Origin: Candidatus Bipolaricaulota bacterium
GTDB taxonomy: Bacteria; Bipolaricaulota; Bipolaricaulia; M55B111
Reading direction: 5' to 3'
DNA length: 40,093 bases
Assembly: GCA_018334915.1 (NCBI GenBank)
Contig: JAGXLB010000007.1
Location: 1-40,093 of the forward strand
Shown: positions 1-40,093 of the stretch, piece after piece
Numbering within the stretch: position 1 is the first letter of the stretch
Layout of the letters: each line of letters opens with the position of its first letter
Position numbers and translations under genes: made by a program
The notes under the pieces: generated by a model
Told to the model about the DNA's origin: nothing
Database searches by the model: none
What the model saw: only the letters and a program-made list of their open reading frames with translations

Positions 1-377
1 AGGTAGGTTCCGGAGCTCATCTGGGTGCTGGTTGAAAGTTACCGGAGAGCGACTTGATTTGCCACTTTAGATATCACCCAATTGGTGAAGATAAATAAGT
101 TTCTCAAATAGTAGGGATATTTCCTTACAAGCTGAGTTAGGAGTTGGTCTTAAGGGAGAGAATCGCACGACTTAGGTGAAATTAAGTTTCGCTTTCAGTC
201 AATGACGAAGTATTGAGTCAACGGACTACCAAGAGGTAATTGAAGAATTCCGGTACGACCCGTTAGACTGAGTTGACTTTCTCAAGAAAAGAACTTTCTA
301 ATTGCCTGAGAAGAACGAATGCAAAAGGAAGTATTTAAGTTCTGGAGAGAATTACTTATTAACATTATTAAAAGTCA
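1..377. other. Intergenic left edge, no gene seen
   Basis: All frames are broken by frequent stops and I see no tRNA, rRNA or convincing hairpin-plus-U-tract. The only open frame entering from here (plus strand, from 319) runs antisense through the aminotransferase gene and looks like a shadow. The region could hold the promoter of a gene to the left of the window, but nothing in it can be assigned. Confidence 0.5.
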
Positions 378-1580
378 TCAGGTCTTCGACTTTACCGCCC
401 GGGAAATCCTTTCCAAACCTTCTTCTAATGTACTTCTAGGGCAGGCAAAGTTGAGCCTTACAAAACCTTCTCCTCCAGGCCCAAACCAGTGGCCAAAATC
501 CAGCCCCACCCTGGCTTTGTTTACCATCAGATCCTCGAGCTCTTCTTTTTCAAGGCCCAGAGGTCGAAAATCAAGCCATAGCAGGATCGTCCCCTCTGGT
601 TTAACAGGATTCACCAGGGGGATCTTCTCCTTGGCGAAGCCATAGCTAAATTCCATATTTTCCTGGAGGTAGGCAATTTGAGCGTTCAGCCACTTCTCTC
701 CATCTCGATAAGCAGCCATCAATGCTTCTAACCCAAATACGCTCGGATTTTTTAATACTTTATTTTGGGCTACTTTGAACCTACTACGTATGGTTTCATC
801 CGGAATTATAGCTACCGATGCCGGCAGTCCTGCCGTATTGAACGCCTTGCTGGGAGAGGTCAGAGTAATTGAATGCTTAGCCACTTCCTCGGAAAGGGAG
901 GCAATCGGGGTATAATTGTGTCCTTCGTATATAAACTCCGAATGGATGTCATCCGAAACCATCATAACATCTTTTTCAAGGCAAATATCGGCCAGTCGTT
1001 CCAGTTCTTTTTTCGTCCATACTCGGCCTACGGGATTATGTGGGTTACAAAGAACCATCATCGTGGGAGGCGGGCTTGCTGGAATTGATCCATCACTGTC
1101 ATTACATAACTCGCGCAGGTTATCGTGGTCCATTCTGTACCTGCCGTTCTCCATCTTCAGTTCGTTGGACAGGATCTGGCTTCCCCCGCGCTCTACGGAC
1201 GTAAAAAACGGATAATAGACCGGAGGCTGGAGAACTACACCCTCTCCCGGTCGAACAAAGCTCTCAATCACCATGCTTAGCGCAGGGACTACCCCATTCG
1301 TATATACAATCCAGGAGGGGTCTACCTCCCAGCCATATCTCTTTTTCCACCAGTTTACCACGAGCTCGTCCGTCTCTTCACCCGGTTTGGTATAACCGAA
1401 TACCCCGTGCTTGGCCCGTTCAACAATAGCATCAATAACCTGTCCAGAAGTAGGCCAATCCGAATCAGCAACCCACATGGGCAAAACGTCACTTCTGCCA
1501 AATATTTCGTCCCTATAATCCCACTTGACCGAATTCGTGCCCGTTCTGTCTACCCGCTCGTCAAACTGTTTATCAGTCAT
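378..1580 (-). CDS. PatB/MalY-type PLP-dependent aminotransferase (probable C-S lyase)
   Basis: Fold-type I aminotransferase of the MalY/PatB family, which usually cleaves cystathionine or cysteine C-S bonds with pyridoxal phosphate in the cytoplasm. Counting from the ATG at 1580, the protein has 400 residues. The NPHNPVGR motif is at 179-186, the cofactor Asp at about 211 (SDDIHSEF) and the Schiff-base Lys at 245 (TSPSKAFNTAGL). The open frame reaches a GTG at 1607, but the ATG at 1580 has AGAAAGGA about 8 bases upstream and gives the usual family start (MTDKQFDERVDR), so I chose it. The gene is 193 bp downstream of the HIT gene on the same strand and may be read from its own promoter or as the tail of the gyrA-tyrS-HIT run. 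True aminotransferase activity cannot be excluded. Confidence 0.88.
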   Translation of the reverse strand: MTDKQFDERVDRTGTNSVKWDYRDEIFGRSDVLPMWVADSDWPTSGQVIDAIVERAKHGVFGYTKPGEETDELVVNWWKKRYGWEVDPSWIVYTNGVVPALSMVIESFVRPGEGVVLQPPVYYPFFTSVERGGSQILSNELKMENGRYRMDHDNLRELCNDSDGSIPASPPPTMMVLCNPHNPVGRVWTKKELERLADICLEKDVMMVSDDIHSEFIYEGHNYTPIASLSEEVAKHSITLTSPSKAFNTAGLPASVAIIPDETIRSRFKVAQNKVLKNPSVFGLEALMAAYRDGEKWLNAQIAYLQENMEFSYGFAKEKIPLVNPVKPEGTILLWLDFRPLGLEKEELEDLMVNKARVGLDFGHWFGPGGEGFVRLNFACPRSTLEEGLERISRAVKSKT

Positions 1581-1678
1581 GCTTTTTAGTCCTTTCTCCA
1601 CCGCCACACTTGATTGCCTGGTCCGGGTAATGCATGCTGTACATTCCCCTGACTAAATCGAAAAATTTTAACGCAAGA

Positions 1679-1699
1679 AAAATCCCGACAGCCAGGTCA
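1679..1699. repeat. Possible remnant of the 222-bp repeat arm
   Basis: This 21-nt stretch matches 19 of 21 positions of 25663-25683, the loop/right-arm junction of the large repeat (shared core AATCCCGRCAGCCAGGT). No other part of the repeat is seen around it, so it would be a decayed copy or an isolated half-site in the HIT-aminotransferase gap. Confidence 0.4.
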
Positions 1700-1773
1700 G
1701 AGGCAGCGGATATGATATATTACTGGGGATGAGTTACCCGAAATTACGGAATAACCGCATCCAGCTTGTAAGC

Positions 1774-2187
1774 CTAAATCACCGACTTCAGCTGTTCTGC
1801 CATCTTTTTGAGGTCTTCACCAGCTTCGCCACTAACGATGGAGTGGAGTGATCCCCCACCATCGTCGGAATACCTCGGGATTACGTGAACGTGAGTATGG
1901 GGAATTGCCTGTCCCGCCGCCTCACCGTCATTTAACCCGACGTTAGTTCCTTCGGCATCGAGTCCCGTTAAAATCGCCCGATTGACCTCGCGAACAGCGT
2001 AAAAGGTTCCCCCTATAAATTCCCGGGGCATTTCGGAGAATCTTTCAAGGTGTTTCTTTGGTACTATTACCGTATGTCCATCTACTATGGGATTTGCATC
2101 CAAAAAAGCCAGCGCGTGATCGTTTTCAAAGACTACGTGGGCATCAATTTCCCCACTAACGATGTCACAAAATACACAATCGGCCAT
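1774..2187 (-). CDS. HIT family (histidine triad) nucleotide hydrolase
   Basis: Small cytoplasmic HIT protein of the HINT/Fhit type that hydrolyses nucleoside phosphoramidates or dinucleoside polyphosphates. From the ATG at 2187 it has 137 residues, the normal size. The triad HTHVH is at 97-101, followed by VIPR. The N-terminus carries CVFC (Cys4, Cys7), a pair often seen with a zinc site in this family. A GTG at 2196 would add three residues, but the ATG has GGGTGA just upstream and yields the standard start MADCVFC. It lies about 35 bp downstream of tyrS and is probably cotranscribed with it. Confidence 0.92.
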   Translation of the reverse strand: MADCVFCDIVSGEIDAHVVFENDHALAFLDANPIVDGHTVIVPKKHLERFSEMPREFIGGTFYAVREVNRAILTGLDAEGTNVGLNDGEAAGQAIPHTHVHVIPRYSDDGGGSLHSIVSGEAGEDLKKMAEQLKSVI

Positions 2188-2221
2188 TTCAATCACCCGT
2201 TATAAATGCAATAATCCAGTA

Positions 2222-3430
2222 CTACGCCCTCTCAGGAACAAGCCTGGCAAATTTCTTCTTACCTACCTGGAGGATTCTGTCTTCTTCCAGAAGGGGATCA
2301 AAATCAACTTCCGTTACTCTCTCGTCGTCCAGCCTGACTCCCCCTTGATCTATAAGCCTCCGGGCTTCTGAGCGACTGGATACAAAACCAGAAACCTCGA
2401 GAAGATCCAGAATCCAGACAGTTCCGTCTTCTTTGATTCGGTCAGCGGGCACCCTTACTTCCTTGAGTTCCTCCGGTTTTCCATTCTGCTCAAATACCGT
2501 CTCAAATTCCTCTTCCGCATGGTTCGCCTCGACCTCGGAGTAGATATTGCTGACGATCTCGTAGGCCAGCTCTTTTTTCTGATCCTTAGGATGAAGATCT
2601 TCCACCTCATCCAGCGATAAATCCGTCAGGAGTTCAAAATACTCCGGCATCGTCTCGTCAGTAATGGACATAATCTTCCCGTAAATGGTTTCCGGTGCTT
2701 CATTTATCCCGATGTAGTTCCCTCTCGTCTGGCTCATCGCGTCCGTTCCGTCAGTCCCGGTAAGCAGGGGAACAGTCAGCACTATTTGAGGATCCTGATC
2801 GAATTCCCGCTGAATGTGCCTACCGACTATAAGGTTAAATCGTTGATCGGCCCCTCCGATTTCTATGTCAGCATCAACCGCCACCGAGTCGTAAGCCTGG
2901 GCCAGCGGATATATAAATTCCAGAATTGAGATCGGCTGGTTGTTTGCGTATCTGGTAGAGAAATCATCCCGTTCCAGCATTCGGGCGACAGTATATTTCG
3001 ACGTCAGTTCGATTATATCCTCAAAAGTGAGTTTTCCAAGCCACTCAGAATTATATCTAAACTCGGTTCTTTCCGGGTCAAGGATTCTGAAGACCTGTCT
3101 CTCGTAATCCTTCATGTTTTCCTCTATTTCCTTGGCACCCATTATCTCCCGGGTCTCGGAACGTCCTGATGGATCACCAATTCGTCTAGTAAAGTCCCCC
3201 ACTACCATTACAGCCTGGTGTCCAAGGTCCTGAAGTTGTCTCAATTTCCTGAGTACCACGGCGTGTCCGAGGGTAAGATCCGGTGAGGACGGGTCTACAC
3301 CGAGTTTAACCCTGAGCGGGCGATCTTCCTCTTCGGCTAGTTTCAGTTTGTCCGCCAGTTCATCCTCGGGAATCAAATCAGCAGTCCCGGTTTTGATCTT
3401 AGTTATCTCGTCCTTAAAATTATCAACCAT
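2222..3430 (-). CDS. tyrS: Tyrosyl-tRNA synthetase (TyrZ-like)
   Basis: Class I synthetase charging tRNA-Tyr. The HIGH-like signature is HAVV at 56-59 in DLTLGHAVVLRKLRQLQDLG. The tyrosine-site segment includes QAYDSVAVDADIEIGGADQ at about 178-196. An S4 RNA-binding domain occupies about 335-395 (SGFVSSRSEARRLIDQGGVR). Length 402 is typical of the TyrZ branch. The KMSKS loop is atypical: the expected position reads AMSQT (231-235, TDAMSQTRGNYIGI), so both usual lysines are absent. I confirmed this at the nucleotide level around 2730-2745. The ATG has GGAGGT about 8 bases upstream. gyrA ends 16 bp upstream and HIT follows, which suggests one operon. No T-box leader is present. Confidence 0.95.
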   Translation of the reverse strand: MVDNFKDEITKIKTGTADLIPEDELADKLKLAEEEDRPLRVKLGVDPSSPDLTLGHAVVLRKLRQLQDLGHQAVMVVGDFTRRIGDPSGRSETREIMGAKEIEENMKDYERQVFRILDPERTEFRYNSEWLGKLTFEDIIELTSKYTVARMLERDDFSTRYANNQPISILEFIYPLAQAYDSVAVDADIEIGGADQRFNLIVGRHIQREFDQDPQIVLTVPLLTGTDGTDAMSQTRGNYIGINEAPETIYGKIMSITDETMPEYFELLTDLSLDEVEDLHPKDQKKELAYEIVSNIYSEVEANHAEEEFETVFEQNGKPEELKEVRVPADRIKEDGTVWILDLLEVSGFVSSRSEARRLIDQGGVRLDDERVTEVDFDPLLEEDRILQVGKKKFARLVPERA

Positions 3431-3446
3431 CTCGATAAAACCTCCG

Positions 3447-5852
3447 TTAGATCACGGTCGCGGTCGAAACCCGATCAAATTCTTCTAAATCCATCAGCTT
3501 TACACCCTTAGCGTACCGCTGAAACTGACTAATATCGTCGATACTCAACCTAACGGCCTTCCCTCGCTCGCTGCATAACAGGATCTCTTCACCCCGTTCC
3601 AGAAGTTTTAGGTCCTTCAACCCATCTTCTTCGGCCAGTTTGATTCCCAGGTTACCTTTTCCCGACCTCTTCTGGGAATTGAACTCTGAAAGGGGTACCT
3701 TCTTGCCCTTACCCTGTTCGGTTACAAAGAGCAGTAACGGATCCCTATCCAGGTTCTTTTGACTCACAGCTTCCAGACTGACTACTTGATCGCCCGGTGA
3801 CATGGTCATGCCCCTGACTCCTTTAGACGGTCTCTGAGTCGTCCTGAGTTCCCCTTCGGGGAAACGAATTACCTGACCCTCCCGGGTAGACATAATTATC
3901 TCTCCTTTCCCGTGACTCAATCCGACCGAGCAGATAGTATCCCCGGTCTCGGCATTCATGCTATGTATTCCACTTATATGGGCCGAGGAGAAGTCGCTAA
4001 TCGGATTCTTGACCACGTAACCACCCTTTGTAGCCATCAAACAATAACCGTCTCCGTCCAGTTCGTCGGCTTTTACGTTTAAAACAGATTTAACTACTTC
4101 ATCCTCTTTCAGGTCGATAATATCTCGCAGTCTCTCTCCCCGAGAGTCCCGGCGGGACGAGGGAAACTTGTATGTCTTCACCTTGTATATCATTTCCTCG
4201 TCGGTCAAGAGGAGAGTTTCGTTCCGGGAATTACTGGCGGCGGCTACTGTCAACCGGTCATCCTCCTCAAGATCCATGCATATTACTCCCTTACCTCCGC
4301 GGTTCTGCGTCTTGTAACCGCTCCTCTTCGGGGCATTTATGTAGCCATTCTCGGTTACTTGAACCACGAGCTCTTCGTCCGGTATTAACTTATCCGCGTC
4401 CACTTCTTCCACTTTTTCCGTTATTAGTGTCCGTCTCTCGTCCCCGAACTCTTCCTTTATATCTCTCAATTCACCTTTAATGATCTCGTTCAGTTTGAGT
4501 GTAGAAGACAGTATCTCCCTGTATTTATCGATGTACTCGCGTTTTTCTTCCAGCTCCTCGTCTACCTTTTCCCGCTCCAGGCTGGTTAATCGGCCCAGCT
4601 GCATTTTTAATATGGCGTTAGCCTGGTCTTTGGAGAACGAAAACCTCTCTATCAAGTTCTGCCGGGCCTGGTCCCTTGTCTCCGCTTCCCTGATTAGCTT
4701 AATTACCATATCCGTACTGTCGAGAGCTACCTGTAATCCCTCCAGGATATGGGCTCTACTTTCTGCCTTATCCAACCTGTACTGGGTCCTTCTCTCTACG
4801 ACCGATCGCCTAAAGTCGATGAACGCGTTGAGTATTTCTTTAAGTGACAGTCTCCTCGGGTTTCCGTCTACAATTACTGTTGTATTGGCGCCGTAGGTTT
4901 TCTCCAGAGGAGTATATTTGAACAACCTGTTGAGCACTATCTTTGGCTCCGTACCCCGTTTTAACTTTATAACTATTCGCAGTCCTTCCCTGTCGGATTC
5001 GTCCCTGACGTCAGTGATCCCCTCTATCGTTCCATCTTTAGCCTTATCGGCGATCCGTTCTATTATCGTTGATTTCTTTATCTGAAAGGGGATCTCCGTG
5101 ATTATTATGTTATCCCCCTCGAGTTCCGTTTTCGCCCTCATTCGAATTCGACCCTTTCCGGTCCGGTAAGCTTCCTTGATACCCTCTCTTCCCAGTACGA
5201 TCGCGCCGGTGGGGAAGTCCGGTCCTTTGATGTATTTCATAATTTCTTCGAGCGAAGCTTCGGGGTTATCGATAAGATAGATCAACCCTTCGATAAGTTC
5301 GGTCAGGTTATGAGGGGGAACCTTCGTAGTCATACCGACGGATATACCCCAGGACCCGTTTAACAACAGGCCCGGAACTTTAGCAGGCAGGATCGTCGGT
5401 TCCTCCAGAGAATCGTCGAAGTTGGGAATAAAGTCGACCGTATCCTCGTCCAGCTCCTCCAGAAAAGTTTCGCTGATCGGTGAAAGACGAGCCTCAGTAT
5501 ATCGCATCGCAGCTTGGCTATCCCCGTCGATCGAGCCAAAATTTCCCTGGCCGTCGATCAGAGGATACCGAAAGGAAAACTCCTGGGCCATGTTAACCAT
5601 GGTATCGTAGACGGCGACGTCACCATGAGGATGGTATTTACCCAGAACTTCTCCCACTATCCGGGCAGACTTCTTATGGGGCCCATCCGAGGTCAGGCCC
5701 AGTTCGTTCAGACCGTAGAGAATTCTTCGCTGAGCCGGTTTTAACCCATCCCTTACGTCGGGTATTGCTCTCCCCCGAATTACGCTCATCGCGTAATTTA
5801 TGTATGATTCTTCCATCTCTTCTTCGATATAGGTGGTCTTTATTTCACTCAT
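3447..5852 (-). CDS. gyrA: DNA gyrase subunit A
   Basis: Breakage-reunion subunit of gyrase, which introduces negative supercoils together with GyrB (not in this window). The 801 residues begin with the usual [20 protein letters not shown]. The catalytic Tyr118 lies in [12 protein letters not shown] coiled-coil tower covers about 355-460. The GyrA box that marks gyrase rather than topoisomerase IV reads QNRGGKG at 516-522 (consensus QRRGGKG), followed by repeated beta-pinwheel blades. In the quinolone region the position equal to E. coli Ser83 is Val79 ([10 protein letters not shown]), while Asp83 matches Asp87. The ATG at 5852 has AGGAGA 7 bases upstream. It is the first gene of the gyrA-tyrS-HIT run, with a candidate promoter at 5972-6000. 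ParC is a less likely alternative because of the box. Confidence 0.95.
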
Positions 5853-6195
5853 ATTTTTCTCCTAGTTTTCGATACGGGAAAGTTCTCAAATCGTTAGCTT
5901 CAGACAAATAATTAACAAAGAAAATAAATTGGCAGTCACAACAAAACCACTCACCCCGGCACATTTGACTAATGGTAGCTTGTTTTACCCTTTAACTCAA
6001 GGAAAATTAGTCCCCATGGGGAAAGCAGTGCCTCAATCTCGAAAAAAACTTTCAGGTACCAGCTGGATTTAAAACCTCCCCCGCCCCTCCGGACTTCCGA
6101 ATATATTTTAAATTTCGGGAATAACTTCAACTACAGCGAACGTACAGGGCCAAACCATGCCTAACTCCCTCCAGCCCATGAAAACCCGCCGGAGA
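5853..6195. other. Intergenic region upstream of gyrA
   Basis: 343 bp between the gyrA start and the end of the RACo-like gene. It contains the candidate gyrA promoter at 5972-6000 and an AT-rich tract near 6100-6115. I see no coding frame with gene-like features and no strong terminator for the RACo-like gene. Confidence 0.5.
5972..6000 (-). promoter_or_regulatory. Candidate gyrA promoter
   Basis: Reading the minus strand, TTGAGT (6000-5995) and TACCAT (5977-5972) are separated by 17 bases. The start would lie about 110 nt upstream of the gyrA ATG. Assigned by eye from the sigma-70 consensus; the -10 box matches 4 of 6. Confidence 0.4.
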
Positions 6196-8052
6196 TTACT
6201 CCTCCGCTTCAGGAAAACTCATCGCCGACATGAACTTTTCAGTAAAGTCCTGCCGGAACGAAAGTTCGATGTACTCGACGCTCCGGGCTATCCGGTTCAC
6301 TTCTTCCATTTTACCACGGTTTATCAGGGCCAGCTTTGCGCCCTGACCGGCAGCGTTACCCACCGAAACGATCTTATCGAGGTCAATCCGGGGCAGTACC
6401 CCGATTCGCATTATGTTTTCCTTCCTGAGGTAATTGCCAAAGGCACCCGCCAGGTAGACTCGATCTATATCTCCCGCGGTCGCACCAAACTCTTCCAGCA
6501 AAATTTCTATTCCTGCCTTAATCGCCCCTTTCGCCAGCTGAACCTCCCGCACGTCCTGTTGTGTTACGAAAACGGGATTATTGTCGACGTGGAGCCAGAA
6601 CGCCTTCTCTCCATCCATATCTATCAATCTATTGCCCAGTGGATTGATAGTCGGTCTGGGAAGGGCTGATTTCCCCGAAACTATAGCACCTTTTTCACCT
6701 ATGAGTCCAGCTTTAATAAGTTCACCCACCGTATCCACTATGCCCGAGCCACAGAGACCAATCGGCCTTTTATCCTTTATTACTTCCAGTTCCAGATTAC
6801 CCTCGTCGTCGATTGAGACGTGGGAAATCGCACCCGCTCTGGCCGTCATTCCCTGCTCGATATTGGCCCCTTCGAATGCCGGTCCCGCCGCCGTCGAAGC
6901 GGCATACATCTTATCTTGATTACCCAGAGCCATCTCCCCGTTGGTACCTATGTCGACCAGAAGGTTCAACCCATCCGACTTATGCATCTCCGTCTGTAAT
7001 ATACCACCCATAACGTCGGCCCCGACATAACCCGCCAGCGACGGTAATAGAACTAGCTTACCTCTGGGATTAATTTTTATTCCCAGCTCTTCTGCGTCGA
7101 ACCTTTGTGGATCGGTAAAACCGGGGATATAGGGAGCCTGGTCAAGGTGAGTGGGGTCAACTCCGGCGAGGAGATGCAACATGATATTATTTCCTACGAA
7201 GGTAGCCCGATATATATCTTTTCTCTTGATATCTCTGGCGTCCGCGAATCCCTGGACGAGCTCGTTTATCGTCCGAATTATTTCGCTTTGTAGACGGTCC
7301 AGACCGTCTTCGTTCTCTCGAGCGTATTTTATTCTAGAGACAACGTCGGCTCCGAATTTCCCCTGAGGGTTTTCTCCCGAATCCACGTACAAAGTCCTTC
7401 CAGTCTCGAGATCAAGTCCGTACCCCGCCACGGTCGTAGTCCCTATGTCGAAAGCCATCCCGTAAGACTCGTACTGGCTTCTCCCTCCTTCAACCGAAAG
7501 GAGACGTCCCTCCGTATCGTCAACCGTCACTGTTACGGAAAAATCGTTTTCCCGGAGTTTACCGGGCAATTCATTCATAATCCCCAGCGGAAGAGAGAAA
7601 CAACCTTCAAACTCGTCCGTAATTCTGGTAGCATCAGCACGCTGGTCCCCCCGACCCGGTTTCTCGAGGTCCAGCAGCACTCTCTTAATTCCGCTATCGG
7701 GTTCGATATCAATTATCTGCTCGTCCAGTTCGGACTTTGCGGTAGCTTCCTCGCTTTTACCCTGAGCCAGAGAAGGTATTGCCAGTAAGAGGTCATCCTC
7801 TACTTCCAGCCTACAGGAAAGCCTCATCCCCTCCTGGAGTTCTTCATCCGAGAAAAATTGGCGATCGGACTCAGTTGGAGCCTGTCCTCCCGCTAAGACT
7901 TTTACTATACACTTGCCACATAACCCCATGCCACCGCATAAGCTGGGAACTTCGTATCCCTCATCCTGCAGGGTTTCCAGAAGGTTTGCTCCCTCTACCA
8001 CGGAAAATTTTCCATTGTCTTCAGCAACCTCAATTTCGTATTCCTGAGGCAT
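6196..8052 (-). CDS. RACo-like corrinoid activation protein (2Fe-2S ferredoxin plus ASKHA ATPase, DUF4445)
   Basis: Members of this family use ATP to reductively reactivate Co(II) corrinoid proteins that feed methyltransferases. The N-terminal ferredoxin domain (1-95) has plant-type [2Fe-2S] ligands Cys39, Cys45, Cys48 and Cys80 (CGGMGLCGKC). The C-terminal part is an actin-like ASKHA ATPase with phosphate loops DIGTTT at 202-207 and DIGTNGE at 367-373, and a late glycine-rich segment VYLAGAFGNYL. The 618 residues are about full length. AAAGGAGAG precedes the ATG at 8052. No corrinoid protein or methyltransferase is visible nearby, so the partner must be encoded elsewhere. The gene sits 183 bp from yqeG and has its own candidate promoter. 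RamA-type activators have 4Fe-4S domains instead, which makes RACo the better match. Confidence 0.88.
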   Translation of the reverse strand: MPQEYEIEVAEDNGKFSVVEGANLLETLQDEGYEVPSLCGGMGLCGKCIVKVLAGGQAPTESDRQFFSDEELQEGMRLSCRLEVEDDLLLAIPSLAQGKSEEATAKSELDEQIIDIEPDSGIKRVLLDLEKPGRGDQRADATRITDEFEGCFSLPLGIMNELPGKLRENDFSVTVTVDDTEGRLLSVEGGRSQYESYGMAFDIGTTTVAGYGLDLETGRTLYVDSGENPQGKFGADVVSRIKYARENEDGLDRLQSEIIRTINELVQGFADARDIKRKDIYRATFVGNNIMLHLLAGVDPTHLDQAPYIPGFTDPQRFDAEELGIKINPRGKLVLLPSLAGYVGADVMGGILQTEMHKSDGLNLLVDIGTNGEMALGNQDKMYAASTAAGPAFEGANIEQGMTARAGAISHVSIDDEGNLELEVIKDKRPIGLCGSGIVDTVGELIKAGLIGEKGAIVSGKSALPRPTINPLGNRLIDMDGEKAFWLHVDNNPVFVTQQDVREVQLAKGAIKAGIEILLEEFGATAGDIDRVYLAGAFGNYLRKENIMRIGVLPRIDLDKIVSVGNAAGQGAKLALINRGKMEEVNRIARSVEYIELSFRQDFTEKFMSAMSFPEAEE

Positions 8053-8115
8053 ATCTCTCCTTTACGACCAGCTTTCTTTTACAGCAAAGTTCTTCACATT
8101 CGTTTAACCAAATAA

Positions 8116-8143
8116 AATATATAATTATTCAGGCAAAGTTCAA
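8116..8143 (-). promoter_or_regulatory. Candidate promoter of the RACo-like gene
   Basis: On the minus strand TTGAAC (8143-8138) and TATATT (8121-8116) are 16 bases apart in an AT-rich stretch. The predicted leader is near 57 nt. I found no cobalamin riboswitch signature in the gap. Confidence 0.42.
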
Positions 8144-8235
8144 CTATGTCCGCCTGGAGGGCTGGAAAGCTCCTGTTCAGGAGAAGATATTTACGATTAG
8201 AGAGCCGAACTCTGCGCAACTCTTCCGGAAGCTGT

Positions 8236-8769
8236 CTACTTCAACCGACACAGGGATCGGTAGACTTCCCGGAGGAACAGGAGGACCTTTTCACCAATCC
8301 TATTTACCTTTGTAAATCTGTATTCCCTTTCGGGGTCTATCGGTTCCACACGAATGGTATACATATCCAACCGATTAGCCCCCAGAACGTCGGTAAATAG
8401 CTGATCACCAATCATAGCCGCTTCTTCCGGCGAAACGTTCAGCTCTGCCAGCATGGACCTAAAACCCTTCAGGCTCGGCTTGTTCGCGTTAAAAAGGTGG
8501 GGAAATGGCAGATCAATTATGAAATCCTCGATAGTTTCTCTCCTGCTGTTGCTCAAAATTCCTACTTTTAACCCCCGGGAGGTTAACCGTTCAAATAGTT
8601 CAATTATTTCTTCCGCGAGACTGTCATCGCCCCATTTTGCGATTGTATTGTCGAGATCAAATATAACGGCCTTTATCCCCAAATTAACCAATTTATCGTA
8701 ATTGACGTCCTCCACCGTGGCCGCTCTCTCGTCCGGGAAGAATCGCCCGAGAAACGAACTACAGGTCAT
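8236..8769 (-). CDS. YqeG-like HAD IIIA phosphatase
   Basis: HAD-superfamily phosphatase of the YqeG/Gep4 group, whose yeast member dephosphorylates phosphatidylglycerophosphate. HAD motif I is VIFDLDNTIAKW (about residues 35-46), motif II GILSNSRRE, and motif IV MIGDQLFTDVLGANR. The length of 177 is usual. The ATG at 8769 overlaps the stop of the upstream 92-aa gene (ATGA) and has AGGAGG just before it, so translation is probably coupled. A role in phosphatidylglycerol synthesis would fit with pgsA at 19.9 kb, but this is inference and bacterial YqeG function is not settled. Confidence 0.85.
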   Translation of the reverse strand: MTCSSFLGRFFPDERAATVEDVNYDKLVNLGIKAVIFDLDNTIAKWGDDSLAEEIIELFERLTSRGLKVGILSNSRRETIEDFIIDLPFPHLFNANKPSLKGFRSMLAELNVSPEEAAMIGDQLFTDVLGANRLDMYTIRVEPIDPEREYRFTKVNRIGEKVLLFLREVYRSLCRLK

Positions 8770-9044
8770 TTGACCTCCTCTACAGTGATCTTTCCCACGA
8801 ATATGAACCGTCTCAGGTCCCGTATCACCTCTAAAGTTTGGTCAAGGCAGCCTGGAGAGGTCAATATTCTAAATTCCTTGTCACCTTCAACTTCCCTGTA
8901 TTCCCGCCGGACGTTAGCGATCCCGTCGTATCCTTCTATAACAGCATCCAGGAAATAAAGAGCCTCCTCCTCAAGTTCGACGTAGACCTCAATCGAATCA
9001 TCCGGAGGAGGAGGAACTTTTTCAGTTAATTCTCTCATTTTCAC
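8766..9044 (-). CDS. DUF4911-like small protein
   Basis: A 92-residue acidic cytoplasmic protein with 22 D+E against 13 K+R by my count. The pattern (short beta strand, helix FLDAVIEGYDGIANVR, strand with RILTSPG, helix, strand FVGKITVEEV) resembles DUF4911 proteins, which have no assigned function. The assignment is by recall of the family pattern. The start is uncertain: GTG at 9044 and ATG at 9038 share GGGTGA, which lies too close to the ATG for an ideal site. It overlaps yqeG by 4 bp and begins 13 bp after the parvulin-TPR gene, so all three are probably cotranscribed. Confidence 0.7.
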   Translation of the reverse strand: MKMRELTEKVPPPPDDSIEVYVELEEEALYFLDAVIEGYDGIANVRREYREVEGDKEFRILTSPGCLDQTLEVIRDLRRFIFVGKITVEEVK

Positions 9045-9057
9045 CCAGTGGATTATA

Positions 9058-11499
9058 CTAACTGGAAGTATTTACCTTTCCGAGTAACTCCTGAACCCTA
9101 CTCTCCCTGTATTCAGGATCAAGCCTGGATAGCCTTTCCAGCTTCTTCTTTGCCTCCGACTGGCTTCCCTGATTGATGTTGACCTCGGCAATCTTCAATA
9201 ATGCTTCTTTCCCTATCTCGGATAACTGATCCTCTCCGTTCTGCTCTTCATCGGCTTTTAGAAGTCCTTCGTAAAACGAGACACGTTGAACTGGATCCTC
9301 GGTTATATTTAATCCTTTCTCAAAGAATTCTTTCGCTTTCCCGTAATCCGTTTTTTTCAAATATACTTCACCTAGACCGAGGTAAGCCTCCCTTTTCTCA
9401 GTGGTATCTTCCGTGATATCCAGGATTTTCTCGTACTGGTCTATCGCGGCCTCGTAGACGTGTTTTTCCCTCTGAGCCTGAGCCAGCGTAAATCTAGTTT
9501 CAGTATCCTCCGGAGCAAGTTCAACTACCTTTTCTGATATTTTTAACCGGATATCCTGGTTCTGAGTTCGGGCAAGGCCTTCCCTGTACTCTTCGAGGGC
9601 CCGGTCGGGAAGTTCCTTCTTCCGGTAGTAATCACCGAGTAACATATATCCTTCACCGCTATAAGGGTTAGCTCTAAGCAAATTATCGAGTTCGGACTTG
9701 GCGTCTTCGAGTTTACCGCTGTTCAAGTAAGTCCGGGCCAGGTTGAGTGAAGTATCGCTGTCAGCACGAACACTCAGAGCGTCGTTATAGTAATCGGCCG
9801 CCTCTCCGTAATTTTCCTGTTTCAGGTAAAGATCACCCAGTCCCTTCAACGCAGTGAAGTTGTTTGAGGACTCCTCGAGCACCTTATTATATGTTTCATT
9901 CGCTTTTTCGTACTGGTTGCTCTTGAGATAAGCTTCTGCCAGGTTATTCAGAATATTAACGTTATCGCCTGACAGGTCCAGGGCTTTTTTGTACTTCTCA
10001 GCCGCCTCTTCGAAATTACGCAACTCGACCAGCAGCTTACCGTATTCCATGTAAGCAGCCACGTAATCGGGTCTAGCTTCAATGGCTTTCTCAAAACTAC
10101 TTATAGCACTGGAATACTGTTTCTGCTGAACCTGGTACCTTCCCCGGTAGAAGTTTGCCTCCGGGTTATCCGGATCAAGCTTTACAACCCTGCCCAGTAA
10201 GTCACCTGCACTGCTCCCTGTTTCTCGGACGACTTCCATGTAACTTTCAATTGCTTTTTGATTGTAGTTCTCGATCTTTTCCTGGACTTCGGATTCCTTT
10301 CCTTCAGCCGATTCCTCTTTCAGTGACGATATCCGCTGTTCGTACAATCTACCAATGTAATAAGGTATATAGGGGTCAATTGAAGGGTTCTCTCGCTCAA
10401 GTTTCTGGTAAGCTTCCAATCCTTCCTGGAAACCCTCCTGAGCTTTTCTGTAAGCTCTGACTACGGGTAGCTTTATCTCAATAGTAGCTTCTTTCTTTAC
10501 TTTTTCGTACCAGTCATTGTAGCGTTGCTGCTTCTCCTGATTTACATAATCCTCTCTCAACTTCTCCTTGACTTCCTCGAACTCCTGTACTTTACGCTCT
10601 TGCCTGTCCTCGACTTTCAATAACTCCCAGCCTTCGGAGGTCTCGATCGGACCTCCAAGCTCACCAACTTCCAGCGAAAAAGCCAGATCCTCAACGTTTT
10701 TTGACTTTTCCCCTTTTCCGAACCAACCAAGGTCCGGATCGATGCCGTTCTCTTTTGCGTATTCCCCAAAGTAATCAGGGTTTTTGGCAATCTCCTTTTT
10801 AACTGTCTCTGCCTTGCTCTGCGTTTCAAACACGAGGTGGCTCGCTTTTACTCTAGAAGGAGTCTGGACGTATTGATCGATATTTTCGTTATAGAAATTT
10901 TTCAAATCCTCCTCAGTCGGTTGAACCTCGCCAATCACACGGTTCCTCAGCTCTTCCTGTTTTAATTGCTGTCTTACTCTTTCCTTCACGCTCTTCTCGA
11001 ACTCTTCAAAGGTTCGACCCTGGGATGAGAGGGCTCTCTTCAATTGATCCAGCGTCCAGCCCTGCTGGTTTAATATTGAGTCCAGTTGCTCGTTGTATTT
11101 CTGATCGACTTCACCGGAGTCCGGTTTTATCCCCCTGTTATCCGCTTCCTGAGCGACTAACTTTTGCTCGATTAAAGAATCCACGGTCCGCGATTTCATC
11201 CTCAATTCGTAAAGTTTGCCGCTTGCACCTTCCATAAGCTGGGAAAAGTCCTGGCCAAACTGGCTGTATAACGATTTCTGTCTCTCGACTGCGTTATCGT
11301 ACGCGTCCTGGAATTCCGAATTGGAAACCTCGTCTCCGTTGACGACGATAGCAACTTTCTGCTCGGAACTAGTGTCTGAAGAGGACCCTCCACCGGGACT
11401 CATGTACTGGAACGCAGCCAGCCCCACGGAGCCGAGAAAAAACCCAATTACCATAACCCATATTATCGTCTTTTTATGCCGATCAAAAAACCTATTCAC
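9058..11499 (-). CDS. Membrane-anchored SurA/PpiD-like parvulin fused to TPR repeats
   Basis: Likely periplasmic folding factor. Residues 12-31 form an uncleaved signal anchor after a basic start (MNRFFDRHKK), followed by a SurA-type N-terminal chaperone domain (about 45-200) and a parvulin domain (about 213-300). The parvulin domain keeps His221 (ASHLVF) and the DLGWFGKGE segment, but the second active-site His (usually GYHIIKV) is replaced by Glu292 in GWELLKV, so isomerase activity is doubtful. From about 345 to 805 runs a long TPR array (for example NLAEAYLKSNQYEKANETYN). At 813 residues it is far longer than SurA or PrsA because of these repeats. GAGGTGA precedes the ATG. It lies 52 bp after atpZ. 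A scaffold for outer-membrane protein assembly is plausible but inferred. Confidence 0.85.
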   Translation of the reverse strand: MNRFFDRHKKTIIWVMVIGFFLGSVGLAAFQYMSPGGGSSSDTSSEQKVAIVVNGDEVSNSEFQDAYDNAVERQKSLYSQFGQDFSQLMEGASGKLYELRMKSRTVDSLIEQKLVAQEADNRGIKPDSGEVDQKYNEQLDSILNQQGWTLDQLKRALSSQGRTFEEFEKSVKERVRQQLKQEELRNRVIGEVQPTEEDLKNFYNENIDQYVQTPSRVKASHLVFETQSKAETVKKEIAKNPDYFGEYAKENGIDPDLGWFGKGEKSKNVEDLAFSLEVGELGGPIETSEGWELLKVEDRQERKVQEFEEVKEKLREDYVNQEKQQRYNDWYEKVKKEATIEIKLPVVRAYRKAQEGFQEGLEAYQKLERENPSIDPYIPYYIGRLYEQRISSLKEESAEGKESEVQEKIENYNQKAIESYMEVVRETGSSAGDLLGRVVKLDPDNPEANFYRGRYQVQQKQYSSAISSFEKAIEARPDYVAAYMEYGKLLVELRNFEEAAEKYKKALDLSGDNVNILNNLAEAYLKSNQYEKANETYNKVLEESSNNFTALKGLGDLYLKQENYGEAADYYNDALSVRADSDTSLNLARTYLNSGKLEDAKSELDNLLRANPYSGEGYMLLGDYYRKKELPDRALEEYREGLARTQNQDIRLKISEKVVELAPEDTETRFTLAQAQREKHVYEAAIDQYEKILDITEDTTEKREAYLGLGEVYLKKTDYGKAKEFFEKGLNITEDPVQRVSFYEGLLKADEEQNGEDQLSEIGKEALLKIAEVNINQGSQSEAKKKLERLSRLDPEYRESRVQELLGKVNTSS

Positions 11500-11551
11500 T
11501 CTTTCACCTCATATATTTCGTTTTATCATGTTATAAAATAACAGCAACCAC

Positions 11552-11785
11552 TCACTCATCCTGTAGAAACCTGGATAGTGATTTATATACGCTCAGGGCG
11601 CCGGAGAAAAGTCCAATAACGAGAAAGATTAATTTGAACAATCTATCCGTCCCGGCCAGTTTATCCAGCCAGTAACCAATCCCTACAGATATCAGGACTG
11701 AAAAGGCGAAGGTAAAGCCTATCTGGCCAACCTGACTCAGAGTTTTTAAAGCCGTCCTCCACCCATCTCCGTCCTTATTTGCCAT
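11552..11785 (-). CDS. atpZ: AtpZ/AtpI family protein
   Basis: A 77-residue inner-membrane protein with two transmembrane helices (about 18-38 and 46-66) and the family pattern GIGYWLDKLAGT between them. AtpZ/AtpI proteins usually stand at the head of F0F1-ATPase operons and help rotor assembly or Mg2+/Ca2+ transport. Here no other ATP synthase gene is adjacent; the only one in the window is atpC at 31.5 kb. It starts 6 bp after spoVS, without a strong ribosome binding site, which suggests coupled translation. Confidence 0.85.
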   Translation of the reverse strand: MANKDGDGWRTALKTLSQVGQIGFTFAFSVLISVGIGYWLDKLAGTDRLFKLIFLVIGLFSGALSVYKSLSRFLQDE

Positions 11786-11791
11786 AAACCG

Positions 11792-12244
11792 TTATATATC
11801 CAGGATGTCTTCCTGATCATCTTCGGGGGGGTAATCTTCTTCAGTTTCCTCTTCTTCGTCACCTTCTACCCCTTCCGTCAACTCGTCGCCCCTTGGGGGC
11901 GCTTCCCGATCCTCGTCCACATGATTATCCATCTTTTCTTTCTCCTTCGCTCCTTCTTTCTCTTTTGTAGGTTTAAAGGGAAGCCTGGTTCTTACCTCCA
12001 TCCGCATCGCCGTCTTGTTCTCATCGTCGATTTCTACGTCAACAAAAGAAGGGACAAAAATCAAATCTACCCCGCTGGGCGCCATATAGCCTCTCGCAAT
12101 GGTAATGGCTTTCACGGCCTGATTCACGGCCTTTGGCCCGATGGCCTGCAACTCTGCTATGCCCTCTTCTCTAATAGTATTAGCCAGAGCTCCGGCCGTG
12201 GCAGAGGGGTCCGAAGTCGAAGAGACCTTTAGAATTTCAGCCAA
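11792..12244 (-). CDS. spoVS: SpoVS family protein with an acidic C-terminal tail
   Basis: Residues 1-88 are a clear SpoVS/Alba-like domain (EILKVSSTSDPSATAGALAN, AIGPKAVNQAVKAI, ARGYMAPSGVDL). SpoVS proteins bind nucleic acid; in Bacillus the gene affects sporulation and is found near rny. Typical members have about 86 residues. This one has 150 because of a tail (about 90-150) that is first Lys/Glu-rich and then strongly acidic (EGDEEEETEEDYPPEDD), probably disordered. The start is TTG at 12244, supported by AGGAGGTG 7 bases upstream. It lies 56 bp downstream of rny, the conserved neighbour. Nothing else in the window suggests sporulation, so a role in RNA or DNA binding linked to RNase Y is more likely. 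Confidence 0.9.
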   Translation of the reverse strand: MAEILKVSSTSDPSATAGALANTIREEGIAELQAIGPKAVNQAVKAITIARGYMAPSGVDLIFVPSFVDVEIDDENKTAMRMEVRTRLPFKPTKEKEGAKEKEKMDNHVDEDREAPPRGDELTEGVEGDEEEETEEDYPPEDDQEDILDI

Positions 12245-12300
12245 GATCTCGCACCTCCTGGAAGTTTTTTGAGTTCCGTGCCGATCGCACAGATATCGTA

Positions 12301-13827
12301 TTACTGTGCCGCTTCTACGAATTGCGCCTTCCGTATAACGTTTATTTTGACCTCACCCGGATAGTCCAGATCTCTCTCGATCTCTCTCGCTATATCGTAA
12401 GCCAGCTTGCTCGCTCTATTGTCGTTAACTTCTTCTGGAGATACGATTACTCTTATTTCCCTTCCGGCCTGGAACGCGTTCGCCTTCGTTACGCCGTCAA
12501 AAGAATGGGCAATCTCTTCCAGGTTCTCCAGCCTTTCTATGTATTTTTCGTAAGTTTCCCTTCTGGCCCCGGGCCTGGTAGCAGAAAGTGTATCACCGGT
12601 CTGAATCAACACGGGCAATATGGACTCAGGCTCCTCTTCTTCGTGATGGGCCGCAATCGCATTCACTATAACCGGTTTCTCCCCGTACCTTCGAGCCAGC
12701 TCAGCACCTATCTCTGCGTGTGTTCCTGTTACCTCGTGATCGACTGCTTTACCTATGTCGTGTAAGAGACCGGCTCTTCTGGCCAGTTTGTGAGATAGCC
12801 CCAGTTCTTCGGCCAGCATGCCGGCAATGAAACTCACCTCAAGCGAGTGACGCAGCAGGTTCTGACCATAGCTGGTTCGGAACTTTAACTTGCCAACCAG
12901 GGGGACGAGTTTAGTGGAAAGATCGACCCCGGTATCCAGGGCGGCGTTCTGTCCAGCTTCCTTAATCTTCTCCACCATCCTTTCTCTCGCTTTGTCGACC
13001 TTCTCCTCGATTTGAACAGGGTGAATCCGCCCATCCTTAACGAGGTCTTCCATTGCCAGTTTTGCAATCTCCCGTCGGACAGGGTGAAAAGAAGAAAGCA
13101 CGACCATTTCGGGAGTATCGTCAACCAGCACTTCAACCCCGGTCAACGCCTCAAAGGTCTTAATATTCCTCCCGTTTCTACCTATAACTCTTCCCTTAAA
13201 ATCGTCGGAGGGTAGAGAAACGGAAGAAACTGTATTGCCTTCAGCCTGCTCTGCCGCGTATCTCTGCATCGCCGTGGCAAGTATCTGACGGGACTTCTCG
13301 TCCGCCTTTTCCTTGGCCTTCTTTTTAGCTTCGTTTACTTTGCGGGCGTAAAATCTTTCCGTTTCCTTTTCGACCCGCTCCATCAATTCTTCCTTCGCTT
13401 CCTTGGTGCTCATCCCCGCTATCTTTTCCAGGTACTCCTTTTCCTTGTTTATTAAATCCTTACCCCTTTTCTTTAACTCCTGGACTTTCTCCTGATCTTC
13501 CTTCAGTGACTCCTCGAGGCCTTCCAGGTGGTCACTTTTTTTGGAAAGCCTATCGGCTTTCCTCATTATCCTTTCTTCCCTCTTGTCCAGGTCCTTTTCC
13601 CTGCTTTTAAACTTCTGTTCTAGCTCTTCTCGCTGCTCCTGTATCTTTTGCTGTCCTTCCAGGACTTTTTCCTTCTTGATATTTTCGCCGGTCTTTTTTG
13701 CTTGCTCGATTATATCCGAAGCTTTCTCCGCCCTGTCCGATATTTTTCTTTCGTAATACTTCTGGCCAAGAAAGACTCCAACTGCCAAAGAAACGACAAC
13801 CGATATTCCTATATATATCAGCAACAT
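12301..13827 (-). CDS. rny: Ribonuclease Y
   Basis: Membrane-anchored endoribonuclease that starts mRNA decay. There is an N-terminal transmembrane helix at 3-20, a long charged coiled coil (about 28-190), a KH domain with GRVIGRNGRNIK at 212-223, and an HD domain with the metal-binding HD at 356-357 (LLHDIGKAVDHE). The 508 residues and the C-terminus (GEVKINVIRKAQFVEAAQ) are typical. GAGGTGG precedes the ATG by about 8 bases. It is followed by spoVS, an order known from Firmicutes, and preceded by a 205-aa gene 38 bp away. Confidence 0.96.
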   Translation of the reverse strand: MLLIYIGISVVVSLAVGVFLGQKYYERKISDRAEKASDIIEQAKKTGENIKKEKVLEGQQKIQEQREELEQKFKSREKDLDKREERIMRKADRLSKKSDHLEGLEESLKEDQEKVQELKKRGKDLINKEKEYLEKIAGMSTKEAKEELMERVEKETERFYARKVNEAKKKAKEKADEKSRQILATAMQRYAAEQAEGNTVSSVSLPSDDFKGRVIGRNGRNIKTFEALTGVEVLVDDTPEMVVLSSFHPVRREIAKLAMEDLVKDGRIHPVQIEEKVDKARERMVEKIKEAGQNAALDTGVDLSTKLVPLVGKLKFRTSYGQNLLRHSLEVSFIAGMLAEELGLSHKLARRAGLLHDIGKAVDHEVTGTHAEIGAELARRYGEKPVIVNAIAAHHEEEEPESILPVLIQTGDTLSATRPGARRETYEKYIERLENLEEIAHSFDGVTKANAFQAGREIRVIVSPEEVNDNRASKLAYDIAREIERDLDYPGEVKINVIRKAQFVEAAQ

Positions 13828-13865
13828 GGTTATTCCACCTCATAAATTCAGTTAGGGGAGTAAGC

Positions 13866-14483
13866 TTATACATCGATCTCACTTCTCCTTTCGCCCCTAA
13901 AGTCAAGGAAAATATCTCTATATTCATCTATCCAGGTCGGTAAATCCTGGACAATCAACGTCCTTATTAACTGGGGATTATCTTCCGGATTCTCCAGAGC
14001 GCCCTGGATTTCATTCAAAAACATCCTGTTCTCGCTCATGAATTTGGGCAACGATCTCCCACCAAGTAACGTTCCAGTTTCCGATGCACCAGCTAACTCT
14101 TCCAGCGCCAGATTAAGCCAGTGAAGCCCTTCAAGCAATTCCTCTATCTCACTTACGTCGACTTCGGAGGTTATATCGTTTTTCGCAGAAAGTGAAAAAT
14201 CCTCCGTCCACTCGGACAGACTATCCAGGTATGTCAGAGCATCTTCTGCCATTTCGGCTGTTAACTCATCTATGGTTTCGGTAATTAACTCTATTTCTTT
14301 TCCCTCTAAATTTAACTCGAGCTGACCTTCCAGTTCGGGCTGAGTCAAAAAATCTCCGTCGATTTTTATTCCTACGAGCCTGATTCTAGTTGAGGAAAGT
14401 TTCTCTTTTACAAGTTCAATCAAATCACCAATAGTCTTCTGGTCGCTAATATCGATCTTATCGTCGTTTAGTTTAATCTTCAT
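13866..14483 (-). CDS. Hypothetical protein, 205 aa
   Basis: I do not recognise this protein. The first 75 residues alternate short strands and one helix (MKIKLNDDKIDISDQKTIGD, then LELNLEGKEIELI), which could form a beta-grasp or ubiquitin-like fold. The rest is predicted helical, acidic and soluble (ELLEGLHWLNLALEELAG), with no cysteine and no membrane segment. It starts 12 bp after the RND exporter gene and ends 38 bp before rny, so it probably shares their transcript. The upstream ribosome binding site is weak, which fits coupling to the exporter gene. No function is proposed. Confidence 0.75.
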   Translation of the reverse strand: MKIKLNDDKIDISDQKTIGDLIELVKEKLSSTRIRLVGIKIDGDFLTQPELEGQLELNLEGKEIELITETIDELTAEMAEDALTYLDSLSEWTEDFSLSAKNDITSEVDVSEIEELLEGLHWLNLALEELAGASETGTLLGGRSLPKFMSENRMFLNEIQGALENPEDNPQLIRTLIVQDLPTWIDEYRDIFLDFRGERRSEIDV

Positions 14484-14495
14484 GGTAAAGCAATT

Positions 14496-17285
14496 TTATT
14501 TCTCGTCTCGGCTAAATGCAAGATAGAGAGCGGCAGGCAATACGGTTAGAGATAGTAGCATAGCAAAGCCTATACCGAGCAAAGCTGTGGCACCAAGGAT
14601 CCTAAGTCCGGGCGTTCGAGCCAGAAACAGACTGCCAAAGACAACTATCGTCGTTACAGAGGTAGTAATCACTGCCAGGCCCGTATGGGAAAAAGCCGAT
14701 AATATGGAGCCAGTCAGCCCGCCGTCGTCACGTTCTTCCTGCCAGCGATATATAAGGTGCAATCCATCGTCAACCCCTATTCCTATAAGCAACGGGGAAA
14801 TAATTATGTTTATAAAATTGAAGTTCATCCCCAGTACCCTCATTCCCCCCAGCATCCAGAGATAGCCAAGAATCAACGGAATCACCGCCAGCAGGGACAG
14901 CTTTAGATCAGAAATTCCCCGGTAGAGCACGAAACTTATCATAAGTACCGCCAGCAGGGTTGAAATAAGGAAGTCATGACGTATATGGCCTTCCAGTTCG
15001 TACTGGATTAGCGGCATACCGAAATAATCGGTCGCAAATTCGGAAACCCGATCGACGAAACTGTTCAAGTTTGTCGATTCGTAAATAGATTTTTCTACCT
15101 CAGCAAAAACGACGTACTCTCCCTTATCAGTGGTAAAATTGGAACGAACTTCTTCCGGAAGTGCTTGCGTTATATCCCCGTTTTCCTGGTTGAGTAATTT
15201 ATTCAGAGAGGAAAAACCGTTTTTCAGATAATTGATGTTACTCCTGAGGGAACCTGAAGTTCCCAACACCTGCTCCTGCTCCAGGTCTATCAGGGATCGC
15301 CGAATCTCGAGCAACTGATCCAAAACTTCGTTCAACCTAACGGTAACCTTCGATCGACTGGAAAGCGTCGAAGTCAGTTGAGCAGACGATAACTGAGCAA
15401 CAAGAGACTCCAGTTGGTCAATTTTTTCCTCTTTATTCTGCAATACCCCCTGCACTCCGGCAAGAGATCTATTAATCTTTTCTAATTCCTCCAATTCGTC
15501 CGTTGAAATCCTGACTTCCTCCCAGTTATCAGGCAAGTAATCTCTGATCGACTGAACCGAAGTAACGAGATCCATCCCCTGCAGCCCCCGCTCCAGCTTA
15601 CCTAGCTTTTCCACGTTATCTGGGAAAAAAACAAAAGACGGACCAAGGCTAGTGTCAGAGGATTCAAACTTTTTCTGGATCCGTTCCTGAACCCTAACGC
15701 TTTCTACTTCGGTCGAAACGTTGTTGCCGGAGAACTGGAAGTCCAGCATGGTCGCGCCCAGAAAGGCAAACAAGGAGATTACAAGCGAGACGACAATTAT
15801 TGGCTTTCTGTATTTCAACCCTTTATCGACTGCTGCCCTTAGTGTATCTCGATAATCAAACAGTTCTACAGTATGTCTCCGTCTTCTCCAGCGCTGGAAC
15901 GTGATTACCGTGGCGGGCAGCAAAAACAGGTAGACGAAAAACGATATTATTATGCCCAGGCTCGTGATTATTCCCATCTCGACCAGGCCCTGGGATCTTG
16001 AGAAAATCAAAGTAGTAAAAACAGCTGCCGTGGTAAGAGCGGCGATAAAAATTCCCTTTCCCTTTTTTAAAATCGTTATCTTTACGGCCTTACTTACCGG
16101 TAGTCCGTTTAACCTTTCTTCGCTAAATCTAAACAACAGATGGATTCCGTAATCTATACTCAAACCCAGAACCAGAGCTGGAAGGAACGTGGTCAACAGG
16201 TTGAATCCGCCAACTGAAAACTTGGCCCAGCTCAATGCAAACAATACTGCCACCACGAGAGGGAAGGCAATCAGCAGGGAGTAGAAGAAAGAACCCAGGG
16301 CAAAGAAAAAGGCGGTCATAACCGCCACGGAAGAGATTATAGTCGTCCAGAGCATGTCCATTTTTAAGGCGGAATTCCTTTCGGCATTGATGACGAAGGA
16401 TCCAGTGAGTTCCACCTTATAATCACCGGATTTGAAAACCGGGCTCTCTCTCGCTTCCTTAATCGCTTTTCTGGCTTTATTGGTCAAACTTCGGCTAAAC
16501 TTTATGTTATGTGATTCGGGGTGCGAGGGTACTGCTCTGATCAAAAGGGTAGTTCGGTCCGGGGAAAAGTATTCGCCCTCAATCTCTTCTGTCCTTTCCT
16601 CCCTAACGGATCGAAAGTCCGCCCGGAGCGATTGCAGTCTACTGTCCCAGTTATTTAACTCGTTCACGGAGTCAAGTCCGGCTAGAATTACTCCGTTTCT
16701 CTCATCCAATCTATCGAGCAGCAGGGTCAATTCTTCTTCGGTACCATCCGACCCCGTTTCCAGCTGTTCCAGCTTTTCGGGGAGGTCACCGTAGGGATCT
16801 TCCGGATTAAACTCAGTAGTCTTAGAATCGATTTCTCCCCCAAAATCATTTAGACCACTCCTGAGTTCCTCTAGCTGACTGATGGTCTCAGAGTTCAGAG
16901 AGTATAAGAATTCATACTCTTCCGGTATAGCTCCCTCACCGCGATAATTCACGGATCTTATTTCTTGAACGTCCTCGAGCACCGGTTTTATCACTTCGGC
17001 AAGTTTCAGAAGCTCGGTTTCTCTTTCGGGTTTGCTCAGCTCCTCGGGATTTTTAAGGGAAACCACGACGTTGAGGTTCTGGGTACTATTAATGGTCTCT
17101 TCCCTGGTTTTATATTCTTCAATCAGAGGATCGTTCCGGGGTAAGAGATCGAGAAGAGAACTTCTAACGGGAAAAGGAAATATATATGTGAGAGCAAGGA
17201 CAACTACTACGAGGAAAACCCCTATTACCCAGTAAGCCTTATAGCGAACTAATCTATATACTAACCTTAATAATTTATCCAGCAT
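14496..17285 (-). CDS. MMPL-type RND superfamily exporter
   Basis: Large inner-membrane RND protein of the MMPL/HpnN kind, which moves lipids or hydrophobic molecules to the periplasm using the proton gradient. The architecture is duplicated: one helix at about 15-38, a large periplasmic loop (40-300) rich in coiled-coil sequence, then five helices with LGLSIDYGIHLLFRF. This is repeated with a helix near 495-515, a second loop (520-765) and five helices with IGIGVDDGLHLIYRW. The Asp residues in SIDYG and GVDDG are the expected proton-relay acids. At 929 residues it is complete. It lies 100 bp after nusA, where infB would often be. The LolA-like protein at 28 kb is a possible functional partner, since such carriers and MMPL exporters often occur together, but here they are unlinked. 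Confidence 0.88.
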   Translation of the reverse strand: MLDKLLRLVYRLVRYKAYWVIGVFLVVVVLALTYIFPFPVRSSLLDLLPRNDPLIEEYKTREETINSTQNLNVVVSLKNPEELSKPERETELLKLAEVIKPVLEDVQEIRSVNYRGEGAIPEEYEFLYSLNSETISQLEELRSGLNDFGGEIDSKTTEFNPEDPYGDLPEKLEQLETGSDGTEEELTLLLDRLDERNGVILAGLDSVNELNNWDSRLQSLRADFRSVREERTEEIEGEYFSPDRTTLLIRAVPSHPESHNIKFSRSLTNKARKAIKEARESPVFKSGDYKVELTGSFVINAERNSALKMDMLWTTIISSVAVMTAFFFALGSFFYSLLIAFPLVVAVLFALSWAKFSVGGFNLLTTFLPALVLGLSIDYGIHLLFRFSEERLNGLPVSKAVKITILKKGKGIFIAALTTAAVFTTLIFSRSQGLVEMGIITSLGIIISFFVYLFLLPATVITFQRWRRRRHTVELFDYRDTLRAAVDKGLKYRKPIIVVSLVISLFAFLGATMLDFQFSGNNVSTEVESVRVQERIQKKFESSDTSLGPSFVFFPDNVEKLGKLERGLQGMDLVTSVQSIRDYLPDNWEEVRISTDELEELEKINRSLAGVQGVLQNKEEKIDQLESLVAQLSSAQLTSTLSSRSKVTVRLNEVLDQLLEIRRSLIDLEQEQVLGTSGSLRSNINYLKNGFSSLNKLLNQENGDITQALPEEVRSNFTTDKGEYVVFAEVEKSIYESTNLNSFVDRVSEFATDYFGMPLIQYELEGHIRHDFLISTLLAVLMISFVLYRGISDLKLSLLAVIPLILGYLWMLGGMRVLGMNFNFINIIISPLLIGIGVDDGLHLIYRWQEERDDGGLTGSILSAFSHTGLAVITTSVTTIVVFGSLFLARTPGLRILGATALLGIGFAMLLSLTVLPAALYLAFSRDEK

Positions 17286-17385
17286 CCAGGCTCAGTCCAG
17301 GGCTTGCCAGGTCCCGGTTTATTCTTAAGTTCGGAACTGTAGAAACCATTCGGAGACCGGATAGGAAAATCATCGATATGTCCGT

Positions 17386-18318
17386 CTACTCGGGACTCCT
17401 TACATCTATGTCACAGCCAACTAAATCCACGGTCAACCTTACGTTCTGACCGTTTTGGCCAATAGCATATGCCAGATCGTCCTTGGGTACCATGACTCTG
17501 GCGATCTCCTCCCCTCGGTCGTTTTCTTTAAACTCAATTGAAAGAACGCTTGCGGGCTCCAGGCTATTTCGAATAAGCCGTTCCCGATCATCACTCCAGC
17601 GTATTACGTCAATTTTTTCTCCGTTTAACTCCTCAGTAATTTCTTTGACCCGGGAACCACCTGCCCCGACGCAGGTTCCAACAGGATCTATTTGCTCATC
17701 CAGGGATTGGACCGCGACTTTACTTCTCTTTCCCGGCTCTCTGGCTATTTTCACGATCTCCAGCAGTTCGTCTTCTATTTCTGGCACTTCCAGTTCCATT
17801 AACTTTGCCACGAACTCTTTCATTGATCGGGAAACACGAATCAACAGCCCCCCGGACTTTTTTTCTACCTGATAGAGATAAGCCCTGAGACTATCACCCT
17901 GCTGGTACCTCTCACCCGGTATCCTCTCAGAACCAGGGAGAAGGGCTTCCACCTCGCCAAGATTCAACCATACGTCGTTGCCTTCGAACCGGTGAATCGA
18001 CCCGTTTACCAGCTCACCCTTCCGTTTTTTGTAGTTTTCGTACATCAGCTCGTTTTGCTTCTCTCTAATAAGCTGACGAATAACGTCTTCCGCTTTCTTG
18101 GAGGCAATTCTACCGAACTGACCCAGCTGAATTTGTTCCCCGTCGATAAGTATATCTCCGGAGTTCTGATCGATATCTACGTTAACGTCCTTATTAGTAT
18201 CGTATTGTTCCTGATATGCCGCCTGAAGTCCCTGTTCAACCATCTCGTATAATTCGTCGCGCTCTATCCCTTTGTCCTTCGCCATATCTTCCAGTGCTTC
18301 GATAAACTCGATATTCAT
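17386..18318 (-). CDS. nusA: Transcription elongation/termination factor NusA
   Basis: RNA-polymerase-binding factor for pausing, termination and antitermination. The N-terminal polymerase-binding domain covers 1-105 (FIEALEDMAKDKGIERDELY), an S1 domain about 106-172 (GSIHRFEGNDVWLNLG) and tandem KH domains about 180-310 (DPVGTCVGAGGSRVKEI and AYAIGQNGQNVRLTVDLVG). The protein ends straight after the second KH domain at 310 residues and lacks the acidic repeats of proteobacterial NusA. This resembles short Gram-positive and Thermotoga-type forms. The ATG at 18318 follows GAGGGGT. It is preceded by rimP (73 bp), the standard order, but the usual ylxR-infB genes do not follow. Confidence 0.95.
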   Translation of the reverse strand: MNIEFIEALEDMAKDKGIERDELYEMVEQGLQAAYQEQYDTNKDVNVDIDQNSGDILIDGEQIQLGQFGRIASKKAEDVIRQLIREKQNELMYENYKKRKGELVNGSIHRFEGNDVWLNLGEVEALLPGSERIPGERYQQGDSLRAYLYQVEKKSGGLLIRVSRSMKEFVAKLMELEVPEIEDELLEIVKIAREPGKRSKVAVQSLDEQIDPVGTCVGAGGSRVKEITEELNGEKIDVIRWSDDRERLIRNSLEPASVLSIEFKENDRGEEIARVMVPKDDLAYAIGQNGQNVRLTVDLVGCDIDVRSPE

Positions 18319-18391
18319 TGACTACCCCTCTTGGGTCAATTCTGCTCCGTCCTGACTGTCACAGTCTTTTCAGCAGTGACTATTAAGTTTG

Positions 18392-18865
18392 TTAGCTCGA
18401 ATCCAGGTCCACCATTCTTGTCGTCGCCTTTGACACGTTATCAAGCGGAATATTGACGAACTTCCCGTCAACTTCCAGTTCTATCTCCCCGTTCTCCTCG
18501 TCGTAACTCTTCAAAGTTCCCACGAAGTTCCTGGAATTCCCTATCGGTCCGTACGTATTTACCTCTACGCTTCCCCCGATCGCACTTTGATAGTGACGAG
18601 CTTTTATCAGTGGCCGTTCAACACCTGGAGATGAAACCTGTAATACGTATTCCTTCTGGATCAAGTCCCTCCTATCCAGTTCATCGGAAACCCGCCCGCT
18701 GACGTCCGCACAATCGGAAGTAGTAACCTGTCCTTCATCATCAATCAGGAGTTCCAGAACCCATTCGCCACCCCTTTTTTCCCATTTAAGTAAATATAAA
18801 CTGCTTGAAAAATCTTCCAGAACTCCCTCTGCCAGTTCCTTTAACTGCTCTCGTTTTTTGCTCAT
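18392..18865 (-). CDS. rimP: Ribosome maturation factor RimP
   Basis: Factor for 30S subunit assembly, 157 residues. The N-terminal alpha/beta domain has VSSPGVERPL (about 87-96), the diagnostic RimP motif, and the C-terminal part is the small SH3-like barrel (FVGTLKSYDEENGEIELEVD). It heads the rimP-nusA pair. A good candidate promoter lies at 18878-18906, and its -10 box is only 12 bases from the ATG. The mRNA would therefore have almost no leader, and no clear Shine-Dalgarno sequence is present. Confidence 0.93.
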   Translation of the reverse strand: MSKKREQLKELAEGVLEDFSSSLYLLKWEKRGGEWVLELLIDDEGQVTTSDCADVSGRVSDELDRRDLIQKEYVLQVSSPGVERPLIKARHYQSAIGGSVEVNTYGPIGNSRNFVGTLKSYDEENGEIELEVDGKFVNIPLDNVSKATTRMVDLDSS

Positions 18866-18877
18866 AACTCAAAAGTG

Positions 18878-18906
18878 ATTATATCAGATTCCGCATAGCA
18901 ACTCAA
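18878..18906 (-). promoter_or_regulatory. Strong candidate rimP-nusA promoter
   Basis: On the minus strand TTGAGT (18906-18901), 17-base spacer, and a perfect TATAAT (18883-18878). The predicted start is about 6 nt upstream of the rimP ATG, which implies a nearly leaderless transcript. Confidence 0.6.
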
Positions 18907-18907
18907 C

Positions 18908-18936
18908 TTTAAAGGAAATAGAGGGTAGAGTATAAT
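18908..18936 (+). promoter_or_regulatory. Candidate rluD promoter
   Basis: TTTAAA (18908-18913), 17-base spacer, TATAAT (18931-18936). It lies immediately beside the divergent rimP promoter and about 50 nt upstream of the rluD-like start. Confidence 0.5.
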
Positions 18937-18988
18937 GTCCCTGCAGCGGTGCTAATTCGATCTCCAGATAACTTAAAGGATGAGCTAA

Positions 18989-19882
18989 ATGAATCTTTCC
19001 AATTATTCAGAAGTCTTTCCTGTCGGCAAGACAGAGGCTGGTATCCGGATCGACAAACTTATTTCCGTCCGGTTTCCGGAGCTATCCAGAAGCAAGTGGC
19101 AGGAATTGATAAAAACCGGTTCCGTTACGGTGGATGGTTCCCAGATAAAGCCGAGCTATCAGGTTTCGGCGGGGGAAAGAGTTGAAATCAGAGTCCCCGA
19201 AGATTTTGAATCCGAGTCGCTAGTTCCTCAAGACCTCCCACTGGAGGTGGTTTACGAGGATTCCAGTTTGATCGGGATCAACAAGCCGAATTCCATGGTA
19301 GTTCACCCCGGACCGGGTCACGAAAAAGATACTCTAGCCAACGGTCTAATCTATCTTTACGAAAACCTCCCAAACTTGCCCGATCCAACCAGGCCAGGCA
19401 TAGTCCACCGGCTCGACAAAGAGACCAGCGGGATTCTTGTGGTAGCAAGAACGGCCGAAGTGTTTTTCGACCTAAAAGATCAGTTCAAGAAACGAGAAGT
19501 GGATAAGGAATATCTCGCCCTGGTTGAAGGGAGTTTTGACGAAAGGAGCGGACTAATAGACGCTCCGGTGGGGAGGAGCAATAAAGACAAAACCAGGATG
19601 ACGGTTAAACTAGGGGGCAAGGATGCTAAAACTGAGTTCTGGGTAATTGAAGAGCGCGAAGACTCGACGCTGCTGAAGGTCAAACCCGTAACGGGAAGGA
19701 CCCATCAGATCAGAGTCCACATGAACTATATCGATCATAAAATAATTGGTGACTCTTACTACGGAGGGCCGACAGCCGAAAGGCTCATGCTCCACGCCCG
19801 CCAAATAACGGTAAAACATCCGGAGAAAGAGACCGACCTAACGCTGGAAGCTCCCGTGCCGGAGGAATTTAAGGATGCCTGA
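18989..19882 (+). CDS. rluD: RluA/RluD family 23S rRNA pseudouridine synthase
   Basis: Pseudouridine synthase, probably acting on 23S rRNA helix 69. An N-terminal S4 domain covers about 15-72 (IRIDKLISVRFPELSRSKWQ), followed by the catalytic domain with PGIVHRLDKETSGILVVA. Asp143 in HRLD is the catalytic residue. Further motifs are ALVEGSF and GRTHQIRVHM. Length 297 is typical. AAAGGA lies about 8 bases upstream of the ATG. It is divergent from rimP and convergent with pgsA, whose stop codon is only 4 nt away. The exact subfamily (RluD rather than RluB or YlyB-like) is judged by domain content only. Confidence 0.9.
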   Translation: MNLSNYSEVFPVGKTEAGIRIDKLISVRFPELSRSKWQELIKTGSVTVDGSQIKPSYQVSAGERVEIRVPEDFESESLVPQDLPLEVVYEDSSLIGINKPNSMVVHPGPGHEKDTLANGLIYLYENLPNLPDPTRPGIVHRLDKETSGILVVARTAEVFFDLKDQFKKREVDKEYLALVEGSFDERSGLIDAPVGRSNKDKTRMTVKLGGKDAKTEFWVIEEREDSTLLKVKPVTGRTHQIRVHMNYIDHKIIGDSYYGGPTAERLMLHARQITVKHPEKETDLTLEAPVPEEFKDA

Positions 19883-19886
19883 TCTG

Positions 19887-20411
19887 TTAACTGCTCTCCT
19901 CGGTGGGCGAGATATCATCCTCGACTCCTATTCGAAAATAAACGAAAGCGGAAACAAAAGCAGCTGCTATGCCTACATAGATCAAGTAAAGGTCGAAAGG
20001 CAATTGAAAGTAAACGAATATTAACCCGAGGGTAAGGAGTGCCGAGCTTGCCTTACCCCAGAAGTTTGCCTGAACTACCCTCCCCTGGTACCGATACATA
20101 ACTCCTCCGCCCAAGATCAGAGCGAAATAAGGCAAGAGAAGGAGGAAAAAGGCCACCACGGGGATCCTGCCTGCCCAGGCAAAGTAGCCAAAAAGCGCGA
20201 GAAAAAGAGTTTTGTCCGCCAGAGGGTCAAGAACCTGGCCCAGGTCGGTAATCTGACCCAGCTTTCTAGCTACTAACCCGTCTATTAGATCAGAGAGGAG
20301 AGCAAGAGTTAAGAACCCCAGCGCCCACCAATCATTTCCTCTAACCAGGGCCACGACGATGAAAGGCACCAAGACTAACCTTATGGACGTGATAAAGTTT
20401 GCTGTATTCAT
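19887..20411 (-). CDS. pgsA: CDP-alcohol phosphatidyltransferase, probable PGP synthase
   Basis: Integral membrane enzyme that probably makes phosphatidylglycerophosphate from CDP-diacylglycerol and glycerol-3-phosphate. The signature D(x2)DG(x2)AR(x8)G(x3)D(x3)D is complete (Asp41, Asp44, Gly45, Ala48, Arg49, Gly58, Asp62, Asp66 from the ATG at 20411). Several hydrophobic helices surround it. An adjacent in-frame GTG at 20414 is an alternative start; neither has a strong ribosome binding site. The C-terminus ends in an acidic stretch (VEDDISPTEESS). It is divergent from dcd and convergent with rluD. Confidence 0.88.
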   Translation of the reverse strand: MNTANFITSIRLVLVPFIVVALVRGNDWWALGFLTLALLSDLIDGLVARKLGQITDLGQVLDPLADKTLFLALFGYFAWAGRIPVVAFFLLLLPYFALILGGGVMYRYQGRVVQANFWGKASSALLTLGLIFVYFQLPFDLYLIYVGIAAAFVSAFVYFRIGVEDDISPTEESS

Positions 20412-20459
20412 CACCGAGAATGATAACTATAGCCCTTTTAGGTTGCAACAGTCTTGAGT

Positions 20460-20488
20460 TTGTCCCTTTCCGCCATTTAAGTTAGTAT
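20460..20488 (+). promoter_or_regulatory. Candidate dcd-thyX promoter
   Basis: TTGTCC (20460-20465), 17-base spacer, TAGTAT (20483-20488). The predicted start is about 30 nt upstream of the dcd ATG. Boxes match the consensus only partly. Confidence 0.35.
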
Positions 20489-20523
20489 TTGAAATACAAA
20501 TTTTAAGCGGGGGCTCTAAAACC

Positions 20524-21060
20524 ATGATACTGAACGACAAAGAGATAGCTGAGGTCGAGCCGGTTACTCCATTTGTCAGGGATCTACAGACTGACGATAA
20601 AATTAGCTACGGGCTGGGCTCTTTTGGTTACGATATCAGAATCGACGACGAATTCCGAATTTTTACCGATGTGCATTCCACCGAAATAAATCCAAAAGAA
20701 TTCAACGAAGACGCTTTCGTACAGGTACACGGCGAAAGTTGCCTGATCCCGCCAAATTCTTTCTGCCTTGGAAAATCTCTGGAGAAGTTTGACATGCCTG
20801 ATAACCTGTTCGGGCTCGTAGTCGGAAAAAGTACTTACGCGAGATGTGGCATAATCGTAAATATGACGCCGATAGAGCCCGGATGGAAAGGATATTTAAC
20901 CATTGAAATTTCTAACACAACTCCGCTTCCGGCTAGAGTTTACGCCGACGAAGGCATAGCTCAAGTAGTATTTTTCAGGGGCGAACGTCCAGAAATAACC
21001 TACGGTGATAGAAACGGAAAGTATCAGGACCAGGAAGGTATAGAGGTGGCAAAGATATGA
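20524..21060 (+). CDS. dcd: dCTP deaminase
   Basis: Deaminates dCTP to dUTP, a source of dUMP for thymidylate synthesis. The trimeric dUTPase-like fold is clear. The segment VGKSTYARCGIIVNMTPIEP (100-119) followed by GWKGYLTIEISN places Glu128 at the catalytic position, and the C-terminal GIAQVVFFRGE is typical. Length is 178. It overlaps thyX by 4 bp (ATGA), so the two are translated together and form a dCTP to dTMP module. Whether it also has dUTPase activity, as in some actinobacterial and archaeal members, cannot be told here. Confidence 0.94.
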   Translation: MILNDKEIAEVEPVTPFVRDLQTDDKISYGLGSFGYDIRIDDEFRIFTDVHSTEINPKEFNEDAFVQVHGESCLIPPNSFCLGKSLEKFDMPDNLFGLVVGKSTYARCGIIVNMTPIEPGWKGYLTIEISNTTPLPARVYADEGIAQVVFFRGERPEITYGDRNGKYQDQEGIEVAKI

Positions 21061-21656
21061 AAATCGAAATGATCCGCCACACCGAGCGTCCGGAATCTAT
21101 GATTGCCCAGGCAGCAAGAATCTCCCACCGGTCTCCCGGAGACGAAAAGGATTATTCGACCGAGGAAGACCGAGAGCTAATCAGAAAACTCCGGAATTGG
21201 GGGCACTGGTCACCGTTTGAGTTTGCTAGTGCCACGTTCTACGTGGAGGGGGTAAGTCGGAGCTGTCTCGCACAACTCACACGACACAGACTAGCTAGCT
21301 TTATGGTCCGATCAATGAGGTACGTAAAGCAAAACCAGGAAGAGGTAGTAATTCCTCAATCAGTCAAAGAGGCAGACCTGACCGAGGAATACAAAGAAGG
21401 GATAACGAAGAGTCACGACCTATACCAGAAGGCACTGGAAGCGGGAGTGCCGAAAGAAGATGCGAGGTTTCTCCTCCCGATCGGGAGCAAGACTTCCCTT
21501 TATCTCAAGACCAACTTCAGAGAATTCCGTCATATCATTGAACTGAGAGGAAGCAAGGAAGCACAGTGGGAAATCAGGAACCTGGCCGAAGAATTTCTTG
21601 CTCTGCTATCAGAGGTAGCACCTACGGTCTTCGAGGATTTAACGGAGGATCGATAA
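21057..21656 (+). CDS. thyX: FAD-dependent thymidylate synthase ThyX
   Basis: Flavoprotein methylating dUMP to dTMP with methylenetetrahydrofolate and NAD(P)H. The ThyX motif RHRx7S is present as R76-H-R78 to S86 (TRHRLASFMVRSMRY). NWGHWSPFEFASATF and LPIGSKTSLYLKTNFREF are further conserved segments. Its 199 residues are slightly short but complete. It starts inside the dcd stop codon. ThyX is common in anaerobes and thermophiles in place of ThyA. Confidence 0.95.
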   Translation: MKIEMIRHTERPESMIAQAARISHRSPGDEKDYSTEEDRELIRKLRNWGHWSPFEFASATFYVEGVSRSCLAQLTRHRLASFMVRSMRYVKQNQEEVVIPQSVKEADLTEEYKEGITKSHDLYQKALEAGVPKEDARFLLPIGSKTSLYLKTNFREFRHIIELRGSKEAQWEIRNLAEEFLALLSEVAPTVFEDLTEDR

Positions 21657-22012
21657 ACCAGTTATCCAGCAGGACAATACGGGGACCTGCTTCCCCACCG
21701 GCATTAACAACCCAACTAATCACGAGTTGCCAGGACATTTGTCGGGCTCAGTCGGGGCATCTCTCCAAGAATCAGCGTGTAAAGTTAGCTATAATGGTGT
21801 TCAGGAGGCCGCAGGTATCATTTGAATTCTAAGTTTTAAACTACACCATCGGGAAGATTTTTTGAACCTGAGATATTGCAGAAGTTCGTCAAATCCGTTA
21901 TAACGGGAACTGTAGAGTGTCATACTGAATGGCTTCATGAAAATATAATTAAAAGTGAGGTTCCAAAGATATACTTCGTACTCACGGAGAACTTTCAGCC
22001 GGGGAGGACTCG
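21657..22012. other. Intergenic region upstream of the HerA-like gene
   Basis: 356 bp without a supported gene. It holds a GC-rich stretch after thyX (GGGGACCTGCTTCCCC near 21690, a weak hairpin without a U-tract), a perfect TATAAT near 21790 lacking a good -35, and a better candidate promoter at 21876-21904. No known RNA or repeat was recognised. Confidence 0.45.
21876..21904 (+). promoter_or_regulatory. Candidate promoter of the HerA-like gene
   Basis: TTGCAG (21876-21881), 17-base spacer, TATAAC (21899-21904). It would give a leader of about 100 nt before the TTG start at 22013. A second TATAAT-containing tract lies near 21949. Confidence 0.38.
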
Positions 22013-23821
22013 TTGAAAGATCTGTACATCAGTGACGATTTAGATTTCAACCTGGACGAAATTATCGGTAAATGCATCGGGATACTGGGGATAAGAGGTT
22101 CGGGCAAATCCAATACCGCCGGAGTCATATTCGAAGAACTCCTAAAACATAGCTACCCTTTGACCGTCGTAGATATTGACGGAGAGTACTTCGGCCTCAA
22201 GGAAGAATACGAACTCCTCGTAATCGGAGAAGGAAAGAACGTCGATATAACGATAGAACCCGAAGATGCACCTCAGGTAGCGGAAATCAGCCTCAAGCAG
22301 AGCATACCCGTGATACTTGACCTCAGCGGTTACCTCAAGGAAGAGCAAAGAAAAATGCTCAAGCATTATTTTACCGCCCTCTGGAACTGGGCCGGTAAGC
22401 TCCGTAAACCCTACATGATAGGGATAGAGGAGTCTCACGAGTTCATACCCCAGGGGAAGAAAAGCGAGCTGAAGGAAATAATCACCCGGCTTTCCCTCAG
22501 GGGCAGAAAGAGAGGCCTGGGAGCGGTGATAATCTCCCAGAGAAGCGCAAAAGTCGAAAAAGACGTCCTTACCCAGGCGGGAATGCTTTTCCTCCACAGA
22601 GTAGTTCACGAGGCAGATATGAAGGTGTACAACGATCTTCTACCCTGGAAGAAGGGCGAGGTCAGAGAGAAAGTAAATCAACTCAATACGGGAGACTGCA
22701 TCTACCTGGACGAAAAAACGACGAAACAGATATACGTCCGGGAACGCTCGACTTTTCACGCCGGCTTCACCCCGTCCCTCGATAAAGTCGAAACTCCTCA
22801 GCTAAAACAGGTCGGAGAAAGCATAATCGAAGCTATAGAGGAAGCAAAAAAACAGGGAAAACGGGAGAAGAGCAGGGTCGACGAGCTGGAGGAGCAGGTA
22901 AAAGAACTCCAGGACGAGCTCTCCAAGAAAACCGATAAGGTAAAAGAGCTAAAACGAACTGCCGAGACGCTCGGATACATCGAGGTTGACCTCGACCCTC
23001 CCGACCTCCCAAAGGTTCATAAAGTTTCCAGGGCGGTAATAGAGTCTCTTGAGATCGCCGACGTGCTAAAAGAAGGGGAAGAAGGCGAGGCAATGAGGGC
23101 AGTAACCGAGACCCTGGCGGGATCCCAGGAAAAGAAGTCTCAGAAAAATGGGGACGGAAAAATCGACAGGGTCGAAAGAAATATGCCGGGTTTCGACGAC
23201 CGGGATGAGAACGAGACGGCCGGTAAAGCCAGAACTTTCGGACTCCCGTACGACGGAGAGAGCCCCAAGGAAGGAACTGCCGGTGAACCCGATAAAAAGG
23301 ATAAAAATGGAGAAGAACCGGGTTTTGAAGACCTGCCGTCAGCCATAAAGCAGGATACGAACTACGTCGTAAAGAAAACAAAACGACTGTCCAGGCTCGA
23401 CAGGAAGATACTGGGTTTTCTCGTGGCTCACCGACCCCACTCTTATAGCATTGAACAGATTAGTGCCTGGCTGAAGAAACCTACCGGTTTACTCCTTTCG
23501 AAAAGGCCGACTGAACTTCTTGACCTGGGACTTATCATCAGAGAAAATAAGTCAACCGGACTCCATTATCGGGCCAACCTGAAGGGATTCGTCGAGAAAG
23601 AGTTCTCTATCTACGAACCGGACCTGGGTTCGAGAGAGAAACATCTGGTTATATCGAAGCTGAAGAAAGAATTTACCCAGGAACTCACTCAGGGAAAACC
23701 GTCCAAAACCGGAAGTAAAAAGAAGGAAGAAGACAAAATAAAGCTAACCGACCAACTCGGCAACAAGTTCAAAGATAGAAATCTTTACGACAGGGACTTT
23801 TCATTTCAAAACGAAAAATAG
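22013..23821 (+). CDS. HerA-like (DUF87) ATPase with coiled coil and C-terminal winged helix
   Basis: P-loop ATPase of the HerA/FtsK group. Walker A is GIRGSGKS at 26-33, the Walker B strand with catalytic Glu is YMIGIEESHEF at 134-144, the sensor is VIISQRSAK at 172-180, and a likely arginine finger lies in SLRGRKRG. After the ATPase core (1-255) come a charged coiled coil (about 265-325), a low-complexity acidic linker (about 360-450), and a predicted winged-helix segment (about 455-525, LDRKILGFLVAHRPHSYSIE). The start is TTG with GGGGAGGA about 5 bases upstream. HerA normally partners the NurA nuclease in end resection; no NurA, methylase or nuclease is adjacent. The gene stands alone with about 350 and 200 bp flanks. 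It might be a DNA translocase of a mobile element or a solitary repair ATPase, and archaeal-type origin is possible but untested. Confidence 0.8.
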   Translation: MKDLYISDDLDFNLDEIIGKCIGILGIRGSGKSNTAGVIFEELLKHSYPLTVVDIDGEYFGLKEEYELLVIGEGKNVDITIEPEDAPQVAEISLKQSIPVILDLSGYLKEEQRKMLKHYFTALWNWAGKLRKPYMIGIEESHEFIPQGKKSELKEIITRLSLRGRKRGLGAVIISQRSAKVEKDVLTQAGMLFLHRVVHEADMKVYNDLLPWKKGEVREKVNQLNTGDCIYLDEKTTKQIYVRERSTFHAGFTPSLDKVETPQLKQVGESIIEAIEEAKKQGKREKSRVDELEEQVKELQDELSKKTDKVKELKRTAETLGYIEVDLDPPDLPKVHKVSRAVIESLEIADVLKEGEEGEAMRAVTETLAGSQEKKSQKNGDGKIDRVERNMPGFDDRDENETAGKARTFGLPYDGESPKEGTAGEPDKKDKNGEEPGFEDLPSAIKQDTNYVVKKTKRLSRLDRKILGFLVAHRPHSYSIEQISAWLKKPTGLLLSKRPTELLDLGLIIRENKSTGLHYRANLKGFVEKEFSIYEPDLGSREKHLVISKLKKEFTQELTQGKPSKTGSKKKEEDKIKLTDQLGNKFKDRNLYDRDFSFQNEK

Positions 23822-23897
23822 TGAGCGTCTCCGGGTTGTAATAGTGGCAAAAACCGGTATAAATTTATTTAGATTAAGGAAAAGAGGTTTAAAAACT

Positions 23898-23926
23898 TGA
23901 GAAGTATTCTAAAACCCCGTAGAATT
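23898..23926 (+). promoter_or_regulatory. Strong candidate HU-gene promoter
   Basis: TTGAGA (23898-23903), 17-base spacer, TAGAAT (23921-23926, 5 of 6). The predicted leader is about 86 nt and contains the hairpin at 23961-23977. Confidence 0.6.
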
Positions 23927-23960
23927 GGGATTTGTAATGGTATTGTCAGTATAGAAACGT

Positions 23961-23977
23961 GGGAGAACTTGTCTCCC
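23961..23977 (+). promoter_or_regulatory. Hairpin in the HU mRNA leader
   Basis: GGGAGA and TCTCCC form a perfect 6-bp stem with a 5-nt loop (ACTTG). It lies 40 nt upstream of the HU start codon and well before the strong Shine-Dalgarno, so it may stabilise the mRNA rather than hide the start. No U-tract follows, which argues against a terminator. Confidence 0.4.
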
Positions 23978-24018
23978 GTCAATCTTTCAAGTTTCCTATA
24001 TCAAAAGGAGGTCCTTAG

Positions 24019-24336
24019 ATGAACAAAGGTGAATTGGTAGACAGTATCTACCGTAATTCGGACTGCACAAAGCAGGAATGTCGAGAGATGGTGAACCACA
24101 TGGTGGATGTCATTACTGACGAAGTGGCAAAAGGAGAGGAAGTCAGGCTGGTGAACTTCGGCACTTTCAAGCCCAACCCCCGGAAATCAACAGTCAAGCG
24201 CCATCCCCAGACTGGTGAAAAAATCAACGTAGACAGCAAGGTCACGCCTAAATTTTCGCCAGGTAAAGGCTTTACAGAGAAAGTTCAAAACAACCTGGAG
24301 GCGACCAACGACGGAGAAGGTTACAAGAAGAAGTAG
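24019..24336 (+). CDS. HU/IHF family DNA-binding protein
   Basis: Histone-like dimeric protein that bends and compacts DNA. The 105 residues carry the HU signature VRLVNFGTFKPNPRK, beta-arm residues with RHPQTGEKI, and the C-terminal FSPGKGFTEKVQ. A Lys-rich tail of about 12 residues extends beyond the usual 90-residue core. A very strong ribosome binding site (AAAGGAGG) lies 8-9 bases upstream, as expected for an abundant protein. pheS follows 68 bp downstream on the same strand and may be cotranscribed. HU and IHF cannot be told apart here. Confidence 0.94.
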   Translation: MNKGELVDSIYRNSDCTKQECREMVNHMVDVITDEVAKGEEVRLVNFGTFKPNPRKSTVKRHPQTGEKINVDSKVTPKFSPGKGFTEKVQNNLEATNDGEGYKKK

Positions 24337-24404
24337 ATTCTTTTTAGATTCGTTGGATTCACTTTACACACTTTGCAAGTATTTCTCAAACCGGAGAACC
24401 TGAG

Positions 24405-25412
24405 ATGTCACAGCTTGATGAGCTTTTGGATAAAATACAGGAACTGAAACAGGAATCCAGAGCTAATCTGGAAAAAGTCGAGTCGCTTCAGGAGTGCGAG
24501 GACCTGCGGGTCAAATACCTGGGGAGAAACGGGGAAATTCAGGAACTCTTTGACGAACTGGGTAATCTTCCCGACGAAGACAGGGCCGAGGCCGGCAGAG
24601 GCATAAATAAACTAAAATCCAACCTTCAGGACGAGATCGAGGAGAAAAAGGAAAGGTTCGAGCAGCGGGAAAAGGAAAAAAAATTAAAGGAGGAAGGGGT
24701 TGACGTAACCCTGCCCGGGAGAAGACGAGGCGTCGGTAAAAAGCACGTAATAACGCAGGTAAACGACGAACTTACGACGATATTCAAGCGGATGGGTTTT
24801 TCACTGGCGCTGGGTCCCGAATTGGAGTCGGATTACTACAACTTCGAAGCCCTTAACATGCCCGAATTGCATCCCGCTCGAGACGAATGGGATTCTCTTT
24901 ACGTCGACGAAGAACATCTCCTCAGAACCCATACCTCTCCTGTTCAAATAAGAGAAATGGAAGCCCAGGATCCTCCGGTGAAGATAATCTGTCCCGGTAA
25001 ATGCTACCGCAGGGACACTCCTGACGCGACTCATTATCCTGTATTTTACCAGGTTGAACTCCTCTGGGTCGACGAGAACCTTACTTTTGCCAACCTGAAG
25101 TACGTAATCAGGTCTTTCGTGGAAGAGTTTTTCGGACCCGAGTTTTCTATGAGGTTCAGGGCTGATTACTTCCCCTTCACCGAACCAAGTGCCGAAGTGG
25201 ACGTAATGCGGCCCGACGGCGAGGATTGGCTGGAGATCATGGGTTCCGGCATGGTGGACCCTAACGTCCTTGAAGCCGTCAACTACGACCCGGAAACCTA
25301 TCAGGGCTTTGCCCTGGGATTGGGCGTAGAAAGGATGGCCATGTTAAAATACGGGATCGACGACATCCGTCTCTTTTACCGGAACGAGCTCCGGTTTTTA
25401 GATCAGTTTTAA
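24405..25412 (+). CDS. pheS: Phenylalanyl-tRNA synthetase alpha subunit
   Basis: Catalytic subunit of the alpha2beta2 class II synthetase. An N-terminal coiled coil (1-90) binds tRNA. The class II core has motif 2 PGKCYRRDTPDATHYPVFYQ (about 195-214) and motif 3 ALGLGVERMAMLKYGIDDIR near the C-terminus. The 335 residues are complete (canonical end NELRFLDQF). The beta-subunit gene pheT, which nearly always follows, is absent: after 421 bp a convergent glmS is found. pheT must therefore be elsewhere. GGAGAA about 8 bases upstream supports the ATG. Confidence 0.95.
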   Translation: MSQLDELLDKIQELKQESRANLEKVESLQECEDLRVKYLGRNGEIQELFDELGNLPDEDRAEAGRGINKLKSNLQDEIEEKKERFEQREKEKKLKEEGVDVTLPGRRRGVGKKHVITQVNDELTTIFKRMGFSLALGPELESDYYNFEALNMPELHPARDEWDSLYVDEEHLLRTHTSPVQIREMEAQDPPVKIICPGKCYRRDTPDATHYPVFYQVELLWVDENLTFANLKYVIRSFVEEFFGPEFSMRFRADYFPFTEPSAEVDVMRPDGEDWLEIMGSGMVDPNVLEAVNYDPETYQGFALGLGVERMAMLKYGIDDIRLFYRNELRFLDQF

Positions 25413-25534
25413 TTCTACAAACGACGGAAGGTTTTCCGGTTCCACCCATCAGAGCATGTATCGGTAGGTTTTTGCATCCGTACCAATCTTTGGCATCTAT
25501 TGAGGCCTAAAGGTCTCTACTACAATAAAAGTAA

Positions 25535-25756
25535 GTAGCCCGAACTCCCACGCTCGAGCGATTTGTTCGTTTATGCACCTTCCGGTAGGGAATTCACGTT
25601 CTCCAGACCCCCTTCCCCGGTTACCTGGCAACTGATTTAACCTTTAAAACATAGTAGTAGACAAAATCCCGGCAGCCAGGTAACCGGGGAAGGGGGTTAC
25701 TCAAACTGAACAATAAGGTACAGCTTATTAGTCGGCGCAGGAGCACTCCCTGCTTT
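25535..25756. repeat. 222-bp intergenic repeat, copy A (centre in orientation 1)
   Basis: First copy of a composite repeat, lying between the convergent ends of pheS and glmS. From left to right it has GTAG and a REP-like hairpin (25535-25560), a conserved segment with CCTTCCGGTAGGG, and a perfect 23-bp inverted repeat (25607-25629 and 25675-25697) around a 45-nt centre (25630-25674). After these comes a small inverted repeat AATAAG-GTACAG-CTTATT (25712-25729) and an end CTCCCTGCTTT. The outer parts align colinearly with copy B, but the centre is the reverse complement of B's. The flanks 25413-25534 and 25757-25833 hold only weak hairpins and no gene. The element may act as a bidirectional terminator. 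Confidence 0.85.
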
Positions 25757-25833
25757 TTGTGTGACAATAATTAAACTAACACAAGTCTTTGTATTCCGGG
25801 CCTCCGGCCAGTTTCTAAGAGAGACTACGCCCC

Positions 25834-27657
25834 TCACTCTACCGTTACGCTCTTCGCCAAATTCCGCGGCTGGTCCACGTCAGTTCCTCGCAGCACGGCG
25901 ACCTGATAGGCCAATAACTGGAGGGGAACGGTAAAAATCAGCGGAGTCAGGACCTTATCGGCTCTGGGCAGGTGTATCAACTCGTCAGCAATACTTTTCG
26001 TATCTTCCGTTAATTCGTCCGTAAATACGATTATCTTTCCCTTTCTGGCTCGAACCTCTTCTATATTGGAATAGACCTTGTCGTAAACGGAATTCTTGGT
26101 TATCAGGGCCACGACAGGCATATTTTCGTCGATGAGAGCAATTGGCCCGTGTTTTAGCTCTCCAGCCGGGTATCCCTCGGCGTGGATATAAGAAATTTCT
26201 TTCAGTTTCAGCGCTCCCTCCAGAGCCACAGGATAAAGGACGTCCCGGCCGAGGAATAGAAAATCGTCCTTCTCGTAAAAGACCTCGGCGAGTTCTTTTA
26301 TCCGGTCCACGTTCTCGAGCTGCTCCTGTAACAGCCCCGGCGCCCGGCTCAACTTTCCCGCCGCCTTTTTGGCTTCCGAAACGGTAACCTTCCCTTTCAT
26401 CCGGGCTATTTCTAAGCCCAGAAGTGACAGAGCTACGAGTTGAGACGTAAACGCCTTCGTCGAAGCCACCCCAATTTCCGGCCCGGCGTGGGTGTAAAGG
26501 ACGGCATCCGACCTCCTCGTAACGGTAGATCCCAGAACGTTCACCACGGAGGCGATAGTAGCATCAGCCTCCCGGGATTTTTCCAGACCCGCCAGGGTGT
26601 CAGCCGTTTCGCCGGATTGGGACACACCAACTACCAGCGAGTTCTCGTCCAGGGGAGGATTTCTGTAACGGAATTCCGACCCTATCTCGACCTCTATCGG
26701 AATATCCAGGTACTCTTCCCAGACGTATTTTGCAACTCTGCCGGCGTAATAAGAGGTACCACAGGCAACTATAAATATCTTCTCTGCTTTTGCTACGTCT
26801 TTTTCCCTCAGCTCGCCCTCGTCCATTTTGAGCCCACCGTCAGTGAAGCCCCTCCCTCTAAGGGTATCCCCGACGGCCTGAGGCTGCTCGTTTATCTCTT
26901 TCAACATGAAGTGCTTGTAACCTTCCTTCTGAGCAGCCACGGGGTCCCAGTCTATCGTTCTCGTCGTGGCTTCGGCCTCTCCACCTTCAAAATCCGTAAT
27001 CTCTATTCCGGATCCAGCAAGGGATACGATTTGATTATCCTCCAGGTAAATGATTTCTTTGGTATAATCGAGTATGGCTGGAACATCCGAGGCAATGAAT
27101 TGCTCGTCATCTGTAGACCCAACTACCAGGGGGCTCCCCCGACGCGCGCCGACGATCTTACCCGGTGTATCGGCGTCCACTACAGCAATAGCGAAAGTTC
27201 CGTCGACCTCGCCCAGAGCCGCCCGTACCTTCTCTTCTAATGACCCCTCCTGCTCCTCTATAAGATGAATCAGTACTTCCGTGTCGGTATCGGAAGAGAA
27301 CTCGTGGTCCCTCGATTCCAGTTCCTTTCTCAGCCTCCGATGATTTTCAATTATACCGTTATGGACCAAACCGTATCTATCAGTGCATCCCTGATGAGGA
27401 TGAGCGTTTACGTCGTTTGGCTCGCCGTGAGTTGCCCACCTCGTATGGCCAATTCCAACTTTTCCTGATTTCGGAGATTTGACCAGTGCATCTTCCAGCT
27501 GAGCGATTTTACCTTCCATCTTTTCAATTCCCAGCCCCTCATCTCCAATTATCGCGACGCCGGCCGAATCGTAACCCCTGTACTCGAGTTTTTTTAGACC
27601 ACTCAAGATAACGGGTTGAGCTTCTCTTTCACCCCGATATCCGATGATGCCACACAT
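25834..27657 (-). CDS. glmS: Glutamine-fructose-6-phosphate aminotransferase
   Basis: Makes glucosamine-6-phosphate, the first step to UDP-GlcNAc for peptidoglycan and LPS. The N-terminal Ntn-amidotransferase domain begins MCGIIGYRGE with nucleophile Cys2, and GHTRWATHGEPNDVNAHPH is present. Two SIS isomerase domains follow (for example VACGTSYYAG, VGVSQSGETADTL, AEGYPAGELKHGPIALI). The C-terminus DVDQPRNLAKSVTVE is canonical and 607 residues is full length. AAAGGAGG precedes the ATG. It lies 18 bp after the LolA-like gene, which leaves no room for a glmS ribozyme. Repeat copy A sits just beyond its stop codon. Confidence 0.96.
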   Translation of the reverse strand: MCGIIGYRGEREAQPVILSGLKKLEYRGYDSAGVAIIGDEGLGIEKMEGKIAQLEDALVKSPKSGKVGIGHTRWATHGEPNDVNAHPHQGCTDRYGLVHNGIIENHRRLRKELESRDHEFSSDTDTEVLIHLIEEQEGSLEEKVRAALGEVDGTFAIAVVDADTPGKIVGARRGSPLVVGSTDDEQFIASDVPAILDYTKEIIYLEDNQIVSLAGSGIEITDFEGGEAEATTRTIDWDPVAAQKEGYKHFMLKEINEQPQAVGDTLRGRGFTDGGLKMDEGELREKDVAKAEKIFIVACGTSYYAGRVAKYVWEEYLDIPIEVEIGSEFRYRNPPLDENSLVVGVSQSGETADTLAGLEKSREADATIASVVNVLGSTVTRRSDAVLYTHAGPEIGVASTKAFTSQLVALSLLGLEIARMKGKVTVSEAKKAAGKLSRAPGLLQEQLENVDRIKELAEVFYEKDDFLFLGRDVLYPVALEGALKLKEISYIHAEGYPAGELKHGPIALIDENMPVVALITKNSVYDKVYSNIEEVRARKGKIIVFTDELTEDTKSIADELIHLPRADKVLTPLIFTVPLQLLAYQVAVLRGTDVDQPRNLAKSVTVE

Positions 27658-27675
27658 AAAGTCCTCCTTTTTAAC

Positions 27676-28491
27676 CTAATCCGATATAACTTCCGCGTCT
27701 TCAGGTAATTTCGTAATTTCATCCAGGACCAGTTTGAGATTGATACTTACCTCCTCGACCTCCGTAGTAACCGGACCTTTTTCCTCGTCCTCAAAGTAGG
27801 TAATTAACTCGCGAGGCAATAAATTATCCGGGTCGAACTTAATAACCTGCCGGGAGAACCGATAACCTTCCTCCAGCGGTACGGCTTCTAGCACGTAATC
27901 ATCCTCCCCGAAATCAAACGAGACGGGCGTGGTTGAATCAGGGTCGTAAAGAGAGTTAGAAGAATCCTCATTCTCCAGCCAGGATACTGACGTCTCAAAA
28001 TCCAGCACGTTCTCCTTATCCCAGGGGAAGTAAATCTCCCCGGGACCACTTATCAGGTTTACGTCCAGCTCGTCCGAGCGTACAATCTCCAGCAGGTAAT
28101 CAGGGGTCAGGTTAGCAGCTTTGACGGGCATATTCGACTTCTTCAAATCTTTTTCGATAACCAGGTTCTGTGCCGGCATAAATTGATAAAGGAAATCTTC
28201 CTTCAGCAGGAAAAACTGACCCTGCATTTCAGGCGGAGACAGGTACTCGACCCGGAGAACTCTCGGCTCGGAAATAGCCCGCACTTCTACCTTTAAGGGA
28301 GGCTCCAGGCCCGATATTGCCAGCCTGGCGGAAAAATTTTCGATCTTCCGGTACTCTTCCTCCAGCCTTTCAATAAACTTATCCGTAGTCCGGATCTTTT
28401 CTTCTCCCAGGACCGAGTTGACCCCAACCAGGTTAAATACAAGCAACGTAACCAGAAAAAAGACCAGGCCCAAAGTATAATTTCGATTCAT
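27676..28491 (-). CDS. LolA-like outer-membrane lipoprotein-sorting protein
   Basis: Exported protein with a signal peptide (about 1-29, hydrophobic LGLVFFLVTLLVFNLVGVNS then VLGEE). The mature part resembles the LolA/RseB-like half-barrel that carries lipoproteins or lipids across the periplasm. Signs are the early EEYRKIENFSARL helix-strand, strands with EPRVLRVEYLSPPEMQGQFF, and the C-terminal FDPDNLLPRELITYFEDE. Length is 271, longer than E. coli LolA and closer to proteins annotated as lipoprotein-sorting in diderm Firmicutes and candidate phyla. It is the first gene of a pair with glmS. GAGGGGAG precedes the ATG, and a TATAAT lies upstream. Confidence 0.78.
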   Translation of the reverse strand: MNRNYTLGLVFFLVTLLVFNLVGVNSVLGEEKIRTTDKFIERLEEEYRKIENFSARLAISGLEPPLKVEVRAISEPRVLRVEYLSPPEMQGQFFLLKEDFLYQFMPAQNLVIEKDLKKSNMPVKAANLTPDYLLEIVRSDELDVNLISGPGEIYFPWDKENVLDFETSVSWLENEDSSNSLYDPDSTTPVSFDFGEDDYVLEAVPLEEGYRFSRQVIKFDPDNLLPRELITYFEDEEKGPVTTEVEEVSINLKLVLDEITKLPEDAEVISD

Positions 28492-28532
28492 TTAACTCCC
28501 CTCTCAAACGAACTCACTGCGAACTGTCCTAG

Positions 28533-28561
28533 ATTATACATAATAAACCCGTTGAGTCGAA
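28533..28561 (-). promoter_or_regulatory. Candidate lolA-like-glmS promoter
   Basis: On the minus strand a perfect TATAAT (28538-28533) with a poor TTCGAC -35 (28561-28556) at 17 bases. The predicted leader is about 35 nt. It overlaps the divergent pgk promoter. Confidence 0.42.
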
Positions 28562-28581
28562 CAGCGAAGTTGCGTTAAAAT
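28552..28581 (+). promoter_or_regulatory. Candidate pgk promoter
   Basis: TTGAGT (28552-28557), 18-base spacer, TAAAAT (28576-28581, 5 of 6). The leader would be about 75 nt before the pgk start. Confidence 0.5.
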
Positions 28582-28661
28582 TACCTATGTGATCGCTAGT
28601 TATTCAAGTAACGATCAAACTTACGTTAACCAGAACGGGCATTAAATTAAAAGGAGGAAAT

Positions 28662-29867
28662 ATGATAGATCCAACATCCCAGTACAGAACGATGGAAGAC
28701 CTGGCACTTCAGGGCAAGAGAGTACTCGTCCGGGTAGACTTCAACGTACCGTTAGAAGACGGCGAAATAACCAACGATAACAGGATAAAGAGCGCGCTGC
28801 CAACCATAAACTTTCTGACGGATGCGGGAGCAAAAGTTATTTTGACCAGCCACCTCGGAAGACCGGGCGGCGAAGTAAAAGAGGAACTCAGACTCGATCC
28901 TGTAGGTGAAAGGCTATCCGAATTAGTTGAAGTCGACGTGAAGAAGTTAGACGATACCATAGGACCGGAAGTAAAAGGCGAGGTGGAAGAAATGGACCCC
29001 GGGACTATAATCCTGCTGGAGAACACCCGCTTCTATTCCGGTGAGAAAGGAAAAGGTGAAGAATTTGTCGATAAACTGAGCGAACTCGGGGACTTTTTCG
29101 TTAGTGACGCGTTCGGGATGGTACACAGAAAGCACAGCTCCAACTACGGGGTAGCTACCAGACTTCCTGCGGCTGCCGGAAAGTTAATTTTAAAGGAAGT
29201 CGATGGGTTGACTCCTGCGGTGAAAGAACCAGATCACCCGTTTGTGGCAATCATAGGAGGTAAAAAGGCTTCCAGCAAGATAGGCGCCCTCTGGGACATG
29301 GTAGAGAGAGTGGACAAGTTCCTGATCGGCGGAGCTCTGGCTTTCACTTTCCTTCACGCTCAGGGCCATCTAGTAGGGGACTCTCTGATAGAGGAAGCAA
29401 TGGTCGAAGACGTAAGGGAGTTCCTCGACAAGGTAAAGGAAGACAGGAGTACCGAAGTCCTATTACCGGTAGACGCAAAGGTGTCACAGGAATTTAGCGC
29501 CGAGGGTGAAGTCAAAACCGTGGACGCGACGAAGATTCCACCCGACTGGATGGGAATAGATATCGGCCCGGCAACGATAGAGAACTACAGCAACGAGGTC
29601 GAAGAAGCTGAGACGTTAGTCTGGGCGGGCCCGCTCGGAGGATTCGAGCTTCATCCCTTTCAGGCTGGGACAAAAGAGGTAGCCCAGGCAGTAGCCGATA
29701 GCTCAGGTTACAGAATTATCGGCGGAGGCGAAACCGGTGCAGCGATCACTCAGTTCGGCCTGGCCGACGAGATGGATCACGTCTCTACTGGTGGGGGAGC
29801 CTGTCTCGGATTCCTGCGGGGCAAAGAACTTCCCGCGCTGGAAATTTTGAAGGTTAAAAACGAATAA
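28662..29867 (+). CDS. pgk: Phosphoglycerate kinase
   Basis: Glycolytic and gluconeogenic enzyme interconverting 1,3-bisphosphoglycerate and 3-phosphoglycerate with ADP/ATP. The signature KRVLVRVDFNVPLEDGEI is near residue 19-36, SHLGRPGGE follows, and the hinge has FVAIIGGKKASSKIGAL. The C-terminal nucleotide site has WAGPLGGFE and VSTGGGACLGFLRGKELP. Length is 401. AAAGGAGG lies 5 bases upstream of the ATG. Gap and other glycolysis genes are not adjacent. It converges with fabF across the repeat cluster at 29931-30220. Confidence 0.96.
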   Translation: MIDPTSQYRTMEDLALQGKRVLVRVDFNVPLEDGEITNDNRIKSALPTINFLTDAGAKVILTSHLGRPGGEVKEELRLDPVGERLSELVEVDVKKLDDTIGPEVKGEVEEMDPGTIILLENTRFYSGEKGKGEEFVDKLSELGDFFVSDAFGMVHRKHSSNYGVATRLPAAAGKLILKEVDGLTPAVKEPDHPFVAIIGGKKASSKIGALWDMVERVDKFLIGGALAFTFLHAQGHLVGDSLIEEAMVEDVREFLDKVKEDRSTEVLLPVDAKVSQEFSAEGEVKTVDATKIPPDWMGIDIGPATIENYSNEVEEAETLVWAGPLGGFELHPFQAGTKEVAQAVADSSGYRIIGGGETGAAITQFGLADEMDHVSTGGGACLGFLRGKELPALEILKVKNE

Positions 29868-29930
29868 CAACTAAGGATAACCAAGGGTCTCAGGAACCAC
29901 CTTAATAGTTAATAGAGCCCCTTCTTTTAA

Positions 29931-30023
29931 ACATAGCAAGCCGGGTCCCCACACCCGGTAAAAATAGGAGCCCGAGCTCCCGCGCCCGTTTAACATAGCA
30001 GTCCGAGCTCCCACGCTCGGGCG
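29931..30023. repeat. Three tandem 31-nt REP-like hairpin units
   Basis: Units start at 29931, 29962 and 29993, exactly 31 nt apart. Each begins ACATAGCA or AAATAGGA and carries a GC-rich core. Unit 1 forms CCGGGT/ACCCGG (29941-29946, 29953-29958) around a 6-nt loop. Unit 3 forms CCGAGC/GCTCGG (30003-30008, 30015-30020) around TCCCAC. Unit 2 pairs only partly. Unit 3 is also the left end of repeat copy B. Repeat copy A has one such unit, with a GTAG before the stem as in REP elements. Confidence 0.75.
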
Positions 30024-30220
30024 ATACGTTCTTTTACGCAACCTTCCGGTAGGGGATTCACGTTCTTTCAAACCCCTTTCCCCGGTTACCTGGCTGCCGG
30101 GATTTTGTCTACTGTCAGGATTTTAAGGTTAAATCAGCTGCCAGGTAACCGGGGAAAGGGTAAAGCAAACTGCACAATAAGGTACAGCTTATTACTCAGT
30201 GCTGAAGCGCTCCCTGCTTT
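29998..30220. repeat. 222-bp intergenic repeat, copy B (centre inverted)
   Basis: Second copy, between the convergent ends of pgk and fabF. The outer flanks run in the same direction as copy A and are roughly 80-85% identical by eye (shared CTCCCACGCTCG, CCTTCCGGTAGGG, ATTCACGTTCT, CAATAAGGTACAGCTTATTA, CTCCCTGCTTT). The inverted-repeat arms are 30072-30094 and 30140-30161, perfect over 21 bp with one G missing at the outer end. The 45-nt centre (30095-30139) matches the reverse complement of copy A's centre at 38 of 45 positions and the direct sequence at only 13. The right end abuts the fabF stop codon. The gap 29868-29930 on its left holds no gene. Confidence 0.85.
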
Positions 30221-31467
30221 CAAACCTTCCCTATCAGGATCGAAGCGTTCTGCCCGCCGAACCCGAACGAATTCGAAAGCGCAATCTCAATATCCTCCCT
30301 CCGTCCTTCGTTCGGCACGTAATCAAGATCACACTCGCTATCTGGGTTCTCGTAGTTTATCGTCGGCAAGATATATCCCTTCTGCAGGGAAAGTGAGGTG
30401 ATAATCGCCTCGACGGCTCCTGCAGCCCCCACAAGGTGGCCAAACTGGGATTTGTTTGACGACACGGGAACTTCGTAAGCCCTGTCACCCAGAAGTGACT
30501 TTATCGCGTTCGTCTCCATCCTGTCGTTCAACTGGGTACTGGTCCCGTGAGCATTCACGTAATCGACTTCGTCCGGTCCGATACCGCCTTCAGCCAGTGC
30601 ATCAGCCATAGATTCTTTTGCCCCGGCACCGTCCTCTCGGGGAGCTGTAACGTGGTGAGCGTCGGCTGTCTTGCCGACACCCATTATTTCGGAATAGGGT
30701 TCTACGCCTCTCTTCTCCAGGCCAGCTTCAGTCTCCAGGATCATTATTCCCGCTCCTTCACCCATTACGAACCCATCCCGCTCCTTATCGAACGGCCTCG
30801 ATGCCCTTTCCGGCTCGTCGTTTCTGGTCGATAATGCTTTTATCTTGTCGAACCCGGCGTAGGCTATTTCCAGCAGAGGTGCTTCCACACCTCCAACGAC
30901 CATCATGTCAACTTCCTTCAGTCTGAGTTCTTCAAAAGCCTGAGCTATAGCGTGTGCGCCACTCGCACAGGCAGAGACGGTTCCGTAATTGGGACCACCA
31001 AACCCGAACTCAATAGCTACCTGAGCCGCTGCAGCGTTAGGCATCAATTGAGGTATGAGAAACGGGCTTACCCGCCCCGGTCCCCTGTCCAGAATTTTCT
31101 TGTGGTTTTCGATAAGTGGGTTTATATTACCAATACCCGTTCCAATTACTACACCTGCGTCCAGATCGTAACTATCCCGGTTCACTTCCCAACCGGCGTC
31201 ATTCAGTGCCTCTCTGGCGGCAACGGCCGCAAACTGGCTCGGTCTTCCCAGTCTTCGCGCACGCTTTCTATCGAACCATTCTGTAGGCTCGAAATCCTTA
31301 ACGGGAGACCCGATCTTGGTCTTCAATCCCGTAACGTCCATCCAATCGTCGACTCGACAAACCGAGCTTTCCCCACTCCTTAGTTTTTTCCAGAGTCGAT
31401 CTATCCCTACACCGAAAGGTGTTACCGCTCCAATCCCTGTCACGTAAACCGAGGACTTATTATTCAT
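30220..31467 (-). CDS. fabF: 3-oxoacyl-[ACP] synthase II (FabF type)
   Basis: Condensing enzyme that extends fatty acyl-ACP with malonyl-ACP. The Cys-His-His triad is Cys167 (TVSACASGAHAI), His307 (VNAHGTSTQLND) and His344 (KSQFGHLVGAAGA), with Lys339. The thiolase fold is intact over 415 residues. The ATG overlaps the end of atpC by 8 bp, so the two are read together. No acpP, fabD or fabG is nearby, although fab genes are normally clustered. Its stop codon touches the right end of repeat copy B. Confidence 0.94.
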   Translation of the reverse strand: MNNKSSVYVTGIGAVTPFGVGIDRLWKKLRSGESSVCRVDDWMDVTGLKTKIGSPVKDFEPTEWFDRKRARRLGRPSQFAAVAAREALNDAGWEVNRDSYDLDAGVVIGTGIGNINPLIENHKKILDRGPGRVSPFLIPQLMPNAAAAQVAIEFGFGGPNYGTVSACASGAHAIAQAFEELRLKEVDMMVVGGVEAPLLEIAYAGFDKIKALSTRNDEPERASRPFDKERDGFVMGEGAGIMILETEAGLEKRGVEPYSEIMGVGKTADAHHVTAPREDGAGAKESMADALAEGGIGPDEVDYVNAHGTSTQLNDRMETNAIKSLLGDRAYEVPVSSNKSQFGHLVGAAGAVEAIITSLSLQKGYILPTINYENPDSECDLDYVPNEGRREDIEIALSNSFGFGGQNASILIGKV

Positions 31468-31864
31468 TTCCTACCAGGCCCTTGTTCAATTTTGCTCTTT
31501 CCAGTTCTGACCGGGCTTTCTCGTACTCAGCGCGTTCTTTTTCTTTATCCATCTTATCGAGTTTTTCCTCCAGTTCGTCTATTCTATCGCCCAGCTCCTC
31601 CGGATCAATATCGTCGAAATCCCGCGCCTCTCTGGTCAGGACTCTTACCGTATCGTCCCTTTCCTTGAACAGAAAACCTCCGTGAACTACGAACCGACTG
31701 GTCCCCTCCCGGCCCTCCACTTTTAGCGCGGCGGGTTCCAGCTCCATCACTGCAGGAACGTGGCGGGGTAACAAACTAAAAGAACCGTTATCGGTTCTAC
31801 CACCAACGAGCGTTACTTCGCCGGAAAAGACTTCCTGATCTGGAGTCAATAACTTAAATTGCAA
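31460..31864 (-). CDS. atpC: ATP synthase epsilon subunit
   Basis: F1 stalk and regulatory subunit. The N-terminal beta sandwich (1-85) shows the family pattern FKLLTPDQEVFSGEVTLVGG, GSFSLLPRHVPAVMELEPA and FVVHGGFLFKE. The C-terminal part (about 88-134) is a charged helical hairpin. Length 134 is normal. The start is TTG at 31864 with GAGGTGA 7 bases upstream. It stands apart from all other atp genes and is coupled to fabF by an 8-bp overlap, which is unusual since atpC normally ends the atpIBEFHAGDC operon. No clear promoter was found in the 350-bp gap upstream. Confidence 0.9.
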   Translation of the reverse strand: MQFKLLTPDQEVFSGEVTLVGGRTDNGSFSLLPRHVPAVMELEPAALKVEGREGTSRFVVHGGFLFKERDDTVRVLTREARDFDDIDPEELGDRIDELEEKLDKMDKEKERAEYEKARSELERAKLNKGLVGNE

Positions 31865-32214
31865 CTCTAGCTCACCTCTAAACCCTCTCCGGTCCGATTT
31901 CCAGTAAATTTTCCACCAAGCTAAAAATCTCGATCATTGGAAAAAGTGTACCAATTGGTCTAGCTGGAGGCAACCTTACCGAAAGGAGTGACCCTCAGCA
32001 TCATTAAAATAGCTACACCTGCACAAATATCTTCTGTTCTGGGCGGGGAAGTTGAAAGGTGTTACTAAATTCGCCATTCGACTGAACTGGAAAAGGCGAG
32101 ATACGAACCACACAAGGGGAGAAGACACCAACTTACAATTTACACAAAATTCAACTCACCAAGACCAATCCTACCGGACACTCACACCTTATATTCGAAG
32201 TTCCAGTTCTTCTG
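31865..32214. other. Intergenic region upstream of atpC
   Basis: 350 bp between the end of the four-module surface protein gene and the atpC start. Stops are frequent in all frames apart from short antisense frames. I see the atpC ribosome binding site near 31872-31878, but no convincing promoter, terminator or RNA. An ACCAATTGGT palindrome lies at 31950-31959. Confidence 0.45.
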
Positions 32215-34326
32215 CTAGGATAGTTGAGTTGAAAGAATAATGGCCAGAACGATTGCTCCACCGGCAACCGCAATTCCAATTCCCGGATCCAGACCAAGTT
32301 CGCCTTCAGTATCACTTTCACCCTCCGGGGCAGGTTCGGTCCTATTGGCATCCGATTCTTGCACTGTCTCCTCGTGCCCAATCGTGAAGGACGGACCCTG
32401 GACGGTCCTTATGGTGTCCTTCCTGCCTTCGGTTTGATACAGAGTGGTCCGCAGGTTCACCGACTTTCTGCTGGAGTAAGATCTGGGCGTGAGGTAAATG
32501 AATAACGATTTCCAGTTACCCGCTTGACTGTCAGTAATGGTAGTCTTGCCATTTAGATTGTCCAGAGTTATCCCTGCACTGCTCAACCCTGACAGGTCGG
32601 TCCTTTCTGCAAGCTGATTCCCCCCCGCGTCGTATAGTTCCAGTTTGCTAAAATCACTGCTCGTGGCCTCTCCCATGTTCTTAATCACGATCGGATTGGT
32701 CAATAAATTCAGCTTGTTTTCGTCCTTATCCATTATATCCAGGCGCTGAGCAAGAATTGCATTCCCGCTGGGGATCGATGGAGATCCTCCATATTCCCGG
32801 TTCACTTCGACTTTCTCTGCCCCCCAGGGATACACAGTCAATTCCTCGGCGGGCTTGAGTTCAGGACTCAATACGTCACTGGATGCTCCCTCACTTCCCC
32901 TGAACTGAACCAGTGGGCTGAGGGTTACTCCTTCTTCCGCGTCATTCGATACCCAGTAGTGAATCTCGAAAACGCCTCTTCCGTCGTCGGGGATTCTCCC
33001 GCCTCGTTGGGAGTCTAACGGCTGCCAGCTCCCGGAAAGCCCTAAACCAGCTCCCAGTTCAACCAACCCTCCGTCAGATTGCACCCTGTACACAGAAACG
33101 TTCTCAACCTCACTGTTCCTCAGAGAACCCTGGTTTGCCAGTTTAATTGAGTCTACCATAAAATCATTCTTGTCCAGATCGTCGTCCGAAAGAGTTAACC
33201 TTTGCCTGTATTTTTCACCCTGATTGATTACCCCTGACTCCCAGTCCGTTATGTCCTCAATCTTTTCCAGCCCCAGTTCTACCAGAGTTTTCGCGCTGTC
33301 ATCCGGCATCACTGCTTCCTGGTTAAATGGATAACCAGCCATACCGTTATTCTCTTTCGTATCCAGAATTACTCCCGTCTTTAACTCCAAACCGGGAGTG
33401 GGTCCATTCGACTTTAACTCGCCGGCGATCTCCAACTCGAGCCGACAATCGTCCGAGCAACTGCCATTCCACCAACCATCCTGAGTAGTTGAAATGGAGA
33501 TCTCGGATGCAGGAGCAGCAATGGATTTTGTAATGGATTTTTCGCTTACCTCTCCTTCCTCCTCGATTCTTAATCTCAAATGGAGGTGAGAGATATCCTC
33601 GCCAAAAACCAGAGCGTTTTCGCTAACCGAGTGGTTTTTTACGATGATCTTATCCACTTTCACACCGGCCTCGTTCGCATCTACGTCACGGAAAACGTAT
33701 TTGCCAATCGTATCGGTGGTCCCCGGCTGAAGTATCTCCCCTTCAAGCGATAGGGAACTAAACTCTTCGAATCCTGCCCGGTCAATCCCGTCCGGAGCCG
33801 AATCGATAACCCAGTTCGAGCTTACCGAATCCACTGCTTCTCCGTCTCGTTCCTGATAGACGTAGTGGAGCATAGTTCCCAGTTTCAAGGATACACTGCT
33901 CCCGTACTTACTGACTGGAATCATTTCAGGTTCGGCTGCCGAGACCCGTAGTTGAAAGTGTCCGCTTTCTCCCGAGTGAAGAGTTAAGCCGTCTCCGGGC
34001 AAGGTAAAAGTTATACCGGAGTTAATTCCGGATAGGGTCTGTAAAGTCACCGTGTTCCAGTCACCGGATTCCTTCCGGTATCGAACCCGGAGGTTCACCA
34101 GTTCGCTCGCAGAAGCTGTACCGTAATTCTTAACTGTTAGTTCTTTGATTCTTACAGGCTCCGTAACCTCAGCGACCGAAACCTCCTGAACGAGTATTCC
34201 TTTATCCTTGGGATTTAACGTAACGGATCTTGGGGCTTCAAGAGCAAACTTGGGTGCCCCCATTACAAGGAAAGGCAGGAGGAGCACAAGTAGAAGTGAC
34301 ACTAAAATTGGGGTTCGCCATCGCAT
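32215..34326 (-). CDS. Exported protein with four repeated beta-modules and a C-terminal membrane anchor
   Basis: I do not recognise a named family. There is a signal peptide at 1-23 (hydrophobic LVSLLLVLLLPFLVMGA). The bulk is four related modules of about 110 residues (about 45-160, 205-325, 370-480, 522-640), probably Ig-like sandwiches. Each has a strand ending KN or AN (KELTVKNYGTAS, DKIIVKNHSVSE, DSIKLANQGSLR, PIVIKNMGEATS), a middle strand (GHFQLRVSA, DCRLELEIAG, GVFEIHYWVS, WKSLFIYLTP), and a last strand pair (SVSLKLGTML, GLELKTGVIL, GVTLSPLVQF, SVNLRTTLYQ). An acidic Pro/Glu linker (about 655-680) leads to a C-terminal hydrophobic helix (IGIAVAGGAIVLAIILSTQL) without basic residues after it. 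AAAGGAGG precedes the ATG. It follows the beta-helix gene beyond a terminator. Confidence 0.72.
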   Translation of the reverse strand: MRWRTPILVSLLLVLLLPFLVMGAPKFALEAPRSVTLNPKDKGILVQEVSVAEVTEPVRIKELTVKNYGTASASELVNLRVRYRKESGDWNTVTLQTLSGINSGITFTLPGDGLTLHSGESGHFQLRVSAAEPEMIPVSKYGSSVSLKLGTMLHYVYQERDGEAVDSVSSNWVIDSAPDGIDRAGFEEFSSLSLEGEILQPGTTDTIGKYVFRDVDANEAGVKVDKIIVKNHSVSENALVFGEDISHLHLRLRIEEEGEVSEKSITKSIAAPASEISISTTQDGWWNGSCSDDCRLELEIAGELKSNGPTPGLELKTGVILDTKENNGMAGYPFNQEAVMPDDSAKTLVELGLEKIEDITDWESGVINQGEKYRQRLTLSDDDLDKNDFMVDSIKLANQGSLRNSEVENVSVYRVQSDGGLVELGAGLGLSGSWQPLDSQRGGRIPDDGRGVFEIHYWVSNDAEEGVTLSPLVQFRGSEGASSDVLSPELKPAEELTVYPWGAEKVEVNREYGGSPSIPSGNAILAQRLDIMDKDENKLNLLTNPIVIKNMGEATSSDFSKLELYDAGGNQLAERTDLSGLSSAGITLDNLNGKTTITDSQAGNWKSLFIYLTPRSYSSRKSVNLRTTLYQTEGRKDTIRTVQGPSFTIGHEETVQESDANRTEPAPEGESDTEGELGLDPGIGIAVAGGAIVLAIILSTQLS

Positions 34327-34386
34327 ACCGGGATAACCTCCTTTGGGGTAAATCTTCGCCGGATTTATTTATCCCTTACATCCGGG

Positions 34387-34415
34387 AATATTTCAAGTTA
34401 GACAGGGTTTTTCAA
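34387..34415 (-). promoter_or_regulatory. Candidate promoter of the four-module protein gene
   Basis: On the minus strand TTGAAA (34415-34410), 17-base spacer, AATATT (34392-34387, 4 of 6). It lies between the terminator of the upstream operon and the start codon, giving a leader near 54 nt. Confidence 0.4.
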
Positions 34416-34464
34416 GAAATCAAACACCGTTTAAATTGGATACAATCAAACGTTTCGAGTTACC

Positions 34465-34508
34465 AGATTATAATAAGACTCCAGGCCCGATTAAGTGGGC
34501 CTGGAGTC
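34465..34508 (-). terminator. Terminator of the PorV-like/beta-helix operon
   Basis: A perfect 12-bp stem (34477-34488 with 34497-34508, GACTCCAGGCCC and GGGCCTGGAGTC) with an 8-nt loop lies 42 bp past the beta-helix stop codon. On the minus strand it is followed by TTATTATAATCT, which is T-rich but not a pure U-run. Confidence 0.65.
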
Positions 34509-34550
34509 GATAGTTAGCCGATTTAGTCTATAGTATTTATAGCAGTCATT

Positions 34551-37500
34551 CTACTTTCTGACGATGAACTTCATGACCGGACTTTCATATGTATCGTCCG
34601 TCTCTACGGTCACAGTGTAAATGTAGAGTCCATTTTGAAGGTTATTGAGATCGGTAAGGTTATCTACGGAGTCCAGCGTGACTAACTTACGACCGGAGAG
34701 ATCAAATACGTTTATTGTTATTGAACTTACCGCAGAAGTAACCGGGTCTCCTTCCGAATTCTTCAACACTACATGGGGAGTCTCAGTGCCGTCTATCGGT
34801 ACAGGCTTGATCCCCGACTTTGATGTCTCTCCATTCTGACCCCAATGAGGTTCAAGATTCTCACCTGGTCCCGGTACCTCTCCACCAACATTTATGGTAA
34901 TTGTTTCCGCAAGTGCCCCTTCGTCCACTTCCAAAGTTACACTATAAGTTCCGTTTTGAATAGGTACAAATGAGTGAGTATTGGTATAAGTCTCACCCGG
35001 ATCCAATTCAGGTACGTTTTCCTTGGAGGTTTCCATTACTATATTATCGTCCGGGTTCTTTACGATCATCTGGACACTTTGCCCACTTGTTTTGGTTTCA
35101 GAGACGTTCTCTAACGTGTATTCCAGTTCCACGGTCTGGTTGACCTGAGGATCCGTAGTAAGCGTCCTGAATTCACTTACCGAAAGGATCTCAATTACAA
35201 GAACCGGGCTATCCAGTAATCCGTCTATAAGTACGTGGTCAGGTGCTATCAGGTTGTACCTTATAGTTTGTTCAGTGGCTCCCGGACCCCAGTAGTTGTT
35301 GGTCGCGTCTACCTTGTAAAGGTTTCCCGTATCCTCGGTTTTAGTCTTAAGTTCCGAAGCGTCTATTGTCGTGCAGCAGTCCACTAGATTATTTTCGTTA
35401 ATATGGTTACTCGTATCTTTCGCCGTATCCGAATCCGAAATAGCTTTTTCTTCTAATACCTTAACAGCCGTGGAATAGCCGTTGAATTCGTTATGGTTGA
35501 TATCCGCATTCCAGGCATCCAACACGACAGCAGTTCCGAGTCCGATACAGGCTCCTTTAGCGCCAGTGCGGAATACGTTTTCCTGGACAGTTACGCTTGA
35601 ACTCGAGTTCTCCGCCTTGAGCCATAATCCAATCTCCGTTTCCTCTCCTACTACTATGTTCTCCTGGACTGTCACGGAATTCAATTGTCCAGCAACCAAT
35701 GCCATGTTAAGCTCTTCGTTTCCGTTGTATTCCTCTTCGTTGCCGGCGAAGAACGTGGTATTCTCTTTGACCGCAAAGTTACTTATCGTACCGGTCGGAT
35801 TGCTTGGATCGGGCGAAGTTACCACCAAACCTTCCTGGTTGCCGGAAAGCACGTTCCCTTTTATTCCACCGTTACTTTCAGTACCCAGCAGGCTGTTACC
35901 GAATTCGATAACCAGACCCGCGGAAGAAACGTTGTTACCGACAAACGAACTGTTCTCAACCCGGGGGTTCATTACATCTCCTGCAGCCACCAGGCTTGCC
36001 CCGTCTTCGTGGTTATAGTGGAACTCAGAGTCATTTATGACAACGTTATTGGAGGAATTAAGGAAGTCCTCAGCCGAGTTTATTTCCAGACCGAGACCCT
36101 TATTGTAACTGGCAGAGACGTCCTTAAACTTTATGGCTCCTGCAGAATCACTCGACCCAATATTGCTGTCAGCGTTATTGGTAATGAGCTTAACACCATT
36201 GTTCCCGTTCTTGTTGCCTTCTTTACCGAATTGTGCGCTGGTAACGGTTACTCCGCTTATATCTCCACTATCAGATTCTACTAACAGTCCATTATTTCCG
36301 TTGCCGTTCGCGGTTATCTCTCTAACCTGGTCGTCGTCGAGATCCTCAAGGGATACGTTTTTGACGCTCTCTTTTCCAAATATTTTGACACCGTTTTTGC
36401 CGTTGTCGTTGAATTTTGCTAACTTGGCAATATGAATGCCATCAACAGTGGCTCCTTTAATTCTTAAGCCATTGCCGTAACCAGGTTCTATATCGCCGGA
36501 ATCGTTATTTCCGGTATCGTTATTGCCCGCTTCCGTATTTTCGATTACTACGTCCTCTACCTCATCATAAGCGCCATCCTGATAAGCGGCCAATAAAGCT
36601 ATCCCGTCACTCAAATTCTGTTCCGCCAGGCCTTCTACAGTCATGTTCTCGAGGCCACCGTCGTGATCGTAAAATTCGGACCCTTTAATCTCGAGCCCTG
36701 TAATGCCCTCGTAAGATGCAACAGTTAATCCAAACCCTTGTTCGTTTCTGTCGTCACCTTTTATATCCTCGTTAAACTGACTATCGGATACTTCAACCCC
36801 TGGGGAAGAAGTTATGACCTTGGAAACGAAGAATCCCGCTCCACCACTCTTGTTGTCATAAATCTTTGCGTTGTCGATGGTTACCTTATCCAGTTTCGCG
36901 GGGCTATATTTGATTTCAGCCACAGCTGAACCGTCTGAGTCCGGGAATGGAGGCGTATCACTGTCTCCAAAAGCAACCTCACCTACCAGGATTCCAAACC
37001 CGCCGTCGACCGCACCTTCTACGCCGTCGCCCAGAGAATCTCCATTCTTGGATATCTCCGTATTTTTCACTGTTAGATCTATGGAAGATATCTCGTGGTT
37101 GGGGCTAGCGGACCAGTTTCCCAGTATATAGATTCCATTATCATCGTTACTTTTAATCTCAAAACCTTCTACCCAAAAACCACTTACCTTCGTGACTGTA
37201 GTTCCGTTTATCCTTATTCCGTCCTTGTTCTTTTCTATTCCATACTTGTAGGCCTGTTCCTTGTCTAAACCCGTGCTATTTTCTAACCTGATATTTTCTA
37301 CTTTCCCATGGTTGTTGAAGTGAAGGCCGTGCCCATCTGTGGAACCCAGTCCACAATTACCAATGTATAATTCATTAAAGTTTAGACCGCTGACATCTCC
37401 AACCGAACCCGCAAAGTTTATTCCGTCTAACCTTACACCATCAATCCTAACGTCGGTAAAATCTACTTCCGCGTAGTCCGTACTTCTGCCACCGTATTCC

Positions 37501-38108
37501 TCTATGTTGCCAGCAAAGCGAATCCCGTAGTCAAAGTTACCGTTGGCAGCACAGTTGGGAATCTGTAAATTCTCGAACGACATCCACCTTATGTCTTCAC
37601 AGGCACAGGGATTTTCTATATCGACCAAAATAGCATTATCTACGGTCTCATTGAGACTGCCGGTGGGCTCAAAATCCAGATCCTCAATATGCGCGCCCTC
37701 TTTCTGAATCAAAATACCGCTGGTAACTGTCTCAGGACCGGAACCGGTGTCTATCTCGTGGCCTCCCCCATAGGGACCTTCTTGAGCGATAACCACTACG
37801 CTGTCTGAGGCAGTTACGTCAGCAGAAGGCTTTAGAGTTATATTTCGGACGTCAATAATCAGAGCAGCATCCTGTGTTAGAGTAGCTTCATCAAGAGCTA
37901 TAGTATCCCCTGGCTCTACGTCCGGAACTCCATCACCCGTAAAATCAATGCTACTCAACTCGTTACCAACTAATACGTCAAAATCCCCTTGATTTTCGAT
38001 AATCCAGGTATCGCCGTCTTCCGTAACAGCCAATCCAGAAGCGGTCACGAGCAAAACTGATAAAAATACTGTCAGTATTAAGCCAACCTTGTACTTAGTC
38101 AATTTCAT
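34551..38108 (-). CDS. Secreted right-handed beta-helix protein with CARDB-like and type IX-like C-terminal domains
   Basis: Large surface or secreted protein. The signal peptide covers 1-27 (LILTVFLSVLLVTASGLA). From about 35 to 930 there are many Asn/Gly-rich turns of a parallel beta-helix (for example ENNTDTGNNDSGDIEPGYGN-like stretches, GNGNNGLLVESDSG), as in pectate-lyase-like and right-handed-helix repeat proteins. A CARDB-like Ig domain follows near 970-1070 (QTVELEYTLENVSETKTSGQ), then a C-terminal domain with NVFDLSGRKLVTL, NLQNGLYIYTV and the end KFIVRK, the pattern of type IX sorting domains. The start is the ATG at 38108, 7 bases after GGAGGT; the upstream TTG is less likely. It is 20 bp after the PorV-like gene, clearly cotranscribed. 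Catalytic residues of a lyase were not identified, so it may be adhesive or structural. Confidence 0.82.
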   Translation of the reverse strand: MKLTKYKVGLILTVFLSVLLVTASGLAVTEDGDTWIIENQGDFDVLVGNELSSIDFTGDGVPDVEPGDTIALDEATLTQDAALIIDVRNITLKPSADVTASDSVVVIAQEGPYGGGHEIDTGSGPETVTSGILIQKEGAHIEDLDFEPTGSLNETVDNAILVDIENPCACEDIRWMSFENLQIPNCAANGNFDYGIRFAGNIEEYGGRSTDYAEVDFTDVRIDGVRLDGINFAGSVGDVSGLNFNELYIGNCGLGSTDGHGLHFNNHGKVENIRLENSTGLDKEQAYKYGIEKNKDGIRINGTTVTKVSGFWVEGFEIKSNDDNGIYILGNWSASPNHEISSIDLTVKNTEISKNGDSLGDGVEGAVDGGFGILVGEVAFGDSDTPPFPDSDGSAVAEIKYSPAKLDKVTIDNAKIYDNKSGGAGFFVSKVITSSPGVEVSDSQFNEDIKGDDRNEQGFGLTVASYEGITGLEIKGSEFYDHDGGLENMTVEGLAEQNLSDGIALLAAYQDGAYDEVEDVVIENTEAGNNDTGNNDSGDIEPGYGNGLRIKGATVDGIHIAKLAKFNDNGKNGVKIFGKESVKNVSLEDLDDDQVREITANGNGNNGLLVESDSGDISGVTVTSAQFGKEGNKNGNNGVKLITNNADSNIGSSDSAGAIKFKDVSASYNKGLGLEINSAEDFLNSSNNVVINDSEFHYNHEDGASLVAAGDVMNPRVENSSFVGNNVSSAGLVIEFGNSLLGTESNGGIKGNVLSGNQEGLVVTSPDPSNPTGTISNFAVKENTTFFAGNEEEYNGNEELNMALVAGQLNSVTVQENIVVGEETEIGLWLKAENSSSSVTVQENVFRTGAKGACIGLGTAVVLDAWNADINHNEFNGYSTAVKVLEEKAISDSDTAKDTSNHINENNLVDCCTTIDASELKTKTEDTGNLYKVDATNNYWGPGATEQTIRYNLIAPDHVLIDGLLDSPVLVIEILSVSEFRTLTTDPQVNQTVELEYTLENVSETKTSGQSVQMIVKNPDDNIVMETSKENVPELDPGETYTNTHSFVPIQNGTYSVTLEVDEGALAETITINVGGEVPGPGENLEPHWGQNGETSKSGIKPVPIDGTETPHVVLKNSEGDPVTSAVSSITINVFDLSGRKLVTLDSVDNLTDLNNLQNGLYIYTVTVETDDTYESPVMKFIVRK

Positions 38109-38128
38109 CAATCATACCTCCTTATAAT

Positions 38129-39058
38129 CTAAGCGGATTCGCCGAACGCGCCAAACTGGAACCCGGCCGAGAGTACCAGAGTATCTCCTGCTCCTGACCT
38201 ACCGGCAAATTCCGTATTGTTCTGGAGCCAGGCAATGTCGACTGTCAAACCGGCCAAGTTTATTCCAGCGCCCACTGTGAAAGACGGACCACCGGAACTC
38301 GGCACCTGAACTCCTCCCCTAAGGGCAAACTGATCAATTGGTAATATCTCAAAACCCGCCTTAATTACTCTACTGTCACCCTGAAGATCTACCTCCGCAG
38401 AAGCGATTGCCAGCTCTAGAAGTTCAGCTGAAACTCCCAGCCTGTATGACGGGTCAACTGTAGAATTATCACTTATGCTGACTCCACCTACGTTGTTAGC
38501 TGCGATTCCCAGGTTGATACCGTCAAAAGTCATCAAAGTTCCCAGGTCAAATCCAAAGCCGGAATCCCCTTTGAACTGATAACTCTTAACGTTGGCACCG
38601 AAATTCGCGAAGTTTATACCGTACGCGAAAGTACCTCCGATCGTCGTCTCCGAATAATCGGAGAACTCCGTGTCAGCATAACCGAGTTGATCGGTCATAC
38701 TTGCGGTCAACTGTCCGTAGCTAGCGCCAATTGCAAAGTCCTGTATGGTTACGGCTCCACCGCCGTAGGAGAAATTCAACCCGTTAACCCCGTAGGGCTG
38801 CAGGTTCATACCTCCCAGCTGGACCCCTGAAAACTGGGTCAATCCCGCAGGGTTCCAGTATGTGGCAGAGTAGTTGTCGGCCACAGCAACAAAAGCTCCA
38901 CCCATTGCCAGTGACTTTGCATCCGTACCAAAGTTAAATATACTCCCCGAACTACTTTCCAGCGTCTCGGTATCGTCTTGAGCAACAGCAGTAACGACTG
39001 GCAAAATTACCAGGGCAATCGCCAGCGAAATAACCAAAATTTTCGACTTTTCTTCCAT
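38129..39058 (-). CDS. PorV/PorQ-like outer-membrane barrel protein
   Basis: Predicted outer-membrane beta-barrel of the PorV/PorQ (UPF0164-like) group. The signal peptide covers about 1-26 (LVISLAIALVILPVVTAVA). The group's N-terminal signature follows: FGTDAKSLAMGGAFVAVADN and then SATYWNPAGLTQ. Alternating amphipathic strands fill the rest (FGANVKSYQFKGDSGFGFD), and the end TLVLSAGFQFGAF is strand-like. Length 309 suits about 14 strands. In Bacteroidota PorV shuttles type IX cargo. Here the next gene encodes a protein with a type IX-like C-terminal domain, which fits a cargo and shuttle relation. FadL-like transport is an alternative. GGGGGT precedes the ATG. Confidence 0.8.
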   Translation of the reverse strand: MEEKSKILVISLAIALVILPVVTAVAQDDTETLESSSGSIFNFGTDAKSLAMGGAFVAVADNYSATYWNPAGLTQFSGVQLGGMNLQPYGVNGLNFSYGGGAVTIQDFAIGASYGQLTASMTDQLGYADTEFSDYSETTIGGTFAYGINFANFGANVKSYQFKGDSGFGFDLGTLMTFDGINLGIAANNVGGVSISDNSTVDPSYRLGVSAELLELAIASAEVDLQGDSRVIKAGFEILPIDQFALRGGVQVPSSGGPSFTVGAGINLAGLTVDIAWLQNNTEFAGRSGAGDTLVLSAGFQFGAFGESA

Positions 39059-39322
39059 TTATTTTACCCCCTTAATTTTAATGTAATTCATTACTCGATC
39101 TTGCCTCTTCATCTCCTAATAAAAGAATCCGGAAACACTCCATTGACAGGAATTACTACTTCTTCGCGTCCACGGTTTTTCAATCAGCCCGGACCACCTC
39201 CGCTACGCTCCCAGAATTAGGCCAAATTTTACTCCCCCGTTTCCCCTATTTATTCAGGAGTTTTTGAGAGCCAGCTAGAAACATTGTAAACACGTATAAG
39301 TCGGAAGTCATAAACAATAACA

Positions 39323-39351
39323 ATTATTGCAGTTTTTCACTTTCAGTGCAA
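39323..39351 (-). promoter_or_regulatory. Candidate promoter P2 of the PorV-like operon
   Basis: On the minus strand TTGCAC (39351-39346), 17-base spacer, AATAAT (39328-39323, 5 of 6). Proximal alternative to P1. Confidence 0.4.
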
Positions 39352-39425
39352 GGATTTACCCGATTCACATTGAAAAACTCGGATTGGACTAAAAATTAGG
39401 CTAAATAACCCAAATCTTCAGTTGG

Positions 39426-39454
39426 ACTTTACTAAAAACTGGAATATTAGTCAA
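39426..39454 (-). promoter_or_regulatory. Candidate promoter P1 of the PorV-like operon
   Basis: On the minus strand TTGACT (39454-39449, 5 of 6), 17-base spacer, TAAAGT (39431-39426, 4 of 6). Best -35 box in the window. Confidence 0.48.
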
Positions 39455-39595
39455 GTAAATACGGGTGGACAACAGGTGTCATCCGGGGGGATAAAACACG
39501 CAAGTTAATACCTCACTTCGAGACAAAGGTAAAAAGTACTGAAAGCTTTCACCGCTAAATCTCCCCACCACCTGCACTACGAGAGGGAACTTTAA

Positions 39596-39640
39596 CGAGG
39601 AAAAAGAAAAACGGGCCCCAGGATATAACCCGGGACCCGT
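39596..39640 (-). terminator. Rho-independent terminator of the right-edge gene
   Basis: The stem pairs 39611-39619 with 39632-39640 (ACGGGCCCC against GGGACCCGT, one mismatch) around a 12-nt loop. On the minus strand it is followed by TTTTCTTTTT. It lies 30 bp beyond the stop codon of the partial gene. Confidence 0.82.
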
Positions 39641-39669
39641 GTAAGTTTTCTTACCGAAATGATCCTTGC

Positions 39670-40093
39670 TTACTTGAGCAAGAGCAGTTTGTCGATGTTC
39701 GTCTGGACGTACGCTCCGCCATCGTTTACCGAAGCAGAGTAGAGGTAGACTCCATTGGGAACGCCGGAAGTACTCCATTCGACCGAGTTTCCGCCCGATT
39801 CCAGCGTCTTTATTCTCTTGCCGCCGGCGTTGAAGATCTGGACCTTGACTCCGTTTACGAACGCCGCGCCTTCGCCACTTACCTGGAAGGTAACGGTTCC
39901 GGCTTCTGAGGCTGCCTTTACCTGAAGGGTATCTACGGAGAAGTCGCCTGCGGGTGTTACCGGTACTGGCGGGTTGGAGTCAGCTTCTACAGCGTTTTCC
40001 AGCCTAGCTGGAGCAACTTCGCTCGTAGAAGGCATCGGAGGTGTGCCTGGGCCTCCGCCCGTCGGTGGTTCACCCTCAAAGAAGTTAAGCGTC
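39670..40093 (-). CDS. C-terminal part of a secreted protein with a type IX-like sorting domain (cut by window edge)
   Basis: The reading frame is open up to the right edge: upstream of the Met at 40035 it continues without a stop as FFEGEPPTGGGPGTPP. The true gene therefore starts outside the window. The visible 140 residues are a Pro/Gly linker, a low-complexity segment (about 25-45) and a C-terminal domain with VQIFNAGGKRIKTLES, VPNGVYLYSASV and the end KLLLLK. This matches the type IX-like or FlgD-like Ig fold at the end of the beta-helix protein. The terminator at 39596-39640 ends this transcript. The function of the missing part is unknown. Confidence 0.75.
   Translation of the reverse strand, partial: TLNFFEGEPPTGGGPGTPPMPSTSEVAPARLENAVEADSNPPVPVTPAGDFSVDTLQVKAASEAGTVTFQVSGEGAAFVNGVKVQIFNAGGKRIKTLESGGNSVEWSTSGVPNGVYLYSASVNDGGAYVQTNIDKLLLLK

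Follow-up and report, generated by a model that had tools for sequence, protein, structure and literature searches.

The gene at 22013-23821 of the analysed window (the whole 40,093-nt stretch of contig JAGXLB010000007.1, assembly GCA_018334915.1, from a Candidatus Bipolaricaulota genome that is 84% complete) encodes a HerA that lacks the HAS barrel and carries a winged-helix tail. This protein, which we call HerA-wH, belongs to the FtsK-HerA superfamily; it is neither an ordinary HerA whose partner has moved elsewhere nor, by the marks that give a clear answer, an FtsK. We tentatively propose that HerA-wH is a chromosomal, NurA-independent translocase of double-stranded DNA in the slot held elsewhere by FtsK or HerA-NurA, with clearing or pairing of the terminus at division as its likeliest job, perhaps together with a short Xer-type recombinase (mini-Xer). 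The features of the gene and its surroundings are as follows.

20524-21060, + strand: dCTP deaminase-like gene (dcd), neighbour
21057-21656, + strand: thymidylate synthase gene thyX, neighbour; upstream in loci L034 and L036 too
22003-22007, + strand: Shine-Dalgarno-like GGAGG, 5 bases 5' of the TTG (sequence)
22013-23821, + strand: HerA-wH gene, 602 aa, TTG start (ORF list, Pfam, genome search)
22013-22777, + strand: HerA-type RecA-fold motor, residues 1-255, with no counterpart of the HAS barrel (model and structural alignment)
22088-22111, + strand: Walker A motif GIRGSGKS, residues 26-33, invariant in alignment A1 (sequence)
22412-22432, + strand: Walker B-type strand YMIGIEE, residues 134-140, with E139 and E140 invariant in alignments A1 and A2 (sequence)
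22535-22543, + strand: SQR motif, residues 175-177, after GRKRGLG, invariant in alignment A1 (sequence)
22796-22969, + strand: coiled-coil-like helices, residues 262-319 (AlphaFold2 model)
22976-23320, + strand: acidic, probably disordered linker, residues 322-436 (model, charge, comparison of relatives)
23321-23692, + strand: C-terminal winged-helix domain, residues 437-560, winged-helix core 459-523 (model, structure matches; a separate aligned segment in relatives)
24019-24336, + strand: gene for an HU-type DNA-binding protein, neighbour; next gene in 4/4 loci of the window's genus
24405-25412, + strand: phenylalanyl-tRNA synthetase alpha gene (pheS), neighbour; same position in 4/4 loci of the genus

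The initial annotation had described a solitary, NurA-free HerA-like ATPase with a TTG start and long flanks, and as far as sequence can tell these points hold. The same GGAGG stands ahead of the start codon in the three further members of the genus in which the gene was found. The gaps to thyX and to the HU gene measure 356 bp and 197 bp, and the sole other same-strand ORF of at least 60 aa across both (21566-21832, 88 aa) overlaps thyX. The product matches Pfam DUF87 above the cut-off (E 2.9e-12) and gives a single match in its own genome; NurA, searched for with PF09376, has no match in this 84% complete genome, and none of the 63 HerA-wH carriers has one. The GC content of the gene is 48% and its codon usage correlates with that of the 23 other window genes at r 0.705, which is low for its length, although the values of the genes directly beside it (0.58-0.77) extend to either side. 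Nothing in its composition is clearly foreign. A Pfam scan of 20 window ORFs, three of which had no match at all, found no defence effector, NurA or integrase. Two consecutive large ORFs on the - strand (32215-34326 and 34551-38111; 703 and 1186 aa) lack a Pfam match at 1e-5. The architecture of HerA-wH is not a chance arrangement, because it recurs in dozens of relatives.

We used an AlphaFold2 model (48 alignment rows, mean pLDDT 74) to assess the domain anatomy of HerA-wH. The motor is confidently modelled to about residue 250 and is followed by helices at 262-281 and 288-319, a low-confidence stretch at 322-434 and a C-terminal domain at 443-559. Together with the DUF87 match, the charge profile and the winged-helix matches, the model confirms the earlier description of coiled coil, acidic linker and winged helix. 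The best structural partners of the motor are HerA proteins, onto which it aligns from its residue 1: 8xaw (residues 119-544, Z 25.6 over 239 residues), 4d2i (118-473, Z 25.0 over 237), 9x1m (153-559, Z 25.0 over 241) and D. radiodurans HerA 7wrw (135-603, Z 23.2 over 246). The first 117-152 residues of these HerA proteins, the region of the HAS barrel, therefore have no counterpart in HerA-wH. A further 119-223 residues within the aligned ranges, where HerA has a helical insert, have none either. The protein begins at the motor, and its reading frame opens only 18 codons 5' of the start. Net charge is -11 in the linker (322-436) and +8 in residues 437-560. Relatives have linkers of 7-122 residues, acidic on balance in 39/42 rows, and a winged-helix domain with net positive charge is seen in just 32/44. 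Folded alone, the C-terminal domain reaches a pLDDT of 93.6 (44 rows) and matches winged-helix proteins, which bears out its earlier description as DNA-binding-like: the Foldseek list is largely of MarR/ArsR-type winged helices, at a best E of 4.2e-3 that is itself weak, and VIA-align gives Z scores up to 9.9 over 63 residues.

With canonical HerA of archaea and Deinococcus (4d2i, 7wrw, 9x1m) HerA-wH shares DUF87 and the RecA-fold motor (Z 23-25 over 237-246 residues), but it has neither HAS barrel nor NurA, adds the coiled-coil-like helices, the acidic linker and the winged helix, and scores far below the cut-offs of the NCBIfam equivalog models (62 versus 970 and 37.9 versus 800 bits). In D. 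radiodurans it is the HAS-barrel domains of HerA that NurA contacts (PMC9960219).

The relation to FtsK and SpoIIIE is one of a common ATPase superfamily (6t8o, Z 16.6). FtsK gamma is a winged helix, and HerA-wH too ends in one, although on a long linker, and FtsK gamma is not among the displayed structure matches of this domain. The FtsK_SpoIIIE family PF01580 is absent from the matches of HerA-wH up to E 1. Judged by frame length, HerA-wH also has no N-terminal membrane part, as is likewise the case for the FtsK relative SftA (PMC5357621).

Among other relatives, the antiphage HerA proteins act with SIR2 or DUF4297 effectors, whereas no effector lies beside HerA-wH, with its neighbours dcd, thyX, HU and pheS. 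The nearest relatives outside the phylum are haloarchaeal plasmid DUF87 proteins (for example on NZ_CP119795 and NZ_LN831305), with about 35-42% identity over the motor and no HAS barrel by length; one of them matches coiled-coil models and, at its C terminus and below the cut-off, DUF7343. They differ from HerA-wH in being archaeal and plasmid-borne and in having unlike neighbours. Several of these records begin near the gene, and we considered a plasmid replication or partition module; seven haloarchaeal plasmid neighbourhoods have no constant rep or par partner in common (Orc1 with PolB, ParA and MCM each turn up once), and this candidate was rejected. CedD and CedB of the Sulfolobales share the HerA-clade ATPase domain (NCBIfam CedD match at 2.7e-13, far below the cut-off) but are DNA-import ATPases with a transmembrane part and a VirB4-like N-terminal domain, and their distribution is complementary to that of a relative (PMC11868833). 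The packaging NTPase B204 of STIV and STIV2 shares the fold in minimal form (4kfs, Z 19.8); it differs in being viral, about 200 residues long and motor only. In phage record MW202482 (L118:11986-13854), a relative of HerA-wH stands downstream of a gene that bears the annotation 'chromosome segregation protein'.

We then assessed how HerA-wH is distributed across 100 Bipolaricaulota genomes of one class, and found it in 63. This count derives from 65 matches at E 1e-3 or better after removal of two matches of about 40 residues each (G043 at 1.2e-4, G072 at 5.9e-4); partial genes in three genomes (G027, G073, G087) are included. In the search for HerA-wH relatives, G013, G043 and G055 gave weak matches. 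HerA-wH is absent together with NurA from the whole of group g27 (6/6 genomes) and from G072. Two incomplete genomes (G004 and G005, 71-75% complete) and one whose contig begins inside the HPF gene (G015) may only appear to lack it, and gaps in other drafts may mislead in the same way.

The closest relatives in named genomes belong to Candidatus Bipolaricaulota or Acetothermia. In a 51-row tree of the motor all 36 Bipolaricaulota rows lie on one side (support 98/94), with the haloarchaeal proteins next to them and viral and mycobacterial ones farther away, so that the comparison with archaeal and phage DUF87 proteins called for by the initial annotation yields a single clade for the phylum. 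An earlier tree with canonical HerA and a Nitrosopumilus row contained long-branch joins; the 51-row tree omits these rows, five in number, along with 20 Bipolaricaulota rows, and the incomplete L063 and L089 are in neither. A few relatives labelled Neomarinimicrobiota, Atribacteria or Thermotoga fall among the Bipolaricaulota rows of the motor trees. Within the clade the window's genus, Bipolaricaulaceae-like rows and the remainder each group apart, the pattern that descent within the phylum would produce. Thus, HerA-wH is an inherited chromosomal gene in much of the phylum. Because its nearest outside relatives are on haloarchaeal plasmids, it may have an old mobile origin.

We compared gene neighbourhoods in 60 stretches, namely the window and 59 loci, of which two are haloarchaeal. 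The ORF was called in 49 stretches, 45 of them (one haloarchaeal) outside the window's genus. In these 45, with Pfam labels taken from representatives, a CCA-type tRNA nucleotidyltransferase gene directly precedes HerA-wH in 35 and HPF directly follows it in 29; an NFACT-R_2 domain protein is encoded two places downstream in 32, and rpoC stands four places downstream in 26. The window's genus has HU and pheS downstream in all four loci, and HPF is on another contig without HerA-wH. In three genomes of genus g25 (L167-L169) the cluster is intact and HerA-wH alone is missing; the matches of the genes that normally flank it are 55-62 bp apart. These genomes nest among HerA-wH carriers in a marker tree, at weak branch support (81/19), and the intact cluster and the nesting are most simply explained by a clean loss. 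The three loci amount to a natural knockout of HerA-wH.

NurA occurs in 15/100 genomes, all in families f3, f5, f6, f8 and f9, and never in the same genome as HerA-wH (NurA 15, HerA-wH 63, neither 22). In six of the NurA genomes (G013, G028, G031, G034, G043, G049) NurA has a match to canonical HerA no more than 2 kb away. Close homologues of HerA-wH are thus not found with nurA, which is what an ordinary HerA with a displaced partner would have entailed. The marker tree was built from HPF and the NFACT-R_2 neighbour in 64 loci, ten of 74 having been excluded for a missing marker; G010 was placed in the NurA group because it has a canonical HerA, although NurA was undetected there. On this tree NurA changes once and HerA-wH four times. 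The exclusion is therefore clean yet amounts to one historical swap, and an independent-pairs test (four pairs, about one informative; sign test p = 1) has no power. Fisher tests on the genome counts take no account of relatedness and carry no weight here.

FtsK_SpoIIIE has no convincing match in the 60 genomes searched: three have any match, and the only one above the cut-off scores 24.2 against 24 bits with a best stretch covering 29 positions. In 14 control genomes, the four without an FtsK match (Synechococcus, Thermotoga, Haloferax and Methanosarcina) all match NurA, and three of the ten with an FtsK match also match NurA. With no convincing FtsK, no NurA and a different HerA, the HerA-wH genomes look like a third state. 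The accessible text on the first closed genome of the phylum (PMC6092417) mentions neither FtsK, HerA nor a recombinase.

A search with XerD found that the families with HerA-wH hold a recombinase of about 205 aa whose match is confined to the later positions of the profile (about 102-284 of 290). The catalytic residues of tyrosine recombinases are R, K, HxxR, H and Y, and this set is present in all 12 mini-Xer proteins examined, two of them from g25. At 1e-10, 76 genomes match; we counted the 61 with at least 60% identity over residues 1-205 (E of 6.1e-72 or lower), the next match having 36% identity at 1e-27. On this count mini-Xer is in 61/100 genomes: 53/63 with HerA-wH, leaving ten carriers in which it was not detected, 8/37 without HerA-wH and 0/15 with NurA. 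In g27 both proteins are absent from all six genomes, and g25 keeps mini-Xer in 5/8. The five genomes of NurA families examined (L201-L205) have a different Xer-type protein of 300-345 aa, and the type of Xer appears to change along with the type of HerA. The window's own genome has 21 XerD-like matches in all; three of them cluster near a DUF87 match (G000:C151:8147-16434) in a region that resembles a mobile element.

Upstream of mini-Xer, all 25 loci examined, including three of three in g25, contain the palindrome N4-AACAAAAG-N4-CTTTTGTT-N4 or a close variant, which matches 14-16 of 16 core positions and is separated from the gene match by 58-251 bp. The outer bases of the palindrome covary on the two arms (ACTT/AAGT, TCGC/GCGA, ATTT/AAAT). 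The strict pattern occurs 23 times in the 3.25 Mb searched, always adjoining mini-Xer, with one place counted twice. This dif-like site was identified by the palindrome and not by likeness to the dif consensus, and the first 12 sites match the bacterial consensus at 19/28 positions (two f1 loci), 14-16 (f4, g25) or 11-12 (f2, f7), a likeness that is moderate in some groups and low in others. The coordinates in the window's own genome and in the complete genome G011 are as follows.

L277:3451-4071: mini-Xer gene of the window's own genome (mini-Xer search)
L277:4296-4323: its dif-like site (palindrome)
L191:4503-4530: dif-like site of G011 (palindrome)

In G011 the site is unique (next best 16/24) and lies 38 kb from the maximum of cumulative GC skew, which is weak yet larger than in any of 2000 block shuffles. 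In G008, of which 800 of 1,702 kb were sampled, the site is at 887.7 kb and the skew maximum is nearby at 935-955 kb. A scan of octamers seen at least 40 times on the G011 leading strand found no KOPS-like polar octamer (top polarity 0.746, against 0.755, 0.75 and 0.784 in three rotated controls; no positive control was included). The HerA-wH and mini-Xer genes are unlinked, at 632 and 895 kb in G011.

From the sequences, mini-Xer and its palindrome are possibly the chromosome-dimer resolution module of the phylum; the main alternative is that the palindrome is an operator through which the mini-Xer gene is controlled. As in XerS/difSL and XerH/difH, there would be a single recombinase with its site next to the gene, an arrangement that PMC5357621 presents as a possible hallmark of single-recombinase Xer systems, but mini-Xer consists of the catalytic domain only, whereas XerS has 356 and XerH 354-362 aa (same source). 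Archaeal XerA reportedly requires no accessory protein in vitro, and so mini-Xer may need none either.

In the mechanism that we tentatively favour, HerA-wH would, judging by its fold, assemble into a ring of six motors that encircles DNA; the winged helices on their tethers would load the ring onto DNA or a partner; and ATP hydrolysis would pull the duplex. So acting, HerA-wH may fill the chromosome-maintenance slot of FtsK or HerA-NurA and, as its likeliest job, would clear or bring together the terminus region at division. Perhaps it would pair two copies of the dif-like site, which the small recombinase would then recombine; a link between HerA-wH and mini-Xer is our hypothesis, drawn from their co-occurrence, which is frequent but incomplete, as eight genomes have mini-Xer without HerA-wH. 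The earlier suggestion of a single-protein translocase is supported as far as sequence goes, by the single copy and the lack of NurA and HAS barrel, with translocation itself a prediction.

Several observations argue for this reading over a role in repair or recombination, in which HerA-wH would feed DNA ends to another, unlinked nuclease and have no part in segregation, and which we consider rather unlikely. The mutual exclusion of HerA-wH and NurA across 100 genomes fits both, and canonical HerA close to NurA in six genomes fits the repair role; the exclusion is one evolutionary event, which counts against both. Loss of HerA-wH from g25 while mini-Xer and its site are kept fits the repair role and counts against segregation. 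Also against segregation are g27 and G072, which have neither HerA-wH nor NurA, and the ten carriers without detected mini-Xer. But a repair motor of this kind would be without the HAS barrel, the nuclease-binding part of HerA-NurA, and the commonest identified neighbours of HerA-wH are not nucleases. Segregation is favoured by the motor fold and the missing barrel, by the lack of a convincing FtsK match in 60 genomes, by the single clade of 36 of 51 rows, by the gene cluster with the CCA-type transferase, HPF and rpoC, by mini-Xer being in 53/63 HerA-wH but 0/15 NurA genomes, by the dif-like palindrome in 25/25 loci, which is unique in G011 and near the skew maximum in two genomes, and by the suggestion, made in PMC2958812 for archaea, of a functional analogy between HerA and FtsK. 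Against it stand the missing polar octamer in G011, the distance between the two genes, the lack of an FtsK-style membrane anchor (judged from the frame), the winged helices that are not net positive, and neighbours (CCA-type transferase, HPF, rpoC) that do not suggest DNA transport.

Those same neighbours could instead indicate a DNA motor with a part in transcription or the control of growth that acts with the products of the cluster, for example by moving or clearing DNA-bound complexes. We regard this as quite improbable: the frequent positions of the transferase, HPF and rpoC speak for it, but the window's genus has HerA-wH elsewhere, beside HU and pheS, with HPF on a separate contig, the cluster is intact without HerA-wH in three g25 genomes, and the neighbours may merely share a strong promoter. 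The initial annotation had also raised two further possibilities, an orphan ATPase of a defence system and a mobile-element relic, and these now appear very improbable. PADLOC HerA models do match (best 2.3e-21), the nearest outside relatives are on haloarchaeal plasmids, and more distant ones are in viral contigs and one phage record. Yet the gene is intact, with strongly conserved motor residues, forms one clade in the phylum and lies mostly in a housekeeping cluster; its codon usage lies inside the range spanned by its direct neighbours, the scanned window ORFs include no effector, NurA or integrase, and the antiphage HerA models score far below their cut-offs (38.4 versus 800 and 38.2 versus 850 bits).

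The clearing and resolution of chromosomes in bacteria that lack FtsK is an open question, for which a candidate motor, recombinase and site are found here in one phylum, with natural comparisons in relatives that lack the motor and in relatives that use HerA-NurA. The analysis also marks out a barrel-less branch of HerA with a winged-helix tail, on bacterial chromosomes and with haloarchaeal plasmid relatives, that databases label only as DUF87. In the accessible open-licence PMC literature we found no announcement of the HerA-wH protein or of a Bipolaricaulota Xer/dif system. A more specific proposal, which we judge unlikely but worth stating, is that much of Bipolaricaulota resolves and segregates its chromosomes free of FtsK, through a soluble HerA-type pump whose winged helix replaces FtsK gamma, a catalytic-domain-only mini-Xer and a fully palindromic dif just upstream of its gene, of independent origin and swapped once for HerA-NurA with a full-length Xer. 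If true, this would be an FtsK-free bacterial chromosome-dimer system of independent origin.

Follow-up and report, generated by a model that had tools for sequence, protein, structure and literature searches.

Template switching between the arms of an inverted repeat is known from yeast, where it both homogenizes the arms and inverts the spacer (PMC8604942), and loop inversions have been described at rRNA hairpins and also at microRNA hairpins (PMC8794818). The spacers in these published cases are mostly shorter than the one reported here, at 2–8 nt (PMC8604942, PMC8794818). In plant plastomes, small inversions or flip-flop hairpin loops place hairpin-bounded loops both ways round; they are homoplastic and often lie between tail-to-tail genes (PMC6824564). 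Invertons, the basis of recombinase-driven phase variation, likewise hold DNA between inverted repeats in both orientations (PMC11892184). Among dispersed repeats, REP/BIME sequences with their RAYT (Y1) transposases are high-copy intergenic palindromes.

The window analysed here is a stretch of 40,093 nt from Candidatus Bipolaricaulota bacterium (contig JAGXLB010000007.1, positions 1–40,093). It contains two copies, A and B, of a hairpin-bearing repeat, and the centre of copy B is inverted with respect to that of copy A inside the same type of flank. The features are as follows; G002 is the genome of a sister species in the same genus.

25534–25756, + strand: copy A with its type II flanks, the stretch common to copy B; direct repeat families D7, D9 and D1; locus syntenic in G002:C5.
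25607–25629, + strand: left arm of copy A, 23 bp; perfect complement of the right arm.
25630–25674, + strand: centre of copy A, 45 nt, with the family core orientation on the + strand (core match 25621–25683, +); reversed in the G002 orthologue.
25675–25697, + strand: right arm of copy A, 23 bp; perfect complement of the left arm.
29997–30220, + strand: copy B with its type II flanks; BLAST identity of 77% to the copy A flanks, + strand; syntenic with G002:C5:4430–5080.
30072–30094, + strand: left arm of copy B, 23 nt; same arms as copy A.
30095–30139, − strand: centre of copy B, 45 nt, with the family core orientation on the − strand (core match 30086–30148, −); reverse-complement match to A at 38/45 positions.
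30140–30161, + strand: right arm of copy B, 22 nt; same arms as copy A.

The outer flanks of A and B are colinear over ~220 bp, with 81–83% identity (direct repeats D1, D7 and D9). Compared directly, the two 45-nt centres match at 13 of 45 positions, and as reverse complements at 38 of 45; the latter value was reached by none of 100 000 composition-preserving shuffles, the best of which gave 24. The two match counts, together with the perfect 23-bp arms of A and the 23/22-nt arms of B, had been given in the original prediction, and every one was the same when recomputed. Its reading of the pair as a flipping segment also holds, as mixed orientations are found among the other copies and opposite states at the same loci in related genomes (G002 and G004), the A and B loci included. 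This is a real, recurrent, in-place inversion of a hairpin centre carried by a MITE, and it most likely results from copying errors at the hairpin.

As in template-switch spacer inversion (PMC8604942, PMC8794818), the arms stay in place while the spacer reverses, the change is reversible and recurrent, and the arms show paired changes. The present case differs in that the spacer is 45–78 nt and not a few nucleotides, and in that it concerns a dispersed family in bacterial intergenic DNA, in which between about a third and a half of the orthologues are in the opposite state. The plastid sites are single-copy (PMC6824564), whereas the present sites belong to a repeat family of a bacterial chromosome. 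In contrast to invertons (PMC11892184), there is no adjacent invertase and no orientation bias with respect to genes, unrelated arms also flip and orthologues partly agree in state. Y1 transposase genes do occur in these genomes, but the flipping core is not beside them, although other REP-like repeats are; REP/RAYT hairpin transposition was rejected because no core is present at the Y1 loci (L298–L301). The original prediction knew of no described element that fits exactly. This needs to be qualified, since many copies make up the middle of what looks like an ordinary MITE and since hairpin-bounded spacer inversion is an already described type of mutation, known from yeast, rRNA and plastids. 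The part that stands concerns scale and setting: a bacterial MITE with a centre of near-randomized orientation is new as far as our literature search showed.

The unit shared by the copies is a 63-nt core consisting of TTACCTGGC, the asymmetric 45-nt centre and GCCAGGTAA. The genome to which the window belongs (G000) has it at about 45 sites, and core pattern matches number ~165 in G002 and ~30 in G004, while G001 has a single partial match. Family copies were collected by search and from coordinates, all of the genomes being fragmented drafts from one genus, and 175 were extracted (54 from G000, 90 from G002, 24 from G004, six from G003 and one from G001). The core is absent from the only other genus of the same family and order that was examined, and on these searches the family appears to be restricted to one uncultivated bacterial genus. 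The stem extends over ~21 bp, with nine conserved inner pairs within the core and ~12 variable outer pairs, and it ends abruptly at outer pair 12. Between copies the sequence of the outer arms varies, yet they remain largely complementary. Mean pairwise identity between copies is 82% for the centre, 88% for the inner arms, which are the best-conserved part of the element, and 61% for the flanks, against a shuffled baseline of 58%. A core so much more conserved than its flanks implies either a sequence-specific function for which orientation does not matter or an exchange of cores between copies, and template switching inside one locus does not account for it. Across loci and species the right half of the centre occurs in two recurrent variants, AGTAGACAAAATCC and AGTAGAGGTAATCC, which may have been mixed by exchange between copies.

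Judged by their terminal repeats and target-site duplications, many copies are the centre of a MITE-like element. Both CTCAGTTCTTTCACC-like terminal repeats are present within 170 nt of the core in 65 copies; the element is ~201 bp long, with 15-bp terminal inverted repeats, no ORF and the hairpin in its centre. Exact 5-bp target duplications flank 22 of these two-ended copies, and a further 18 agree at four of five positions. Size, terminal repeats, 5-bp duplications, high copy number and the lack of an ORF are all as in bacterial MITEs, from which the element differs in its internal perfect hairpin and in a conserved core that lies in nearly random orientation. The window copies differ further: A and B have a second flank type (type II, compared over seven copies) without the MITE terminal repeats and are not among the 65. 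In one nested insertion (L114; G002:C69:18468–18735) a MITE copy lies inside the core of another with TAGTA duplicated, which indicates that the family was still mobile after it had spread.

Orthologous loci give the most direct view of the inversion. G002:C5 is syntenic with positions 2571–34414 of the window, and in it the core is reversed at both the A and the B locus, with the flanks aligning on either side. Under a strict definition of orthology, which asks for flank alignments that come within ~60 nt of the core on each side, 11 loci were available, of which five are flipped:

Flipped: A, B, G000_C33_26837 and G000_C253_1584 versus G002; G000_C140_43874 versus G004.
Unflipped: G000_C163_6894, C137_2566, C54_7157, C98_2537 and C195_44700 versus G002; C80_3216 versus G004.

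When one-sided cases are added to the strict ones, seven of 20 comparisons are flipped. At a flank divergence of roughly 12–20%, between a third and a half of orthologous copies are flipped. Two MITE insertions in opposite orientation are excluded at these loci by the colinear flanks.

The same conclusion is reached across copies. Each flank alignment between copies was classed by whether it ran in the same direction as the core or in the opposite one, and 124 copies were linked in one flank-homology component in which 1573 of 1574 closed sign checks are consistent, which gives the core a well-defined orientation with respect to the flanks. Among these copies with alignable flanks both states are common, at 80 to 44, and copy B is therefore not a lone exception to a single orientation held everywhere else; within the type II component the ratio is 4:3. 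On a tree built from the flanks only, orientation requires at least 31 changes, compared with 35.7 for shuffled labels, and well-supported branches force at least five. Among flank nearest neighbours (123 copies) the centre type is the same in 75 cases versus 42.6 expected, and orientation in 80 versus 66.8, a slight excess. Neighbours thus share centre type strongly and orientation barely, from which it follows that orientation turns over faster than the sequence lineage of the centre. Two old subfamilies of fixed orientation were considered and rejected on the flips at orthologous loci and the flank tree. What these data show is repeated inversion of the centre, in place, at many loci.

No function is evident for the orientation of the centre, which is unbiased with respect to neighbouring genes (25 to 31 in codirectional gene pairs). 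As a raw count, 51 of the 135 copies classified lie between convergent genes; many of the plastid small inversions are at sites between tail-to-tail genes (PMC6824564). The hairpin had no Rfam match above the gathering score, only sub-threshold generic hairpins, and a riboswitch or other structured RNA was rejected for this reason.

We consider it probable that the centre flips by template switching between the arms of the hairpin, as a mutation in a MITE-like repeat and not as a programmed switch. The replicating strand, having already copied one arm, would pair at the other arm with the complementary strand; the centre would then be copied from the wrong template until the polymerase switched back in the far arm, leaving the centre reversed and the flanks unchanged. 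By copying one arm from the other, the same switching could also help to keep the stems matched. The element would have dispersed as a MITE, and flipping would not call for a recombinase of its own. At the flipped orthologous loci the spacer is reversed with arms and flanks in place, as template switching would leave it, and we infer polymerase switching as the flipping agent from the published precedents. Of the candidate causes listed in the original prediction it is the best fit, a dedicated recombinase being disfavoured.

Comparison of orthologous arms shows 20 pairs that have changed jointly and are still complementary, 12 of them by transversion, a change that cannot arise via a single G·U intermediate. 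Single-sided breaks number 131 against these 20 paired changes, so that arm correction is at most occasional. Mismatches in the stems are strand-symmetric (G·T, 236; A·C, 222), which speaks against the stem being selected as RNA; such selection was rejected on this symmetry together with the unbiased orientation in codirectional pairs.

The flipping is not confined to one arm sequence. When further hairpins were scanned in stretches that are orthologous or homologous, the scan revealed a second, unrelated family with 16-bp arms (CCAGCACTCAATTGGR) and a 78-nt spacer that is likewise inverted (L005:1264–1373, G000:C89:3476–3585; also L303, L304, L312 and L313), and a search confirmed both orientations inside the same flanks. 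In the same scan, none of 13 hairpins with 9–11-bp arms was inverted. Dependence on the arms is favoured over dependence on a sequence-specific enzyme.

The alternatives that survive best invoke a protein. The core could be the recognition site of a genus-encoded protein (a recombinase, a hairpin-processing transposase or a nucleoid protein) that flips the centre in the life cycle of the element; flipping would in that case belong to the element itself, and the conservation of the core far beyond the flanks would be explained, but we think this doubtful. In another reading, the inner arms (TTACCTGGC/GCCAGGTAA) are recognized by a site-specific recombinase or invertase, and the centre is turned round in the manner of a very small inverton, which we likewise regard as unlikely. 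The inner arms, at 88% identity, are indeed the most conserved segment, and tyrosine recombinase genes are found in every genome searched, with 20 in G000. However, no invertase lies next to the element: the neighbours of A and B are largely housekeeping genes (pheS, glmS, pgk and fabF) with one unassigned ORF, which bears out the earlier observation that no recombinase gene adjoins either copy. Furthermore, recombinase number does not track copy number across genomes, and in the copy-richest genome, G002, two tyrosine recombinases and no serine resolvase were detected, though this genome is only 86% complete. The inversion at the unrelated CCAGCACTCAATTGGR arms and the lack of orientation bias relative to neighbouring genes also count against it.

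Less probable still is exchange between copies, by ectopic gene conversion or intermolecular template switching, in which the palindromic arms let a foreign core replace the resident one either way round. Cores are much more alike than flanks, and copy B has a type I-like centre within a type II flank while the centre of its orthologue ranks only 84th of 89 in similarity; some reversals may therefore stem from such exchange. At copy A, on the other hand, the centre is 98% identical to that of the flipped orthologue (rank 2 of 89), and centre type follows flank lineage while orientation hardly does. An assembly artefact, with short-read assemblers traversing the hairpin in the wrong direction, is very improbable: every genome is a fragmented draft, and a de Bruijn graph with k below the arm length can be misled by a perfect inverted repeat, but ordinary reads span a whole hairpin of ~90 bp with arms of only ~21–24 bp, the flipped A orthologues also carry paired base changes in both arms, and orientation agrees at all six identical loci of G003 and G004, although this agreement is weak evidence as several of these hairpins have degraded arms and the assemblies are possibly not independent.

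If template switching is the cause, the repeat is useful as a record of how often such tiny inversions occur. Hairpin-bounded inversions are usually observed site by site, whereas here well over a hundred copies with alignable flanks act as parallel reporters, so that in a bacterial lineage the rate of inversion could be set against point mutation, arm length and spacer length. With flips this frequent, an alignment or RNA-covariation analysis that is blind to inversion would mistake these loci for clustered substitutions or compensatory pairs.

Three long ORFs of 271, 703 and 1186 amino acids lie between or near the copies (window 27676–28491, 32215–34326 and 34551–38111 (− strand)), with no Pfam match at an E value of 1e-5. 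Among named organisms the glmS of the window has no near relative; its best match, at 54%, is to an uncultivated MAG. REP-like palindromes of ~31 nt (AGCAGnCCGAGCTCCCACGCTCGGGC type) adjoin copy B at 29927–30020 of the window. In G004, repeats of a similar kind lie around a Y1_Tnp (PF01797) gene (L299:1137–1212 and 1994–2427), which suggests a separate REP/RAYT system in the genus.
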